Below, one piece after another: positions 1 to 64,000 of a stretch of 64,000 bases of DNA (position 1 is its first letter; every line of letters begins with the position of its first letter). Origin of the DNA: Pinibacter soli (lineage in GTDB: Bacteria > Bacteroidota > Bacteroidia > Chitinophagales > Chitinophagaceae); the NCBI RefSeq assembly GCF_029961145.1, contig NZ_JASBRG010000005.1:372001-436000 (forward strand), in the 5' to 3' direction. Below the pieces are notes generated by a model, which searched no databases, was not told the DNA's origin, and was given only the letters and a program-made list of their open reading frames with translations. A program made the position numbers and the translations under genes.

Positions 1-1520
1 ACGAAGCTATGTTCAATGCACGTCCTGATTTAGTATTGAGCGGCAGAACAGTATTCGGTCACTCTCCTGCGAAAGGTCAGCAATTGGAAGATCACTACTT
101 CGGTTCTATTCCTGAAAGAGTGTATGCATTCATGAGAGACTTTGAAACAGAATCTTATAAATTAGGTATTCCTTTAAGAACCCGTCACAACGAGGTGGCT
201 CCTGCTCAGTTTGAGTGTGCTCCTATCTTCGAAGAAGTTAGTGTAGCTGTTGACCACAACACATTGTTGATGGACATCATGGACCGCGTTGCACGTCGTC
301 ATAAATTGCGTGTTTTGCTTCACGAGAAACCATTTGCTGGTATCAACGGCAGCGGTAAACACAACAACTGGAGTATGTCAACTGATACAGGCGTTAACTT
401 GTTGGCTCCTGGTAAAACTCCAAAAACAAACTTCATGTTCCTTACTTTCTTTGTAAACACAATTAAAGCGGTTCATGATTATGCAGATATTTTAAGAGCT
501 TCTATCGCTTCTGCGGGCAATGATCACCGTCTTGGTGCAAACGAAGCGCCTCCTGCAATTATCTCTGTATTCGTTGGTGGCTATTTGAACAAAGTGTTGC
601 AAGACGTTAAAGAAAGAGTAAGCGATAAATTCGACGAGCAAGACGAAGCTATCCTGAAACTTGACCTGCACAAAAGCATTCCGGAATTGATGCTGGATAA
701 CACAGACCGTAACAGAACTTCTCCTTTTGCCTTCACCGGTAACAAATTCGAGTTCCGCGCGGTAGGTTCTACTGCAAACTGTGCCAACCCAATGACAGTG
801 CTGAACACAATTATAGCTGAAACATTGAAACAATTCAAAAAAGATGTTGATGCGTTAATTGAAAAAGGCGAGAAAAAAGAAATCGCTATCATGCACGTTA
901 TCCGCGAGTACATCGTTTCTTCTGAAAAAGTATTGTTCGAAGGTGACGGTTACAGCGAAGCATGGGCTAAAGAAGCAGAAAAACGCGGTTTACCAAATGT
1001 AAAAACAACTCCTTTGGCGTTGGATGCATTGGTTACTGAAAAAGCTAAACACCTTTTCGAAAGCAATAATGTATTAACTCACGTTGAGCTTGAGGCTCGT
1101 CACGAGATTGAAGTTGAAAAATACATTAAACGTGTACAGATTGAAGCTCGTATCATGGGCGAACTTTGTACCAGCCATATCATTCCTTCTGCTATCAAAT
1201 ATCAAAACACTTTGATCCAAAATATCAAAGGCTTGAAAGAAGTTGGTATGCCTGAGTCTTCTTACAAAAACCAAACGGTTATTCTTGAAAGATTGTCACA
1301 CTACATCAGCAAAACAAGCGAACTGGTAGTGCAAATGATCGAAGCAAGAAAGATCTGCAATGCAATGGAAGATACCCGCACGAAAGCAATCGCTTACGAA
1401 AGCCAGGTTAAAGCTCCGTTCTTCGATGCTATCCGTTACCACGTTGACAAACTGGAATTGATGGTGGATGACAAAGAATGGTTGTTACCAAAATATCGTG
1501 AGATGCTTTTCTTAAGATAA
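1..1520 (+). CDS. glnN: Glutamine synthetase type III, 3' part (5' end outside window)
   Basis: Type III glutamine synthetase makes glutamine from glutamate, ammonia and ATP in the cytoplasm and is the usual form in Bacteroidota. The frame is open from base 3, so the gene starts before the window. About 505 residues are visible, against roughly 730 for the family, so about the first third is missing. Recognisable signatures are [12 protein letters not shown] near the start and [12 protein letters not shown] about 100 residues in, which belong to the catalytic beta-barrel. The long helical C-terminal region is also typical of GSIII rather than GSI. A good intrinsic terminator follows the stop by about 37 nt, so nothing downstream is co-transcribed. 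The assignment is secure; the start cannot be seen. Confidence 0.95.
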
Positions 1521-1556
1521 AATAGTTTTTCGTTTTGACATGAGAAGAAACACAAG

Positions 1557-1578
1557 GGCCCGCGATTTGCGGGTCTTT
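1557..1578 (+). terminator. Intrinsic terminator of glnN
   Basis: A 7-bp GC-rich stem (GGCCCGC / GCGGGTC) with a 5-nt loop runs directly into TTTGTT, 37 nt after the glnN stop. Confidence 0.75.
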
Positions 1579-1690
1579 GTTATGTAATATCTAAAAGAGA
1601 AAAGTCAAAAGTAAGAATCCCGGCCGTCCTCGGCTTAATCCTTCGCACAGCCTTCAATCTAAGACCCGCTATTAATTCTCGCTTCTCGAT

Positions 1691-1881
1691 GTTTAACATG
1701 TCGCCCCCTACGGGGCTCGCATTTGATTCGACGTTGCTCAATGTTTGCTACGAACGTGTCGCCCGCCGGGGCTAGTCAATACATCCAGCAAGTTGCAAAC
1801 AGTCCCAGCGGGGACACATTCGTAGCAAAAAGAAAAATTTAAAAAATCCAGAGCCGGCCCCGTAGGGGCGACATGTTAAAC
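1691..1881. repeat. Nested GC-rich inverted repeat in a 500-bp gene-free region
   Basis: The outer arms at 1691-1716 and 1857-1881 are reverse complements over about 25 nt, with one extra C on the left. They share TTTAACATGTCGCCCC and an inner CTACGGGGC. Inside them lies a second facing pair, TTTGCTACGAACGTGTC at 1744-1760 and its near complement at about 1811-1828. Both pairs carry a GCCCC/GGGGC-type core. No open frame or start signal was seen between glnN and 2024. This looks like a REP or MITE-type intergenic element, with one copy set within another. Confidence 0.7.
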
Positions 1882-2023
1882 GTTGACTGCCAGAGTGCCT
1901 TTGCAAACCGTAGCACTGACTCCATAGTCACGAAATTGCCTTTGTTTTGTTGGATAAATGGCATAAAAAACATCTCCTTTTGGAAGACATCTTTTTGTAA
2001 CCAATAAATAAAAGAATGAAAAT

Positions 2024-2398
2024 CTAGTGAATTTTAACTTTCAAATTCAGCATTTGTAAATTTGAATTTGTGGCGGGAGTAAGAGATATAGAGCTCTTAT
2101 AAGGCATAATGTAGGTAGTATTGCCTTGTTGATAAGTAACGATCGAGTTAAAAGTGATAACATTAGGAGCGATTCTTTCTTCGCTCATAATTTTTCCACC
2201 CCTGTAGCTGAAATTACCTTTAAGAGTGAATGAGTTTGCAACACTGATCGGAGTAAAATCGATCCCGATCGAATTTTGCTTGGTTTTTCCCCCGCCGCCA
2301 ATACCAATTGCAGCAAACGCATGTATGCCGCAAATAGCCAATGCAGTTATCATAACTGATTGTTTTTTATAGCTTTTTATGAAGGAAAATAATTTCAT
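2024..2398 (-). CDS. Small secreted hypothetical protein
   Basis: This 124-residue protein is not recognised. It begins with a basic stretch (KSYKK) followed by a hydrophobic segment ending in HAFA near residue 29, which fits a Sec signal peptide. Next comes a glycine-rich patch (IGIGGGGK) and a beta-rich remainder with alternating polar and hydrophobic residues, so an exported envelope protein is likely. It is transcribed alone, away from the TPR gene on the other strand. The promoter -7 element lies only about 5 nt before the ATG, so the mRNA would be nearly leaderless. Confidence 0.6.
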   Translation of the reverse strand: MKLFSFIKSYKKQSVMITALAICGIHAFAAIGIGGGGKTKQNSIGIDFTPISVANSFTLKGNFSYRGGKIMSEERIAPNVITFNSIVTYQQGNTTYIMPYKSSISLTPATNSNLQMLNLKVKIH

Positions 2399-2403
2399 TA
2401 AGG

Positions 2404-2411
2404 CAAAAGTA
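2404..2411 (-). promoter_or_regulatory. -7 element TACTTTTG for the 2024-2398 gene
   Basis: On the minus strand this is an exact match to the Bacteroidota -7 consensus TAnnTTTG. The start codon follows after only 5 nt, so transcription would begin at or next to the ATG. Confidence 0.5.
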
Positions 2412-2497
2412 TAGATTATTTTCTTATTTTTTTAACCTTTCATCAAGAATTTTAATACCTATTTAACGAATCAATCAAAAAATTGTTACAGAAAATT

Positions 2498-2518
2498 GGG
2501 AAATACTTTGGTATTCCC
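2498..2518. promoter_or_regulatory. Small palindrome upstream of the TPR gene
   Basis: GGGAAATAC-TTTG-GTATTCCC forms an 8-bp inverted repeat with one bulged A, 25 nt before the ATG at 2543. The included TACTTTG resembles a -7 element with one base missing. It could be an operator or a 5'-UTR hairpin. Confidence 0.25.
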
Positions 2519-2542
2519 TAACTTACAGTAACCATCCATTAC

Positions 2543-3964
2543 ATGAAAGAAAATCCTTACCGCCAAGATAGTGAAGAGCTTCAGGAACTTTTAAAACAGT
2601 TCGAGAATCTGAAAAAAGGTAGAAATCACTCTTTTATCAGTGAGGAATCTTTTGAGAAGATCATCGACTATTACGACGACGCCGATAACATCACTGAGGC
2701 CATGGAAGCTGCGGAAATTGCGGTCGAACATTTTCCCTTTTCATCGGAATTGCTGGTCAAAAAAGCTGACCTGCTCATTGGTGCCAGAAAATATACCGAA
2801 GCATTAGATATTCTTGAGCGTGCTGAACTTTTCGACAGCCGCGACATCAATCTTTATATTTTACGGACGGAGGTTTACCTGGCACTTGATAAACAGGAAA
2901 AAGCTGTGGAGCTTCTGGAAAGCGCATTGGATCTTTTCGATGGCGAAGAAAGGATCGAACTACTGTTTGAACTTGCTGATGTATATGACGATTATGAGGA
3001 ATTTGATAAAATCTTCGATTGCCTGAAATTGATTCTTGAGCAGGAGCCGACAAATGAAGAGGCTCTATACAAGATATGTTTCTGGACCGATTTTACCGGC
3101 CGTAACGAAGAGAGTATTCGCCTTCACAATAAAATCATTGAAGACTATCCTTACAACGAGCTGGCCTGGTTCAATCTCGCCGCTTCTTACCAGGGACTGA
3201 AACTCTACGAAAAAGCCATTGACGCTTATAAATATGCGGTAACCATCGATGAAAAGTTTGACTATGCATATCGCAATATGGGAGATGCGTATATAAGGCT
3301 CCGCAAGTTCAAAGACGCGATCGAGGTACTGGAGAAAGTGCTGGAGCTGTCGAGACCCGAAGATGTAATTTTCGAGGCTTTGGGACATTGCTACGACAGG
3401 CTGAATAACTACGCACAGGCCCGCTTCTATTACAGGAAAGCATCCCATCTTAATAATGATGACAGCAAGTTATTTTACAAGATTGCCTGTACTTACATCA
3501 ACGAAAGCCAATGGACGCAAGCTATCAAGCAACTGGATGCAGCTTTGCAAATTCACCGTAACCAACCGGAGTATAATCTGGCAATGGGTGAATGTAAATT
3601 GCAGCTGGGCGAAGTCAAGGACGCGATCATTTATTTCTCAAATGTAGTTAGATCACGACCAAGAAATGTTGCCGGCTGGGAAGCGCTTATTCGTTGTCTC
3701 TATTCCGTAAAGTACTACGAAGAGGCATTGGAGCAAGTATTGGCGGCCATCAAGCATACAGAAGGAAAATCTATCTTCATATACTACTTAAGTGCTATTT
3801 ATTTTGCCATGGGCAAATCACGTGAAGGTTTGCTTCAACTTGAAAAGGCAATCCACGTTTCTCCTAAAAAAATAAAACTGTTTGTTGAACTGAATCCTGC
3901 CATTCTTCAAAATCAGCAAGTGGTAGATGTTATCGCGAGGTACAAACGCAATAAGAACTTTTAG
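2543..3964 (+). CDS. Tetratricopeptide repeat protein
   Basis: This 473-residue protein consists almost wholly of tandem 34-residue helical hairpins. Examples are ELAWFNLAASYQGLKLYEKA, then DYAYRNMGDAYIRLRKFKDA and RPRNVAGWEALIRCLYSVKY. There is no signal peptide, so it is probably a cytoplasmic protein-protein scaffold. The first 40 residues are charged and lack repeats. Long TPR proteins of this make-up are widespread in Bacteroidota, but their partners are unknown. It stands alone: the next gene, comA, starts 210 bp later behind its own promoter. TPR identity is certain; the role is not. Confidence 0.85.
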   Translation: MKENPYRQDSEELQELLKQFENLKKGRNHSFISEESFEKIIDYYDDADNITEAMEAAEIAVEHFPFSSELLVKKADLLIGARKYTEALDILERAELFDSRDINLYILRTEVYLALDKQEKAVELLESALDLFDGEERIELLFELADVYDDYEEFDKIFDCLKLILEQEPTNEEALYKICFWTDFTGRNEESIRLHNKIIEDYPYNELAWFNLAASYQGLKLYEKAIDAYKYAVTIDEKFDYAYRNMGDAYIRLRKFKDAIEVLEKVLELSRPEDVIFEALGHCYDRLNNYAQARFYYRKASHLNNDDSKLFYKIACTYINESQWTQAIKQLDAALQIHRNQPEYNLAMGECKLQLGEVKDAIIYFSNVVRSRPRNVAGWEALIRCLYSVKYYEEALEQVLAAIKHTEGKSIFIYYLSAIYFAMGKSREGLLQLEKAIHVSPKKIKLFVELNPAILQNQQVVDVIARYKRNKNF

Positions 3965-3999
3965 CCAATTGAAAATGGAGAGTTGAAAATTGAAAATGA

Positions 4000-4019
4000 A
4001 GTATGACCGCGGTCATACT
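4000..4019. repeat. Perfect 20-bp palindrome next to a TTGAAAATTGAAAA tract
   Basis: AGTATGACCGCGGTCATACT is perfectly self-complementary. It follows directly after a TTGAAAATTG-type repeat arm (3966-3998) that begins at the TPR stop codon. With no following T-run it is not a standard terminator; it may be a REP-like element or a protein-binding site. Confidence 0.6.
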
Positions 4020-4129
4020 AAAGAATATTTGCGGCCAAAAAACCTAAATTCTTAATTTCTAGTGCATAATTCTCTCAAAATCTACCTTAAGTATTAACAA
4101 TTTGGAATTTTTCATTCGCCATTGTTTCC

Positions 4130-4137
4130 TATTTTTG
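4130..4137 (+). promoter_or_regulatory. -7 element TATTTTTG for comA-aroE
   Basis: Exact TAnnTTTG match 37 nt before the comA ATG. No convincing -33 TTTG was found at normal spacing. Confidence 0.5.
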
Positions 4138-4174
4138 CGCTCGTTTGTATTTAATACACAGTCAAAAGCAGTAA

Positions 4175-4948
4175 ATGAATTTCAATTTATCGCAGATTCC
4201 TGAAAGAATTCAACAGCCCAGGCAGAATGGTTTAACGATGGTGATGGACAAGGGGCTTAGTATAGAAGAAACCCGCAACTTTTTGAGCATAGCGAAACCA
4301 CACGTGGACATCGTAAAACTCGGTTTCGGAACTTCGTTTGTTACGCCTAACCTTAAAGAGAAACTGGAAGTTTACCGGGCTGCCGGAATGCCAGTTTATT
4401 TTGGAGGTACACTGTTCGAGGCATTCTTAGTAAGAAACCAGTTCCAAGACTATATTGATGTGTGCAAAGAATATGGTGTTGCATTTATGGAGGTGAGCGA
4501 TGGTTCTATCACCATTCCTCATGCTGAAAAATGCGGGTATATTGAAAAATTAACCAAACACGGTACGGTGTTAAGTGAAGTTGGTAGTAAAGATGCCGCT
4601 CACATTATCCCTCCTTATAAATGGATCGAATTGATGCGCTCCGAGCTTGATGCTGGTGCTACATACGTAATCGCAGAAGCACGTGAGGCTGGTAACGTAG
4701 GTATCTACAGAGGTTCTGGTGAGGTGCGTGAAGGTCTTGTTCAGGAAATCCTTACACAGATACCTGAAGAAAAAATCCTTTGGGAAGCTCCGCAAAAAGC
4801 ACAACAGTTGTACTTTATTGAATTGATCGGTTGCAATGTAAACCTTGGTAACATCGCTCCTTCTGAAGTTATTTCACTGGAAGCAATGCGTATTGGTTTG
4901 CGTGGCGATACTTTCCACCTATTCTTAAATAAAGAAACCGTTCAATAA
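4175..4948 (+). CDS. comA: Phosphosulfolactate synthase family protein (ComA-like)
   Basis: ComA adds sulfite to phosphoenolpyruvate to give phosphosulfolactate, first known from coenzyme M synthesis. At 257 residues the length suits the family, a (beta/alpha)8 barrel. Recognisable pieces are TMVMDKGLS, DIVKLGFGTSFV, FMEVSDGSI, VLSEVGSKD, YVIAEAREAGNVGIYR and the C-terminal NIAPSEVISLEAMRIGLRGD. No other coenzyme M genes are present and Bacteroidota do not make methane. A role in supplying sulfonated precursors, for example for the sulfonolipids of this group, is a reasonable inference. Its TAA stop overlaps the aroE ATG by one base, so the two genes are translationally coupled. Confidence 0.85.
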   Translation: MNFNLSQIPERIQQPRQNGLTMVMDKGLSIEETRNFLSIAKPHVDIVKLGFGTSFVTPNLKEKLEVYRAAGMPVYFGGTLFEAFLVRNQFQDYIDVCKEYGVAFMEVSDGSITIPHAEKCGYIEKLTKHGTVLSEVGSKDAAHIIPPYKWIELMRSELDAGATYVIAEAREAGNVGIYRGSGEVREGLVQEILTQIPEEKILWEAPQKAQQLYFIELIGCNVNLGNIAPSEVISLEAMRIGLRGDTFHLFLNKETVQ

Positions 4949-5694
4949 TGAGGCTTTTTGGTTTGATCGGTTTTCCTTTGGGCCATTCTTTTTCTCAAAA
5001 ATTTTTCACAGAAAAATTTGAAAGAGAAGGCATAAAGAACTGCTCTTACCAAAACTTTCCTCTTAGTTCCATAGATCAGTTAAAAGACCTGCTGGCAACG
5101 CATTCCAATCTGGAAGGTTTTAATATTACTATCCCTTACAAAGAGCAGGTATTGCCATTTATTGATCAGCAAACCGACGCTGTTCAAAAGATAGGCGCCT
5201 GCAATTGCGTAAAAATTGTGGATGGTAAATTGATCGGCTACAACACAGATGTAAAAGGTTTTGAAGTATCACTGAAAAAAAAGCTGAGGCCAGAACACAA
5301 CACTGCTTTAGTATTGGGAACCGGCGGTGCCGCAAAGGCTGTTGTCTATGCATTGCAACAGCTTAATATTTCTTATAAAATTGTAAGCAGAAAAGCAAAC
5401 CCTGAAGCTAACATTATCAGCTATGCGCAATTAACCAATGGTGTTATCGCTGCTCACAAATTAATTGTAAATACGACTCCTCTCGGAACATACCCCAACG
5501 TGAATGAATGTGCGGATATTCCTTACGGAGCACTTACTCCTGATCATTACTTGTTTGACTTAGTGTACAATCCTTCCAAAACATTGTTCCTGCAAAAAGG
5601 CGAAGCCCAAGGCGCTACGATTGAGAATGGACATGAGATGTTGGAGATACAGGCCGAAGAAGGATGGAAGATTTGGAACGGCAATTCAATTTGA
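4948..5694 (+). CDS. aroE: Shikimate dehydrogenase (NADP+)
   Basis: AroE reduces 3-dehydroshikimate to shikimate in aromatic amino-acid synthesis. The 248-residue protein has the shikimate-binding GHSFSQ motif (about residues 12-17), the catalytic lysine in NITIPYKEQ (about 60-68), GACNCVK, and NTDVKGF. The Rossmann nucleotide loop is VLGTGGAAKAV (near 125). It is slightly short for the family, as usual in Bacteroidota. The start codon lies in the ATGA/TAATG overlap with comA. The TGA stop sits at the first bases of an inverted-repeat element that fills the following gap. Confidence 0.93.
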   Translation: MRLFGLIGFPLGHSFSQKFFTEKFEREGIKNCSYQNFPLSSIDQLKDLLATHSNLEGFNITIPYKEQVLPFIDQQTDAVQKIGACNCVKIVDGKLIGYNTDVKGFEVSLKKKLRPEHNTALVLGTGGAAKAVVYALQQLNISYKIVSRKANPEANIISYAQLTNGVIAAHKLIVNTTPLGTYPNVNECADIPYGALTPDHYLFDLVYNPSKTLFLQKGEAQGATIENGHEMLEIQAEEGWKIWNGNSI

Positions 5695-5822
5695 TGATTT
5701 GAAAATTTGGAAATGCCTTTAGATGCAGTTTTCATTGCAAAACATTAACTCTCTGACTTTTTAAGAGTTAATTAATAACTCCGTATGCTAAAAACAATGC
5801 ATTTTCAAATTTTCAAATCATC
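5693..5822. repeat. 130-bp MITE-like element with 24-bp inverted ends
   Basis: The ends at 5693-5716 and 5799-5822 are reverse complements with one mismatch; the left end starts GATGATTTGAAAATTTG. Inside is a second hairpin, TTAACTCT (5745-5752) and AGAGTTAA (5764-5771). The left end overlaps the aroE stop codon. The element fills most of the gap between aroE and the convergent cytochrome gene and may also end transcription. Confidence 0.7.
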
Positions 5823-5839
5823 AAATTTTCAAATTGGCT

Positions 5840-6235
5840 CTATTTGTTTCTCAACGATAATACATACTTCACCATTTCTTTTGCATCAGCTTCAGAAAGG
5901 TTTGGATGCGGAGTCATTGGAATTTCGCCCCAATTTCCTTTACCTCCAGCAATAACTTTTTTGGCTAGCAATTCAACTGTGGCATCGTTGTTCTCGTATT
6001 TGTTGGCAACGTCTCTGTAAGCAGGCCCTGTAGTCTTTTCGTCTACTTTGTGGCAGGTAAGGCAATCAGATTGCGCGATCAGATTAATAGCCTTTTCATT
6101 TTCTGCAGAAGGTGCTGTGTTCGTTGTAGCTGCAGCCGGATCAGTGGATTTAGCATCCGAAGCTTTAGTTTCCGTACTGTTGTTACAACTGTAAATAGCT
6201 GCAAGGGCTAAAATTCCCACAAAAAGTTTTTTCAT
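5840..6235 (-). CDS. Class I c-type cytochrome, lipoprotein
   Basis: A monohaem cytochrome c of 131 residues. The N-terminus (MKKLFVGILALAAIYSC) is a lipoprotein signal with the lipidated cysteine at residue 17. A low-complexity Ala/Thr linker follows, then the haem motif CLTCH (about 59-63). GEIPMTPHP near 106-114 supplies the likely methionine ligand, as in cytochrome c551/c552. It is expected to face the periplasm and carry electrons. It is the first gene of a minus-strand pair with no clear operon partner. Assembly could depend on the ccm genes at 51.9-53.6 kb. Confidence 0.88.
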   Translation of the reverse strand: MKKLFVGILALAAIYSCNNSTETKASDAKSTDPAAATTNTAPSAENEKAINLIAQSDCLTCHKVDEKTTGPAYRDVANKYENNDATVELLAKKVIAGGKGNWGEIPMTPHPNLSEADAKEMVKYVLSLRNK

Positions 6236-6302
6236 CAGTGTGTTTTGTTTTTAAGTTGAATGGGTTTTGTAAATATATAGCAATTTCTAAATGAAAGGGT
6301 GA

Positions 6303-6325
6303 GGGCGAATTCAATTTGCCCCTAC
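6303..6325. repeat. GGGCGAAT..GCCCCTAC palindromic repeat, copy 1
   Basis: GGGCGAAT, then TCAA, then TTTGCCCCTAC. The same element recurs at 28744 and 56764 in the same orientation. Here its last bases (CTA on the plus strand, TAG on the minus) form the stop codon of the neighbouring minus-strand gene. Confidence 0.7.
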
Positions 6326-7161
6326 TTAATTCTTTCTTTAAAAAAACTGATCATTTTTTTGTGCGCATCTTCTGTCGCTTCTTTATTAAAATCAGGATTG
6401 CTTGGGTTTGCAAAACCATGCGTCGCATCATATCTGTTTACTATTAATTTCTTGTTTGCCTTCTTCATATTCTCCACAAATTCATCCACCATTGCAGGGC
6501 TCGGCCATTTGTCTTTATTACCGAAGAACCCGATTACATCTGCGTTCAACGTTTTTAATTTCTCAACATCTTTTTCCGGTGCACCGTAATACATAGCGCA
6601 TCCACGTAGCTGAGTGCCAGCCATCAAAGCGGCCTGCAAGCTCCAGCCGCCGCCGAAGCACCAGCCAACGGTAAATATTTTTGCACCTGTTCCTACGTAA
6701 GAATAAACGCCCTTAATAATTGCCGTCGCTCTTTCTGTGGTTACTGTTTGCATTATTTTGGAAGCGTCTTCACGAGTTGTAGCCACTTGTTTATCGTAGA
6801 GGTCTATGGCAATGGCATTCGCGCCAAGTTCATTTGCCAGTTTTTCTGTTTCCTGTTTTATATAATCATTTAGTCCCCACCATTCATGCACTACTATCAG
6901 ATAGTAAGGAGTCTTTTTTGCTGCTGCCACTTCCCATGCATGCGCTTCTTTTCCATCACTTGTTTTGTAATAGATATCCTTCCCTGTGGCAGTTTTGTAA
7001 ACGAAAGGCAGAGGCTCCGGATGCGAAGCAACAAAAGCCTTATCGTTGCCATTTTGAGCATACGCTTCGGTAGCAGAAGCAGTGCAGCAATTCGTTGCAG
7101 TTTGGGACATGCCCAATGCAGGCATTAAGATTACCAGCAATGTGAATATTTTTCTTTTCAT
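6322..7161 (-). CDS. Dienelactone hydrolase family protein, secreted
   Basis: An alpha/beta hydrolase of 279 residues. The start at 7161 is chosen because MKRKIFTLLVILMPALGMSQ is a clean signal peptide; an upstream TTG-initiated extension of 27 codons has no such features. The nucleophile motif is TVGWCFGGGW, with the Cys typical of dienelactone hydrolases instead of Ser. GFFGNKDKWPSP supplies the acid and YDATHGFANP the histidine. Family members hydrolyse lactones or esters, but the substrate is unknown. The stop codon lies within a GGGCGAAT repeat element. Confidence 0.85.
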   Translation of the reverse strand: MKRKIFTLLVILMPALGMSQTATNCCTASATEAYAQNGNDKAFVASHPEPLPFVYKTATGKDIYYKTSDGKEAHAWEVAAAKKTPYYLIVVHEWWGLNDYIKQETEKLANELGANAIAIDLYDKQVATTREDASKIMQTVTTERATAIIKGVYSYVGTGAKIFTVGWCFGGGWSLQAALMAGTQLRGCAMYYGAPEKDVEKLKTLNADVIGFFGNKDKWPSPAMVDEFVENMKKANKKLIVNRYDATHGFANPSNPDFNKEATEDAHKKMISFFKERIK

Positions 7162-7260
7162 AAAACTTAACAATGTGTTGTGGAGACTGAGTTTCAGACA
7201 AATATTAAACGTTTTGGACAGACTTGCAAGCAAATTTTCCACACAAAAAAACTATACCAA

Positions 7261-9122
<1,862 letters not shown>

Positions 9123-9125
9123 GTT

Positions 9126-9190
9126 GTGAGTTTTGAGTGATGAGTTTTGAGTTGTCGCCACAAGGCGTTAGGCATTGGGCATTAGGCTTT
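9126..9190. repeat. TTTTGAGT and TTAGGCATTGGGCATTAGGC repeat tracts
   Basis: Directly after the pyrG stop are two GAGTTTTGAG units (about 9128-9151) and a GCGTTAGGCATTGGGCATTAGGC tract (9165-9187). Related tracts occur at 14661-14677, 34427-34494 and 37591-37642. Confidence 0.5.
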
Positions 9191-9232
9191 GGGCAATTCA
9201 TCTCCATCAATACTCACAATCAGCTGTTTTAC

Positions 9233-9290
9233 AAGCCATTAAGCAAAACGATTCAAGTTGTTAAGAATTGTTTACTTAATGGCTTTTGTT
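9233..9290 (+). terminator. Probable pyrG terminator hairpin
   Basis: AAGCCATTAAG (9233-9243) and CTTAATGGCTT (9275-9285) are exact reverse complements, with a 31-nt loop, followed by TTGTTT. The loop is long, so efficiency is uncertain. Confidence 0.5.
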
Positions 9291-9324
9291 TATCATATTA
9301 TCGGGTTACTCTACAGCAATCCCC

Positions 9325-9332
9325 TATCTTTG
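9325..9332 (+). promoter_or_regulatory. -7 element TATCTTTG for yidC
   Basis: Exact TAnnTTTG match 20 nt before the yidC ATG; the leader would be about 15 nt. Confidence 0.55.
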
Positions 9333-9352
9333 CACCTCAATTTTTCTAAAAA

Positions 9353-11182
9353 ATGGATCGTAATACTATTATCGGCTTTGTATTATTAGCTGGTCTTCTC
9401 TTCGCTTATCTTTTTATCTCAACAAAGAACACACATGAACTGGAGGCAAAAAAGAAAGTTGTTGAAGATTCAATCGCAAGAGTTGAACTTGCAAAAAAGA
9501 GAGCAGAAGCAGCTGCTGACACTACTCACACTTTAACTGTAGCATCGGCAGACAGTGGTTTTAACAGCGCAACTGCTGTTGCAGAACAACTGGTTACAGT
9601 GGAAAACGAATTGGTAAAAGTTGTTCTTACAAGCAAAGGAGGTATTCCTAAAACTGTAGAACTAAAAAAATACAACTCTTTTCAAAATCAACCTGTGAAA
9701 TTGGTTGATGGCGATAAAGATGTTATTTCTTACGCTGTTAATGCAAACAACGCAGGCAAACAAACAACTGATCTTTATTTCAAACCCGGCCAGGTTACAA
9801 AAGCGGCTGATGGCAGTCAAACTGTTTCTTTCGTTGTGAATGGTGGTAATGGCGAGGTGATCACTCACCAATACACGTTGAAACCAGGCAGCTATTTCAT
9901 AGATTTCAATATTGGTTTGCAAGGCGCAGATAAATTGCTTTCTCAAAATTCTTTCAATCTTTTGTGGCAATCTCAATTGGTACAACAAGAGAAAGATCTG
10001 GATTATGAAAAACAACAATCACAATTGTGCTTCGTACAAGATGGCGATTTTGACTACCACAACATCCACTCAACGGACATAAAGAAATTTGAAAAACCAA
10101 TTAGCTGGTTAAGTGCGAAACAACACTTTTTCAACACAGCAATTATTGCAAAAAACAATTTTGACGGTGGCCAGGTAGATTGGGCAGCTCCTACTTCTGA
10201 CACAGTGAAAGAACTTTCTTTAGTGAAAGCAAACTTCAATACAAAAGTAGCTCCGGGCCCAACAGCTAACATCCAGCTACAATTGTACTATGGTCCAAAC
10301 GACTATAAAATTTTGCGTAACAGCGGTGTAAAGAAAATGGACAAGATCATTAACCTTGGCCAAAGTCTTTACGCGTTCGTTCGTCCGATCAACCAATACA
10401 TCATCATGCCGGTGTTTGACTTCTTCAAAGGTTTTGTTGCAAGCTATGGTGTTGTTATTTTGTTGCTTACACTTTTCATCCGTTTGCTCACCTCTCCGCT
10501 TGTTTACTCAAGCTACCTGAGCGGTGCAAAAATGAAAGCGCTTCGTCCTGAAATTGATGTTATCAGAAAAAAACATGGCGACGACCAACAGCAGTTTGGC
10601 ATGGAGCAAATGAAATTGTTCCGTGAAGCGGGTGTAAATCCATTGGGCGGTTGTATTCCTGCATTGCTGCAGATCCCTATCTTCTTTGCGTTGTATAGTT
10701 TCTTTAACTCAAACATAGCATTGCGTGGAGAAAGCTTCCTGTGGGCAAAAGATCTTTCTGTATATGATACGATCATCAGCTTTGGTGTAAAAATTCCTTT
10801 GCTGGGAGATCATATCAGCTTGTTCACCTTGCTTGCCGTTATAACCAGCTTCCTGATCTCATTGTACGGTATGTCCAACACTCCGGATCAAAATAACCCG
10901 GCGCTAAAATACATGCCTTATATTTTCCCATTCATGCTTCTGTTTATCTTCAACAAACTTCCATCAGCGTTGACATGGTACTATACAGTTTCAAACGTGA
11001 TTACATTGATCCTTCAGTTTGTGATCCAGAATTACATTATCAATCATGAAAAAATTCTGGCGAAACTGGAAGAAAACCGTAAGAAGCCTAAATCAAAATC
11101 GAAATGGCAGGAAAGGATGGAACAAATGCAGGAAACGCAGAAAAGAGTACAGGATATGCAGCAAAAAAATAAAGGAAAATAA
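9353..11182 (+). CDS. yidC: Membrane protein insertase YidC
   Basis: YidC inserts and folds inner-membrane proteins, alone or with SecYEG. The 609-residue protein has an N-terminal membrane anchor (residues 5-22, IIGFVLLAGLLFAYLFIS). A large periplasmic beta domain (about 60-340) follows, then the conserved core of membrane helices. The core includes YGVVILLLTLFIRLLTSPL, the cytoplasmic KMKALRPEIDVIRKKHG loop and GVNPLGGCIPALLQIPIFFALYSFF. The C-terminus is highly basic and glutamine-rich (KKPKSKSKWQERMEQMQ), as expected for ribosome contact. It is expressed alone between a -7 element and a terminator. Confidence 0.97.
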   Translation: MDRNTIIGFVLLAGLLFAYLFISTKNTHELEAKKKVVEDSIARVELAKKRAEAAADTTHTLTVASADSGFNSATAVAEQLVTVENELVKVVLTSKGGIPKTVELKKYNSFQNQPVKLVDGDKDVISYAVNANNAGKQTTDLYFKPGQVTKAADGSQTVSFVVNGGNGEVITHQYTLKPGSYFIDFNIGLQGADKLLSQNSFNLLWQSQLVQQEKDLDYEKQQSQLCFVQDGDFDYHNIHSTDIKKFEKPISWLSAKQHFFNTAIIAKNNFDGGQVDWAAPTSDTVKELSLVKANFNTKVAPGPTANIQLQLYYGPNDYKILRNSGVKKMDKIINLGQSLYAFVRPINQYIIMPVFDFFKGFVASYGVVILLLTLFIRLLTSPLVYSSYLSGAKMKALRPEIDVIRKKHGDDQQQFGMEQMKLFREAGVNPLGGCIPALLQIPIFFALYSFFNSNIALRGESFLWAKDLSVYDTIISFGVKIPLLGDHISLFTLLAVITSFLISLYGMSNTPDQNNPALKYMPYIFPFMLLFIFNKLPSALTWYYTVSNVITLILQFVIQNYIINHEKILAKLEENRKKPKSKSKWQERMEQMQETQKRVQDMQQKNKGK

Positions 11183-11205
11183 TAAATCATAGATTTTCAA
11201 TAAAA

Positions 11206-11245
11206 AAGACCTTCTTCGAATTAGAAATTCAGAAGGTCTTTCTTA
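11206..11245 (+). terminator. Intrinsic terminator of yidC
   Basis: AAGACCTTCT (11206-11215) pairs with AGAAGGTCTT (11231-11240), followed by TCTTATTTTT. Confidence 0.8.
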
Positions 11246-11313
11246 TTTTTAGAAGGCAACTATATACTTACTAACATCGTCTAAGCAAAAAGGATATCAT
11301 CCCAGTGATTATC

Positions 11314-11973
11314 ATGAAACGAATAAATGTTCTAATAACTTTTGTTTTACTCATTACAACCTTGCATTCTGTTGCCCAGAAAAAAGTTTCTGACCTCACC
11401 CTCGTATACGATGCTGTGATTAGTACCGGGACATCTGAACCCAAGCTGGCCGATGCGTTTGACGGATCTACCACTACAATATATTTGAAATCTAACCTGA
11501 GCCGCACCGAAATGGTAAGCGCACTTGCTTCTTTTACAACTATTTATAACGGGCAAACGGGCAATGCCGTCATTCTTGAAGAGGTCAACGGCCAAAAGCT
11601 GCTCATCAAAATGAACGCGGAGAACTGGAAGGAAAAGAACAAAAAATACGCTGATATTAGGTTTGTTGACTCTACAGAAACGAAAGTGATTGCAGGATAT
11701 AAGTGTAAAAAGGCAGTCGCTCAATTAAACGATGGCACTTCTTTCGTGGTTTATTACACAACTGATATTCTTCCTGAAAACATGGATTTCAATTACCAGT
11801 TTAGAAACCTGAAGGGACTTCCTTTGGCATATGAAGTAACGCAGGGTAATCTCAAAATAGCTTACACCGTTTCGTCTATAAGTTTGAATCCGGTACCTTC
11901 CACAAAGTTTGATATTCCCAAAAGCGGATACAGGGAAATGACTTATGATGAGAGTAAAAAGCTTGGAATGTAA
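11314..11973 (+). CDS. Secreted GLPGLI/DUF4412-like protein
   Basis: This is a 219-residue exported protein. The ATG at 11314 gives the signal peptide MKRINVLITFVLLITTLHSVAQ; an upstream GTG adds only three residues. The body is beta-rich. TKVIAGYKCKKAVAQLNDGT followed by VVYYTTDILPENMDFNY resembles the core of the GLPGLI and DUF4412 families (an atypical G-Y-K-C strand, then a modified hydrophobic strand). No enzymatic function is known for these families. The downstream glycosyltransferase starts 60 bp later and may share the transcript. Confidence 0.6.
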   Translation: MKRINVLITFVLLITTLHSVAQKKVSDLTLVYDAVISTGTSEPKLADAFDGSTTTIYLKSNLSRTEMVSALASFTTIYNGQTGNAVILEEVNGQKLLIKMNAENWKEKNKKYADIRFVDSTETKVIAGYKCKKAVAQLNDGTSFVVYYTTDILPENMDFNYQFRNLKGLPLAYEVTQGNLKIAYTVSSISLNPVPSTKFDIPKSGYREMTYDESKKLGM

Positions 11974-12033
11974 CTACTTTCGCTTTTTAGTGAATTTGTA
12001 ATAGCACCATGCTTAATCAAGCAATATTGATTT

Positions 12034-13140
12034 GTGAAAAAAAGAATTCTATTTCTTATTGGAGATGATCCCAACTATGATCAGAGAATGCAAAAAACAT
12101 GTGCATCCCTGGCCAGCAACAATTATGATGTGCTGTTGGTAGGCATAGCAAGATCGAAAAATGTAAAGCCTTTATTGTCTCAACCCTTCGAGCAGCGGCG
12201 GTTCCGCGTATTTTCAAAAAAAGGCTTTTGGCTATTTGCCGAAATCAATTTCCGTTTGTTCTTTAATCTATTGTTCACCCGGTGTGATGCGATCTGTTGT
12301 ATTGACCTGGACACAATAATGCCGGGCTATTTTCTGTCCATTTTGAAGAGAAAAAAAATGGCACACGACGCACATGAGCTTTTTTGTGAAATGCCGAGTA
12401 TCGCATTAAGACCCCGTATTCACAAATTTTGGAAGCGCATCGAAAAAACATTTTTACCAAAATTTAAAAACGGCTATACGGTAAATGAGAGTCTTGCTAA
12501 AGAGTACAATACAATGTACGGGCTATCTTACCAAGTGATAATGAACGCCGCAGTTTTAAATAAAAACGATGATGTTCAGGAAGTCAAGGATAAAAAGCTT
12601 TTACTATATCAGGGCGCCATACAAACAGGAAGAGGCATTGAATATCTTATTCAGGCCATGAAATATATTGACGCCCAACTGGTGATTTGTGGCAGAGGAG
12701 ATTTTTTTGAGGCAGCAAAACAATTAACGACAGAACTGGGGCTAAAAGAAAAAATTGATTTCAAAGGCTATGTTTTCCCTGAAGATTTGAAGATGATAAC
12801 CAGGAGAGCTTACATTGGTTTAAACATGCTTTTAGCGGAAGGTAAAAGTTACTATTTGTCTCTTTCCAATCGCACATTTGATTATATGCATGCATTAACA
12901 CCTCAGATCGCGATGGAACTGCCTGAGTACGCACACATTAACAGCGAGTATGAAGTGGCACTTTTAATAAAAGAGCTATCAGTTGAAAACATCGTTTCCG
13001 CCATCCGGCTTTTAATGCAGGATGAAGCTTTGTACAGGCGGTTGCAACAGAACTGCAAACGGGCCCGACTGCAATACAATTGGCAATATGAGGAAAAGAA
13101 ATTGCTTTCGTTTTATAACAATCTATTCAAAGCTGATTAA
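12034..13140 (+). CDS. Glycosyltransferase, GT-B fold (GT4-like)
   Basis: A 368-residue protein that starts at GTG; no in-frame ATG gives a complete N-terminus. MKKRILFLIGDDPNYDQRMQ is a typical first Rossmann strand and loop of GT4 enzymes. KKLLLYQGAIQTGRGIEYL starts the C-terminal domain. The nucleotide-sugar region includes LVICGRGDFFEAAKQL, EKIDFKGYV and SLSNRTFDYMHALTPQIAM. The classic EX7E glutamates are replaced by a weaker pattern, as in many envelope-glycan enzymes of Bacteroidota. The donor and acceptor sugars cannot be told. The polytopic GT39-like gene follows by 104 bp, so both may act on one cell-surface glycan. Confidence 0.8.
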   Translation: MKKRILFLIGDDPNYDQRMQKTCASLASNNYDVLLVGIARSKNVKPLLSQPFEQRRFRVFSKKGFWLFAEINFRLFFNLLFTRCDAICCIDLDTIMPGYFLSILKRKKMAHDAHELFCEMPSIALRPRIHKFWKRIEKTFLPKFKNGYTVNESLAKEYNTMYGLSYQVIMNAAVLNKNDDVQEVKDKKLLLYQGAIQTGRGIEYLIQAMKYIDAQLVICGRGDFFEAAKQLTTELGLKEKIDFKGYVFPEDLKMITRRAYIGLNMLLAEGKSYYLSLSNRTFDYMHALTPQIAMELPEYAHINSEYEVALLIKELSVENIVSAIRLLMQDEALYRRLQQNCKRARLQYNWQYEEKKLLSFYNNLFKAD

Positions 13141-13244
13141 AAGCTCATGTCACGGTTATGGATATCCCAAAAGCTTTGGTTAACCCAATTCACTTTATTA
13201 ATTAAATTTACCCCAAAAAAACACACTTTTCCAAGTTATAGATT

Positions 13245-14660
13245 ATGATAAAAGCTAAAGAAAATTATGTTTTACTAGTAGCCATTGTAGCATTTATAAT
13301 CGGAAAAGTATTTTTATTACACACCTATTTTTTTTGGGACAGCACAGAGGCAATGTCGGTTCCGGCTAATTATTTATACGATAACAATTTCAGCAATTTC
13401 AATTACCCCAATGGTGTTGCAGATCCTCCCCTCATTCATTTTATTTTAGCTTTGAGTTGGAAAATATTCGGACGCAGTCTTGTAACATCTCATATCATTC
13501 TTGGCCTTTTTTCAGTTGGGTGTTTTTACCAGGTGTTTTTGTTTTGTAAAAAAAATGCGTCGATAAAGATCGCTGTCGCTTTTGTTTTTTTGCTGATGAT
13601 ATTAGATGCCTCTTTTTTAACGCAGACATCATTATTGTTTCCCGATATTTTCCTGTTATTCTTTTCTTTTTTGAGTATTAATCTGTATCAAAAAAAAGAG
13701 CAGTTCTTATTATCCCTTTCGCTTCTGTTCTTATCATTGTGCAGCCTACGTGCCTCTGCCATTTGTGGCGCCATCGGCCTGGCTATTTTCTTTTATGAAT
13801 TGGCAACAGATAAAAACAAAGCACCGCTGAAAGTTTTCAAAAGATCTATAGTTCCTTTTCTTCCGTCTATTGTAGCAATCGCAATATTCTTTGCCACAAA
13901 AAAAATAACTACCGGCTCCTTTTTTATCCAGGATAACACTATGTGGAAAGACAGTTGGAAGCTGGCAAGCGCCAAACAATTCCTAAAAAATATCAGAGGC
14001 GTTATCAGATTCATGCTCGATAACGGAACAATTGTTAGCTGGATCGCCCTGGCTTTCCTGTGGTTTAATTTAAAGGACAAGAAGAACTTCCTGAAAGAAA
14101 GCCGGTTCGTAATCTATCTCTTTGTTGCTACATTATTTGTAATGAGCCTGCTTACCTTGCCTTTCACCAATATGTTTGGCAAAAGGTATTTCATATTGCC
14201 CTGTATAGTCTTAAACTTTCTTGCAGGTAAAATGGCTTTCGACGTTTTGAAAAGAAATGCAGCTATTAAAGTTTGCATACTTATGCTTGCTGGCATGATA
14301 TCCAGTCATTTTTGGAAGTATCCTGAACGTTTTTCCACGGCGTGGGATTGCACACTTGGCCATTTGCCTTATTATCACCTGCGGCAACAAGCGATCGATT
14401 ATGTTAAGGAGAACAATATAGATCCTTCGACAATGAGTTTCTTTTTTCCAGCATCACAAAAAGGAAAGTATACTGAACTGAATGATGGCGAAATGTCTTT
14501 CGCAAATTTGGATCTTTCCAAAAATATGTATGCGACCTGCAGTAATATTTCAAACAGGGACATTACGTTAAACAACCAAATAACCAATCACTGGCAATTG
14601 ATAAAGGAATTTTCTGATTGCGGTATTTACATCAGGATATATAAGAATCCTGCAAGGTAA
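13245..14660 (+). CDS. Polytopic GT39/ArnT-like glycosyltransferase
   Basis: An integral membrane protein of 471 residues with about ten hydrophobic helices and a soluble C-terminal region of about 110 residues. The first periplasmic loop contains FFWDSTEAMSVPANYLYDN, followed by PPLIHFILALSWKIFGRSLV. This is the arrangement of the acidic catalytic loop and PP motif in the PMT/ArnT superfamily, which transfers sugars from polyprenyl phosphate donors. The basic start (MIKAKENY) is normal. It follows the GT4-like gene and is followed by a terminator shared with porU. The substrate is unknown. Confidence 0.7.
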   Translation: MIKAKENYVLLVAIVAFIIGKVFLLHTYFFWDSTEAMSVPANYLYDNNFSNFNYPNGVADPPLIHFILALSWKIFGRSLVTSHIILGLFSVGCFYQVFLFCKKNASIKIAVAFVFLLMILDASFLTQTSLLFPDIFLLFFSFLSINLYQKKEQFLLSLSLLFLSLCSLRASAICGAIGLAIFFYELATDKNKAPLKVFKRSIVPFLPSIVAIAIFFATKKITTGSFFIQDNTMWKDSWKLASAKQFLKNIRGVIRFMLDNGTIVSWIALAFLWFNLKDKKNFLKESRFVIYLFVATLFVMSLLTLPFTNMFGKRYFILPCIVLNFLAGKMAFDVLKRNAAIKVCILMLAGMISSHFWKYPERFSTAWDCTLGHLPYYHLRQQAIDYVKENNIDPSTMSFFFPASQKGKYTELNDGEMSFANLDLSKNMYATCSNISNRDITLNNQITNHWQLIKEFSDCGIYIRIYKNPAR

Positions 14661-14692
14661 GTTTTGAGTTTTGAGTCGTGAACCAGAAAATA

Positions 14693-14730
14693 AATACAAA
14701 AGCGTCCCGGTTAAAGGACGCTTTCGTATT
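14693..14730. terminator. Bidirectional terminator between the GT39-like gene and porU
   Basis: AATAC-A-AAAGCGTCC (14693-14707) pairs with GGACGCTTT-C-GTATT (14716-14730), with one mismatch and an 8-nt loop. It is flanked by A and T runs, so it works for the two converging genes. Confidence 0.8.
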
Positions 14731-14745
14731 TTGAATCTTTATTTC

Positions 14746-17700
14746 TTATCTCATTAAATACATTTTTCCATAGCCGCTATTGAAGAACTTGTCTGTATCG
14801 TCTCCTTTAGCTTTGTATTTATCCATTTTCTTTCCATCCAAAGTTGTTACTACGCGATAAATGTAAACGCCGTTTGCCAGGCGCTGGCCAAACTGATCAG
14901 TTCCATCCCATTTAAACTCTGTAATGTTCCTACCAATGTGCAGTGGACCGAGTTCATCTTTCGTAATTTCTCTGACTACTTTTCCTGTTATCGTTAATAT
15001 CTGGATCTTAAACTGCTGCGGAATTTCGCTTCCCGTAATCGTAAATACAAACGCCGTTGAAGTAGTAAACGGATTCGGATAGTTGAGCAGATTAGAGATC
15101 ATTGGTTTACTGATTACAGTAAAACCAATTCTGTAATCAACCTGCCCCGCTGCGTTGCCGCTCTTATCCTTTCCGGATAATATCAGTTCGTAATTGTCGC
15201 CATCGCTACTGTAAGAATTTTCAAATGATGGCGTAAACTCTATGCTGGCCGTATTGTCTGATGCACTTTGAGCCGGTATGAATCGCAGGGTATCGTTGTC
15301 ATATTTGTATGAACGAATTTCGCCAGGGGTAATACCTCCATCGGGACTTGGGAACTTCACTCTTACTTTTAGCAGCGATGTATCGTTCAACAATAAATAC
15401 TTCGCATTGTCCTTAAGCTTTATAAGAATATGAGGTTTCGCGGAAACGATATCCTGGTTCAAAATGTGTACACCGTCAAAGGTTACATCCATCATCGGAT
15501 TGGTATTATCTCCCTTCACATAAAAGTTCTTGTAGAAGAAGTTATTATACAAATACGCTTCAGGCTGGTTAAAATCCGGATTGAAGTTTACATACATTGT
15601 ATTGTTTCCGCTGAAGTCTTTTGTATCAACATCATACTTTAACGTAACGGTGTCCCCTGCTATCAAAGGCTTCGTTTTAGGGAGTGATATAACGTGAGCT
15701 ACATTGTCCTTATCTGTAACCGTCATTTTCACCAGGATGCTGTCAAACTTCGTTTGGCTAATGTTTTTAAAAGCCACGGCCAGAGGCACTTTTTCGCCTA
15801 TATCAAGTGTATCCTTAAACTTGAAGTACATGTTTGCTGCAATTGCCCCTTCCGGAACAGGATCATAGTTTACTCTCCAATATTTTAGCTGATATGGTGT
15901 GATCGACACAGAATCCTTCGTGTACATTCTAAACTTGAGATTAGGATAACTCTTTGCGTCGATGGACGAAATATCCACATCAGCGTCTGAAGTTTGCAAC
16001 GTTTTAAGTAAGGTCTCATTGTTATTATTATCCACTCCTATCAGCTGCACAGTTACACTATCCTTGGAGGGAGTTTCTGTACTATTACCGCGCCAATGAA
16101 ATTGTTTCCAGGCTTTTGCCGGACCAAAGGTTGGTGAAACCACGTCTCCTTCATAGTCCTCGATCTGACCTGTTGCAGACAAAGTCACATGGTCAGACGT
16201 ACCGATACTAAATGCACTCTTTGCAACAAACGAAGGATCATTATTTCTGTAAATTAATATAAATGTTCTGACCGCGTTGAATGAGTCAATATTAATAAAT
16301 CCTTCTTGCAGTAATTTATGGTAAAGAGATTTGTTATGGCCCAGTACTGTTGTATCATCTTGCCAGTTTTTTGCGTAAGTAACGCCAGTGGTACCATACA
16401 CAAAGGGAGCTCCCATTGACACTCTGACAACCACATATGCTTTATCGGGAATTGAATTGAGGAAATTATATGCGTTTATTCTTCCTGTTGGGCTACTTAT
16501 ATCATATTGGAAGTTATATAATCTGTCAGCTCCACAAAGTGGTTTTGAATTATAAAGCCCGCTCGGATTTTTCCACAATTTAAATGTAATCGGATCGAAA
16601 ACATTGAATACAATCCCGAAACCACATGCGTTCTGAATAAACAAGTTTCTTGAAGAACCCATAACAAAATCTGCCGGTCCTTGCCATGCATCACCCAGCA
16701 CACCGCTTGTAACATCCATCGTAACAGAACTGCTTGCATATTGCCAGGCTCTGTTGGAGTTTATCGACATCGAATCAGCTGCTGATTCCTGATGTTGATA
16801 ATAGTGGGATTGGTTGAATCCTGGCGTACTGTTGCTTAAATAGATAAAAGAGAACATGTTCCAGTGATACTGATCTCCCGCTTGCGGAACAATGGACACA
16901 CGCCAATAATACACAACACTATCCAGATAATTTAATCCCGAGTTAAACTCAATAACTCCACCCACACTGTTCAATTTAACCTGACGCTTCATCCCAGAAT
17001 TAAACAATGCTGTGGTATCAATTTCCATCACATAATCTCTTGCTTCGCTAAAAGGATTTGATGTGGATGCATACAGCTTTTGACCTTGCGTATTTACAAT
17101 TGAATAGTTATATGGATAAGCTGGTCTTGCTTCGTCTTCATAAATGAAAAACTCCTTTGTTATACTGTTGTTTGATTCCGATACTTCGTCTACCACGTTG
17201 TCTGCGTCGATGGTGATGACAACCTTATTCGTTCCTTTATCTTTTGAAGCAATAATAGGAATAGGAACTGTTACAGAATCGCTGTAATAAATACCTTTCA
17301 TTTTTTGCCTGTACAGCACAGTTGATGTTCCGTCGGCGTGAATATGTTTTACTTCAAGAGTGATGGAATCTTTAACGGCTTTTCCCAGGTTATACAATCT
17401 TATAAACGCTTTACAGTTTCCTTCAGCCAGAGAAATAAATGACGGCGTTATCAGCACCTGCGGGTCCTCAATTACATAATCTGGCTTAGGTTGAAAATTG
17501 AATTTAATTGCCGGGTCCCCATGTATTAATATCTGCTCTGCGTGAAAACGTGAATAAAAGTCTTGTTGGCTCAGATAGGACGCTTTTAGAGCTTCCCTAT
17601 TTATAATTCCAAGCGATTGCGCATAGTTTTTAGAACGCACGTCATCACTAAAATTTATGAGGTAAGGATGTAAATATTGAACTATACCATAGTGTGTACT

Positions 17701-19854
17701 GGCGACAAAAGCAATAGCACCACGTTGTTTCGCCAATGTGAATTTTTCCGAGATCGTCTCCAACGTTGTTAAACGGGAGTAAGTAAGTGAGAAATCATTC
17801 CCTGCATTACAACCACTCACTGAAAAGATAGGATATTTACCGGCGTTATTGTAATTCTGAGGATCGCTTAAATTAAATGCTAATGAAGTCGACGCTGAGT
17901 GGCCAAAATACGTTAGCAAACTCATTCCGTTTTCAAACAAATTCGAGATTGTTTGCGCCACATCCTGCCCCGCATTGTTTATCGTAGTTTTACAGAATAC
18001 AGTCACTTTTGTTCCGGCTAATGTGTCCTCAATAATATTTTTGTAAATACCCACATACTGACACAACAAAGGACCGGTTAAATCATCATCTGCGCCCGTA
18101 AGCTCAAGCACGTTCTTCATCCAAAGTTTATCAGCAATAGTATTTTGCGCTGTCCGCTGCTGCGTTTCATACTCTACAAGTTTCTGCAAATAATCCTCCA
18201 CCTCTTTTCCGGTAATAACAGAAAGGCGGCCGATGGGAACCGTTACAATCGGAGAAGTAACCCCATTTGCACTCAGCATATTGTCCGAGGCCGGATTACC
18301 AAACGTTGGAACCAGGCATAATTGGCTCAAAAGCGTACTTCCCAGATTAGGGGTCGCTTCCGCGTAGTTAACCCCTTTACCAATCAATAAAACATCTTTC
18401 GGAACTGTTGTAAACTTGTTCCTTGCAAATGCTATAAAATTTTTTACAGAAGACGGATGATATGTAATGCCGTAAGCGAACTGATCTGTCAGCTCATTAA
18501 TGTCAGCCACCTTTGCATTAAAACTTCCCCCATTAACGGAGCTTCTATAATTAGCATAGTCCTGAACAGGATTGTTACTACTCGAACCCGTATACAAAAC
18601 AGGGTTGCTGACGATCAGAAAATCCCCTTGGTTTACAGCTTTTGAATAGTCAACAAATTGTCTGGGAGTAAGTGTACTTATAGTTGCAAATTGCCCACCA
18701 GCCTGGCTTGCCAAAATGAATGTTGAAATGGTGGAAGAAGGAGGCAGTAAAAACTTTACCTTACCTGCTGTAGCTATATCACCAACATATCTCTTTTGAG
18801 TTGTGATATCCAACAAAACCGGGGCCACATTGCCCGTATTAAAGTTGGTTATTTCAAGATAATAGCCGTTGCTGTTAGGAGCAAGATTAAACTGAAAATT
18901 GTCTGATACGCCGCCGAAGTTGAATTGTCTCGGATAAGTAAGTTCATAAAACGAAACAACTACTCTATCGTTAGCGCTGTCAGCAGCATTATAAAAAGAA
19001 ACTGTAGTTGAAGCAGTATTAAAATTTGAAAGTGGGACCGTTGCAGTTCGCACAACATCAGATTCCAGGGTTAATTGTGAAGAGCTTACAACACTGTTGT
19101 TGACCTTCACATCAAGTCTGCGACTGTAGCGCATATTGTTACCGAACGCTCCATATTTTATCGAGCCGTCGGGTGCACCACTTCCTGAATATAAAAACAT
19201 ATTGTTTAATGCAGGCGCATTATAGGTAGCTTTTGTTCCAATATCAGCTGTGCTCCAGAACTCGCCCTGGTCATAAGAAGATGAATATACAAACTCGCCT
19301 ACGTCCTGGTAGAAGCCGGGATTAATTTTGTCTTTAAAATAGCCGCCCAGCGTGCACATGAAGTATGGCTCAACTGGTAAGGCTGGATTGCTTACATCAT
19401 TATTCAATGTGTTATAACGGGCATTGGCAGCAACATTCGGACGAACTAATAAAAAATATGTTCCAGCATCCTCAAAAAGACTTACAGCTGTTGAATGCTG
19501 GTATACCGGATCTCTATATAATTGTTTATCGGGAACACCATCATTTGTAGTTGCCCAAAATTCAATGTACCCATTGGCAGGAAGCTTTCCTGTTGCAGAT
19601 GATGTATATAAGGGAACTTCTTTCCCGTTTTTGTACAGCGCATAGTCCTCTGCGTTAGCACCGTCTATGCCCGCAGTTGCCAATGTAGAAACCGGAATGC
19701 GGTACAACCCGGTTTTGTACACTTTGAACTTGTAATAAGTTTTAGTAAAATCTATCCATTCGTTGCCATATTGTTGGGCCATCGTGGCAAAGCAAAGCAT
19801 TACCAAAAGCAGTGTTAAGCAGTTCCTTTTATGACAACCTGTCTTTTTTTGCAT
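14746..19854 (-). CDS. porU: Type IX secretion sortase PorU (C25 gingipain-type peptidase)
   Basis: PorU is the cell-surface peptidase that removes the C-terminal signal of T9SS cargo and attaches the cargo to lipid. The protein has 1702 residues, longer than the roughly 1160-1300 of well-studied PorU. A signal peptide (to about residue 26) leads into a beta-rich pro-region. The C25 catalytic pair is His652 in YFGHSAS and Cys682 in SVSGCNAGNDF. Further on are a CARDB-like adhesion domain at about 800-900 and a second at about 1350-1455. From about 1590 there is a FlgD-like C-terminal domain (NPFTTST, FKWDGTDQFGQRLANGVYIY) that resembles a T9SS signal itself. It lies 9 bp after porV, in the conserved porV-porU order. 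Confidence 0.93.
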   Translation of the reverse strand: MQKKTGCHKRNCLTLLLVMLCFATMAQQYGNEWIDFTKTYYKFKVYKTGLYRIPVSTLATAGIDGANAEDYALYKNGKEVPLYTSSATGKLPANGYIEFWATTNDGVPDKQLYRDPVYQHSTAVSLFEDAGTYFLLVRPNVAANARYNTLNNDVSNPALPVEPYFMCTLGGYFKDKINPGFYQDVGEFVYSSSYDQGEFWSTADIGTKATYNAPALNNMFLYSGSGAPDGSIKYGAFGNNMRYSRRLDVKVNNSVVSSSQLTLESDVVRTATVPLSNFNTASTTVSFYNAADSANDRVVVSFYELTYPRQFNFGGVSDNFQFNLAPNSNGYYLEITNFNTGNVAPVLLDITTQKRYVGDIATAGKVKFLLPPSSTISTFILASQAGGQFATISTLTPRQFVDYSKAVNQGDFLIVSNPVLYTGSSSNNPVQDYANYRSSVNGGSFNAKVADINELTDQFAYGITYHPSSVKNFIAFARNKFTTVPKDVLLIGKGVNYAEATPNLGSTLLSQLCLVPTFGNPASDNMLSANGVTSPIVTVPIGRLSVITGKEVEDYLQKLVEYETQQRTAQNTIADKLWMKNVLELTGADDDLTGPLLCQYVGIYKNIIEDTLAGTKVTVFCKTTINNAGQDVAQTISNLFENGMSLLTYFGHSASTSLAFNLSDPQNYNNAGKYPIFSVSGCNAGNDFSLTYSRLTTLETISEKFTLAKQRGAIAFVASTHYGIVQYLHPYLINFSDDVRSKNYAQSLGIINREALKASYLSQQDFYSRFHAEQILIHGDPAIKFNFQPKPDYVIEDPQVLITPSFISLAEGNCKAFIRLYNLGKAVKDSITLEVKHIHADGTSTVLYRQKMKGIYYSDSVTVPIPIIASKDKGTNKVVITIDADNVVDEVSESNNSITKEFFIYEDEARPAYPYNYSIVNTQGQKLYASTSNPFSEARDYVMEIDTTALFNSGMKRQVKLNSVGGVIEFNSGLNYLDSVVYYWRVSIVPQAGDQYHWNMFSFIYLSNSTPGFNQSHYYQHQESAADSMSINSNRAWQYASSSVTMDVTSGVLGDAWQGPADFVMGSSRNLFIQNACGFGIVFNVFDPITFKLWKNPSGLYNSKPLCGADRLYNFQYDISSPTGRINAYNFLNSIPDKAYVVVRVSMGAPFVYGTTGVTYAKNWQDDTTVLGHNKSLYHKLLQEGFINIDSFNAVRTFILIYRNNDPSFVAKSAFSIGTSDHVTLSATGQIEDYEGDVVSPTFGPAKAWKQFHWRGNSTETPSKDSVTVQLIGVDNNNNETLLKTLQTSDADVDISSIDAKSYPNLKFRMYTKDSVSITPYQLKYWRVNYDPVPEGAIAANMYFKFKDTLDIGEKVPLAVAFKNISQTKFDSILVKMTVTDKDNVAHVISLPKTKPLIAGDTVTLKYDVDTKDFSGNNTMYVNFNPDFNQPEAYLYNNFFYKNFYVKGDNTNPMMDVTFDGVHILNQDIVSAKPHILIKLKDNAKYLLLNDTSLLKVRVKFPSPDGGITPGEIRSYKYDNDTLRFIPAQSASDNTASIEFTPSFENSYSSDGDNYELILSGKDKSGNAAGQVDYRIGFTVISKPMISNLLNYPNPFTTSTAFVFTITGSEIPQQFKIQILTITGKVVREITKDELGPLHIGRNITEFKWDGTDQFGQRLANGVYIYRVVTTLDGKKMDKYKAKGDDTDKFFNSGYGKMYLMR

Positions 19855-19863
19855 AGTAAATAC

Positions 19864-20976
19864 TTATTTTTTTCCGCTTTTTTTCTTAAGATCAAGTTTT
19901 AGAGAAAAAACATGCGTATACAGAGGATTGGATTGGTTGGCCAGATTTGTATAAGCGTAGTCAATTTGAACATTGGATACTTTGAAACCAGCCCCTAAAC
20001 TTGGCTGATAAATCCAAACTTTTTTCGTGTTGGTGGTATCGGCATCATCCAGTGTTTTTTGAAAATTGTTGATACCTGCTCTTACAAAAAACACATTATT
20101 GATAGATGCTTCGAGCCCAACTTTCGGGTCTATACTTACCGGATTAAAACTAACAATTGTTCCACGTTTTCCATCGAAAGTAACATCAAGATTTGCTTCC
20201 GCCAGCAAGTTAAAAGACTTAGAAATATTGAAATTATAAGCTCCGCCCAGGATCAATTTGGGAGCGGTAAGCTCAGTTGATTTTACAGGAACCTCGTTGT
20301 TTGTTACGTAAAAAACTTCTCTCATTTGCTCGCCGATATTGTATGACCATGCGTTGAAAGTTGTTGTAACGTCTCTTGCAACGGCCCCCAACTTTAAGTT
20401 GCCAGATTGATACTGCACACCTGCATCAAAACCGAAGCCCCATGCAGTGGCAAAATCGCCGGCTTTACGGTGTATTATTTTTGCATTAACACCGAAGTTG
20501 AATTTACTTTCATTTTTCAATTCAACTTCTTGTGCCAAAGAAAAAAGAAAGGCATAGTCTGCAGAAGAGAAGGTGGTAATATTGTCAAAGTTGAGTGTTC
20601 CGTCGGGCTGAACTAAAAATACTGTATTAGGAATGTCATCCACTGCAAATCTTAAAACAGAAATGCCCAGCGTTCTTTTGCCGTCATTTAAAGGGATTGC
20701 CAAATTACCATAGTCGTATTTTCCTATACCCGCGAAGTATTCAGCGTGCATCAGGTTCACCTGGGGAGCATTTTTTACATTCACCAGGCCTGCGGGGTTC
20801 CAATAACCGGCGGTACCGTCCTCAACGCTCGCAATTTGGGCGTTACCCATTGCCAACGCCCTTGCACCCGTACCGATATTCAAAAATTCGTTGGAATATT
20901 TGCGGAACTGTGCAAACCCAGCAGTAGTTTGGAAAAGGACAAAAAACAATAAAAGCTGCCTCATTACATGCTTCAT
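19864..20976 (-). CDS. porV: Type IX secretion outer-membrane protein PorV
   Basis: PorV is a 14-stranded outer-membrane barrel that carries T9SS cargo from the translocon to the PorU attachment complex. The 370-residue protein starts with a signal peptide ending in AGFAQ. It then shows the conserved FLNIGTGARALAMGNAQIA and DGTAGYWNPAGL motifs of the PorV/PorQ family. Alternating beta strands follow, ending with LKLDLKKKSGKK. ATG codons lie at positions 1 and 5 and either would work. porU follows 9 bp later on the same message. A candidate -7 element is just upstream. Confidence 0.93.
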   Translation of the reverse strand: MKHVMRQLLLFFVLFQTTAGFAQFRKYSNEFLNIGTGARALAMGNAQIASVEDGTAGYWNPAGLVNVKNAPQVNLMHAEYFAGIGKYDYGNLAIPLNDGKRTLGISVLRFAVDDIPNTVFLVQPDGTLNFDNITTFSSADYAFLFSLAQEVELKNESKFNFGVNAKIIHRKAGDFATAWGFGFDAGVQYQSGNLKLGAVARDVTTTFNAWSYNIGEQMREVFYVTNNEVPVKSTELTAPKLILGGAYNFNISKSFNLLAEANLDVTFDGKRGTIVSFNPVSIDPKVGLEASINNVFFVRAGINNFQKTLDDADTTNTKKVWIYQPSLGAGFKVSNVQIDYAYTNLANQSNPLYTHVFSLKLDLKKKSGKK

Positions 20977-20989
20977 GCATTCAGTTTTT

Positions 20990-20997
20990 CTAAGATA
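20990..20997 (-). promoter_or_regulatory. Candidate -7 element TATCTTAG for porV-porU
   Basis: On the minus strand TATCTTAG differs from TAnnTTTG at one base and lies 13 nt before the porV ATG. Confidence 0.4.
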
Positions 20998-21144
20998 ATT
21001 GAATTTTTATAAGTATATAAGATGCTATTTCATTGCTAAAGGCTGCATTTCTGCCTTTATAAATCAGACAATTCTGGGCAGAAAAAAGACATCCGATAAG
21101 CAAAAAAACAAACGTTCCGGAAATGTAATTATTGCACACTATAG

Positions 21145-21171
21145 TTGTATTAACTGATTAATTTACTTTTG
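21145..21171 (+). promoter_or_regulatory. Promoter of tyrS: TTG-N16-TACTTTTG
   Basis: -7 TACTTTTG at 21164-21171 is an exact consensus match, with TTG at 21145-21147 upstream. The transcript would start near 21177, giving a 13-nt leader to the ATG at 21190. Confidence 0.6.
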
Positions 21172-21189
21172 CGGAAATTATTCAAAGAT

Positions 21190-22467
21190 ATGAACCTGGT
21201 AGAAGAATTACGATGGAGAGGCATGATTCAGGATATTATGCCTGGAACTGAGGAACAATTGCTTAAGGAAATGACCACTGGCTACATCGGCTTTGACCCT
21301 ACTGCCGACAGCTTACACATTGGAAGTTTAGTACCTATTATACTGCTCGTACATTTACAAAAGGCTGGGCATAAACCAGTTGCGCTGGTTGGGGGTGCCA
21401 CCGGCATGATTGGCGACCCGAGCGGGAAAAGTGATGAAAGAAATCTTCTCGATAACGAAACGCTGCAAAAAAATGTGAACGGCATTAAAAACCAGCTGGA
21501 AAAATTCCTGGATTTTGATGTAACGAAACCAAATGCCGCCGTGATTGCCAATAACTATGATTGGTTTCAGGGCATTTCTTTTATAGACTTTCTGCGCGAT
21601 GCCGGAAAACACATTACTGTGAACTACATGATGGCTAAGGATAGCGTGAGAAAACGCATTGAAGGAGAAACCGGAATCAGCTATACTGAATTTGCTTACC
21701 AGCTGATGCAGGGCTACGATTTCTTCTGGATGTACAAAAACATGAATGTCAAATTGCAAATGGGCGGTAGCGACCAATGGGGGAATATGACAACCGGAAC
21801 TGAGCTGATTCGTCGTAAAGCCGGTGGCGAGGCTTTCGTTTTCACCTGCCCGCTTATTACCAAAGCAGATGGCGGAAAATTTGGTAAATCAGAAAAGGGA
21901 AACGTTTGGCTGGACAGTCAAAAAACTTCTTCTTACGAATTCTACCAGTTCTGGTTGAAGGCTTCTGATGAGGATGTAATAAAATGGATCAAGATATTCA
22001 CTTTCATTCCGAAAGAAGAAATTGATGCCTTAACCGAAGCGCACGATAAAGACAGAAGCAAACGAGTTCTGCAATCCAGGCTTGCAAAAGAAGTAACAAC
22101 TTTTGTGCATGGGGAAACTGAATATTTGAAAGCAGTAGAAACAACTGAAAAATTATTCTCTCAGCAAAATGCGCCAGCAGAGTCGCTTTCATTGGAAGAC
22201 TTGGAGGGCATGGATGGTGTTGTGAAAATTGATTTCCCGTTGGAGAAATTGAAAGCAGGTGTTGACATCGTAAGTTTTCTTGCAGAGACCAACATATTTC
22301 CAAGCAAAGGCGAAGCCCGCAAAATGGTACAGGGTGGCGGTGTGAGCATCAACAGAAACAAAGTTGGTGATCAACAATTTGCTATAAACGATTCATTGCT
22401 GTTGCATGACATGTACCTGCTGATACAAAAGGGTAAAAAGAATTATTATTTGGTGAAGGCGGTGTAG
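21190..22467 (+). CDS. tyrS: Tyrosyl-tRNA synthetase
   Basis: TyrS charges tRNA-Tyr with tyrosine. The ATG at 21190 ([12 protein letters not shown]) gives 425 residues, normal for the family. An in-frame TTG seven codons upstream overlaps the promoter -7 element and is unlikely to be used. The class I HIGH motif appears as [21 protein letters not shown] and GGSDQWGN line the tyrosine pocket. The KMSKS loop is KFGKSEKGN. The C-terminus is an S4-type RNA-binding domain ([20 protein letters not shown]). It converges on the permease gene across a strong hairpin. Confidence 0.97.
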
Positions 22468-22475
22468 ACAATGAT

Positions 22476-22517
22476 TGAATAACTGATGTTTTATGAACAA
22501 TCAACATCAGTTATTCA
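22476..22517. terminator. Bidirectional hairpin between tyrS and the permease gene
   Basis: TGAATAACTGATGTT (22476-22490) and AACATCAGTTATTCA (22503-22517) form a perfect 15-bp stem with a 12-nt loop in the 51-bp gap between the convergent genes. Confidence 0.7.
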
Positions 22518-22518
22518 G

Positions 22519-23835
22519 TTACAGTTTGCCTATCGATTTATGCGTCGCAATAAACACCAACACTCCTACTGCAGCGATGCTTATACCTCCCAAAGCGAAA
22601 TAGCCAGTTGAAAATAAGATGAAGAGCCACGCTGCAATTGACACGATAACAGGCAGCGGGTACAACCGCATTTTGTAAGGCAATTGATCAGTTCCTTTTC
22701 TTTTTCTCAACAACACAACCCCTATCGCTTGTGCTATAAACTGCACCAATATGCGCATTGCTAAAATGGCGCTGATCACATCAGATAATTTGAAGAGTAA
22801 ACTGAAGATCAGGCCCACGCCTCCGAGAAACAATAACGATACATAAGGAAACGATTTTGTTGGATGCAGCTTCGCAAATATTTTGAAAAAACTTCCGTCA
22901 ACTGCAGCCGCATAAGGTACACGGGAGTAGCCAAGCATTACGGCAAACAACGAAGCAAAAGCGATCCACAAAACCAGTGCTGTCGCCACTTTTGCAGCCG
23001 TGTAACCATATAGCTTTTCAATAAACGTACTTACCAAAAACTTTGATTCCATAGCTTCCTGCCATGGAACTACTTTTACGATACTCACGTTCATAAAAAG
23101 ATATAGTATCGCAATACCAATGATGGAAATAAATATGCTGCGTGGGATATTTTTTCCCGGTTCTTTTATCTCTCCACCTAAATGACAAACATTGTAATAC
23201 CCGAGGTAACTGTACACTGTTTTAACAGAAGCTTGTCCCAGTAATGCCCACAAGGCAAATGAGAAAAGCGTTTCATTTCCTTCCGGCAAAAATGTGTAGG
23301 CGACAGTACCTTTTGTAAAGCCTCCAAAAATGATCCAGCCTATAGTAATAAAAACACCGCTACACAAAAACACAGATATCTTACCAATCGTTTCTATTTT
23401 CCTGTATAACAAAAATGTTGTCAAAATAACGAGAGAACCCGATACAATCTTTCTCTCAATATCTCCCAATGGCACGAGATAACTTAAGTACTGCGAAAAT
23501 CCAATAGACGCAGAAGCCACGACAAGCGGGGCCTGTATGCATGTTTGCCAAACGAATAAAAAAGAAAGAAGCTTACCCCATTTTGAAGGATAAGCTTCTT
23601 TTAAAAAATTATAACTGCCTCCGGCTAGCGGGTATGCGGCCCCCAATTCGCTCCATATCATTCCATCTATTAAAGATATTCCCGCGCCTAATATCCAGGC
23701 CCATAAAAACAAATGAGAACCTGTTGTTTTTATTACCAATGGCATTACAACAAATGGCCCTATTCCCACCATATCGATCATGTTGATAGCCGACGCCTGT
23801 ACCAGTCCTATTTTTCGCTGAAGTGTTGTTGACAT
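22519..23835 (-). CDS. APC-superfamily amino acid permease
   Basis: A 438-residue inner-membrane transporter with about 12 hydrophobic helices. The first helix region, ASAINMIDMVGIGPFVVMPL, holds the unwound G-I-G substrate site typical of APC permeases. It is followed by the conserved GSYNFLKEAYP segment and, later, YLGYYNVCHLGGEIKEPGKNIPRSI. Related proteins exchange or import amino acids, but the specificity cannot be read from sequence. It is transcribed alone. A paired TTGAAAATTG repeat lies immediately upstream of its start. Confidence 0.88.
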   Translation of the reverse strand: MSTTLQRKIGLVQASAINMIDMVGIGPFVVMPLVIKTTGSHLFLWAWILGAGISLIDGMIWSELGAAYPLAGGSYNFLKEAYPSKWGKLLSFLFVWQTCIQAPLVVASASIGFSQYLSYLVPLGDIERKIVSGSLVILTTFLLYRKIETIGKISVFLCSGVFITIGWIIFGGFTKGTVAYTFLPEGNETLFSFALWALLGQASVKTVYSYLGYYNVCHLGGEIKEPGKNIPRSIFISIIGIAILYLFMNVSIVKVVPWQEAMESKFLVSTFIEKLYGYTAAKVATALVLWIAFASLFAVMLGYSRVPYAAAVDGSFFKIFAKLHPTKSFPYVSLLFLGGVGLIFSLLFKLSDVISAILAMRILVQFIAQAIGVVLLRKRKGTDQLPYKMRLYPLPVIVSIAAWLFILFSTGYFALGGISIAAVGVLVFIATHKSIGKL

Positions 23836-23848
23836 GAAGAGACAAAGG

Positions 23849-23933
23849 TAATTGAAAATTGAAAGTTGAAAGTTGAAAATGATGGGTCAACAATCTAAAA
23901 CCATTTTCAATTTTCAACTTTCAATTTTCAATT
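23849..23933. repeat. Facing pair of TTGAAAATTG repeat arms
   Basis: The left arm (23849-23881) is built from ATTGAAAATTGAAAGTTGAA units and the right arm (23902-23933) is its reverse complement. They are about 20 nt apart and fill the gap between the permease start and the next gene's stop. Confidence 0.65.
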
Positions 23934-23937
23934 AAAT

Positions 23938-24429
23938 TTACTTTTCATCCGCACTCGGGCCATACAATCCCGGCACAGGAATATTAAGTAGCCGCAGATA
24001 AACAGTGAGCTGCCCTCTGTGATGAACGATGTGATTAAGCACCATGTATCGTAGAACTATTTTCCGTGGTAATGTGAACATCACATTGTCTCCATTTCGT
24101 AATGTCCATTTCTCTTCCATTTCTTGGTCGGTAACATTTTGAAGCACTTCTTTTGCAGTAGCCAAATGTTCTTCGAAAAGCGCTAAAATATCCGCTTTGG
24201 TTTCTGCTTTTTTTCTATCAAAACCTTTTGACAAATCCAGTTCGGAATGCTTGATTGTCATTACTACCCACACTGGTAATTGCGTAATGTGCTGAGCGAG
24301 ATAGCTAATGGTGTAGGATTTTTCATGCGGTCGCCAGCTCAAATTTTCTTCCGGTAAATTGTTCAACACTCTTCTAGTTCCTGCCGCTTCGTGTTCTAAT
24401 TCTGCTATAATAGCCTTGTTTAGTGCCAT
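23938..24429 (-). CDS. DinB/YfiT-like four-helix protein
   Basis: The ATG at 24429 gives 163 residues beginning MALNKAIIAELEHEAAGTRR; an open upstream extension of 32 codons overlaps the divergent promoter region and is discounted. The pattern fits the DinB_2 fold, a four-helix bundle with a metal site of three histidines. His48 in YLAQHITQLPVW and the pair in LNHIVHHRGQL (about residues 130-136) are the likely ligands. Members include thiol-dependent transferases and damage-induced proteins. The specific function here is unknown. It is divergent from tRNA-Gln. Confidence 0.75.
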   Translation of the reverse strand: MALNKAIIAELEHEAAGTRRVLNNLPEENLSWRPHEKSYTISYLAQHITQLPVWVVMTIKHSELDLSKGFDRKKAETKADILALFEEHLATAKEVLQNVTDQEMEEKWTLRNGDNVMFTLPRKIVLRYMVLNHIVHHRGQLTVYLRLLNIPVPGLYGPSADEK

Positions 24430-24485
24430 AGAATAATTTTTTTTAAAGTTATCAGAAAAAATTTTCGAAAAAGTTTGAAATTTGT

Positions 24486-24517
24486 TTTGGCGTGAATGTA
24501 CTGTTCCCTTATTTTTG
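24486..24517 (+). promoter_or_regulatory. Promoter of tRNA-Gln: TTTG-N20-TATTTTTG
   Basis: -33 TTTG (24486-24489) and -7 TATTTTTG (24510-24517) match the Bacteroidota consensus at ideal spacing, 16 nt before the mature tRNA 5' end. Confidence 0.8.
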
Positions 24518-24533
24518 CACTCCATTTACGGAT

Positions 24534-24604
24534 TGCCCGATAGTATAATGGTAGTACAACTGATTTTGGTTCAGTTTGTCTTGGTTCGAATCCAGGTCGG
24601 GCAA
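24534..24604 (+). tRNA. tRNA-Gln (anticodon TTG)
   Basis: A 71-nt cloverleaf. The acceptor stem TGCCCGA pairs with TCGGGCA and is followed by discriminator A. The anticodon arm is ACTGA-TTTTGGT-TCAGT with TTG at the centre. The T arm is CTTGG-TTCGAAT-CCAGG. CCA is not encoded. It has its own promoter and terminator, so it is a single-gene unit. Confidence 0.95.
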
Positions 24605-24605
24605 C

Positions 24606-24638
24606 AAAAAAGCCGCTTCAATTGAAGCGGCTTTTTTT
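24606..24638 (+). terminator. Terminator of tRNA-Gln
   Basis: AGCCGCTTCAA/TTGAAGCGGCT is a perfect 22-bp palindrome (24611-24632), preceded by A6 and followed by T7. Confidence 0.9.
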
Positions 24639-24724
24639 ATTTTATTTTCTACTATTCCCCTTATGGCCGCCTAATAATCCACCGGACAATGTTTGGGTAT
24701 TATAATACACATTGGAAGTAAACA

Positions 24725-24892
24725 ATGGAAAGAGAAAAAATTACAAACGAAGAGCGTTACTCTAAAATCTTGAGTCAAATAGAAATCTATTTAAAAAAAG
24801 GGTTTTCGAACTTGACCAAAAAAGAAATGCAAGATCTTGAACTGTTATCACAGGCTGCAGAGGAATGGGAGCTTAGCAATATTAATTTATAA
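24725..24892 (+). CDS. 55-residue ORF resembling an antitoxin N-terminus, possible remnant
   Basis: This short ORF encodes MEREKITNEERYSKILSQIE and continues to EWELSNINL. The pattern of ITxEERYxKIL, a spacer, then ELDLLSxAAEEWE resembles the N-terminal helices of HigA-type antitoxins and related small regulators. The helix-turn-helix expected next is absent: the frame stops after 55 codons. An intrinsic terminator follows within 60 nt, so it could still be a short transcribed gene. No toxin gene is adjacent. Either a small functional protein or the remains of a toxin-antitoxin locus would fit. Confidence 0.4.
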   Translation: MEREKITNEERYSKILSQIEIYLKKGFSNLTKKEMQDLELLSQAAEEWELSNINL

Positions 24893-24949
24893 TCAACGCG
24901 GGAGCTGTATAACCAAATCCTCAAATCATGCAGTTCGGCTTTATGTGAA

Positions 24950-24983
24950 AAAAGCTTGCCGAATTTACCAGCAAGCTTTTCAA
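24950..24983 (+). terminator. Terminator after the 55-residue ORF
   Basis: AAAAGCTTGC (24950-24959) pairs exactly with GCAAGCTTTT (24971-24980) around an 11-nt loop. The T-run is short. Confidence 0.55.
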
Positions 24984-25039
24984 AAAGAAAGAATGCGATT
25001 CGCCCACACCATTTTCAATTTTCAACTTTCAATTTTCAA

Positions 25040-26416
25040 TTACTTTAAGGTCTTTATTTTAATATTCCTAAAGCTTACTTCATTACCATGATCCTGCAAC
25101 AAAATGTGCCCCTTTGGAGCTTCACCGAAGTTCGGCCATACTTTGTATTTGCTGATCGCAACCAGATCGCGGAAAGATTTTGAACCTCTTTCATATTCAA
25201 GCACTTTGATTCCATTGAGATAATGCTCAACATGATTATTAGGCAACACCACAACGCGTCCTGTGTTCCACTGTCCTATCTTTCGAACAAAGCGCGGATC
25301 TTTTTTTGCGGTGATCAAATCATATAAAGAAGACAGTGTTCTATTTCCATCGCGCCCCAACTTCGCATCAGGATGCAGTTCATCATCCAGAATCTGATAT
25401 TCAAGACCTATTGCTGAACCTTCATTATTCTCACTAAGTGTCACAAAATATTTCACTCCACTGTTTGCACCCGGAGTAAGTTTGAATTCAAACGAAAGAT
25501 CAAAGCTTTTGTATTCATCGATTGTTACAATGTCGCCACCATTTGCAGACTCTTTTCCTTCGGATGAAAGAACGGTCAAAGCGCCTTCTTGAATTTTCCA
25601 GCCTTTGTCAGGGAACCCTGGCTTATAAGCGCCTTTCCAGCCGTTGCTAGTTTGCCCGTCAAACAATAATTTCCAGCCATTGCTTTTTTCGTAGCCACTT
25701 AAAGTGTTCAACTGCTTATTTACCACAAAAATATTTTTCGCAAATGGAGCCGGTTTTAGATTAGCGGTTTGAATGCGAATATTTTTGAAGTAAACTTTCT
25801 TACCAGCTTTGTCATTCTTACCAATGGCGTGTACCTGTAAACCGATGAACCCTTTTTTATCGGCATCGTCAACGAGATAAGCAACAGACTGTCCATTTAC
25901 AAACGTGCGAATCTCGCTGCCAATACATTCAATGCGATAGTGATTGTAGCCGCTCAGTTTGAATGCTTTCTTCGCTTCAGGATGCAGCGTAAGAGGATAC
26001 AACCAATCTCTTCTTGCTTCATCGTAAATACCGCCCGACCATGCTCTTGAAGAGCCGTCTACTTCAGCCTGATAGCCATACACACGACCTTTACCTTCAT
26101 TTCCTTCGGGATCAAAATGACTGCGTAATTGAATGCCGGAATTAAAAGTAGAATCTTCAATTTTGATATCTGCTTCCAAAATAAAATCACCATATTCTTT
26201 TTCAGTTACCAAAAATGAATTGGGCGAACCGGCAACCGTTGTGCCGACTATATTGTCATTTACTATGTCATATTTTGCTGTTCCTGTTGCCTGTTTCCAG
26301 CCATTTAAAGTTTTGCCGTCAAACAAATTGGTCCATCCGGAAGTTTTTGTTTGTGCAAAAGCCGGAACAATAAATGCGCTGCAAGCGAGTATCATTATCG
26401 AGCGGGTAAGTTTCAT
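25040..26416 (-). CDS. Secreted protein with two DUF1080 (3-keto-glycoside hydrolase) domains
   Basis: The 458-residue protein has a signal peptide ending in AFAQ and two DUF1080 (3-keto-disaccharide hydrolase, concanavalin-like) domains. The first spans about 28-215 (WTNLFDGKTLNGWKQ to VYFKNIRIQ). The second spans about 245-455 (WKLLFDGQTSNGWKG to VSFRNIKIK). The repeated LFDG-T-NGWK opening and the F-N-IKI ending make the duplication plain. Recent work on Bacteroidota has linked DUF1080 proteins to cleaving 3-keto-glycosides made by Gfo/Idh-type dehydrogenases, and two such dehydrogenases lie nearby. The gene is 24 bp downstream of the first one and is probably in its operon. Confidence 0.87.
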   Translation of the reverse strand: MKLTRSIMILACSAFIVPAFAQTKTSGWTNLFDGKTLNGWKQATGTAKYDIVNDNIVGTTVAGSPNSFLVTEKEYGDFILEADIKIEDSTFNSGIQLRSHFDPEGNEGKGRVYGYQAEVDGSSRAWSGGIYDEARRDWLYPLTLHPEAKKAFKLSGYNHYRIECIGSEIRTFVNGQSVAYLVDDADKKGFIGLQVHAIGKNDKAGKKVYFKNIRIQTANLKPAPFAKNIFVVNKQLNTLSGYEKSNGWKLLFDGQTSNGWKGAYKPGFPDKGWKIQEGALTVLSSEGKESANGGDIVTIDEYKSFDLSFEFKLTPGANSGVKYFVTLSENNEGSAIGLEYQILDDELHPDAKLGRDGNRTLSSLYDLITAKKDPRFVRKIGQWNTGRVVVLPNNHVEHYLNGIKVLEYERGSKSFRDLVAISKYKVWPNFGEAPKGHILLQDHGNEVSFRNIKIKTLK

Positions 26417-26440
26417 ATTGTTGTTTGTTTTTTCTTTTAG

Positions 26441-27631
26441 TTATCTGGAAAAATTATAGGTTGTTTGCCAATTTTGCGTTGTTCGTGAATCAATTGCTTT
26501 GTTTGCAAGATGCACACACACAGCTGTTGTCGCGCCAGTTATAATGTTAGATGCAGGAATGGATTTCTCCGTTATAGATTTATAAAAGTCTTTCAAAGCA
26601 TACCATGTGCCGTCTTTCAGTTTTTCTTTTACCAACGAAACGCCCCCGTCATTTCTTTCTACAATTTTAGTGGCACCGGTAACGCCGTCTACGGTTTCAT
26701 GCATCGCGTCGTTTCCTTTTTCAGGATAAAAAACACCGTCGTCGGTTAACAAATGTACTGCGCCTTTTGTGCCTTTTATTTTGAAAATATAACCATCGTG
26801 CGCATTGCCACAGGTTGCACCAAAGTTGCCGATCATGTTGTCTTTATTATATCGCAGAATGGCTTGCACATTGTCGTTTGTTTCCCTGCCGTCTTTGTAA
26901 AAATCGATGCCCCCAGCGCCCACCACTTCGTTTGGATGCGTATCAAATGCCCAGTTGATAAAATCAATTTGATGCGATAGCAACTCTGCTACCAAGCCAC
27001 CGGAATATTCTTTGTACATGCGCCAGTTGATTTTTCTTTCCAACTCAGGTGAAGGTACCGGTCTTCGCCAGTTCCGGTTACGATCCCAACGACAATCTAT
27101 CTGCACCACTTTGCCGAGGTAACCTTTTTGTATCATTTCCTTTACAGAAAAATACAAAGGAGAATAACGGTATTGGTGACCAACCTGTAACACCTGTGTA
27201 CTGTGGCTTTTAGAAAGCTTCACCAGGTCAATGGCCTGATCAATGGAATAGGTCATCGTTTTTTCAAGATAAACATGCTTGCCTGCTTTTAATGCATCGA
27301 CAGCTATTTTGTAATGCTCGGAAAGTGGCGTGGCTATTACAACCGACTGAACATTTTTATCGTCGAGTAATGCTTTGTAATCTTTGTAGACTTTTGGATT
27401 ATTTGTGACATCGACTTTTTTTGCCTCTTCAATTCTGAAATCTAGTACATCACAAATAGCAACTATTGTGAAATTATCGCTTAACTGTTTCAATACGGAC
27501 ATTATACCCTTGCCTCTGTCGCCGCAACCAATAATGCCGGCTGCAAAAGTATTTGCATACAACAGTTGATTGCTCAGTAGCAATCCTCCTGCCATTATAC
27601 TTCCGTTCCTGATAAATCCTCTTCGATCCAT
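26441..27631 (-). CDS. Gfo/Idh/MocA-family oxidoreductase with twin-arginine-like signal
   Basis: A 396-residue NAD(P)-dependent sugar oxidoreductase. The N-terminus MDRRGFIRNGSIMAGGLLLS has a twin-arginine-like RRGFIR motif followed by a hydrophobic stretch, implying export in folded form. The Rossmann motif is AGIIGCGDRGKGI. The catalytic region is the conserved EKTM in HVYLEKTMTYS (about residue 120), which takes the place of the usual EKP. C-terminal sheet signatures such as GGLVAELLSHQIDFINWAF follow. The gene directly precedes the DUF1080 gene and lies near ApbE and a second family member, so oxidation of a sugar at C3 is a plausible role. Confidence 0.85.
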   Translation of the reverse strand: MDRRGFIRNGSIMAGGLLLSNQLLYANTFAAGIIGCGDRGKGIMSVLKQLSDNFTIVAICDVLDFRIEEAKKVDVTNNPKVYKDYKALLDDKNVQSVVIATPLSEHYKIAVDALKAGKHVYLEKTMTYSIDQAIDLVKLSKSHSTQVLQVGHQYRYSPLYFSVKEMIQKGYLGKVVQIDCRWDRNRNWRRPVPSPELERKINWRMYKEYSGGLVAELLSHQIDFINWAFDTHPNEVVGAGGIDFYKDGRETNDNVQAILRYNKDNMIGNFGATCGNAHDGYIFKIKGTKGAVHLLTDDGVFYPEKGNDAMHETVDGVTGATKIVERNDGGVSLVKEKLKDGTWYALKDFYKSITEKSIPASNIITGATTAVCVHLANKAIDSRTTQNWQTTYNFSR

Positions 27632-27662
27632 TTTAAACTTTTTAAACGTTCAACTTTCAGAT

Positions 27663-27745
27663 TTACCACTAAGGCACTAAGGACGCTAAGTTTCACTAAG
27701 AGCAGCCCTTGTGTGGATTAGTGTCCTTAGTGTCTTAGGGGTGAA
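27663..27745. repeat. ACTAAGGCACTAAGG inverted repeat
   Basis: CCACTAAGGCACTAAGGACG (left, 27666-27685) faces TTAGTGTCCTTAGTGTCTTA (right, 27718-27737) across about 30 nt. The right arm runs into the 3' end of the apbE reading frame and provides its last codons. Confidence 0.7.
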
Positions 27746-28731
27746 TTAAAATCTTTAAAATTAGCGCTTACAGTATCTCTAATAGCACCGCCAATCTCGT
27801 AGATAAAATATGCTCTCATATCTTTTCTACCATCTACAAATTTTATCGCCTGTGTAAGTCCCATTAACATTAACGCATTGTCATAAGCATCGGCGGTAAT
27901 GGCATCTTTTGCAAACACCGTAACACTTATCAATTCGTTTTGCGAAGAATAGCCTGTTTTCGGATTGATGATGTGCGACACCTTCTTCCCTCCCGACTCG
28001 TGATATTTTCCATAACTCCCCGAAGTAGTTATTGCGCCACTATCCAGGCTTATCACTTTTTGAAAATGTTCTTTATCAAAATCACTCTGCGGCGCTTCTA
28101 TGCCTATTTTCATGGCAGTGTTTTCCGGATATTTTTTTCCTTTCACTCTTATCTCACCACCGACTTCAATCATGTAATTGCGAATACCGTTTGCTTCGAA
28201 AAAATCGCTCAACACATCCACGCTATATCCCTGTGCAATGCCGTTCACATCTATCTGCACGCATGGCTTTAATTTTCGCAGAAAATTACTTTCCAACACC
28301 AGCAACTTTGAACTTATGCATGGCAACAACGATTGAATAACGGCGCTATCCGGGTCGTCTACATTTTTCTTATTTCCAAATCCCCATGCCTGCACAAGCG
28401 GCAAAACGGTAATATCAAACAATCCGTTCGTTTGCTCGTATGTGTCTAATGATTTTTTTACAACCGCTTTCAAATGCTTATCAATGTTACATCCGCTGGC
28501 AGATGCATTGAATTGGCTAATGACTGAATATGGTTTGTAAATTGACAAAGAGCTATCGAGGCTGTTTAATATGCTATCAACCTGCAGTTGGTGTATCGAA
28601 CTATCTTCCGCGTAGTACGTAATGTGATAGGTTGTTCCCTGCGCAAATCCGTTGATTTGAATTTTATGCATTTCATTAAACGATTGCACATTCCAAACAT
28701 TCAACCACATTAAAAACATTAAAACATTCAT
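27727..28731 (-). CDS. apbE: FAD:protein FMN transferase ApbE
   Basis: ApbE attaches FMN from FAD to a threonine in target proteins outside the cytoplasm. The core begins INGFAQGTTYHITYY and includes INPKTG in SHIINPKTGYSSQNE. FDITVLPLVQAWGFG, CVQIDVNGIAQGYSVD and NYMIEVGGEIRVKGKKY also match the family. About 334 residues from the chosen ATG. The true start is uncertain: the ORF runs back into a GGGCGAAT repeat, the N-terminus is hydrophobic but lacks a basic n-region or lipobox, and a start at 28671 is also possible. The last five codons and the stop (SPLRH) lie in a CTAAG-type repeat. No FMN-binding target protein is seen nearby. Confidence 0.88.
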   Translation of the reverse strand: MNVLMFLMWLNVWNVQSFNEMHKIQINGFAQGTTYHITYYAEDSSIHQLQVDSILNSLDSSLSIYKPYSVISQFNASASGCNIDKHLKAVVKKSLDTYEQTNGLFDITVLPLVQAWGFGNKKNVDDPDSAVIQSLLPCISSKLLVLESNFLRKLKPCVQIDVNGIAQGYSVDVLSDFFEANGIRNYMIEVGGEIRVKGKKYPENTAMKIGIEAPQSDFDKEHFQKVISLDSGAITTSGSYGKYHESGGKKVSHIINPKTGYSSQNELISVTVFAKDAITADAYDNALMLMGLTQAIKFVDGRKDMRAYFIYEIGGAIRDTVSANFKDFNSPLRH

Positions 28732-28743
28732 AACGTATCGCCC

Positions 28744-28800
28744 GGGCGAATGCAATTCGCCCCTACAATTTTCAAATTTTCAAATTCCCAAATTTTCAAA
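28744..28800. repeat. GGGCGAAT..GCCCCTAC element, copy 2, plus TTTTCAAATTTTCAAA arm
   Basis: The palindromic core occupies 28744-28766 and leads directly into CAATTTTCAAATTTTCAAAT units up to the stop of the next gene. The same composite in the same order occurs at 56764-56819. Confidence 0.7.
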
Positions 28801-30114
28801 TTAAACCACCGGTTCCCAGCCTTTTTCATACGTTCTTCTCCACAATGCCATCGCGTCTTTATCGTTCAGAATATGGCCGTTTGATGCATCGCAATTCAAC
28901 GTGCGTCCCGTTCTTTGTGAAATATTCGCCAGATGACAAAGCAATACGCTTTTGTGCGCCTCACTTACCGGAGAATTTAATTTCGCCTCGCCACGAATGC
29001 TTTGAAGGAAATTGTCGAGGTGAAACAAATCATCGTTGCCACTTGCGCTTAATGTATTCCCCGCCTCTACAACAGAAGTGCTTTTTACTTGCTTGATCAG
29101 TTTATTGCTGGCATCATAAATGGCGTAGTCACTACCACCCTTGTTGATCAGTGAACCTTTATCTCCGTAAATAACAAAGCCCCGTCCTGAGCCTTCTACG
29201 GGAAAATTATTGCAACTTCTTCCTTCCCACGTAATGGCTTTATCATTGCCAAATTCAAAGCTCGCGATCTGTGTGTCTGGTGTTTGCCAATCGTCTTTAA
29301 ACGCATATCTACCACCGGCAGAAGTCACTTTTGTTGGATATTCAGCATCCAGGAACCAGCGGCAACAATCAAGCTCGTGTGTAGCATTGTTGCAGGTTTC
29401 AGATGTGCCCCAATGCCAGAACCAATGCCAGTTATAGTGAACCAGATTGTCCTGGTAATCGCGTCTTGGCGCAGGACCTTGCCACAATTCAAAATCGAGC
29501 GTGGCAGGAACCGGAACTTTTTTCCCGATGCCAATTGATTTTCTATTGTTGGTATACCATGATTTTCCTAAGTAAGGTTTGCCGATGATGCCACCTCGTA
29601 CTTCCTGCACAGCTTGTATCAATGTAGGCATTGATCTGCGCTGGTTACCCATTTGAATGAGTTTGCCAAATTTTGTTTCAGCTTTTGTAAGCAACTCGCC
29701 TTCATACGGATTGTGTCCGCATGGTTTTTCTACGTACACATGTTTCCCATTGGAAACGCCCAATATTGCAGCAGGAGCATGCCAGTGATCAGGTGCGGCA
29801 ACTACCAATGCATCAAAATCTTTTTGCTGAACAAGTTTGCGTATATCTTTTACAACAGTTGGTTTGCGTGGTGCATTTTTCAATGCATTCAACCCGTTTT
29901 GAATGGCTTTATCTTCAACATCGCAGATGTAAGCGATCTCCACATTGGGCATTTTGGAAAAACATTCGGCGAGATATGCTCCCCGGCTATTGACGCCCAT
30001 CACAGACAATACAACTTTATTACTGGGGGCCATTTTTCCAAACACAGGAAAATTAAGAATGGTGAGGCCTGCGGCCGAGGCGGAACTTAACTTAATGAAT
30101 TTTCTGCGATGCAT
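28801..30114 (-). CDS. Gfo/Idh/MocA-family oxidoreductase with export signal
   Basis: A 437-residue relative of the gene at 26441, with a twin-arginine-like leader (MHRRKFIKLSSASAAGLTIL). The Rossmann fingerprint is modified to SVMGVNSRGAYLAECF. The catalytic motif is EKPCGHNPYE in HVYVEKPCGHN (about residue 133), followed by GNQRRSMPTLIQAV. The sequence WHWFWHWGTSETCNNATHEL carries the likely catalytic histidine region of the bacterial glycosyl-hydrolase-like (GH109-type) branch. It lies upstream of apbE in the minus-strand cluster. Action on a sugar or glycoside is very likely; the substrate is unknown. Confidence 0.85.
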   Translation of the reverse strand: MHRRKFIKLSSASAAGLTILNFPVFGKMAPSNKVVLSVMGVNSRGAYLAECFSKMPNVEIAYICDVEDKAIQNGLNALKNAPRKPTVVKDIRKLVQQKDFDALVVAAPDHWHAPAAILGVSNGKHVYVEKPCGHNPYEGELLTKAETKFGKLIQMGNQRRSMPTLIQAVQEVRGGIIGKPYLGKSWYTNNRKSIGIGKKVPVPATLDFELWQGPAPRRDYQDNLVHYNWHWFWHWGTSETCNNATHELDCCRWFLDAEYPTKVTSAGGRYAFKDDWQTPDTQIASFEFGNDKAITWEGRSCNNFPVEGSGRGFVIYGDKGSLINKGGSDYAIYDASNKLIKQVKSTSVVEAGNTLSASGNDDLFHLDNFLQSIRGEAKLNSPVSEAHKSVLLCHLANISQRTGRTLNCDASNGHILNDKDAMALWRRTYEKGWEPVV

Positions 30115-30205
30115 TGTGACAAGCTTTTTTTATTAAGTGTTAAATGTAAATAATACGTCTGAAATTTTTTCTGTTTATTTAAAAGTTAATCAGGTTGTTT
30201 GAATT

Positions 30206-30342
30206 AATTTGAAAATTTGAAAATTCATTCTGTGCAGCCGGACATTTTACAAATAAACTCACCGATATCGGAGGGCAAATAAAAAAATCGCCATGACGCA
30301 CCAAAAGCATTTTCAAATTCTCATATTTTCAAATTTTCAAAT
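30206..30342. repeat. Facing TTTGAAAATTTGAAA repeat arms
   Basis: The left arm AATTTGAAAATTTGAAAAT (30206-30224) faces GCATTTTCAAATTCTCATAT and further TTTTCAAATT units (30308-30342). The roughly 80 nt between them hold no evident gene. Confidence 0.6.
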
Positions 30343-30383
30343 TGGCCGCCTTTCCGTATCTTGACCGCCTAATATTTCGCAAC

Positions 30384-30824
30384 ATGAAAAAACTACTGTA
30401 CTCGTTTCTTATTTTAACAGCTGCATTGCTTTCATTTTCGCACAGCAATGCCCAAAAAAAGAATCGTAACAAGAATTCTTCTTTAGCTGGAACAGATTGG
30501 AAACTGGTATACGCTGGAAATATGCCTTACAATCCGCCTCCTGGAGTTAGGATCGTTTCCATGATATTAAATGACTCAACTAAAAATATAAGCGGTTTTT
30601 TGGGTTGCAACAATCTTGCGGGCAGCTACATGCTTTTTGGAAAAGACGGTATAACATTTACGGTTGTTTCAACAAAAAAGGCATGTTCGCCGGATGCGAT
30701 GAGAATCGAAAACGAAGTGTCAACAGCTTTAAATGATGCCAATAAATATAAAATTGATGGCGATAAGCTTGCACTTTTTAAAGATGACACATTTGTAGCT
30801 GCATTTACTGTTCAGAAACAATAA
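30384..30824 (+). CDS. META-domain (HslJ-like) secreted protein
   Basis: A 146-residue exported protein. The ATG at 30384 gives the signal peptide MKKLLYSFLILTAALLSFSH, ending near SNAQ. The META domain follows: SLAGTDWKLVYAGN, ISGFLGCNNLAGSYMLFGKD, TFTVVSTKKACSPDAMRIEN and a final DTFVAAFTVQ strand. GCNNLAG and the alanine/methionine turn are hallmarks of the family. In E. coli, HslJ is a heat-shock outer-membrane lipoprotein; here it is a soluble relative of unknown role. A terminator follows 20 nt after the stop. Confidence 0.85.
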   Translation: MKKLLYSFLILTAALLSFSHSNAQKKNRNKNSSLAGTDWKLVYAGNMPYNPPPGVRIVSMILNDSTKNISGFLGCNNLAGSYMLFGKDGITFTVVSTKKACSPDAMRIENEVSTALNDANKYKIDGDKLALFKDDTFVAAFTVQKQ

Positions 30825-30842
30825 TCTTTCCAAGGTATAAAA

Positions 30843-30878
30843 ATAAAAACGGGTAGTTTGCGCTACCCATTTTTATTT
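30843..30878 (+). terminator. Terminator of the META gene
   Basis: GGGTAG-TTTGCG-CTACCC hairpin (30851-30868) with AAAAAC before and ATTTTTATTT after. Confidence 0.75.
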
Positions 30879-30972
30879 GTTTCTGTTTTATCTTAAATCA
30901 TTTCATCGGATAAAGTAGGGAATAGAGCTGTCGCCTCCCGTTGTAGTGTTAGGCAACGGAGTATACTTAAAG

Positions 30973-31110
30973 TTAAGCTTCCTTTTCCATAGCGTTTAAT
31001 ATCTTGGCAGATTTTTCTTTTAATTTCTTTTTTTGCAACCTCTTCTTTTTCATTGCACTACCCTTACCTTCTTTCTGATTCAGGCCGATTTCTTTAAATT
31101 GGATGAACAT
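30973..31110 (-). CDS. 45-residue basic hypothetical protein
   Basis: A minus-strand ORF encodes MFIQFKEIGLNQKEGKG and then a very lysine-rich stretch around KKKRLQKKKLKEKSAKIL, ending NAMEKEA. Such a basic helix could bind RNA or ribosomes. It is divergent from the GH92 gene, and the GH92 operator lies only 13 nt upstream of this ATG. No family is recognised. Low-complexity A-rich DNA can yield such frames by chance. Confidence 0.35.
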   Translation of the reverse strand: MFIQFKEIGLNQKEGKGSAMKKKRLQKKKLKEKSAKILNAMEKEA

Positions 31111-31122
31111 CCTTTTTATTTT

Positions 31123-31142
31123 GGTAAAACGATTTACCTTTG
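31123..31142 (+). promoter_or_regulatory. LacI-type operator overlapping the GH92 -7 element
   Basis: GGTAAAACGATTTACC (31123-31138) is palindromic at 14 of 16 positions around a central CG, the usual form of LacI-family operators. Its last four bases begin the -7 element TACCTTTG (31135-31142), so a bound repressor would block the promoter. The same sequence recurs at 34390 and 35675. Confidence 0.7.
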
Positions 31143-31179
31143 TTTTAATCAAATATGATTTTACCTGAAACTAAATTAC

Positions 31180-33477
31180 ATGAGAATATCATTGGGCCTA
31201 CTTTTTCTCGCTATGAACTTAGCGGCTTTTTCTCAACAGAACGGTACTGAGAATCTTGTTCAATATGTAAAACCAATAATTGGCACACAGCGCATGGGCC
31301 ACACGTATCCCGGCGCTACGGCTCCTTTTGGTATGGTACAGCTAAGTCCAGATACAGACACCATTCCGTATGAAACGAATGGCAAATACAATGGGGATGT
31401 CTACAAATATTGCGCGGGCTACCAATATGATGATAAAACGATCGTAGGCTTTAGCCACACACATTTCAGCGGAACCGGGCACTCTGACCTTGGTGATTTT
31501 CTGATCATTCCTACAGTGGGAGATATTAAACTCAATCCCGGTACAGCAGACAATCCAACCAGCGGTTACCGTTCAACATTTTCCCATAACAACGAAACAG
31601 CAGAAGCAGGCTATTACAAGGTAAAACTCGACCGCTACAATATCGACGCTGAGCTTACCGCCACTGCACGCGTTGGCTTTCATCAATATACTTTCCCAAA
31701 AAGCGATAATGCACACATCATACTCGATCTGATGGCGGGCATTTACAACTACGATGATAAAGATGTGTGGACATTCATGCGGGTAGAAAATGACACGCTT
31801 GTAACCGGCTATCGCCAAACGAATGGCTGGGGGCGCACACGCACTGTTTATTTTGCAATGAGTTTTTCCAAACCAATTGCAGAATATGGCAATGAAAATT
31901 TTGATAAAAAACAGGCCTATCACGGTTTTTGGGGCAAATTTGACCAAAGCAAAAATTTTCCTGAAATAGCAGGAAAACGATTCCGCGCCTACTTCAATTT
32001 TAAAACAAGTGAAGGCGAAAAAATAAAAATAAAATTTGCATTATCTCCGGTAAGCACAACCAATGCGCTAATGAATATGCGTGCCGAAATTCCGGGCTGG
32101 GATTTTGAGAGAGTAAAAAACGATGTGCAGAACGCATGGCAAAATGAATTGCAAAAGATCACCATTCAATCCCAAAGCAAGGAAGAGAAAGAAAATTTTT
32201 ATACGTCAATGTATCATGCATTCATCAACCCTATCACTTACATGGACGTTGATGGCTCTTACAAAGGGATCGATCAGAATGTGCACAAGGCTGATGGCTT
32301 TACAAATTACACTGTTTTCTCGTTGTGGGATACATACAGGGCGCTGCATCCATTCTTTAATTTGATACAGCCAAAACGCAATGCTGATATGGTGCAATCG
32401 ATGCTGGCACACTATGATCAAAGTGCGGAACACATGCTACCGGTATGGTCGCATTATGCCAATGAAAACTGGTGCATGAGCGGCTACCACAGCGTTTCTG
32501 TTTTGGCAGATGCTATTGTGAAAGGCAATACAACGTTTGATGCCGGCAGGGCATTAAAAGCTTGTATTACAACTTCGAGCTTTAGAAGATTTGACGGGCT
32601 TGGCTACTACATCGATAAAGGTTATGTACCCTGCGATAAAACAGGAACATCTGTTTCTACAACACTTGAATATGCTTACGATGATTGGTGCATTGCTCAA
32701 GCCGCGAAAAAACTGGGCGATACAAAAGTGTACAATGAGTACATGAAGCGATCTGAAAATTACAAGAACGTTTTTGATCCCTCTATTGGCTACATGAGAC
32801 CGCGATACAGCGATGGTAAATTCAGGGAAAAATTTGACGTACTCAGTACAAATGACCAGGGCTTTATTGAAGGCAATGCATGGAACTTCAGCTTCTTTGT
32901 TCCCCACGATCCTGCGTCGTTGATTGCAATGATGGGCGGAAAAAAAAAATTTGCGCAACATCTTGATTCATTGTTCACCATGGAGCTGCCTGATAAATAT
33001 TTTGCAGAAACAGAAGACATCACACGAGACGGAATTATTGGTAATTATGTGCATGGAAACGAGCCGTCACATCATATTGCATATCTCTACAACTGGACGG
33101 ATCAACCGTGGAAAACACAGGAGCGTGTAAGAATGATACTGAAAAAACAATACCGTTCAGCACCGGATGGTCTTGGAGGAAATGATGATTGCGGACAAAT
33201 GAGTGCATGGTATATTTTCACCACGCTTGGCTTCTACCCTGTTGCTCCCGGCTCAGATCAATACTGGCTGGGAAGCCCTGCAATTGACGGAGCAGTTTTA
33301 CATCTTGAAAATGGTAAAACATTTACTATCGAAGTAAACAATCAACGCCATAGGAACGTGTATGTGAAAAAAGTATTGCTGAATGGACAACCGCTAAACA
33401 GACTTTACATAACGCACAGCGAAATTATGAACGGCGGCAAGATCAGTTTTTATATGAGTGATAAGCATGGAAAGTGA
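31180..33477 (+). CDS. GH92 alpha-1,2-mannosidase, secreted
   Basis: GH92 enzymes are calcium-dependent exo-acting alpha-mannosidases used by Bacteroidota to trim high-mannose N-glycans and yeast mannan. The 765-residue protein has a signal peptide ending AAFSQ. The conserved N-terminal domain reads VKPIIGTQRMGHTYPGATAPFGMVQLSPDT. The catalytic barrel includes FSLWDTYRALHPFFNL, SGYHSVSVLADAI, TLEYAYDDWCIAQAA, EGNAWNFSFFVPHD, GNEPSHHIAYLYNW and GGNDDCGQMSAWYIFTTLGFYPV. A LacI-type operator covers its promoter and the LacI gene lies about 1 kb downstream. The transcript ends at a terminator directly after the stop. Confidence 0.95.
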   Translation: MRISLGLLFLAMNLAAFSQQNGTENLVQYVKPIIGTQRMGHTYPGATAPFGMVQLSPDTDTIPYETNGKYNGDVYKYCAGYQYDDKTIVGFSHTHFSGTGHSDLGDFLIIPTVGDIKLNPGTADNPTSGYRSTFSHNNETAEAGYYKVKLDRYNIDAELTATARVGFHQYTFPKSDNAHIILDLMAGIYNYDDKDVWTFMRVENDTLVTGYRQTNGWGRTRTVYFAMSFSKPIAEYGNENFDKKQAYHGFWGKFDQSKNFPEIAGKRFRAYFNFKTSEGEKIKIKFALSPVSTTNALMNMRAEIPGWDFERVKNDVQNAWQNELQKITIQSQSKEEKENFYTSMYHAFINPITYMDVDGSYKGIDQNVHKADGFTNYTVFSLWDTYRALHPFFNLIQPKRNADMVQSMLAHYDQSAEHMLPVWSHYANENWCMSGYHSVSVLADAIVKGNTTFDAGRALKACITTSSFRRFDGLGYYIDKGYVPCDKTGTSVSTTLEYAYDDWCIAQAAKKLGDTKVYNEYMKRSENYKNVFDPSIGYMRPRYSDGKFREKFDVLSTNDQGFIEGNAWNFSFFVPHDPASLIAMMGGKKKFAQHLDSLFTMELPDKYFAETEDITRDGIIGNYVHGNEPSHHIAYLYNWTDQPWKTQERVRMILKKQYRSAPDGLGGNDDCGQMSAWYIFTTLGFYPVAPGSDQYWLGSPAIDGAVLHLENGKTFTIEVNNQRHRNVYVKKVLLNGQPLNRLYITHSEIMNGGKISFYMSDKHGK

Positions 33478-33482
33478 GAAAG

Positions 33483-33505
33483 AAGATGCAGGCGCATCTT
33501 TTTTT
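33483..33505 (+). terminator. Terminator of the GH92 gene
   Basis: AAGATGC-AGGC-GCATCTT hairpin followed by TTTTT, 6 nt after the TGA. Confidence 0.85.
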
Positions 33506-33629
33506 AACCGCAAAGGAAACGAAGGGAGGTGACGAGGGCCGCAAACGTTTTGCAGCGCAAAATTTACTTAAGAATGGCCAAGTCAAAAACGCTTTGTTTC
33601 CTTTGCGCAACCTTAGGACCTTTGCGGTT
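33506..33629. repeat. AACCGCAAAGG inverted repeat
   Basis: AACCGCAAAGG (33506-33516) and CCTTTGCGGTT (33619-33629) are exact reverse complements 102 nt apart. Related TTTGCGCAACC and GCAGCGCAAAA segments lie between them. The element fills the gap between the convergent GH92 and peptidase genes. Confidence 0.7.
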
Positions 33630-33651
33630 AGTTCAAAAAAGACCGAAGGTA

Positions 33652-34365
33652 TTAAATCTCTGGCTTCGTTGCATACATCGCCCACAGCTCATCTACATTT
33701 TTGCTGGTTAATTTTTTCCAGATATCATCGGTGTAGGTTCCCGCACGCATAGCTTTATCCAATTCTTTTACAATGTTGGGCCGAACATTTTTTGTAAGCC
33801 AGACAAAAAATCTTGCAGTAATGCGATATGAGTTATCGTAGTGCTGAGAAGCAGAAAATGCCGGCAGCGTCCAACCCGCTTCTTTGTTTGCAACGCCCAT
33901 TGTATAACGCACGTAATCTGCGATACCTTCTGTAACCCAGCCGGGACCACCAGGATAAGATTGTGTGATGTGCATGACTTCATGTATCACTACATCAATA
34001 TCATTTGGATTTTTGCGGAACCATTGCGGGTTGTAACGTGTAAGACCATCAGCAGTAGCGGCGACTCCATCATAAGTTGGATCAATCAGGAAAGTCACTT
34101 TTTTAATTGTTCGGGGATTGTACTCCTTTGCCTGTTTCGGATAAACTTTAAAATACGCATCGATCATTTTCATTTTCACTTCATTAGTGAACTGTTGATC
34201 TTTATTTACAAAAATGAGTGTGTACCCGTTTTTTGTAATGGAGTCCACTTTCGTAAAATCTTTTGTGTCGTATTCTCTCCAGGAGTTTTGAGCAGTCGCA
34301 CTGGTAATGGTAACGGCAGTGAGCAAAATACCGCCGAGCAGTTTTTTGGTAAATGTATTGGTCAT
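33652..34365 (-). CDS. Basic secretory protein (BSP) family metallopeptidase-like protein
   Basis: A 237-residue exported protein with a signal peptide ending SATAQ. The zinc-binding motif HEVMH is at residues 128-132, followed by GWVTEGIADYVRY, which supplies the glutamate third ligand as in BSP-family (PF04450) proteins. The family includes plant defence proteins and bacterial secreted proteins thought to be gluzincin peptidases. A LacI-type palindrome sits just upstream of its promoter, linking it to the GH92 mannosidase. Together they would suit breakdown of mannosylated glycoproteins, which is an inference. Confidence 0.85.
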   Translation of the reverse strand: MTNTFTKKLLGGILLTAVTITSATAQNSWREYDTKDFTKVDSITKNGYTLIFVNKDQQFTNEVKMKMIDAYFKVYPKQAKEYNPRTIKKVTFLIDPTYDGVAATADGLTRYNPQWFRKNPNDIDVVIHEVMHITQSYPGGPGWVTEGIADYVRYTMGVANKEAGWTLPAFSASQHYDNSYRITARFFVWLTKNVRPNIVKELDKAMRAGTYTDDIWKKLTSKNVDELWAMYATKPEI

Positions 34366-34381
34366 GATACTGTTTTATGAC

Positions 34382-34406
34382 CAAATTTAGGTAAAACGTT
34401 TTATCC
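34382..34406 (-). promoter_or_regulatory. Promoter and LacI-type operator of the BSP gene
   Basis: On the minus strand TAAATTTG (34382-34389) is an exact -7 element 17 nt before the ATG. Immediately upstream lies the operator (34390-34406), containing the perfect 12-bp palindrome TAAAACGTTTTA at 34392-34403. Confidence 0.7.
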
Positions 34407-34426
34407 AAAAAACCCAGGTGCTGAAC

Positions 34427-34494
34427 GCACAATGCCTAACGCAGTTCCACCACAATATGGCGTTGCCTTACCGACGAGTGTTAAGCATTATGTG
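34427..34494. repeat. AATGCCTAACGC inverted repeat
   Basis: GCACAATGCCTAACGC (34427-34442) faces GTGTTAAGCATTATGTG (34478-34494). This is the same TTAGGCATT family seen after pyrG (9165). It ends just before the LacI stop codon. Confidence 0.5.
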
Positions 34495-34502
34495 TTTGGC
34501 AT

Positions 34503-35525
34503 TTAGCGCTTCTCTTTCTTCACCGAATTACGTTTAATCAAATTTGCCGGTATCTGTATTTTGTTGGTGATGAGATTACTTTCTTTTTTGCCTAATTGCG
34601 TAAGCAAGAGATTCATAGCGGCCCTCGCGATTTCTTCAGTTGGCTGTTGAATAGTTGTTATACCGGGTGCATATAAACTGAATATTTCGTGATCGTCAAA
34701 ACTCACCACTGCAATATCTTCCGGCACTTTGTACTTCATATTGGACAGGCTTTGCAGGCCCGCAATTCCAAGATAGTTGGTTGCAAAAAATATGGCATCC
34801 ATGCCTTTATTCTTCTTGATAAACGAGGTAATGCCATTTACCATTTCTTCTTTAGTGGATTCGTATTGCAACGTAAGTACAAGCTTCTTATCCGGTTTCA
34901 TGTTATGGAATTTCAAGGTCTCCATATATCCTGATAAACGTTCTTTCATTTGTATCAAGTCAATATCTACCGTTACAAAACCTATGTTTTGATATCCGGC
35001 TCCAATTAAATGATCAACTCCTTGTTTAATCCCGTTGAAGTTATCAACCAGTACGTAAGGAATATCCAGACCTGGATAATAACTGTCCATCAATACAACC
35101 GGTTTTTTGCTGGCCATCAATTTCATCACATCCTTCTCAAGTCCGGCAGTAGGCGTAATAATATAGCCGTCAACTTGCTGATCAGCCAGCAATTCAATCA
35201 TCTCTCTTCCCTTGCGAATATTATTTTCAGAACTGCAATAAACAATTCTGTAGCCATATTTTTTTGCTTCGCTTTCCAGTTCTTTTGATAAAGCGCCAAA
35301 AAAAGATCCGCCAATATTTTCAACAATAAGTCCTATTATTTTTGATTGCCCCGTGCGAAGACTCACAGCTATTTGATTCGGTTGATATCCTTCTTTCTTT
35401 GCTGTGGCTAAAATTTTTTTTGTAAGTGCGTCGCTGGTGCGTCCTTTTCCGTTCAAAACAAATGATACGGTAGTAGGCGATGTTCCGGTCATTCGGGCAA
35501 TGTCTTTGATAGATATTTTCTTCAT
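34503..35525 (-). CDS. LacI-family transcriptional regulator
   Basis: A 340-residue sugar-responsive repressor. The ATG at 35525 (MKKISIKDIARMTGTSPTTV) gives the normal LacI helix-turn-helix; the 15 extra codons upstream are discounted. The hinge helix is NQIAVSLRTGQSKIIGLI. The periplasmic-binding-protein-like effector domain follows from about 60 to the end, with DSYYPGLDIPYVLVDN and AVVSFDDHEIFSLYAPGITT being typical. Three palindromes with TAAAACG-TTTA cores lie at the GH92 gene, the BSP gene and its own upstream region, so it probably controls all three. The inducer may be mannose or a mannoside. Confidence 0.93.
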   Translation of the reverse strand: MKKISIKDIARMTGTSPTTVSFVLNGKGRTSDALTKKILATAKKEGYQPNQIAVSLRTGQSKIIGLIVENIGGSFFGALSKELESEAKKYGYRIVYCSSENNIRKGREMIELLADQQVDGYIITPTAGLEKDVMKLMASKKPVVLMDSYYPGLDIPYVLVDNFNGIKQGVDHLIGAGYQNIGFVTVDIDLIQMKERLSGYMETLKFHNMKPDKKLVLTLQYESTKEEMVNGITSFIKKNKGMDAIFFATNYLGIAGLQSLSNMKYKVPEDIAVVSFDDHEIFSLYAPGITTIQQPTEEIARAAMNLLLTQLGKKESNLITNKIQIPANLIKRNSVKKEKR

Positions 35526-35674
35526 ACTGGCAATAGCAGTTTTATTTCTCGTCGCAACAAACGGCAACATTAAGCCACAATATACACAACCGTTACTTCA
35601 TTTATATTTTTCAGAGACTTTGTCCCTGTATTTATCAATAGAGGTCATCTTAAATCGCGTTTTTTTGATTTTAC

Positions 35675-35694
35675 GGTAAAACGATTTACTTTTA
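35675..35694. promoter_or_regulatory. Third LacI-type operator, with a -7-like TACTTTTA on the plus strand
   Basis: GGTAAAACGATTTACT (35675-35690) matches the GH92 operator at 15 of 16 bases. It overlaps TACTTTTA (35687-35694) with the same offset as in the GH92 promoter, so plus-strand transcription towards 35729 is likely. It also lies 150 nt upstream of the lacI start, allowing autoregulation. Confidence 0.6.
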
Positions 35695-35728
35695 ATCCTC
35701 TCAACCTATTGTAAGAAACATGAGAATG

Positions 35729-35768
35729 AAAAAGACCCGCTGACTTCAAAAGTCTGTCGGGTCTTTTT
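35729..35768 (+). terminator. Strong terminator hairpin just upstream of a small ORF
   Basis: AAAAAGACCCG (35729-35739) pairs with CGGGTCTTTTT (35758-35768), with a further imperfect stem inside (TGACTT/AGTCTGT). It lies 18 nt before the ATG at 35787 and 35 nt after the operator/-7 region, so it could act as an attenuator or end a short RNA. Confidence 0.75.
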
Positions 35769-35786
35769 ATTTATATTGCCTAAAAA

Positions 35787-35990
35787 ATGCGCAATACCAC
35801 TAAGCTGAAACAAGTGCTGCTAAAGTATGACATCGATCTCTCCATGGACGACGATGAGCTTATGCGCATGACACTTGTAGATAAAACAACCGGCGCATTG
35901 AAAACATTTGAAAACAGCTCTTATAGTTTCCTCATTAATAAAGCATACTCCTTTTTTAAGAAAGAACTGAAAGGTCAAATTAATAATTAA
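35787..35990 (+). CDS. 67-residue hypothetical protein
   Basis: The protein starts MRNTTKLKQVLLKYDIDLSM, continues with an acidic DDDELMRMTLVDK, and ends with SYSFLINKAYSFFKKELKG. It is likely a small mixed helical cytoplasmic protein, of a kind common as conserved hypotheticals in Bacteroidota. There is no room for a promoter between the terminator at 35768 and the start, so it must be read from upstream through that hairpin, or from a promoter within it. It ends near a strong convergent hairpin. Confidence 0.65.
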   Translation: MRNTTKLKQVLLKYDIDLSMDDDELMRMTLVDKTTGALKTFENSSYSFLINKAYSFFKKELKGQINN

Positions 35991-36053
35991 TAAAGAATAA
36001 TTAATAGATGTAACTCGCGAAGAAAAGAAAGACTTTCTTTATTCTGAAACTCG

Positions 36054-36087
36054 ACAGGGTTGCATTCAATGGTGAATGCAACCCTGT
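36054..36087. terminator. Bidirectional terminator between the 67-residue gene and rmlD
   Basis: ACAGGGTTGCATTCA-ATGG-TGAATGCAACCCTGT is a perfect 15-bp stem with a 4-nt loop, followed by TAATTTTTAAT. It separates two converging genes. Confidence 0.85.
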
Positions 36088-36115
36088 TAATTTTTAATAT
36101 TAATTATTAATTTCT

Positions 36116-36994
36116 TCAGGCAATGTATCTCATAATCTGCAGCAAACATGCCTGCAAACTATCTTTCCACTCCGGAATATGCAAATGGAAGGTTGATTTG
36201 ATCTTGTCTTTGTCAAAAGCAGAATATGCAGGGCGTTTAGCTGGAGTTGGATAAGCAGACGATGGGATCGGATTTACCTGGCATTTGCTGTTACTTAATT
36301 CTTTTATGGCAACTGCGAAATCATACCAGCTGATGATACCTTCGTTTGAATAGTTGTAAATACCTGCCGGCCACTGTTTGTTATCAACTGACGATTGGCA
36401 GATATCCAATATTGCTTTCGCCAGGTCAGCAGCATATGTCGGTGAACCTAATTGATCACTTACTACGTTGATCGATTCGCGTTCGCTCATCAGGCGCAAC
36501 ATCGTTTTCACAAAGTTGTGACCGTACGAAGAGTACACCCAGGAAGTGCGAAGGATGACTACAGAAGGATCGTTTTCTGTCGCAAGCTGCTCTCCTTTTA
36601 ATTTGGAGGCGCCGTACACGCCAAGCGGATTTGTTGGATCAGATTCCTTATAAGGAACGGTTCCTGAGCCGTCAAAAACATAGTCTGTTGAAACGTGCAC
36701 AAACCTTGTATTGTATTTTTTACAGGCAGCAGCCAAATAACCCACAGCATTAGCATTTACAGCGTATGCAGCATCTTCATCAGTTTCCGACTTGTCTACA
36801 GCAGTATATGCTGCGCAGTTAATGCAAAAGGCAAATTGATGCATATCAAAAAAACTGTTGATAGCAGTTTCATCTACTATAGACAGTTCGTCTTTATCAG
36901 TAAAAATAAATTCAAACTGAGGATAGGATGATTCCAATTGCTGCAATTCGCTGCCCAATTGGCCATTAGCGCCTGTTACAAGAATTGTTTGCAT
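36116..36994 (-). CDS. rmlD: dTDP-4-dehydrorhamnose reductase
   Basis: RmlD performs the last step of dTDP-L-rhamnose synthesis, reducing dTDP-4-keto-L-rhamnose. The 292-residue SDR protein has the nucleotide motif VTGANGQLGSEL at the N-terminus. NCAAYTAVDKSETDE, VSTDYVFDGSG and the catalytic YGASKLKGEQ (Tyr and Lys) follow. RTSWVYSSYGHNFVKTM is a family signature. It is 24 bp downstream of rmlC. The start gives the standard MQTILVTGANGQ. Confidence 0.95.
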   Translation of the reverse strand: MQTILVTGANGQLGSELQQLESSYPQFEFIFTDKDELSIVDETAINSFFDMHQFAFCINCAAYTAVDKSETDEDAAYAVNANAVGYLAAACKKYNTRFVHVSTDYVFDGSGTVPYKESDPTNPLGVYGASKLKGEQLATENDPSVVILRTSWVYSSYGHNFVKTMLRLMSERESINVVSDQLGSPTYAADLAKAILDICQSSVDNKQWPAGIYNYSNEGIISWYDFAVAIKELSNSKCQVNPIPSSAYPTPAKRPAYSAFDKDKIKSTFHLHIPEWKDSLQACLLQIMRYIA

Positions 36995-37018
36995 AGTAAT
37001 ATTAAGATGATTAGAGCA

Positions 37019-37585
37019 TTATTTTTTTTCCAAAAAAACGAAACCATGTATACAATTAGCATAAACGGGATACACTTTATCCTTGTCCGATAATATCATT
37101 TTGTCAGCTGGTATTTTCCAATCTATATTCAATGCAGGATCATTGAAAAGAACGCCGCCTTCACTTGCTTTATCATAAAAGTTGTCGCACTTGTACATTA
37201 CTTCAGCAGTTTCCGTTAACACAGAGTAGCCATGGGCAAACCCCTTCGGCACCAGCAATTGCTTCTTGTTTTGCGCAGATAATTCTATTGAAAAAACTTT
37301 TCCCTTCGTAGGTGAGCCGTCTCTGAGATCAACTACTACATCAAGTATTGAGCCCTCCAATGTTCTTATTAATTTCGTTTGAGCAGATGCGCCTTTTTGA
37401 TAATGCAATCCACGCACAACGCCGTACATCGACCGGGCCTGGTTGTCTTGAACAAACTTTATATCGATTCCTTCCTTTGCAAAAAGACTCTGGTTATAAC
37501 TCTCAAAGAAATATCCCCTGTCATCGCCAAACACGGCAGGTTCAAATACCAATAAATCAGGGAAGTCGGTTTTAATAAAAGGCAT
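37019..37585 (-). CDS. rmlC: dTDP-4-dehydrorhamnose 3,5-epimerase
   Basis: RmlC epimerises dTDP-4-keto-6-deoxyglucose at C3 and C5. The 188-residue cupin shows FGDDRGYFFESYNQSLF, QDNQARSMYGVVRGLHYQKG with the catalytic histidine, and DVVVDLRDGSPTKGK. LVPKGFAHGYSVLTETAEVMYKCDNFYDK is the classic signature. It is followed closely by rmlD; the gap to rmlB is 175 bp and holds repeats. Confidence 0.96.
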   Translation of the reverse strand: MPFIKTDFPDLLVFEPAVFGDDRGYFFESYNQSLFAKEGIDIKFVQDNQARSMYGVVRGLHYQKGASAQTKLIRTLEGSILDVVVDLRDGSPTKGKVFSIELSAQNKKQLLVPKGFAHGYSVLTETAEVMYKCDNFYDKASEGGVLFNDPALNIDWKIPADKMILSDKDKVYPVYANCIHGFVFLEKK

Positions 37586-37590
37586 GAGAA

Positions 37591-37762
37591 ATTTTGAGTT
37601 ATGTGTTATTAGTTTTGAGTTGTTGGTTGATAGTTGTTAGGCTTTCAAGAATTTAAATTTCAAATAAAGTTTACCGCGCCAAAACAATTCTTAATTCCTA
37701 ATTCTTAATTGTTATTTCTTCATTCAACCACCTTATTAATTATTCTTTATTAATTATTAATT
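37591..37762. repeat. Repeat-filled gap between rmlB and rmlC
   Basis: The gap holds TTTTGAGTTATGTG and GTTGGTTGATAGTTGTTAGG tracts (37591-37642) and TCTTAATTCCTAATTCTTAA (about 37687-37706). At 37736-37762 is an AT-rich tract, TTATTAATTATTC and following bases. The last tract is the reverse complement of about 27 nt at 35979-36005. No gene or promoter is apparent. Confidence 0.5.
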
Positions 37763-38825
37763 ATCGTTTCGCGTACTGCTCTTCATAATAATGCTGATAG
37801 TTACCGCTGGTAATATCGTTAATCCATTTTTCATTTTCAAGATACCAGTCCACCGTTTTTTCCAACCCTTCTTCAAACTGCAAAGATGGCTCCCAGCCGA
37901 GTTCTTTATTGAGTTTGGTAGCATCAATCGCGTAGCGCAAATCATGTCCCGCTCTATCGGTCACATAAGTGATCAGTTTTGCAGAAGTGCCTTCTTCCCT
38001 GCCTAATTTCTTATCCATCAGTTTGCAAAGCACATGAATAAGGTCAATATTCTTCCACTCGTTGAAACCACCAACATTGTATTTCTCGCCCACTTTTCCT
38101 GTATGGAAAATTGTATCGATCGCTCTCGCGTGGTCGTTTACAAACAGCCAGTCGCGTACGTTTTCACCTTTGCCATACACGGGTAATGGCTTGTTGTTTT
38201 TGATGTTGTTGATCATCAACGGAATTAATTTTTCCGGAAAATGATGAGAGCCATAATTGTTTGAGCAGTTGCTCATTATGACAGGCATGTGGTATGTGTG
38301 ATGGTAAGCAAACACAAAGTGATCCGATGATGCCTTGGATGCAGAATACGGCGAGCGTGGATCGTACGGCGTTTCTTCCGTAAAGAAGCCTTCTTCACCA
38401 AGAGAACCATATACTTCATCTGTTGAAACATGGTAGAACAATTTGCCTTCCATACTTCCTTTCCACAGTTTGCGTGCCGCATTCAGTAAAGTAACAGTTC
38501 CCAAAACATTCGTTTTTACAAACGCTAAAGGATCAAGAATACTTCTGTCTACGTGGCTTTCTGCCGCAAGGTGAATAACGGAATCAAATTTATATTTATC
38601 AAACAGTGCTTCTATTGCGGCTTCGTCCGTAATATCGGCTTTTTCAAAAGTATAGTTTGGTTTGCTTTCTATATCCGTAAGGTTCTCAAGATTACCTGCA
38701 TAAGTTAGAGCATCCAGGTTAATGATGTTGTAATCAGGATATTTATTTACAAATAACCTTACTACGTGAGAGCCAATGAACCCGGCACCGCCAGTTATCA
38801 GGATTGTTTTTTTCGCGTTGTCCAT
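37761..38825 (-). CDS. rmlB: dTDP-glucose 4,6-dehydratase
   Basis: RmlB converts dTDP-glucose to dTDP-4-keto-6-deoxyglucose. The ATG at 38825 (MDNAKKTILITGGAGFIGSH) gives 354 residues, as expected. Earlier in-frame codons lie within a TTGAAAATTG repeat and are not part of the gene. The NAD motif GGAGFIGSH, HLAAESHVDRSI, HVSTDEVYGSLG (Thr/Asp/Glu) and YSASKASSDHF (Tyr/Lys) are all present. NNYGSHHFPEKLIPLMI and the C-terminal DRAGHDLRYAID complete the signatures. No rmlA is seen in the window. Confidence 0.97.
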   Translation of the reverse strand: MDNAKKTILITGGAGFIGSHVVRLFVNKYPDYNIINLDALTYAGNLENLTDIESKPNYTFEKADITDEAAIEALFDKYKFDSVIHLAAESHVDRSILDPLAFVKTNVLGTVTLLNAARKLWKGSMEGKLFYHVSTDEVYGSLGEEGFFTEETPYDPRSPYSASKASSDHFVFAYHHTYHMPVIMSNCSNNYGSHHFPEKLIPLMINNIKNNKPLPVYGKGENVRDWLFVNDHARAIDTIFHTGKVGEKYNVGGFNEWKNIDLIHVLCKLMDKKLGREEGTSAKLITYVTDRAGHDLRYAIDATKLNKELGWEPSLQFEEGLEKTVDWYLENEKWINDITSGNYQHYYEEQYAKR

Positions 38826-38830
38826 AGTAT

Positions 38831-38907
38831 TAATTGAAAGTGGAAAATTGAAAGTTAAAGAAAGGAAATTGGTTTGTCCTTCATTTTCAACTTTCAATTT
38901 TCAATTA
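38831..38907. repeat. Facing TTGAAAATTGAAAG repeat arms
   Basis: The left arm (38831-38858, TAATTGAAAGTGGAAAATTG) faces TTTTCAACTTTCAATTTTCA (38884-38903) across about 25 nt. It lies between the rmlB start and the stop of the next gene. Confidence 0.65.
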
Positions 38908-38909
38908 AA

Positions 38910-39893
38910 TTATTTAATGCTTTGAAATTCTTTCGGCTGTTTTACGAGCTCTTCTTTTGGTAGGGATTTGAAGTATTCATAGGTTATTCGAACGCCTTCT
39001 GCACGTTTTACTTTTGGCTCCCAGCCAAGTATTTCTTTTGCTTTTGTGATGTCTGGTTTACGTTGTTTTGGATCGTCTTTTGGCAAAGGTTTGTACACTA
39101 TCTTTTGCGCTGTGCCTGTCAATTTAATAATTTCTTCTGCGAAGTCTTTTAGAGAAATTTCATCAGGGTTACCGATGTTTACAGGATTCACATAGTCGCT
39201 CAATAGCAAGCGGTAAATGCCTTCAACCAGGTCATCTACATAACAGAAAGAGCGGGTTTGAGAACCATCTCCAAATACTGTAAGGTCTTCTCCACGCAGT
39301 GCCTGGCCTATAAATGCAGGTAACGCACGACCGTCATTTAGTCGCATACGCGGACCGTAGGTGTTGAATATGCGCACGATCCTCGTTTCCAAGTTGTGGA
39401 AAGTGTGGTAAGCCATTGTGATAGCTTCCTGGAAACGCTTTGCTTCATCATATACACCGCGTGGGCCTATTGGATTTACGTTACCCCAATATTCCTCGTT
39501 TTGCGGATGCACAAGCGGATCTCCGTAAACTTCGGATGTAGATGCGATCAACATCCTGGCGTTTTTCGCTTTTGCCAAACCAAGACAATTGTGTGTTCCC
39601 AATGAACCCACCTTCAGGGTTTGGATAGGAATTTTTAAATAGTCGATTGGGCTTGCCGGAGAAGCAAAGTGTAAGATATAATGCAGTTCGCCCGGAACGT
39701 GAATGAATTTGCTTACATCGTGATGGTAAAATTCAAATTGTTCGAGCTTGAAAAGATGTTCAATATTGCGAAGATCGCCTGTAATAAGATTATCCATTCC
39801 TATTACATGGAATCCTTCTTTTATAAAACGGTCGCAAAGATGTGATCCTAAAAATCCTGCGGCACCGGTGATGAGAACGCGTTTACGAGACAT
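38910..39893 (-). CDS. UDP-glucuronate decarboxylase-type SDR (UDP-xylose synthase)
   Basis: This 327-residue extended SDR makes UDP-xylose from UDP-glucuronate in its best-known form. It carries [50 protein letters not shown], the catalytic [10 protein letters not shown] (Tyr/Lys) and [16 protein letters not shown], all very close to UXS enzymes. The neighbouring Ugd produces its expected substrate. The start gives [20 protein letters not shown]. The pairing with Ugd makes this function well supported, though a close epimerase cannot be excluded. Confidence 0.88.
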
Positions 39894-40007
39894 TGATTGA
39901 GAAATTAAAAATTAGGAATTAGGAATTAGTGTTTCATATTCTACGAGCGAAAATTAAATACAACGTTCAAAAACTGCAGCAATTTACTTTCACCCAAAAC
40001 ATAAACG

Positions 40008-40050
40008 GGAATTAGAAATCAGGAACATCTAATTCCTGATTTCTAATTCC
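40008..40050. repeat. 18-bp perfect hairpin GGAATTAGAAATCAGGAA
   Basis: GGAATTAGAAATCAGGAA (40008-40025) and TTCCTGATTTCTAATTCC (40033-40050) are exact reverse complements with a 7-nt loop. A related AATTAGGAATTAGGAATTAG tract lies at about 39911-39930. It follows the ugd stop codon and may end or process the transcript. Confidence 0.7.
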
Positions 40051-40056
40051 TGATTC

Positions 40057-41373
40057 CTATTTTTTTACTGCTGCCGGTCTGCCAATGCTTTCATAGTGGA
40101 AGCCAAGCTCTCCGATTGCCTCTACTTCGAAAAGGTTGCGACCATCGAAGATCACTTTGCTTTTCAAGTTGGAAACGATCTTAAGGAAATCAGGCGTTCT
40201 GAACTCGTTCCATTCAGTTGCAATGATCAGTGCATTTGCACCTGTTAATGCATCGTACTGGCTTTCTGCATATTGAATTTTGTCGCCAATAACGCTTTTA
40301 ACATTGTTCATAGCTTCAGGGTCGTAAGCAGAAACAGTAGCACCTTCTGCCAATAACGCGTCAATAATATATAAAGCCGGAGCTTCGCGAATATCGTCTG
40401 TATTAGGTTTAAAAGCAAGACCCCACAAAGCGAAGTGTTTGCCCTTCAAATCACCTTTGAAGAATTTTCTGATTTTTGGCAGCAAATGAAGTTTTTGTTT
40501 TTCATTCACGTCCATTACTGCATTAAGTATCTGGAAGTCGTAGCTAACTTCAGTTGAAGATTTTACCAATGCCTGAACGTCTTTAGGGAAGCAGCTTCCA
40601 CCATAACCGATGCCAGGGAACAGGAATCTTTTACCGATTCTTTCGTCGCTGCCAATACCACGGCGAACCATGTCAACGTCTGCATCAAGTCTTTCACAAA
40701 GCTGTGCGATCTCGTTCATAAAAGAGATTTTCGTAGCAAGGAAAGAGTTGGCTGCATACTTAGTAAGTTCTGCAGAACGCTCATCCATGAAAATTACCGG
40801 ATTACCCGAGCGAACAAACGGAGCGTACAAATCGCTCATGTATTTTTTTGCTTTTTCTGAGCTTGTGCCAATCACCACTCTGTCGGGCTTCATGAAGTCA
40901 TCAACGGCAACACCTTCACGCAAGAATTCAGGGTTTGACACCACATCAAATTCTACTTTACAGTTCTTTGCAATTGCTGCGTGTACTTTTTCAGCTGTAC
41001 CAACGGGTACTGTACTTTTATCGACAATTACTTTATAGTCGGTTAGTAATTTACCTATGTTATCTGCAACGCCCAACACATATCTCAAATCTGCGGAACC
41101 ATCTTCTCCCGGAGGCGTTGGAAGTGCAAGGAATACGATTTGCGCATCTTTAATACCCTCTTCGAGGTTAGTAGTAAAGACAAGACGTTCTTCTTTTAAA
41201 TTGCGGAGGAATAATTTTTCAAGGCCCGGCTCATAAATGGTAATTTCTCCATTAGTAAGCATTTCAACTTTTTTCTGATCAATGTCAATACAGGTTACCT
41301 GATTTCCTGTTTCAGAGAAACAAGTGCCCGTTACGAGGCCCACGTAGCCTGTTCCTACAACTGCAATTTTCAT
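40057..41373 (-). CDS. ugd: UDP-glucose 6-dehydrogenase
   Basis: Ugd oxidises UDP-glucose twice to UDP-glucuronate. The 438-residue protein has the Rossmann start MKIAVVGTGYVGLVTGTCFS. PTPPGEDGSADLRYV, KSTVPVGTAEKV and NPEFLREGVAVDDF follow. The catalytic cysteine is in GYGGSCFPKDVQAL (about residue 260). LAFKPNTDDIREAPAL marks the C-terminal UDP-binding domain. It lies 25 bp after the DegT gene and precedes the UDP-xylose synthase-like gene, so these three probably form one operon. Confidence 0.96.
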   Translation of the reverse strand: MKIAVVGTGYVGLVTGTCFSETGNQVTCIDIDQKKVEMLTNGEITIYEPGLEKLFLRNLKEERLVFTTNLEEGIKDAQIVFLALPTPPGEDGSADLRYVLGVADNIGKLLTDYKVIVDKSTVPVGTAEKVHAAIAKNCKVEFDVVSNPEFLREGVAVDDFMKPDRVVIGTSSEKAKKYMSDLYAPFVRSGNPVIFMDERSAELTKYAANSFLATKISFMNEIAQLCERLDADVDMVRRGIGSDERIGKRFLFPGIGYGGSCFPKDVQALVKSSTEVSYDFQILNAVMDVNEKQKLHLLPKIRKFFKGDLKGKHFALWGLAFKPNTDDIREAPALYIIDALLAEGATVSAYDPEAMNNVKSVIGDKIQYAESQYDALTGANALIIATEWNEFRTPDFLKIVSNLKSKVIFDGRNLFEVEAIGELGFHYESIGRPAAVKK

Positions 41374-41398
41374 TTTAGGAATGTGTTTTTATGGTTTA

Positions 41399-42529
41399 TT
41401 AGTTGTTTACGAATGCTAATACTTTATCAGTAATATACTTTAACTGATCCACGTCCATTTCTGTATGAATAGGAAGAGAGATCACTCTTTCTGTCAAATA
41501 ATCTGTTGTCGGCAAATCAGTTGCTTCGCTGTTAAACGCAGCAAACATTTTTTGACGGTGCGCCGGCACCGGATAATAAAGCATTGAAGGAATTTTATGT
41601 TCTGCGAGAAATTTGCTTAAACCATCTCTATCCACACCTTCCAGCGTTAATGTGTATTGGTGAAATACATGTGTGCTGTTAGAAGCCCTGAAAGGAACCT
41701 TTAATTTAGGGTTATTGGCAAATGCGTTATCATAAAAATCGGCCACTTTTGTTCTGGCAGCTATATAATTATCCAGTTCTTTCAATTTAATGTCCAGTAT
41801 GGCGGCCTGAATGGCATCCAGTCTGCTATTACATCCCACAACATCATGGTAATAACGCTTGCTTTGACCATGATTTGCAATCATCCGCATTTTGTCCGCT
41901 AACGCGTCGTCATCAGTAAAAATTGCGCCCCCGTCTCCATAGCATCCCAAATTTTTGGACGGATAGAAAGATGTACAGCCAATTGTACCGATAGATCCTG
42001 TTTTCTTTGTCGTTCCGTCTTTAAAGGTATAATCACTGCCTATAGCCTGTGCATTATCCTCGATGACGAAAAGGTTATGTTTTTTTGCAATATCCATAAT
42101 GGCATCCATGTTTGCGGCATGGCCATATAAGTGCACGGGGACAATTGCCTTCGTTTTAAGGGTGATTGCTTTTTCTATGGCAGCGGGGTCAATGCAAAAA
42201 GTTTGAGGATTTACTTCAACAAAAACGGGTGTTAAACGCAACAATGCCACCACCTCAACAGTAGCAATATACGTAAAAGACGGGGTAATCACCTCATCTC
42301 CCGGTTTTAAATCCAGCGCCATCATTGCTATTTGCAATGCATCTGTACCATTTGCACAGGTTATTACATGCCTCGAACCATTATATTTTGCAAGATTTTC
42401 TGAAAAGTCGTTCACGGTTTTGCCGCCTATAAACATTGAACTGTCAATTACTCCAAGTACTGCCGCATCGATCTGATCTTTTATTTTGAGATACTGGCGA
42501 CGCGTGTCCACCATTTGTATAGGATGCAT
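41399..42529 (-). CDS. DegT/DnrJ/EryC1/StrS-family PLP aminotransferase
   Basis: A 376-residue sugar aminotransferase, starting at ATG 42529 (MHPIQMVDTRRQYLKIKDQI). The family signatures are CANGTDALQIAMMAL, GDEVITPSFTYIATVEVVAL and VPVHLYGHAANMD. EDNAQAIGSDY and the PLP lysine in FYPSKNLGCYGDGGA also match. MRMIANHGQSKRYYHDVVGCNSRLD matches the substrate region. Members put an amino group on a nucleotide-linked keto sugar such as a 3- or 4-keto-6-deoxyhexose. It leads the nucleotide-sugar cluster. Confidence 0.9.
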   Translation of the reverse strand: MHPIQMVDTRRQYLKIKDQIDAAVLGVIDSSMFIGGKTVNDFSENLAKYNGSRHVITCANGTDALQIAMMALDLKPGDEVITPSFTYIATVEVVALLRLTPVFVEVNPQTFCIDPAAIEKAITLKTKAIVPVHLYGHAANMDAIMDIAKKHNLFVIEDNAQAIGSDYTFKDGTTKKTGSIGTIGCTSFYPSKNLGCYGDGGAIFTDDDALADKMRMIANHGQSKRYYHDVVGCNSRLDAIQAAILDIKLKELDNYIAARTKVADFYDNAFANNPKLKVPFRASNSTHVFHQYTLTLEGVDRDGLSKFLAEHKIPSMLYYPVPAHRQKMFAAFNSEATDLPTTDYLTERVISLPIHTEMDVDQLKYITDKVLAFVNN

Positions 42530-42626
42530 AATTATAGATTTTAAGCGCCGCAAAAATAGTGAAATAAGTGTAGCAGCCTATTGTTTTTTGGGCATTGGAA
42601 ATCACTTAAATGCATCAAAACGACGA

Positions 42627-42651
42627 TTTTAGGACTGGTTCCTTCCTAAAA
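42627..42651 (-). terminator. Hairpin TTTTAGGA / TCCTAAAA
   Basis: Perfect 8-bp arms with a 9-nt loop between the convergence-free minus-strand genes at 42740 and 42529. It probably ends the upstream 119-residue gene. Confidence 0.5.
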
Positions 42652-42739
42652 CAATGCCAGAAAAGGCACCAGATCATAATTAAATAAATTGTCATCTGTA
42701 ACCCCGATATGTGGAAAGGGCTGCTTTCCTCGAAGGGAC

Positions 42740-43099
42740 CTAAAATGTTGACAACCCAATCTTGATTCTCGAGAATTCATCCTCCACCTGGCTCCTCCCT
42801 ATTGCGCCACCAGATGATCCTGACGTAGATCTGATCACCGTGACCTGGCAAGCATTTCTATCAATTTTTGATACCGCTACGCTAAACCTGAAATAAGCAT
42901 GAGGGGCGCCGAATATTTGCATTAAAGTAGGATTGCCCTTTTCATAGGTGACAAATTTGTCTTTCTCAAACTTGACCATATAACCACTGGTATGAAAAAA
43001 TTCATTTACCATTCCTGTAAGGTCTTCTTCGTTTATACCTGTGTAGAGGAATGCAGAAGTGCTTTTAAGCTCAGTCAAAACTTTTGAAAAATAGCCCAT
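42740..43099 (-). CDS. 119-residue hypothetical protein
   Basis: The protein starts MGYFSKVLTELKSTSAFLYT and has a predicted mixed alpha/beta fold, with repeated strands such as AYFRFSVAVSKIDRNACQVTV. There is no signal peptide or membrane segment. The family is not recognised. The spacing of helices and strands hints at a small PH-like or lipid-binding fold, but this is only an impression. It is monocistronic, with a repeat element of about 180 bp upstream. Confidence 0.6.
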   Translation of the reverse strand: MGYFSKVLTELKSTSAFLYTGINEEDLTGMVNEFFHTSGYMVKFEKDKFVTYEKGNPTLMQIFGAPHAYFRFSVAVSKIDRNACQVTVIRSTSGSSGGAIGRSQVEDEFSRIKIGLSTF

Positions 43100-43160
43100 A
43101 GTAATTTTTGTTTAAAAATTTGGGGCCATAGGTTATTGAGGGGTGCAAGATACCGGTTAA

Positions 43161-43338
43161 TTGATAATTTGAATATTTGGGAATAGGAACGCAGTTTTTC
43201 ATGATTGGTTAAGATTTTTTGTTGTGAAATTTAAATTTTGACAAAACGCTCGTTACAATTCATCATTAATCATAAAAATCATGGTAATCTGCATTCTTCT
43301 TTATTTTCATATTTTCAAATCTTCAAATTTTCAAATTA
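43161..43338. repeat. Nested repeats: AACGCAG..CATGATT pair inside a TTTGAAATTT pair
   Basis: The outer arms are TTGATAATTTGAATATTTGG (43161-43180) and the TTTTCAAATCTTCAAATTTT region (43311-43338). The inner arms are GGAACGCAGTTTTTCATGAT (43186-43205) and AATCATGGTAATCTGCATTC (about 43277-43296), near reverse complements. It fills the gap between the divergent 42740 and waaA genes. Confidence 0.65.
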
Positions 43339-43378
43339 CTCTATCTTTATTTTCTGAACGTTTTCAATTTCCCTGTTA

Positions 43379-44653
43379 ATGCTAATCTTTTATAAACTCT
43401 TTACCGTTCTTTATTCTTTCGGAATCAAGCTCATTGCACCGTGGAACCCCAAGGCAAAAAAATGGCTCGGTGGCAGAAAGGACATTTTCAATAAAATGCA
43501 ACAGGCTTTTGCTCATAACACAAAACCTGTAGTATGGATGCATTGCGCATCGCTGGGAGAATTTGAACAAGGCAGACCCGTGCTGGAAAAAATCAAAGCG
43601 CAGTATCCAAACGTAGGCATCTTACTCACATTTTTTTCGCCTTCAGGTTATGAAATAAGAAAAGATTACAGTGGGGCAGATTGGATATTTTATTTGCCGA
43701 TAGACAATCGTGCCAACGCAGAAAAACTACTTGCGATTACAAAACCGCAACTTGTTTTGTGGGTAAAATATGAATACTGGTATTATTATCTTACTGCCAT
43801 AAAAAAACAAAACATCCCTCTCCTGCTGATCTCCGGAATATATCGCAAGGGCCAGCCGTTCTTTAAATGGTATGGTGGCATGCATAGAAAGATGTTGAAT
43901 TGCTTTACACATTTGTTTGTACAGAACAATGCATCAAAAGAGCTACTTGAAAAAATCAGCTTGACGAACAGTGTCACAATCGGCGGAGACACGCGTTTCG
44001 ACAGGGTTATAGAAATTGCAGAAGGATTTAAGCCAATTGATGTGGTTGCTCATTTTTGTTACAATCACAAAGTGATCGTTGCAGGAAGTACATGGGATGA
44101 AGATGAAAAAGAAATGGACCATTACGCCAACACACATCCGGAAATTCGTTTTGTGATTGCTCCGCATGAAATTGACGAAGAGCATTTGCAAAGCATAGAA
44201 AAACTTTTCAAAAACACGATCCGTTTTTCCGAACTCAAAAAAAGCATCGACGAGGGCATTATTGCGGACTCACAGATTGCAAGCAATGTCTTAATTATTG
44301 ACAACATTGGCATGCTGTCGAAACTATATCACTACGCAACGGTAACCTTTATTGGTGGCGGCTTTGGAGAAGATGGCGTGCACAATGTGCTGGAAGCCGC
44401 AGTGTATGGCAAACCGGTTGTTTACGGACCGGTGTATGATAAATATATCGAAGCAGTGGAGCTGGAAGATTGCGGCGGCGGCATTAGCGTGGGCAATGCA
44501 TTGGAGCTGGAAGCTACATTTAACGAGTTACTAAACGATGCTGAATCTTTTGAAAGTTCGGCCTTTGCAGCTAAAAACTATGTTTATACCCACAAAGGCG
44601 CCACTGACAAAATAATGAATCACATTCAGGAAAAACGTCTTTTGACCAACTGA
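43379..44653 (+). CDS. waaA: 3-deoxy-D-manno-octulosonic acid transferase
   Basis: WaaA (KdtA) adds Kdo from CMP-Kdo to lipid IVA at the inner membrane, in LPS core synthesis. The 424-residue GT30 protein starts with a hydrophobic anchor (MLIFYKLFTVLYSFGIKL). WMHCASLGEFEQGRPVLEKI holds the catalytic acidic region. LTFFSPSGYEIRK, GIYRKGQPFFKWYGG, VAGSTWDEDEKEM and VTFIGGGFGEDGVHNVLEAA are highly characteristic. Its last 28 bases overlap the end of the convergent gene at 44626. Confidence 0.95.
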   Translation: MLIFYKLFTVLYSFGIKLIAPWNPKAKKWLGGRKDIFNKMQQAFAHNTKPVVWMHCASLGEFEQGRPVLEKIKAQYPNVGILLTFFSPSGYEIRKDYSGADWIFYLPIDNRANAEKLLAITKPQLVLWVKYEYWYYYLTAIKKQNIPLLLISGIYRKGQPFFKWYGGMHRKMLNCFTHLFVQNNASKELLEKISLTNSVTIGGDTRFDRVIEIAEGFKPIDVVAHFCYNHKVIVAGSTWDEDEKEMDHYANTHPEIRFVIAPHEIDEEHLQSIEKLFKNTIRFSELKKSIDEGIIADSQIASNVLIIDNIGMLSKLYHYATVTFIGGGFGEDGVHNVLEAAVYGKPVVYGPVYDKYIEAVELEDCGGGISVGNALELEATFNELLNDAESFESSAFAAKNYVYTHKGATDKIMNHIQEKRLLTN

Positions 44654-45360
44654 TCAAACAGTTTTACGATTTCCTTACTTTCATCCCATCCGAGTTTTAA
44701 TTTCAATTCTCTTTCGATCCAGTACTGCGCTTCTGCCAGTATACGGAAATTATTGATCGTTTTGATGCTTCTTTCATAACCAACCTCGTCGCCACGGAAA
44801 AGCTCGCTTACGAAAACATAACGATCATTTATCCCTATCGCTTTTCTAAGGTCGCGCACCGGAGCATCCACAATGAGATCACTAAGCTCAGTGCCATTTG
44901 ATCTCAGACGATCGTTCAGTGACGTAGCACCATTGCCATTTTTTGCGATCACATCATTGATCTCTTTAAAATCTGTCTGATGTGCAAGCGTGGGAATTTC
45001 TCTTACTGCATCAAACACCCATTCAATTGGAGGATCTTTCTTTTTTGTAACGGGCTGAACCGGAACGGGCTGTGTTTTTTCGACAACAACCCTTGGTTCT
45101 TTTATAAATTGTTCTCTCTCAACTTCTACTTTTATTTCTTCAGATTTCGGCGCAACTTCTGTGGATAGTTTTGCGTGAGAAGAATTGTAGGAAGGCAATA
45201 CAACTGCTACCTTTGCGGACCCCAATTGCGGCCGTTCACCTTGTGCAGCGTGCTGTAGTTCAGCCTGAAGGAGCTGAACAGTTAACATCATGGCGGAAAC
45301 ATCGTTGTTTTGATCCAGCTGTTCCTGCAGCTTTGCGATCAACGCTTTGACTCTTTCCAT
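44626..45360 (-). CDS. Hypothetical protein with N-terminal coiled coil
   Basis: A 244-residue protein starting at ATG 45360 (MERVKALIAKLQEQLDQ). Residues 1-40 form a leucine-rich amphipathic helix, probably coiled coil. A low-complexity linker rich in V/K/P/Q follows. The C-terminal half (from about 130) is helical, with SLNDRLRSNGTELSDLI, PVRDLRKAIGINDRYVFVSE and LFRGDEVGYERSIKTINNF. The RKAIGINDRY-FVSELF segment is familiar from conserved hypotheticals of Bacteroidota, but no function is known. The 28-bp tail-to-tail overlap with waaA means the two transcripts are antisense at their ends. Confidence 0.75.
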   Translation of the reverse strand: MERVKALIAKLQEQLDQNNDVSAMMLTVQLLQAELQHAAQGERPQLGSAKVAVVLPSYNSSHAKLSTEVAPKSEEIKVEVEREQFIKEPRVVVEKTQPVPVQPVTKKKDPPIEWVFDAVREIPTLAHQTDFKEINDVIAKNGNGATSLNDRLRSNGTELSDLIVDAPVRDLRKAIGINDRYVFVSELFRGDEVGYERSIKTINNFRILAEAQYWIERELKLKLGWDESKEIVKLFDQLVKRRFS

Positions 45361-45440
45361 GTTTACAATTACTTTTGGGTTAGTGTTCAATCAATTATAA
45401 AGTTAGATACAATTTCCCAACAAATCACCAATTACTGATT

Positions 45441-46007
45441 ATGTTCATCGAACCGAATTTATCGGGAGAGCGCCGTGGCTGGATTGAAGTTATTTGCGGA
45501 AGTATGTTTTCCGGAAAAACCGAAGAGCTGATCCGTCGCCTCAAAAGAGCCAAAATAGCCAACCTGAAGGTTGAAATATTTAAACCCGCTATTGATATAC
45601 GCTATCACGAGCAGAATATTGTGTCTCACGATGAAAACTCAATAATCTCTACTCCTATCGACAATTCGCAAACTATCTTGTTGCTTGCAAATGATGTAGA
45701 TGTGATTGGTATTGACGAGGCTCAGTTCTTTGACGACATGCTACCCGAAGTGTGCGACCAGTTAGCCCTTCGAGGTATCCGCGTAATTGTTGCAGGATTG
45801 GATATGGACTACCTGGCTAAACCTTTCGGGCAAATGCCCAATCTACTAGCCAAAGCAGATTACATTACCAAGTTGCATGCCATTTGTGTAAAATGTGGAA
45901 ATATTGCTAATTATTCTTACAGAAAAGAAGCGAAAGGACCACAGGTTTTGTTGGGAGAAAAAGATGTGTATGAGCCGAGATGCCGGCATTGCTATTACGA
46001 GCGGTAG
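45441..46007 (+). CDS. tdk: Thymidine kinase
   Basis: Type II thymidine kinase phosphorylates thymidine in the salvage pathway. The 188-residue protein has the P-loop [15 protein letters not shown] and the switch [32 protein letters not shown] is also typical. The zinc cysteines are in [15 protein letters not shown] and [10 protein letters not shown]. The length is standard. It is divergent from the 44626 gene and has no operon partner. Confidence 0.96.
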
Positions 46008-46074
46008 AAAATGATAGCAAACTTTTTTATTGAGACTATTACAAGGTTGCACAGAGCCACTTTTTTCATACGTA

Positions 46075-46437
46075 TTATTTTTTGACACAACCACACGACG
46101 ATCTGATTTCATCGATCTGTTCTTGCAAATCATTAACCTGTTGTTCTTTAGTAAGAATAATTTCGAATGTAGCGACTGGAATAGCAATCGGCCTTTGGCA
46201 TTCTCTTACGACACTAAGCGCAACCATTCTCGAATGGCCTTTATCATTCACAATCGCAAGTTTATTCTGCTCCAAAAAATCCAGTTTTTCGCAAACATTA
46301 TGAGTCTGAATAAACCTTTGTATGGAAAGCGAATCGTCCAATTTAAGCTTAGTAGTTACATTCTTGCCTGCATGACAAGCGAGAATTGACCAGCTTAAAA
46401 TGATCGCACATATTTGTAGACATTTTTGAATTGACAT
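46075..46437 (-). CDS. Small lipoprotein, hypothetical
   Basis: The ATG at 46437 gives 120 residues with a lipoprotein signal (MSIQKCLQICAIILSWSILAC), the lipid cysteine being at residue 21. The mature part is soluble, with a weak coiled coil at TKEQQVNDLQEQIDEIRSSC and a C-terminal SCGCVKK. No family is recognised. The terminator at 46504-46533 ends the preceding T9SS gene, so it is probably transcribed on its own. Confidence 0.65.
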   Translation of the reverse strand: MSIQKCLQICAIILSWSILACHAGKNVTTKLKLDDSLSIQRFIQTHNVCEKLDFLEQNKLAIVNDKGHSRMVALSVVRECQRPIAIPVATFEIILTKEQQVNDLQEQIDEIRSSCGCVKK

Positions 46438-46503
46438 CTTTTGTATTCGATTGGGTGTTCTGTTTCTAAGCTTCGTTCTGGCTCCAATTTGATCCACAAA
46501 TAT

Positions 46504-46533
46504 AAAGGGCCGTACCTTTCGATACAGCCCTTT
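46504..46533 (-). terminator. Terminator after the 1170-residue adhesin
   Basis: AAAGGGC-C-GTA (46504-46514) pairs with TAC-A-GCCCTTT (46523-46533) with one internal mismatch. The T-run on the minus strand is weak. Confidence 0.55.
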
Positions 46534-46562
46534 GGGGTTTAAACGTTAAGAATTAACAACTA

Positions 46563-49500
46563 TTATTCTTTCACAACTCTTATGATTTCTCGTTTTGTTC
46601 CTTGTATAACCTGTATGAAGTAAACGCCTCTCGCAAAACCATCACCTACTGTTATAGTGCTGTTTGGCACTACATTGTTTTTAGCTTCGAGTACTCTGCC
46701 GGAAATGTCCACAACTTGTACGCTTACACGTTCCAGCATGTTGTTTGAGCTTATCTTCACTTTGAAGTTGGTTACGCTAGGATTAGGCACAGCTGCTGCT
46801 TTAAATAGCTTAGGCTGTTCGCTGTTCACCTGTCCTATGTTAAGCACTGTACTTCTTAATGGAACCTTGTTGTCACATGTTACAGTAATCTTGAAGCAGC
46901 ACTTGAATGTAGTGTTGGTAGAGCTATCGGTAACTTCATAGCAAATTTCGTAAACACCCGGATCGACCTGAGTTCCCATTATCGGTCCGCTAACTTGTTT
47001 GAAGCCTAATAACGGACGTTCAAATTCTGTAACAAAACCTGCGAGCGTCCACCTGTCTATATCGTTCCATCTGTTTAAATAATCATATCCATTCAGCAAT
47101 ACATATGGCTCTACAATCATGCTCGGACTGCCGCCTTTGTTGTTAGGTTCTGATGGGAACCAGTTTGTGAAAGTAAGTGGTTCGCCTGTCACCCATGCAA
47201 AACTTCCTTCTGTACCTGTGTTGTACAATCCTATCCAAGGAGCATACTTGTTCATCCTCATAAAGTTTGCGTTGATGAAATCACTTTCGTCTGAACTTCC
47301 AATAGTTACAAGGTGACCTCTCAGATCTTCTGATATTTGTTTACCTTCTGTCCAGAAGTACGCACCATCTGTTGAATAATAACCGTGACCATTCATTTCA
47401 CCGCCAAATGTCAGCTTGTTACCTGAGGTGTAAGCGCCATCTGGAATGTTAATTGTCGCAGGCCATTTTTTAGAAGGCAAAGTCCATTTCAGTATTCCTT
47501 TACATGTTTCAGGATCGGCCTGAATGGTTGTGTCTGAAGGACATTCGGTCAGCAATCCCCTGCATTTTACTTCTATGGTAAAGCAGCATGTATCTTTCTT
47601 ATTTGTTATTCTGTTTGTTGCTTCATAACAAACGGTGTAGATACCAGGACTTTGCTGGCTGAAATTAGCAGGTCCCTGTATTTGCCTGTATATTATTATA
47701 GGTTCATCAAATTCTGCGATGAATGGCAAATAGAACAATCCGGTCAAGTCGTTCCATCCGTTCTTTGGATCTGGTCCCCAGATATGTACATAAGGCTCAG
47801 CTATTGAATCAAGGCGTCCTCCATGGTTATTAGGTTCTGTTGGAGACCAATGTGTGAAGTTTACAGGTTCGCCTGTTACCCATGCAAATTCGCCAAGTTG
47901 TCCGGTATTATACATTCCTATCCACGGTCCATAAACGATACCTTGTGGGAATTTTTCAAAAACGAAATCACTTTCACCTTGAGAGGTAATGGTAACAAGG
48001 TGACCTCCTCTTGCAGTTGCCAGATCCCTTGCATCCGGCCATTGGTAGAAACCATCTGAAACATAATAAGCATGGTTGTTATAGGTTCCTTTATACCAAA
48101 GATTACTATTAGGTTCGTTGTAAGCCGGAGGCAGCATTATTGAATCCGGGAACACAAAATTAGGTTCCGGCCATGCTACTGTTGCCATACAGGTTATTGG
48201 ATCAGCATCAATAACTGTATCCTTAGGACATTTCACCGTTGTGGTAGGAGGAATTCCAACTTTCTTTGAAATAACAACTGTACCTGTAGCTGTACAATTC
48301 CTGGAATCTGTAATGGTGAAGCTGTATGTTCCGGCTGGTAAGCTGTCAAATATTCCTGTATTGTTGGTCCTTCCGTTGAGCATAAATGTAAATGGACCTG
48401 TACCTCCGTTTGCCATTATCTTAGCGCCTCCATCAGAAGAGTCGCCATTGGCGTTTGTAGTAGTTGCAGAGGCTGTCAAGTTACAGACATCATCAGCTGT
48501 CCATGTAAATTCTGCGGCATCGGTGAGTGAGCCTACGGTTGCGGTAATAGTATCTTTACCTGTCAAAGGTCCTTTGTAGCAGAAGGTTGCAACACCATTG
48601 GCATTTGTTATTGCAAATCCGCTACTGCCTGGGTTTTTGCCTTTAATGTTAAAGTCAACACGAACATCGCTAACCGCGTGTCCAAACTGATCCATCACAG
48701 TTGCATTGAAGCATTGTTGATTAGCTATATTTCCCGTTCCTGTTTTTGGAGAAATGGTTACGCTGGTTACAGTTGCCACTTCAGAGAACGATTGACCACC
48801 GGGATAACCGTAGGAGTCGTCATTGTTAAATCCATACATGAACACACCGAATGGCAATGTTCCGTTCAATGTGTGGGAACCGGGCTGAACCGTTATTTGC
48901 GCGCCTGAGAAACCCGTTGATCCTATTGGAGAAAATGATCCCGCCGGTATTGCCACTCCGTCCATGGTTACAGTTCCTACTATGGCCTGTGGCGCCACTA
49001 CGTTGATAAAGTGTGCAACATAACCTTCTACTGTTGTTACAGTATAGTTAGCCAGGAATTGTTCCAATGGCGGAACCAACATCATGAATGGGTCACCGGG
49101 GTTACCAGAGAATGTAGATCCATTTGCATACTGGCAAACCAATATTGGATTGTTTGATTCAACTACATTTTGACCTGTCAGTACTTTTTCAATAAACTGT
49201 CCTCTGTTGACGGCAGGTTGAGCAACACCGTTAATAGAAACGACCGTGTTATTCTCTGAAGCAAGGAAGCGCCAGGTATCACCATTGGTACGAGATTTCA
49301 ATGGCACCAATCCAAACTTCTTACCCCATGTAGATGTTGGAGGCAACATTTCTACAAGGTGGTCGCAATATGCATATCCGCCCGGCACATTACCGCACTG
49401 GTGAGTACCAAACACGCCCACGGGCTGGGTTGATGTTATAATTGTTCCTGAAAAATCACCGGTGGCAGAAGTGTTCATCAACTCATATGTTTGTCCTTTA

Positions 49501-50075
49501 TTCATTGTAATAGTGAACGGTACTCCAGCTACACGTGTACCTGTAGTTACAGATGGAGTGATGGTTACCTGGTTATTATCGGCCGTAGAAACGATTCCGA
49601 ATTCAACACCGGTAACTAAAGAATTTTTGTAAGTGATTACTATGTAATCATTGCCGAGCGCATCAGTTGGCAAACCCAAATAAGCATCTGCTGTAAAGGG
49701 AATATAGTTTAAACCATATACAGTTACTTCATCCGCAGCAGTGACATGTATGCCTTTGTTATCAACTGCGTTACTCGTGTGAGTAGCAGCATCTGCAGGC
49801 ACCACAACACTGGTTACCTTATTTGCCTGCACGGTAAAATTTTGAGTAAAACTAAGGCCGGGTATTGCAACAGTACCCGTAGTGTTTACGTTAGAAGTTA
49901 TAAAGAGTGTAAGGGTTGGTGTTCCCAGGTTGCCATCAAACATCAGCCAGAAATCCTTTCCTTTACTGTCTTTATTTTGTGCATGTGCAAATTGCATTTG
50001 CGTCAGGCAACATACGCAAAGCGTGAAGTATAGCACCGCTTTGCTCACGGAAGGTTTTAGTAATTTTGGTATCAT
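46563..50075 (-). CDS. T9SS-secreted multidomain adhesin with two HYR-embedded C-type lectin domains
   Basis: An 1170-residue surface protein with a signal peptide (to about residue 33). Residues about 130-370 resemble the IgGFc-binding N-terminal domain of Bacteroidota (FGTHQCGNVPGGYAYCDHLV). Next is a Big_1-like Ig domain (about 425-525), then a SprB-type repeat (about 530-606). Two 223-residue units follow at 616-838 and 845-1067. Each begins with a HYR half (CPKDTVIDADP; CPSDTTIQADP), passes into a C-type lectin domain with an EPN motif (747-749 and 976-978), and ends with the other HYR half (CCFTIEVKC; CCFKITVTC). A T9SS C-terminal sorting domain ends the protein (GRVLEAKNNV, ARGVYFIQV). 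EPN usually signals mannose-type binding. PorU and PorV elsewhere in the window would process it. Confidence 0.88.
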   Translation of the reverse strand: MIPKLLKPSVSKAVLYFTLCVCCLTQMQFAHAQNKDSKGKDFWLMFDGNLGTPTLTLFITSNVNTTGTVAIPGLSFTQNFTVQANKVTSVVVPADAATHTSNAVDNKGIHVTAADEVTVYGLNYIPFTADAYLGLPTDALGNDYIVITYKNSLVTGVEFGIVSTADNNQVTITPSVTTGTRVAGVPFTITMNKGQTYELMNTSATGDFSGTIITSTQPVGVFGTHQCGNVPGGYAYCDHLVEMLPPTSTWGKKFGLVPLKSRTNGDTWRFLASENNTVVSINGVAQPAVNRGQFIEKVLTGQNVVESNNPILVCQYANGSTFSGNPGDPFMMLVPPLEQFLANYTVTTVEGYVAHFINVVAPQAIVGTVTMDGVAIPAGSFSPIGSTGFSGAQITVQPGSHTLNGTLPFGVFMYGFNNDDSYGYPGGQSFSEVATVTSVTISPKTGTGNIANQQCFNATVMDQFGHAVSDVRVDFNIKGKNPGSSGFAITNANGVATFCYKGPLTGKDTITATVGSLTDAAEFTWTADDVCNLTASATTTNANGDSSDGGAKIMANGGTGPFTFMLNGRTNNTGIFDSLPAGTYSFTITDSRNCTATGTVVISKKVGIPPTTTVKCPKDTVIDADPITCMATVAWPEPNFVFPDSIMLPPAYNEPNSNLWYKGTYNNHAYYVSDGFYQWPDARDLATARGGHLVTITSQGESDFVFEKFPQGIVYGPWIGMYNTGQLGEFAWVTGEPVNFTHWSPTEPNNHGGRLDSIAEPYVHIWGPDPKNGWNDLTGLFYLPFIAEFDEPIIIYRQIQGPANFSQQSPGIYTVCYEATNRITNKKDTCCFTIEVKCRGLLTECPSDTTIQADPETCKGILKWTLPSKKWPATINIPDGAYTSGNKLTFGGEMNGHGYYSTDGAYFWTEGKQISEDLRGHLVTIGSSDESDFINANFMRMNKYAPWIGLYNTGTEGSFAWVTGEPLTFTNWFPSEPNNKGGSPSMIVEPYVLLNGYDYLNRWNDIDRWTLAGFVTEFERPLLGFKQVSGPIMGTQVDPGVYEICYEVTDSSTNTTFKCCFKITVTCDNKVPLRSTVLNIGQVNSEQPKLFKAAAVPNPSVTNFKVKISSNNMLERVSVQVVDISGRVLEAKNNVVPNSTITVGDGFARGVYFIQVIQGTKREIIRVVKE

Positions 50076-50105
50076 AACGGGTTCTTTTGTTGATTAAAAA
50101 GTCTG

Positions 50106-50627
50106 TTAGTTTTTTGATACTGATAGATCTACAACATCGTATTTGGATACATCTGCTTTGAATGCCGGTGTTACCTGCGATGCAGCAATAACACATTCCT
50201 TTGCTGCATCATTATCGCAACCGGCCAGGATAGTTTCGCCGGCAGCCAGCACAAGTTGTTTACCTGCAGCGCCTGATACTGTTACCTTTTGCTGGGTTTC
50301 AAATTTTTCTTTCCAGCTTACTTTCACTGCATAACTGTTTTTGTTATCTACTTTCAGAAAAACAGTTTGCTGGCCCTTGCAATCTTTTATTACGTAATAG
50401 ATTTCTACTTTACCGGTGGACTTTGCAAGTATCCACTGTTCATCGCTGTTAGTGTATGAAATGATTTTGTTTGTGGAAGAAACTTTTCTGCCACTGCCAG
50501 AGTGAAGAGAAGCAGTGAAACAAAATAGAACAGCAAGCAATAAAACAATTTTCTGAAAGTGCGGGCTTTGATTGGCAAGCCATCTGGCAACGGATGACTT
50601 TTTAACATCGCAAGTTTTCTTAACCAT
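50106..50627 (-). CDS. 173-residue exported hypothetical, upstream partner of the adhesin
   Basis: The protein has a basic N-terminus and one hydrophobic segment (IVLLLAVLFCFTASL, about residues 27-41), which acts as a signal or anchor. A beta-rich domain follows with VEIYYVIKDCKGQQTVFLKV and YAVKVSWKEKFETQQKVTV, probably a small Ig-like fold. Two cysteines (GCDNDAAKEC) may pair. It ends 30 bp upstream of the adhesin start, so the two are likely co-transcribed and may work together on the surface. No family is recognised. Confidence 0.7.
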   Translation of the reverse strand: MVKKTCDVKKSSVARWLANQSPHFQKIVLLLAVLFCFTASLHSGSGRKVSSTNKIISYTNSDEQWILAKSTGKVEIYYVIKDCKGQQTVFLKVDNKNSYAVKVSWKEKFETQQKVTVSGAAGKQLVLAAGETILAGCDNDAAKECVIAASQVTPAFKADVSKYDVVDLSVSKN

Positions 50628-50992
50628 ACTTTTTCATTTTAAGGTTATAGCAATAGTTAGACGTACAGAGGGATATAAACATAAAAATGCCATGGCGTAT
50701 GATTACGTTCGTCTCTACATGCGTTTGTTGTAATTGTTGTAATCAAAAACCTGGCTTAAGTGTACGGCAGTGTCATTAGATATGCTTGATAAAGAATATC
50801 GTGAAAGGATATTATAACTTTTTATCTGGGCAGGAATTACTCTTGTGGTAGGGTTGAATTATTAAAGATTTAATTGAGACCAAGCAGGAGATTTTTAATA
50901 GGACACTATTAGAAGTAAACAAATGTATTAAGATAAACACGCTCATCATATAGCCATAAATAGCTATATTTACTAACCCGAACAAGTCTCCT
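50628..50992. other. 365-bp gene-free region between divergent genes
   Basis: No convincing open frame, tRNA or terminator was seen. It must hold the promoters for the 50106 gene and the LuxR gene. Near the right end is the palindrome listed at 50948-50969. Confidence 0.5.
50948..50969 (+). promoter_or_regulatory. Palindrome ATATAGC-N8-GCTATAT upstream of the LuxR gene
   Basis: Seven-base arms are exact reverse complements, ending 24 nt before the ATG. The position suits an operator, possibly for autoregulation by the LuxR-type protein. Confidence 0.35.
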
Positions 50993-51808
50993 ATGCTAAG
51001 TTTTCGATCTACATTTTATCAACGAAGTGAAGATAAACTACAAGGCAATCTTCATATAAATACTCAGCAACTATTACAAGAGATGAGTATTGCAAACAAT
51101 GCTTTTGCAAAAACTTCGTCATCATTTTTATTTATACTCGATAAAAATCAACACGAATATTTTTATCTCGATGGCAATGCAAAGAATATATTACTAAGCA
51201 ATTACTTTTCTGAAAACAATTTGCCGGCAGCATTACGTTGGAACAATGATGATGAAAAAATATTGCTGGAAAAAATATTTCCTGCAATAGAATTACTATG
51301 TAGGGAAAATTGTTTCGAAAGTGATAGGCTAACTTTCTCATTTAATTTTCGCGTTTTCTCAAATGAAGGCACAGAGCGAATTTTCATACAAATTATTTCT
51401 TTCATCAATAGCTTTAGCAAAGAAGCTCCGCTACATTTTGTTGGAACATTTACAGATATCACACATTTTAAAAACGACAACAAGATAATTTTCGTTGCCG
51501 AAAAAAATAATGCGGACAGTAATGACTGTGAACTAATCACACGTGATGTTTTCTCACCGGACAAAAACCCTGTACATCTCACAAAACGTGAAATAGAAGT
51601 ATTGAAATGCATCAACGTTGGCCTAAGCAGTAAACAAATTGCCGACAAACTTTTTGCAAGCCTCAACACGATTAACAATCACCGCAAAAACATTTTAAAG
51701 AAAACACACACCAAGAACACTTCCGAACTGATCAGTTTTGCGCTGAAACAAGGCTTGTTGCAACTGTGGCTGTTAGTTGATAGCTGTTGCTTGCTGGCTA
51801 ACTTGTAG
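50993..51808 (+). CDS. LuxR-type regulator with PAS-like sensor domain
   Basis: A 271-residue regulator. The N-terminal 170 residues have strand/helix spacing like a PAS domain (SSFLFILDKNQHEYFYLDGN, HFVGTFTDITHFKND). The C-terminal HTH is clear: LTKREIEVLKCINVGLSSKQ, then IADKLFASLNTINNHRKNIL. The last 15 residues (from about 257, QLWLLVDSCC and LLANL) do not match the family. They are encoded by a TGTTAGTTGATAG repeat that continues beyond the stop. The gene lies upstream of ccmB (72 bp) and may share its transcript; its targets are unknown. Confidence 0.85.
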   Translation: MLSFRSTFYQRSEDKLQGNLHINTQQLLQEMSIANNAFAKTSSSFLFILDKNQHEYFYLDGNAKNILLSNYFSENNLPAALRWNNDDEKILLEKIFPAIELLCRENCFESDRLTFSFNFRVFSNEGTERIFIQIISFINSFSKEAPLHFVGTFTDITHFKNDNKIIFVAEKNNADSNDCELITRDVFSPDKNPVHLTKREIEVLKCINVGLSSKQIADKLFASLNTINNHRKNILKKTHTKNTSELISFALKQGLLQLWLLVDSCCLLANL

Positions 51809-51859
51809 GCAGTGGACGGCCACTTCCTCCTAACAACAATCAACTAACAACCAACAACT
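51768..51859. repeat. TGTTAGTTGATAGCTGTT inverted repeat across the LuxR stop codon
   Basis: The left arm TGTTAGTTGATAGCTGTT (51771-51788) lies inside the coding frame. It faces AACAACAATCAACTAACAAC (51832-51851) across a region holding the stop codon. It belongs with the GTTGGTTGATAGTTGTTAG tract at about 37622-37640. Confidence 0.65.
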
Positions 51860-51880
51860 TCTCCTTACCTTCGCTCCGCA

Positions 51881-52531
51881 ATGAGTCACATTCTAACACT
51901 TTTCAAGAAAGATTTTTTGCTGGAAATACGCCAGCAGCATACTTTTTACGGCATTTTGCTGTATGTGGCTGCTACCATTTTCGTATTGTACCTTGCTATG
52001 GGTCAACCGGAAAGCGCCGTATGGAACGGACTTTTCTGGATGATCCAGCTATTTGTCTGCGTAAATGCCGTGGCTAAAAGTTTTTTGCAGGAAAGTCGCG
52101 GAAGAATGTTGTATTTCTATTCTATTACAGGAGCACGGAATTTTATCATCGCCAAGTTAGTTTTCAACGGCTTGCTGATGATGGCCATGAGCCTCGTAAG
52201 CTGGGGGCTTTTTACTGTTTTGTTAGGGAATACGGTAAGATATGGCGCAATGTTCTTTGGCCTTACTGTACTGGGGGGAGTAAGCCTGAGCCTCGTTTTC
52301 ACCTTTTTGTCTGCCATAGCTGCAAGAGCTCAGCAGAACGCATCGTTAATGGCAATACTTGGTTTTCCCATCATTATTCCACAATTGATGCTTTTAATGA
52401 AAGTAGCCAACGCTGCCTTTTCCGATGTTATCCAGGCCGGTATGTTTCAGATGGTTTCTCTTTTGGTTGCCATGGACATCCTGGTTGTTGCGCTGGCAAT
52501 CATCTTGTTTCCATTTTTATGGAAGGACTAG
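51881..52531 (+). CDS. ccmB: Cytochrome c biogenesis protein CcmB
   Basis: CcmB is the membrane subunit of the CcmABC haem-handling ABC transporter used in cytochrome c maturation. The 216-residue protein has six hydrophobic helices. The N-terminus KDFLLEIRQQHTFYGILLYV matches the family, as does the segment LFWMIQLFVCVNAVAKSFLQESRGRMLYFY. AARAQQNASLMAILGFPIIIPQLM is diagnostic. No ccmA is in the window. The ccmC gene follows after 140 bp with its own -7 element. Confidence 0.93.
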   Translation: MSHILTLFKKDFLLEIRQQHTFYGILLYVAATIFVLYLAMGQPESAVWNGLFWMIQLFVCVNAVAKSFLQESRGRMLYFYSITGARNFIIAKLVFNGLLMMAMSLVSWGLFTVLLGNTVRYGAMFFGLTVLGGVSLSLVFTFLSAIAARAQQNASLMAILGFPIIIPQLMLLMKVANAAFSDVIQAGMFQMVSLLVAMDILVVALAIILFPFLWKD

Positions 52532-52603
52532 TCAGCGTGAATGGTGAACCACTCACGAACACCCACCTGACCAAACTCTCTTTTTTCTTATCCCCGTTTA
52601 CAT

Positions 52604-52611
52604 TAAATTTG
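52604..52611 (+). promoter_or_regulatory. -7 element TAAATTTG for ccmC
   Basis: Exact TAnnTTTG match 60 nt before the ccmC ATG, suggesting that ccmCD can be transcribed apart from ccmB. Confidence 0.45.
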
Positions 52612-52671
52612 CCCACACTTTCAACTTGTGAAAGCTGATGCTCCTCATAAGTTATTACCAATCTTATATTT

Positions 52672-53352
52672 ATGCACAAGAAATGGTGGAAAATACTCTG
52701 TGTTATTTTGCTTATCTATACAGTTGTCGGCGGTTTCCTGTTTACCGTTCCGGCAAGGGAGATTTTACACGAAACAATTCGCAACCTGTACTTCCACGTG
52801 TGCATGTGGTTCGGAATGATGATCCTTTTTACCACTTCAGTTGTTTATTCTGTAAAGTATTTGCGTTCGCAAAAGTTACGTGATGATGTTTACGCAGTGA
52901 ACTTTACCAAAGTAGGTATTGTTTTCGGTGTACTGGGTTATACAACGGGCGCCTTGTGGGCAAAATACACATGGACAGAATTCGCTTCTGACACAGAAAT
53001 ATTTCGCGAGCCTAAACTATTGGGCGCCGCAATTGCGTTGCTTATTTACTTTGCGTATTTCGTGCTGAGAGGTTCATTAACAGATATTGATAAGAGAGCA
53101 AGAATAAGCGCTGTGTATGCCATTTTTGCCTATGCAATGCTTTTCCCGACTCTATGGATATTGCCAAGAATTCTTGACAGTTTGCATCCGGGAAAAGAAG
53201 GCAACCCGGCCCTGAATTTTAAAGACAGCGATGCCCGTTTAAGAATGGTTTTTTATCCTGCCATCATCGGATGGACGCTATTAGGCGTTTGGATAACATC
53301 ATTGAAAATCAGGCTAGATTTAATAAAAGAAAGAAGCATTTTAAATGACTAA
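52672..53352 (+). CDS. ccmC: Cytochrome c biogenesis protein CcmC/CcsA family
   Basis: CcmC moves haem to the chaperone CcmE at the outer face of the inner membrane. The 226-residue protein has six hydrophobic helices. It shows the tryptophan-rich haem motif in shortened form (ALWAKYTWTEFASDTE), flanked by two histidines: YFHVCMWFGMM and SLHPGKEGNPAL. These are standard haem ligands of the family. It overlaps the following small gene by 8 bp. It serves cytochromes such as the lipoprotein cytochrome at 5840. Confidence 0.92.
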   Translation: MHKKWWKILCVILLIYTVVGGFLFTVPAREILHETIRNLYFHVCMWFGMMILFTTSVVYSVKYLRSQKLRDDVYAVNFTKVGIVFGVLGYTTGALWAKYTWTEFASDTEIFREPKLLGAAIALLIYFAYFVLRGSLTDIDKRARISAVYAIFAYAMLFPTLWILPRILDSLHPGKEGNPALNFKDSDARLRMVFYPAIIGWTLLGVWITSLKIRLDLIKERSILND

Positions 53353-53569
53353 AATTCAATTATTGCTGGCAATGATATTGCTTCAGCTAATCCCCGTTTC
53401 CCTTTGGGCACAGGCAACAGAGGCCCAACAAAAATATACAGCCTTTGAAATGCGCAGTAATGGAAAAATTTATGTGGTTGTCGCTGTAGTATTAATCATT
53501 CTGTTTGGCTTATTAACTTATTTGGTAAGGCTTGACAGAAAGATCACTAAGCTTGAGAAGGAAAAGTAA
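53345..53569 (+). CDS. ccmD: CcmD-like small membrane protein
   Basis: A 74-residue protein with a signal-like N-terminal helix (MTKIQLLLAMILLQLIPVSL) and a second membrane helix (VVVAVVLIILFGLLTYLV) followed by charged LDRKITKLEKEK. The length, the final membrane helix with a charged tail, and the 8-bp overlap with ccmC fit a CcmD-type subunit of the haem exporter. Sequence conservation in this family is weak, so the assignment rests largely on context. Confidence 0.7.
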   Translation: MTKIQLLLAMILLQLIPVSLWAQATEAQQKYTAFEMRSNGKIYVVVAVVLIILFGLLTYLVRLDRKITKLEKEK

Positions 53570-53746
53570 AAAGCATTCTGCGGAGCCTTTTGAATTTTTA
53601 CTTTTTACTTTCCTAACATTTAACTTCTAATTTTTCAAAATACCCTTAGCTTGCACGCCAAAATGAAAAACAAAGAAAACCTGTAGTTCATTTTTCTTAT
53701 TTAGCCCTGTAGCAACCAACGATTGTAATACCATAAATTTCAAACT

Positions 53747-55165
53747 ATGTCTACTAAACATGAGTACAGCTTTTTTGGAGCTGTAGAGAAAAGCTTTGAC
53801 AAAGCAGCCAAATTCACTACAGTTGATGAAGGCGTGCTTGAACAAATTAAACAATGTAATGCCGTTTACCGTATGCACTTTCCGGTTAAGATCGGAGACA
53901 AAGTGGAAGTTATAAAAGCATACCGCGTACAACACTCTCACCACAAAACACCTTGTAAAGGTGGTATCCGTTTCGCCACTTCTGTAAATCTTGATGAAGT
54001 AATGGCTCTTGCCGCATTGATGACATTTAAATGTGCCATCGTCAATGTTCCATTTGGTGGAGCTAAAGGCGGTATCAATATTGACCCTAAAAAATATACC
54101 CCTTACGAACTCGAAAAAATTACGCGCCGCTATACAGCGGAGCTGATCAAGAAAAACTTTATTGGCCCTGGTACAGACGTTCCTGCCCCTGATTATGGTA
54201 CAGGTGAGCGTGAAATGTCATGGATCCTCGATACATATACAAGTATGCGCCCCGGCGAAATTGACGCATTGGGTTGCGTTACAGGTAAACCGGTTTCACA
54301 AGGCGGTGTTCGCGGTCGTCGCGAAGCAACGGGCCTTGGTGTATTCTATGGATTGCGCGAAGTATGTAACATGCCTGAAATGATGCAGCGTGTTGGCATG
54401 GAAGTAGGTATTAAAAATAAACGCGTTATTGTACAAGGTTTAGGAAACGTGGGCTACCACGCTGCTAAATTCTTCCGTGAAGGAGGTGCGAAAGTTATTG
54501 CTTTGGCTGAGTACGAAGGAGCTATCACAAACCCAGATGGTTTGAACGAAGAAGAAGTTTTCCAACACAGAAAGAAAACCGGTTCTATCCTTAACTTCCC
54601 TGGCGCAACTAATGTTGAAAATTCAAATCTTGCTCTGGAACTTGATTGTGATATCCTGATCCCGGCAGCTTTGGAAAACGTTATCAACGGAGAGAATGCG
54701 CCAAGGGTAAAAGCAAGAATCATTGGTGAAGCAGCGAACGGACCGCTTACTCCGGAAGCAGATGAAGTATTTGCAAAGAGAGGAGTACTTGTTGTTCCTG
54801 ATATGTATCTGAACGCTGGCGGTGTTACTGTTTCATACTTTGAATGGCTGAAAAACCTTAGCCACGTTCGCTACGGTAGATTGGAGAAAAGATTCACAGA
54901 AAACATGAATGCCCGCATTATAGAGCAAATGGAAGATCTTACCGGCAAAAAAGTAGTTGATCAGGAACGACAACTGATCATGCACGGCGCCGACGAGGTT
55001 GACTTAGTATACAGCGGTCTTGAAGAAACAATGATCACTGCAACACGTGAGATTGTTGATTGCTGGCACGCTAATCCTTCCATTCCTGATATGCGTACAG
55101 CAGCTTATGTAGTAGCGATCAATAAAGTTGCTACAAGCTATGCTGAGCTGGGCATTTTCCCATAG
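53747..55165 (+). CDS. gdhA: Glutamate dehydrogenase family (Glu/Leu/Phe/Val dehydrogenase)
   Basis: Gdh interconverts glutamate and 2-oxoglutarate with ammonia and NAD(P). The 472-residue protein carries the substrate site KGGIRF and [20 protein letters not shown], with the catalytic lysine in the last. [20 protein letters not shown] and the Rossmann motif [15 protein letters not shown] also match. [12 protein letters not shown] and [13 protein letters not shown] complete the signature. The length is slightly above the usual 420-450 because of the N-terminal 40 residues and an inserted KNKRVIV region. A very strong hairpin follows the stop. Confidence 0.95.
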
Positions 55166-55172
55166 GTGATGG

Positions 55173-55311
55173 CACACAGATGACACTGATTTACACAAAT
55201 TGGATTTATATAAAAAGAGAACAGCAAGACTATATTGTCTTGCTGTTCTCTTTTTATATAAATCCTAACACAAAATCAGCGTCAATCAGTCCAATCAGTG
55301 TCATCTGCGTG
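55173..55311. repeat. Giant hairpin: 29-bp perfect stem inside a GATGACACTGATT repeat pair
   Basis: The perfect arms at 55202-55230 and 55237-55265 (GGATTTATATAAAAAGAGAA and onwards) have a 6-nt loop. They are flanked by CACACAGATGACACTGATT (55173-55191) and its near complement AATCAGTGTCATCTGCGTG (55293-55311). It lies between the convergent gdhA and 55316 genes and would terminate transcription from both sides. Confidence 0.85.
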
Positions 55312-55315
55312 CTCT

Positions 55316-55750
55316 CTAAAATTCCGGTAGCTCCATCAACCACTCCACTCCCCCGCTTTCATTTTTGCAGCAGAAAGTATTGTTGCCGTTTGTTACCATC
55401 ATATAAGTTACCGGCAGTGCCATATTGTATTGAATGATCTGTTGCAATACTTTTTCGTTAACAGGTACGTGCATTGCTTTGCACTCTACCATTAACCAGG
55501 GCTGATGTTGATTGTTATAAACTACGATGTCAAACCTTTTCTTCACTTCGCCAATCAACAATTCACGTTCAAGCGCAATTAATGCAGACGGATATTTTTT
55601 CACCTGCACCATGTATTGTAAAATATTTTGACGCACCCACTCTTCGGGTGTTATCACCAGCCATTTCCTTCTGAATTCATCCCATATTAATTCTTTCCCT
55701 CCTTCCTCCTTTATTTTAAATGGGTGATCGGGAAAAGCAAGTTTTATCAT
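55316..55750 (-). CDS. HsdR_N_2-type PD-(D/E)XK nuclease-fold protein
   Basis: A 144-residue stand-alone protein resembling the N-terminal domain of type I restriction subunit HsdR. The core motif is spread over ELLIGEVKKRFDIVVYNNQ and PWLMVECKAMHVPVNEKVLQ: E, then D, then E-C-K, the PD-(D/E)XK catalytic set. QIIQYNMALPVTYMMVTNGN completes the fold. No helicase, HsdM or HsdS is near, so it is not a full restriction system. Such short proteins are common in Bacteroidota; the function is unknown. Confidence 0.85.
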   Translation of the reverse strand: MIKLAFPDHPFKIKEEGGKELIWDEFRRKWLVITPEEWVRQNILQYMVQVKKYPSALIALERELLIGEVKKRFDIVVYNNQHQPWLMVECKAMHVPVNEKVLQQIIQYNMALPVTYMMVTNGNNTFCCKNESGGVEWLMELPEF

Positions 55751-55768
55751 GTGCCAAACCTAGGAAAA

Positions 55769-55920
55769 GGAACGCAGATTTTTGTTAATTTAAAATTGAA
55801 AATGTGGATGTGACTTTCTTCTCATTTCCCATGTCACTTTCAATTTTCAACCTTCAATTTTCAATGGCAACCCATTTTCAAATCTTAACAAATCATGACA
55901 ATCATGAAAATCTGCGTTCC
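55769..55920. repeat. Nested repeats: TTGAAAATTG pair inside a GGAACGCAGATTTT pair
   Basis: Outer arms are GGAACGCAGATTTTTGTTAA (55769-55788) and TTAACAAATCATGACAATCA continuing to TCTGCGTTCC (55885-55920). Inside are TTTAAAATTGAAAATG (55790-55805) and the TTTCAATTTTCAACCTTCAA region (about 55838-55857). The nesting order is opposite to that at 43161 and 59569. Confidence 0.7.
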
Positions 55921-55949
55921 TTCTTTTCAAATTATTTATATTTACTTGT

Positions 55950-56720
55950 ATGAAAACAAGAGAAGAAATTGTAAACAACTGGTTACCCAGGTACACAGGA
56001 GAGAAATTAGCAAACTTTGGTAAGTACATTTTGCTTACCAATTTCAGCAACTATGTAAAGCTGTTTGCAGAGTGGAACAACGTGGAAATAATTGGACTTG
56101 ACAAACCAATGCAGTGTGCAACAGCAGATGACATCACCATTATAAATTTTGGAATGGGTAGCCCAACAGCCGCCACCATCATGGATCTTTTGACGGCCAT
56201 CGAACCGAAAGCTGTTTTGTTTTTAGGCAAATGCGGAGGCTTAAAAAAACGCAACAAAGTAGGCGATCTGATCTTGCCTATCGCTGCCATAAGAGGCGAG
56301 GGTACGTCAAACGACTACTTCCCTCCGGAAGTTCCGGCACTACCGGCCTTTGCTTTACAGAAAGCAGTTTCCACAACCATTCGCGACTATGCGGTTGACT
56401 ACTGGACAGGCACGGTCTATACCACCAATCGCCGCGTGTGGGAGCATGATGAAGAGTTTAAAACCTACCTGCAAAAAGTAAGAGCATACGCCATTGACAT
56501 GGAAACTGCCACTATTTTTTCAGTAGGATTTTATAATAAAATTCCAACCGGAGCATTGCTGCTCGTGAGCGATTCACCAATGGTTCCGGAAGGCGTTAAA
56601 ACAGAGGAAAGCGATAAAAAAGTAACCGGCGATTTCGTTGAAAAACATATACGTATCGGTATTGATTCATTGAAACAATTGATCAATGACGGGCATACGG
56701 TAAGACACTTGAGGTTTTAG
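55950..56720 (+). CDS. amn: AMP nucleosidase
   Basis: AMP nucleosidase cleaves AMP to adenine and ribose 5-phosphate. The 256-residue protein corresponds to the catalytic domain of the family without the N-terminal domain of the E. coli enzyme (about 480 residues). Motifs are TIINFGMGSPTAATIMDLL, FLGKCGGLKKRNKVGDLILP and AYAIDMETATIFSVGFYNKI with the purine-binding Glu. The short form is usual in Bacteroidota. A GGGCGAAT repeat separates it from the ABC gene 100 bp downstream. Confidence 0.92.
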   Translation: MKTREEIVNNWLPRYTGEKLANFGKYILLTNFSNYVKLFAEWNNVEIIGLDKPMQCATADDITIINFGMGSPTAATIMDLLTAIEPKAVLFLGKCGGLKKRNKVGDLILPIAAIRGEGTSNDYFPPEVPALPAFALQKAVSTTIRDYAVDYWTGTVYTTNRRVWEHDEEFKTYLQKVRAYAIDMETATIFSVGFYNKIPTGALLLVSDSPMVPEGVKTEESDKKVTGDFVEKHIRIGIDSLKQLINDGHTVRHLRF

Positions 56721-56763
56721 GAATGGCCTAACACCAATTGGCTGACAGTGTTTCTGAGCAGCA

Positions 56764-56819
56764 GGGCGAATACAATTAGCCCCTACATTTTCAACTTTCA
56801 ATTTTCCACTTTCAATTAA
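56764..56819. repeat. GGGCGAAT..GCCCCTAC element, copy 3, plus TTTTCAACTTTCAA arm
   Basis: The palindromic core is at 56764-56786. It is followed by ATTTTCAACTTTCAATTTTC units running right up to the ATG at 56820, in the same order as at 28744. Confidence 0.7.
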
Positions 56820-58511
56820 ATGCCCTCCCTTCTTCAAATAAAAAATCTTCATGTTGAATTTACCAACAACGATGCCACCACAAAGGCATTGCATGGGATT
56901 TCGTTTGAAGTGAACAAGGGAGAAATTGTGGCCGTGGTCGGAGAATCTGGTTCTGGAAAATCGGTAACTGCTATGTCTGTGTTGCAATTGCTTCCTTCGC
57001 CTCCGGCAAAATATACAAACGGAGAAATATTGTTTAACGGTGGCGGAGAAAGCGCAGTCAATCTTTTAAACCTGACAGAAAAAGAACTGCGCAACATTCG
57101 TGGCAACAAGATCTCCATGATCTTCCAGGAGCCAATGACATCGTTAAATCCCGTTTTTTCATGTGGACAACAAGTTGCCGAAGCCATACAACTTCATGAT
57201 AAAGTTTCGAAAAAAGAAGCGCTCCAAAGAACGATTGAATTATTTAAACAGGTTCAACTTCCTGAGCCTGAAAAAATAATCAATCGTTATCCATTTCAAT
57301 TAAGCGGCGGGCAAAAGCAACGTGTCATGATCGCGATGGCAATGAGTTGTAGCCCTTCATTACTGATTGCGGATGAACCAACAACAGCTCTCGATGTTAC
57401 GGTTCAAAAAAGAATACTGCAACTCATTAAAGAATTGCAACAAAAAAATAACATGGGCGTTATTTTCATTACCCATGATCTTGGCGTTGTAGCAGAAGTA
57501 GCGGACAAAGTTGTGGTTATGTACAAAGGAAACATTGTTGAGCAGGGGCCAGTTAAAACTGTTCTCCAATCTCCTAAACATCCTTACACACAAGCATTGC
57601 TACAATGCAGACCAGCGCTACATCCCAAAGGAGAACGGCTTCCAGTAATCAGTGACTTTCTTGAACCAAAACAACAAGCGAATCCACCTGCAAAAGTTGT
57701 TTCTGACCAGAAGAAAAAGAGTTCTGAAGTTTTATTGGAAGTTAGAAATCTTACCGTCAAATTTCCTTCCGTTAAAAACTTTTTTGGAAGAACACTTGAA
57801 TATAATACCGCCGTTGACAAAATAAGTTTTGATATTTATAAAGGAGAGACGCTTGGTCTTGTTGGAGAATCCGGATGTGGAAAAACAACATTGGGCAGAA
57901 CTCTCTTACGCTTGCAGGATGCACAAGAAGGCCAAATTATTTTTGAAGGAAAAGATCTTCTGTCTATCGATAAAGATGAACTAAGAGGCAGACGCAAAGA
58001 TTTTCAAATTGTTTTCCAGGACCCTTACTCTTCTTTGAATCCGAGAAAAACTGCGGGAAGTGCCATTACTGAACCACTTCATGTACATGAAGTGCTTACG
58101 TCAACCAGCAAACGAAAAGAACTGGCAATGGAACTGCTTGGAAAAGTAAATCTACAGCCAGAGCATTTCTATCGCTATCCGCATGAGTTTAGTGGTGGTC
58201 AGCGGCAGCGGATCGGTATTGCCAGGGCATTGGCATTGAATCCTGGTTTTATCATTTTTGATGAATCGGTAAGCGCTCTCGATGTAAGTGTACAAGCGCA
58301 AGTACTGAATTTATTAACTGACTTAAAGACTGAATTCAATTTTACGGCCATTTTCATATCTCACGATCTTTCTGTGGTAAAATATATAAGCGACCGTATT
58401 ATAGTTATGCGTAAAGGAAAAATAGAAGAAATCGGGTATGCCGAAGCTATCTATAGTAATCCTCAAAGTGATTATACAGCACAGCTTTTACGTGCCATTC
58501 CTACCGTGTAG
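56820..58511 (+). CDS. Fused dipeptide/oligopeptide ABC transporter ATPase
   Basis: This 563-residue protein holds two ATPase domains in one chain, corresponding to DppD and DppF (as in YejF and GsiA). Domain 1 has Walker A GESGSGKS (about residue 40), signature LSGGQKQR, and Walker [13 protein letters not shown]. Domain 2 has Walker [10 protein letters not shown] (about 347), signature FSGGQRQR and [12 protein letters not shown]. The [16 protein letters not shown] segment following domain 1 is the oligopeptide-family C-terminal motif. No permease or binding protein is adjacent, so they must be elsewhere. The ATG directly follows a repeat arm. Confidence 0.93.
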
Positions 58512-58531
58512 ATCATGTAGAAAAAAAAGAA

Positions 58532-58547
58532 GGTGGTAGAAACCACC
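58532..58547 (-). terminator. Hairpin GGTGGT-AGAA-ACCACC
   Basis: A 6-bp stem with a 4-nt loop, followed on the minus strand by an 8-nt T-run after CTTC. It suits termination of the minus-strand gene ending at 58665, though 118 nt beyond its stop. Confidence 0.6.
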
Positions 58548-58664
58548 CTCGTAACACATGAGAAAACAATAACTGCCTCGATATTTTAATTTCCGTGCCC
58601 GACAGTTGACCGGAAATATTTTGCAAAATTATCACATAATAGTCATTCGAAATCAGACTACAGA

Positions 58665-59315
58665 TTAATAAATGGAAAAATGTTTTTGCATTACACCGAG
58701 CAATACGGTATTAATGTCATCGTTTCTGTAATTATACCTGAACTCACATTCTTTAACGTGCAGATATAGCATATTCTTGTGCAATCCGCGAAACTTTACC
58801 ATTCTATTTTTGGTATCGTTCCAAAAACAAAAGATGTCGTCCTCAGCCACATCACTACTGTTTTGAATGCTGAATAGTTTCCAATTCTTGAAATCAGCTA
58901 CGGCATGGAAGTTTTGCAGCCTGTATTGATCGAGGCTGTGATCATTACTTACCATTTGTCCATTACCGTTTTCAGGCTTTTCTTTCCGTTCCAGTGAGCT
59001 GGCAAAAACCTTTCCATTGTGCCAATGAAAACCGTAGAGCGTCTGGTGCCGTTCTGGTCCATTTTCATAGTCGTCGCTTTCCTTTTTGAGGTAAACAACT
59101 GAATGGTTTTTTGAATAATTGGAAGATGGGTTCTTTTCCTCACAATGTCTGGCTATACGCAGGCGAATAGTTCTGAAATAATTGTTTACGGTAACCCTAC
59201 TAACTCCTGTGAGGTTTGCTATCTGTGTAGCAGTGAGGTCTTCGGAGAAATAGCGAAGAATATCCTGGCTTTTTCCTTCAGATAAGTGGGCTCCTTTTAG
59301 CATACTGTTCTTCAT
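58665..59315 (-). CDS. IS1595-family transposase-derived protein with lost catalytic residues
   Basis: The 216-residue protein starts at ATG 59315 (MKNSMLKGAHLSEGK); a TTG-initiated form with 15 more residues is also open. The N-terminal part (SQDILRYFSEDLTATQIANL and VSRVTVNNYFRTIRLRIARH) matches the HTH region of IS1595/ISXO2 transposases. The C-terminus (RMVKFRGLHKNMLYLHVKE, then CEFRYNYR) matches their end. Between these, the DES motif around the first catalytic Asp reads KKES, and the GIENFW motif that holds the third acid reads DDIFCFW. The middle aspartate may survive as ND in MVSNDHSLDQY. The frame is intact and no terminal inverted repeats were seen, so domestication is likelier than an active IS. 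Confidence 0.75.
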   Translation of the reverse strand: MKNSMLKGAHLSEGKSQDILRYFSEDLTATQIANLTGVSRVTVNNYFRTIRLRIARHCEEKNPSSNYSKNHSVVYLKKESDDYENGPERHQTLYGFHWHNGKVFASSLERKEKPENGNGQMVSNDHSLDQYRLQNFHAVADFKNWKLFSIQNSSDVAEDDIFCFWNDTKNRMVKFRGLHKNMLYLHVKECEFRYNYRNDDINTVLLGVMQKHFSIY

Positions 59316-59568
59316 TTCCGGGTAGTTCAGGTGTAGTTTTACGAAAAATTTCGCACTCAAATTTTTTACTAATTCACTGCAGCAAAAACATAAAATACAT
59401 CAACGGATTATTTTATGGGTTGAGTGAACATACAAGATCATTTTATAATGTATGACGCAATGAATTAAAAAATGTTACAGCAAATGTTGACAATGATCAA
59501 GGCAAAAACGTTGGATGGCAATTAAGAAATAATCTGCGTGTTTTTGGGAGGATGAGCGGTAGGAAAAG

Positions 59569-59754
59569 AATTGAAAATTGAAAGTTGAAAAATGGAGAAC
59601 GGAACGCGGATTTTCATGATCGTCATGATTTTTACGATTCCAAAAACAGCAGCCTCAATCGGCAACTAAAAAAATCTTAATCAATCATCAAAATCATGAG
59701 AATCTGCGTTCTATTCTTCCCTCATTTTCAACTTTCAACTTTCAATTTTCAATT
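59569..59754. repeat. Nested repeats: GGAACGCGGATTTT pair inside a TTGAAAATTG pair
   Basis: Outer arms are AATTGAAAATTGAAAGTTGA (59569-59588) and TTTTCAACTTTCAACTTTCA, continuing to 59754. Inner arms are GGAACGCGGATTTTCATGAT (59601-59620, to about 59639) and AATCATGAGAATCTGCGTTC (59692-59711, from about 59673). It lies between the IS1595-like gene and the FAA hydrolase gene. The remaining 200 bp towards the transposase-like gene show no other gene. Confidence 0.7.
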
Positions 59755-59790
59755 AAAAAAAGGCAAGCGCCCCTGATGGAACGTTTGCCT
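59755..59790 (-). terminator. Terminator of the FAA hydrolase gene
   Basis: GGCAAGCG (59762-59769) pairs with CGTTTGCC (59782-59789), one G-U. On the minus strand it is followed by a T7 run. Confidence 0.65.
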
Positions 59791-59812
59791 TGCTAAAAAA
59801 ATTAAAGATCCA

Positions 59813-60424
59813 CTATTTAACCTCAAGCTGAAACATGCTTTCATTTTCGAGGAATCCTTCCAATTCATCCCCTACTACCACTTCTCCTACTCCTGCTGGT
59901 GTACCTGTAAAGATCAGGTCGCCGATATTTATTGAAAAGTAGTTAGAGATATAGGCCACTACTTTATCAAAATTGTTAATCATAAGTCCGGAGTTGCCTT
60001 GTTGCACAATCTCTCCATTTTTCTTTAATGAAAAATTGATGTCCTTTTTGCTTTTGACATTCGTGAAAGGTATCCATTTGCCGATGGCAGCCGAATTATC
60101 CCAAGCTTTTGCCTTTTCCCAAGGGAGACCCTTTTCCTTTAATTCGGTCTGAATGTCGCGGGCAGTGAAGTCAATACCTACAGTTACAGCGTCGTAGTAT
60201 TTACTGGCAAATCTTTCCTGAATGTATTTACCGTTTTTATTTATTCTCAGAACGAGTTCGCATTCGTAATGTAATTCGTTGGTAAATTCAGGGTAATAGA
60301 AAGGAGTATGCGCCTGTAGCAAGGCACTTTTGGGCTTCATAAAAATAACTGGCTCGTCTGGAACCTCATTTCCCAACTCCTGGGCATGCGCTACATAGTT
60401 ACGGCCAACACAGAATATTTTCAT
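59813..60424 (-). CDS. Fumarylacetoacetate hydrolase family protein
   Basis: A 203-residue enzyme of the FAH superfamily, which hydrolyses or decarboxylates beta-keto acids and acylpyruvates using a divalent metal. The ATG at 60424 (MKIFCVGRNYVAHAQELGNE) is chosen over a TTG two codons upstream. It shows PVIFMKPKSALL, the metal ligands E-x-E in HYECELVLRI, and DFTARDIQ with the Asp ligand. KAWDNSAAIGKW and IFTGTPAGVGEVVVGD also match. This short single-domain form is close to acylpyruvases. The true substrate is unknown. Confidence 0.9.
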   Translation of the reverse strand: MKIFCVGRNYVAHAQELGNEVPDEPVIFMKPKSALLQAHTPFYYPEFTNELHYECELVLRINKNGKYIQERFASKYYDAVTVGIDFTARDIQTELKEKGLPWEKAKAWDNSAAIGKWIPFTNVKSKKDINFSLKKNGEIVQQGNSGLMINNFDKVVAYISNYFSINIGDLIFTGTPAGVGEVVVGDELEGFLENESMFQLEVK

Positions 60425-60466
60425 ATTCAATAAAACGGTTTAATGATTTAATAATCATGTTTAAAA

Positions 60467-60478
60467 GGGGCTAGCCCC
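60467..60478 (-). terminator. Small palindrome GGGGCTAGCCCC after pth
   Basis: A 12-nt perfect palindrome followed on the minus strand by TTTTAAAC, 67 nt after the pth stop. The stem is very short, so it is a weak candidate. Confidence 0.35.
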
Positions 60479-60544
60479 ATCGGTTAGTATCTCGGATATT
60501 GAATAGAAAAAGTTATCGCGAAAATAAAGATTCGCTTTTATATC

Positions 60545-61123
60545 TCATAATGAGAAGGTGAGTTTGTTATAAAGATTCATCGTTTGATCGATGCCCACTT
60601 GTGAATAAGTTTCAATCAGTTCTACGCAACTGTTTACTTTTTTTACCACCAGCGGCCACTCGTCAGACGTCCATTTTCCTAATACAAAGTCAACTTGCCT
60701 TCCTTTGGGGAAATTATTACCTATTCCGAACCGTAACTTAGGAAAATTGTCTGTGCCTAAATGTTCCTGAATACTTTTTAATCCATTATGACCGGCATCG
60801 CTTCCGCTTCCGCGTAATCTTATTTTTTCAAGTGGCAATGCGAGATCATCTACAATCACCAGTATGTTCTCTATTCCTATCTTTTCCTTATCCATCCAGT
60901 ATTTCACCGCTTTCCCACTTAGGTTCATGTAAGTGGTGGGCTTTACACAAATGAATATTTTTCCTTTCCATCTTATTTCAGCAACATCTGCAAGGCGGTC
61001 CGACCGGAAAGAAACCGAATGTTTGCCAGCAAATGTATCTAACACATCAAAACCAATATTATGCCGTGTAAGTTCATATTCGGCTCCTATATTACCTAAC
61101 CCGATTAGGAGAAATTTGTTCAT
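60545..61123 (-). CDS. pth: Peptidyl-tRNA hydrolase
   Basis: Pth frees peptides from tRNA after aborted translation. The ATG at 61123 gives 192 residues and the standard MNKFLLIGLGNIGAEYELTR; 22 further in-frame codons upstream belong to a repeat-like tract. Catalytic His is in TRHNIGFDVLD. KPTTYMNLSGKAV, VIVDDLALPLEKIRLRGSGS and GHNGLKSIQ match the family. It lies downstream of rplY on the same strand, but a strong terminator stands between them, so it probably has its own promoter. Confidence 0.96.
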   Translation of the reverse strand: MNKFLLIGLGNIGAEYELTRHNIGFDVLDTFAGKHSVSFRSDRLADVAEIRWKGKIFICVKPTTYMNLSGKAVKYWMDKEKIGIENILVIVDDLALPLEKIRLRGSGSDAGHNGLKSIQEHLGTDNFPKLRFGIGNNFPKGRQVDFVLGKWTSDEWPLVVKKVNSCVELIETYSQVGIDQTMNLYNKLTFSL

Positions 61124-61259
61124 TTGGAGATTTAATATTTCAGATTTGGCATTTGAAATTTGAAATTGTCTTATTGCAAGCTCTTCCAAATTATTTTGCA
61201 GTAAGGAAATTCTGGATCAAATCTCAAATCTAAAATTTCAGATATTATTTTTCTAATGA

Positions 61260-61290
61260 AAAAGCCCGGTTGTACAAATAACCGGGCTCT
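61260..61290 (-). terminator. Terminator of prs-rplY
   Basis: AGCCCGGTT (61263-61271) pairs with AACCGGGCT (61280-61288) around an 8-nt loop; on the minus strand a T5 run follows. Confidence 0.85.
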
Positions 61291-61306
61291 ATTGAAATGA
61301 AATTAT

Positions 61307-61888
61307 TTATTTCTTTCCTTTTTCCGCGCTCTCTTCTTGTTTCAACTGACGAGTCATAACAATTGAAGCGATAGGAATACGTGGAGAGTTCATAAATTCG
61401 TAGTTCTCAGCCACAACATCTTCAACACGAATGTTTTCGTTAAGCTCCAGGTTAGTGATATCTACCTGAATATTTTCTTTCAAATATTTAGGGTAAGTTT
61501 TCACTTTCAAAGACGCCATTTTCACAACAAATTTACCACCGGCTTTAACACCTGCAGCGGCTCCTGTAAATTCAAGAGGCAGAGTTGCTACTACTTTCTT
61601 GTCTTCTACCAGTTCCATAAGGTCGATGTGGATCAATTGGTCTGAAACTTTGTCAAATTGCAGATCTTTCAAAATGCATTTGTAAGAGTTACCGTCCAAT
61701 TTTACTTCAGCGATCAAGAATTCACCTGTGTAAACAAGACCTTTAAGCGCAGTTGCCGGAGCAGAGAAACTAATCTCTTTCGCACCCCCGTAAATTACAC
61801 CTGGCACTTTCTCCTCAGAGCGAAGTTGGCGGGTGGCTTTTTTGCCAATTTCGGTCCTGAGTTGTCCTTCGATTGTAATCGTCTTCAT
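61307..61888 (-). CDS. rplY: Ribosomal protein bL25 (CTC type)
   Basis: bL25 binds 5S rRNA. The 193-residue form has the N-terminal 5S-binding domain (IEGQLRTEIGKKATRQLRSE and VPGVIYGG) and the C-terminal TL5/CTC beta domain (EFTGAAAGVKAGGKFVVK, KVKTYPKYLKENIQVDIT). It ends in a charged KQEESAEKGKK tail. It begins 20 bp after prs, the usual prs-rplY pairing, and ends at a strong terminator. Confidence 0.95.
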   Translation of the reverse strand: MKTITIEGQLRTEIGKKATRQLRSEEKVPGVIYGGAKEISFSAPATALKGLVYTGEFLIAEVKLDGNSYKCILKDLQFDKVSDQLIHIDLMELVEDKKVVATLPLEFTGAAAGVKAGGKFVVKMASLKVKTYPKYLKENIQVDITNLELNENIRVEDVVAENYEFMNSPRIPIASIVMTRQLKQEESAEKGKK

Positions 61889-61908
61889 TTTTATTTTGTT
61901 TTAAATTT

Positions 61909-62859
61909 CTACTTATCTCTTCTTTGCGAATGGATGAAGAGGCTGGTGATACTTTGATGCTCAAATGCATTTCTAATCGCTACCGCAAACAAATTTGCAA
62001 CTGACAAAACCTTGACTTTGTCTATTTGCTGTTTTACCGGTATGGTATCACAAACTACCATTTCTTCCAACACACTGTTTTGAATGTTTTCATATGCTTT
62101 ACCACTGAAAACAGGGTGTGTACAAAGAGCTCTTACGCTTTTCGCGCCTTTATCTATCAACAATCCGGCACTTTTTGTTAATGTACCGCCTGTATCACAA
62201 ATATCATCTATCAATACTACGTTCCTGTTCGTTACATCTCCTATCACTACCATGCTTGCTATTTCGTTTGCACGTTTACGGTGCTTATCACAAATCACCA
62301 TTTCGGCGTTAAAATAGCTGGCAATTTCCCTTATCCTATTGGCACTACCCACGTCAGGGGCCGCAAAGGTAAGGTTTTCGAGGTTTAATTGCTCTATGTA
62401 AGGAATAAAAATTGCCGAACTGTCAAGGTGATCTACCGGAATATCAAAGTATCCCTGAATTTGTGGAGCGTGTAAATCCATGGTAATTACCCGGTCAGCA
62501 CCTGCCGCGGTAAGCATATTGGCAACCAATTTGGACCCGATAGCTACGCGGGGCTTATCTTTTCTATCCTGTCTTGCATAACCATAATAAGGCATTACAG
62601 CGATGACTTTCTCTGCGGAAGCTCTTCTGGCTGCATCAATCATTAACAAAAGTTCCATTATGTTATCTGTTGGCGCACAGGTACTTTGAACCAAAAAAAC
62701 AACATCTCCACGAATACTTTCATTAAAAATTGGCTGAATTTCTCCATCGCTGAACTTCTGGATGGTTACTTTTCCAAGAGGAGCTCCGAACTTCTCCGCA
62801 ATTTTTTCAGCCAGGTATTGCGAACCTGTTCCGGAAAATATCTTAGCTGAACTCTGCAT
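61909..62859 (-). CDS. prs: Ribose-phosphate pyrophosphokinase
   Basis: Prs makes PRPP from ribose 5-phosphate and ATP for nucleotide and amino-acid synthesis. The 316-residue protein has FSDGEIQPIFNESIRGDVVF, YYGYARQDRKDKPRVAIGSK, the metal-binding DLHAPQIQGYFDIPVDHL and the PRPP loop VVLIDDICDTGGTL. The length matches class I enzymes. It heads the prs-rplY unit. A candidate -7 element lies 22 nt upstream. Confidence 0.96.
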   Translation of the reverse strand: MQSSAKIFSGTGSQYLAEKIAEKFGAPLGKVTIQKFSDGEIQPIFNESIRGDVVFLVQSTCAPTDNIMELLLMIDAARRASAEKVIAVMPYYGYARQDRKDKPRVAIGSKLVANMLTAAGADRVITMDLHAPQIQGYFDIPVDHLDSSAIFIPYIEQLNLENLTFAAPDVGSANRIREIASYFNAEMVICDKHRKRANEIASMVVIGDVTNRNVVLIDDICDTGGTLTKSAGLLIDKGAKSVRALCTHPVFSGKAYENIQNSVLEEMVVCDTIPVKQQIDKVKVLSVANLFAVAIRNAFEHQSITSLFIHSQRRDK

Positions 62860-62880
62860 ATGGGGAATAAATTGATGCGA

Positions 62881-62888
62881 CGAAGATA
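62881..62888 (-). promoter_or_regulatory. Candidate -7 element TATCTTCG for prs
   Basis: On the minus strand TATCTTCG differs from TAnnTTTG at one base; the ATG follows after 21 nt. Confidence 0.4.
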
Positions 62889-62973
62889 AAAACTTAGCAG
62901 AGAATCAACGAACTAAAAGGTGGGAATTAGGAATTAAAATTGGGGTTACCGTGAAAAACTGCATTTGTTGTGG

Positions 62974-63027
62974 AAAAAATTTTCCCTTTGAAATGCAATC
63001 TTTTGGGAAGACGCTCTCAAAGGGAAA
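62974..63027 (-). terminator. Terminator of the small membrane protein gene
   Basis: TTTCCCTTTGA (62981-62991) and TCAAAGGGAAA (63017-63027) are exact reverse complements. On the minus strand the hairpin is followed by ATTTTTT. Confidence 0.65.
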
Positions 63028-63080
63028 TAAAATTTGTGTGTAAAAACTTAAAAATAAATGATCATTTTGGTTTTTGAATC

Positions 63081-63260
63081 CTATTTAACTGATGCTAATG
63101 CTTGCGTTTCGGTCGCCTTAACGGGTGACGATTTTGAATTAAACGCATAAAAAATAGAGGAACAAACGAAAATTGAGAAAAAAAGCGCTACAAGATAGAT
63201 GCCTGCGCAAAAGAAAAGGGACTGCATTCCCCCGAGTTGGTTTACGTTTTTGCTTTTCAT
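63081..63260 (-). CDS. 59-residue single-span membrane protein
   Basis: The ORF starts MKSKNVNQLGGMQSLFFCAG and has one long hydrophobic stretch (FFCAGIYLVALFFSIFVCSS, about residues 16-35). A polar tail follows (NSKSSPVKATETQALASVK). A terminator follows the stop, and the gene lies between prs and radC in a gap of over 500 bp. This supports a real small gene, but no family is recognised. Confidence 0.6.
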   Translation of the reverse strand: MKSKNVNQLGGMQSLFFCAGIYLVALFFSIFVCSSIFYAFNSKSSPVKATETQALASVK

Positions 63261-63374
63261 GGATGTTGAATTTTAGTTATTCTAAAGGATGTTGAATTGG
63301 ACCCAAACGTTTTCGGAAATCTGTTATAATTGCGTTAACGTTTGTGATTCAAATTTATTATCTAAAATTGTTCG

Positions 63375-64000
63375 ATGCAAGAGAAAAAGTACTCGATTAA
63401 AGACTGGGCAGATGATGATAAACCCCGCGAAAAACTACGATCAAAAGGCGCAAATTCACTAAGCGATGCTGAACTTCTTGCAATATTGATCCGTGATGGA
63501 AATGCCCAGAAAAACGCTCTGGACCTGGGAAGAGAGGTTCTTAGGCTTGGCAACGGCAGCCTTTCTGAACTCGGTAAACTTACGGTCAATGATTTTATGA
63601 CCATCAAAGGCATAGGAGAAGCAAAAGCAGTTGCGATCGCCGCAGCTCTCGAAATTGGTCGAAGACGTGAAGGAGGGCCGTCCATAGAAAAAACAATGAT
63701 TCGGGACAGCAGAAGGGTCGCCGATTTCTTCCGGGGATTGCTGAAAGATATGAGCCAGGAAGTTTTTGCGGTTCTTTTCCTTAATCAATCCAACAAAGTG
63801 ATCCGGCATGAAATAGTAAGTGTTGGTGGTATTACCAGCACAGTTGTAGATGTTCGTGTTATTTTAAAAAAAGCACTTAAAGAAGAGGCAGTTTCTCTTA
63901 TTGTTTGTCACAATCACCCCTCGGGCAATTTGAAGCCAAGCAAGGCCGACGATCTGATGACCCATAAATTAAAAGAATCCGCTTCGCTATTAGATATCAA
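63375..64000 (+). CDS. radC: RadC/YicR family JAMM protein, 3' end outside window
   Basis: The start MQEKKYSIKDWADDDKPREK is a typical RadC N-terminus, followed by LRSKGANSLSDAELLAILIR. A helix-hairpin-helix follows (FMTIKGIGEAKAVAIAAALE). The JAMM metallo-site reads CHNHPSGNLKPSKAD near the window end. About 208 codons are visible of roughly 230, so about 20 are missing. RadC proteins are JAB1/MPN-type and probably metallo-hydrolases; a DNA-repair role is no longer firmly supported. Confidence 0.92.
   Translation, partial: MQEKKYSIKDWADDDKPREKLRSKGANSLSDAELLAILIRDGNAQKNALDLGREVLRLGNGSLSELGKLTVNDFMTIKGIGEAKAVAIAAALEIGRRREGGPSIEKTMIRDSRRVADFFRGLLKDMSQEVFAVLFLNQSNKVIRHEIVSVGGITSTVVDVRVILKKALKEEAVSLIVCHNHPSGNLKPSKADDLMTHKLKESASLLDI

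Follow-up and report, generated by a model that had tools for sequence, protein, structure and literature searches.

A domesticated, catalytically dead IS1016-type transposase of the Chitinophagaceae and its linked sRNA-like element: a probable DNA-binding regulator with a possible role in SusC-mediated import

TldR proteins have their origin in TnpB, and to our knowledge bacterial DDE transposases that turned into host regulators have rarely been documented. The TldR proteins, TnpB-related RNA-guided transcription factors, are likewise transposon-derived regulators of surface components (PMC13418256); they nevertheless belong to a protein family unrelated to the one studied here, in which we saw no sign of an sRNA guiding the protein. 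Domestication has also been suggested in the same superfamily for eukaryotic Merlin/IS1595-type transposases, some of which do not conserve the DDE residues (passages of PMC8101967). These cases differ from ours in being eukaryotic, and the same passages name no linked sRNA or nutrient genes. The IS1016 group, described in that part of PMC8101967 as being without an N-terminal zinc finger, has the signature E-DESYFG(53)VYTD----Y(24)HINGIENFWSQAK(14)LFIKECEFRFN (PMC12561309). On the RNA side, the FopS sRNAs of Bacteroides act on the start codon of SusC and thereby repress its translation, and the RNA-binding protein RbpB acts with them (PMC11697453). A limited literature search returned no report of domesticated bacterial IS1595 proteins or of SusC-linked transposases.

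The window analyzed here is a 64,000-nucleotide stretch of the Pinibacter soli genome (contig NZ_JASBRG010000005.1, positions 372,001 to 436,000). It harbors a gene, for which we use the working name GENE, with its ATG at 59315 and its stop codon at 58665-58667 (Table 1). Public profiles recognized the protein poorly: the IS1595 profile NF033547 matched its C terminus only (E=1.9e-5; 24.7 bits, below the curated score of 75 bits), Pfam returned generic helix-turn-helix (HTH) models only, and a search of the genome for Pfam PF12762 gave no match. We describe the family through its close relatives, using a 26-sequence alignment (A1) searched against 394 sampled Chitinophagaceae genomes. Counting as members the rows with E<=1e-45, we found the family in 60 genomes and 16 genera, nearly always once per genome. 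GENE is single copy in its own genome, and orthologues with 94-95% identity are encoded in the closest two named records (Chitinophagaceae bacterium 26-R-25 and Pinibacter aurantiacus MAH-26).

Table 1. Features of the GENE locus, in window coordinates.
Feature	Position	Strand	Evidence
GENE, catalytically dead IS1016-type transposase-derived protein, 216 aa	58665..59315	-	ORF; family and orthologues; catalytic residues lost; dN/dS
N-terminal helix-turn-helix, residues 1-63 (predicted helices 13-24, 29-36, 40-61)	59127..59315	-	AlphaFold2 model; fold alignment; dN=0
Degenerate RNase H-like core, residues 64-153, predicted without first catalytic strand	58857..59126	-	Model vs intact relative; alignment columns
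Conserved C-terminal helices, FW...K.RMVKFRGL...LYLHVKECEFRYNYR	58668..58856	-	26-sequence alignment A1; dN=0 in genus
sRNA-like element: seed TTTTCTCATGT (58566-58556), terminator hairpin (about 58550-58529), T-run	58521..58570	-	Covariance model; covariation; position
Candidate sRNA promoter of the Bacteroidetes type, -33 TTTCG, -7 TAATTTTG	58624..58652	-	Three Pinibacter genomes
Dyad TGCGAAATTTTTCGTA just upstream of GENE, candidate operator	59340..59355	-	Upstream sequences alike in several genera

Searched across the phylum, A1 also retrieved intact relatives with DESYFG...HSDGW...HINGIEGFW, which fit the IS1016 signature of PMC12561309 and are in some cases multi-copy (seven matches in one genome, G576). 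The nearest of them carry GGGTC-type inverted repeats of 16-19 bp, about 735-750 bp apart. The GENE family profile matched intact IS1016-type elements with E values from 1e-61 to 1e-23, and in the tree the family formed one clade (support, 0.85) nested among intact elements; it descends from IS1016-type (IS1595-family) transposases. The family shares with the IS1016 group the HTH, the C-terminal FW...K...L.KECEFRYN block, a length of about 216-230 aa, and the absence of a zinc ribbon. However, it has lost the catalytic D, D, and E, lacks inverted repeats, and sits as a single copy at a fixed locus. Separately, about 14 IS1595 matches occur in one genome (G342), where the copies that we inspected (L084, L085, L086, and L087) resemble zinc-ribbon proteins without the usual VDE motif and have differing neighbors.

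In the alignment with intact relatives, all three catalytic acids are present in 25 of 25 intact sequences, whereas D1 is kept in 0/60, D2 in 2/60, and E3 in 4/60 Chitinophagaceae family members. An earlier note, made from the letters of the window, had recognized an IS1595-type HTH and C terminus, a frame open for over 210 codons, no terminal repeats, and the loss of two of the three catalytic acids. The IS1595 likeness proved real, being weak by public profiles and strong via close relatives, and the frame is open not only in GENE (216 codons) but in every family member. Loss of the acids was also confirmed, although its extent had been underestimated: aligned to the 25 intact relatives, GENE has all three replaced (D1 by S, D2 by Y, and E3 by F). 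We rejected the aspartate of a VADF motif as a second catalytic residue, since it aligns with a noncatalytic position of the intact elements. No inverted repeats bracketing GENE were found in the window, and the GGGTC-type repeat of the intact relatives did not occur there above chance. Because the catalytic residues are lost, a non-transposing role of GENE, as the note had proposed, is supported.

The gene order radC(+)-prs-rplY-pth-fah-[E1 dehydrogenase]-GENE is kept, by our count, in 39 loci from 12 genera. The labels radC, prs, rplY, pth, and fah presumably apply throughout, as they were assigned by similarity to the window's own genes; the E1 dehydrogenase was named via Pfam. Distances between GENE sequences followed those of prs/rplY/pth/fah (r=0.92, 37 genomes, 0/1000 permutations), also with one genome per genus (r=0.57, 22/5000 permutations). 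Within Pinibacter, dN/dS was 0.028, with dN=0 in the HTH and the C terminus, and in a second genus (g179) it was 0.060 over 36 pairs, again with dN=0 in the HTH. These comparisons demonstrate that GENE is inherited vertically at a fixed chromosomal place in the Chitinophagaceae and that purifying selection on it is strong; conservation is highest in the HTH and in the C-terminal helices. They are in good agreement with the earlier note, which had expected orthologues at the same locus to keep the substitutions with dN/dS below 1. Neither close homologues with intact acids nor frameshifted copies in unrelated positions, the outcomes that would have spoken against it, were what we encountered: the family has lost its acids, its frames are open, and its locus is shared. 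GENE combines a single copy, a fixed locus, purifying selection, and lost mobility, the marks of domestication, and we consider it almost certain that it is a domesticated, catalytically dead transposase.

A DNA-binding role, which the earlier note had also proposed, is predicted from the conserved HTH and its fold. The AlphaFold2 model of GENE (mean pLDDT, 77; pTM, 0.78) has the HTH and the C-terminal helices intact. A fold search with the whole model found nothing that matched confidently over the full length. Good alignments were confined to the HTH region, whose counterparts were DNA-binding domains, those of the Tc3 and IstA transposases among them; the rest of the protein may still have a distant relative in fold. 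We infer that GENE is probably a DNA-binding regulator. Upstream of GENE, no k-mer stood out clearly above shuffles, and upstream conservation within Pinibacter did not exceed that of neighboring genes; autoregulation therefore stays an idea. The intergenic region upstream of GENE also contains, at 59569-59754, a 22-bp inverted repeat without mismatches (AATTGAAAATTGAAAGTTGAAA) and, inside it, another repeat; the two sister species match this stretch poorly.

On the GENE strand downstream of the stop codon, 9 of 16 genera share the 10-mer TTTTCTCATG; in shuffles, no 10-mer reached more than 3. An element with the layout TTTTCTCATGT, short linker, G+C hairpin, and T-run lies within 350 nt of the stop codon in 42/61 loci, representing 10 genera. 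Across a 28-sequence alignment the seed UUUUCUCAUGU is invariant, 93.8% of the hairpin cells pair, and 7 of the 8 pairs show double changes (0/500 shuffles); sliding the pairing register destroys the covariation signal. With the covariance model, the copy next to GENE was located at 58523-58570 (E=1e-14 in its own genome). Rfam gave no match at the gathering score for this stretch. The candidate promoter with the -7 box TAATTTTG lies 67 nt ahead of the seed in Pinibacter, and the -7 consensus was not found in the other genera. In one genus (g9), the seed begins 10-20 nt past the GENE stop codon and would thus belong to the GENE 3' UTR. By alignment and position, most genera have a conserved sRNA-like element directly after GENE and on its strand.

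The architecture is that of FopS (PMC11697453): a single-stranded seed is followed by an intrinsic terminator, the seed is complementary to the susC start region, and several copies exist per genome. Unlike FopS, whose query sequence contains GTTTTTCATAGT, the element has UUUUCUCAUGU as its seed and no Rfam match at the gathering score, and one of its copies is fixed beside a transposase-derived gene. Complementing the seed gives ACATGAGAAAA, in which codons for Arg-Lys come after a start codon. As an 11-mer the seed is not overrepresented in its own genome (14 occurrences versus 11 for the reversed control). Apart from the element itself it occurs 13 times, four times at a start codon of the SusC type (L222, L223, L228, and L229, SusC-like by reading of the N terminus), and the window sRNA is antisense to three of these, confirmed as SusC by similarity, over 15, 12, and 13 nt. 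In another genome (G831), a SusC start (L237) shares 20 nt, AGAATTTTTCTCATGTGACT, with the GENE-linked sRNA; the codon-synonym control there, 0/23 SusC starts versus 2/17, involves small numbers and is suggestive only. Allowing up to 2 mismatches, the 16-mer TGTTTTCTCATGTGTT matched 27, 25, and 16 times in the three Pinibacter genomes, versus at most 5, 10, and 8 times reversed (5, 10, and 5); among the matches are the two sRNAs as well as start codons, of SusC and of other genes. By base complementarity, an invariant sRNA sequence, followed by a terminator hairpin as in FopS, is antisense to some susC mRNAs at their start codons. A start-codon context in common use (ATG AGA AAA) could account for part of this match.

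SusC-type receptors start less than 700 bp downstream of GENE on the same strand in 19 loci from 6 genera, with a SusD homologue after susC in the loci where we looked for one. A diverged second GENE copy precedes susC in two g9 genomes. We had expected the GENE-adjacent SusCs to be orthologues, and rejected this: they are of several unrelated types, often with 24-47% identity between groups, and three types occur within one genus (g7). Two loci show a further arrangement. In L168 (G890), two strong sRNA copies (2271-2318 and 7506-7553) bracket a susC/susD region, and in L175 (2899-9994) susC/susD are bracketed by two GENE copies, as if SusCD cassettes had been gained or lost by recombination.

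Degenerate IS1016-type relatives also exist in other families. In one group (L195-L202), 8/8 loci have a divergently oriented gene for a TonB-dependent receptor and, after it, an HmuY-like gene; heme genes follow in those loci that were read, and in L196 the next operon members are HemS and a periplasmic binding protein. From this gene context, these proteins are possible heme-uptake regulators. In several loci of a third degenerate group (f12), the divergent neighbor encodes a giant secreted protein; in L203, L204, L205, and L208 this protein measures about 1446-2017 aa within the stretch read. A fourth group (f38) keeps its acids in part. The joint clade of all degenerate groups had a support of 0.44, and they may reflect one or several domestications, a single origin being neither supported nor excluded.

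Our main reading, to which we give a probability of roughly 0.6, is that a dead transposase has turned into a DNA-binding regulator coupled to a SusC-silencing sRNA, as a switch for outer-membrane nutrient import. The GENE protein would most likely bind DNA via its HTH and would probably regulate its own promoter and the linked sRNA, or else neighboring SusCD operons. The sRNA would pair at susC start codons and block SusC translation, as FopS does in Bacteroides, so that both together would form the switch. The genus g7, which has susCD yet no recognizable sRNA element, speaks against this reading. For the link of GENE and the sRNA to SusC taken by itself, we would call the odds even. More tentative, and somewhat short of even, is the broader proposal that the protein and its FopS-like sRNA jointly control SusC importers and that IS1016-type transposases were repeatedly domesticated beside TonB-dependent receptor operons (SusCD and heme uptake).

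The alternative that survives best is that GENE, though domesticated and DNA-binding, serves an unrelated function, for instance in the nucleoid or in repair, that the sRNA is an independent neighbor, and that adjacency to SusC reflects chance or an insertion hotspot. Most GENE loci are indeed not beside susC, among them that of the window, where the next gene is a convergent ABC transporter and no susCD is adjacent. Furthermore, some adjacency is expected because each genome has many susC genes (59-309 candidates at first look). Assuming that about 3% of genes are susC, seven independent susC configurations would have a probability of ~2e-5 among 30 and ~2e-3 among 58; we estimated both this rate and how many events were independent ourselves. 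Extra sRNA copies also occur away from GENE, one of them conserved in all three Pinibacter genomes, and a strong match (L306, 8061-8105) is present in a genome in which GENE was not found (G006). On the other hand, the best sRNA match lies at or near GENE in most GENE-bearing genomes searched, and in three genomes (G360, G396, and G948) where susCD follows GENE, the sRNA is found beyond susCD on the same side. The position of the other degenerate lineage at heme TonB receptors in every locus also speaks against mere chance. We regard an unrelated function as unlikely.

It is improbable that the GENE protein is an RNA-binding partner of the neighboring sRNA instead of a transcription factor. 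The linkage of the two in 10 genera and the precedent of RbpB with FopS (PMC11697453) would fit such a partnership, but the conserved domain is an HTH of the DNA type, sRNA copies occur without GENE, and g7, in which susCD is present, keeps GENE without a recognizable sRNA element. Very improbable in our view is a recombinase still active via other residues. The IS1595 asparagine position is occupied by an acid (D or E) in 55/60 family members, the following K/R is conserved as well, and the SusC types beside GENE vary as if cassettes were exchanged. However, D1 and D2 are lost, and the family has not spread in multiple copies. In the GENE model, residues 67-89 and 114-125 have a pLDDT below 50 and form no strands, whereas an intact relative modeled likewise has a first strand (69-77) carrying D73, the first catalytic aspartate, and a strand (132-135) leading to D136. 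The first catalytic strand is thus predicted to be missing from the GENE core and present in the intact relative. Finally, that GENE is a decaying, functionless insertion-sequence remnant, as its missing catalytic site and terminal repeats might suggest, is hardly credible, because dN/dS is low (0.02 to 0.24 across all genera), the frame is open in 60 genomes, and the locus is the same in 12 genera.

Returning to GENE as a regulator coupled to a SusC-silencing sRNA, if the sRNA part is true, start-codon silencing of SusC importers would extend from the Bacteroidaceae to the Chitinophagaceae and would be tied to a transposase-derived protein. The heme-operon group suggests that IS1016-type transposases were recruited repeatedly beside outer-membrane receptors, and the origin of regulators from mobile DNA would therefore be directly testable. 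Together, GENE and its sRNA suggest a new kind of home-grown feeding regulator.
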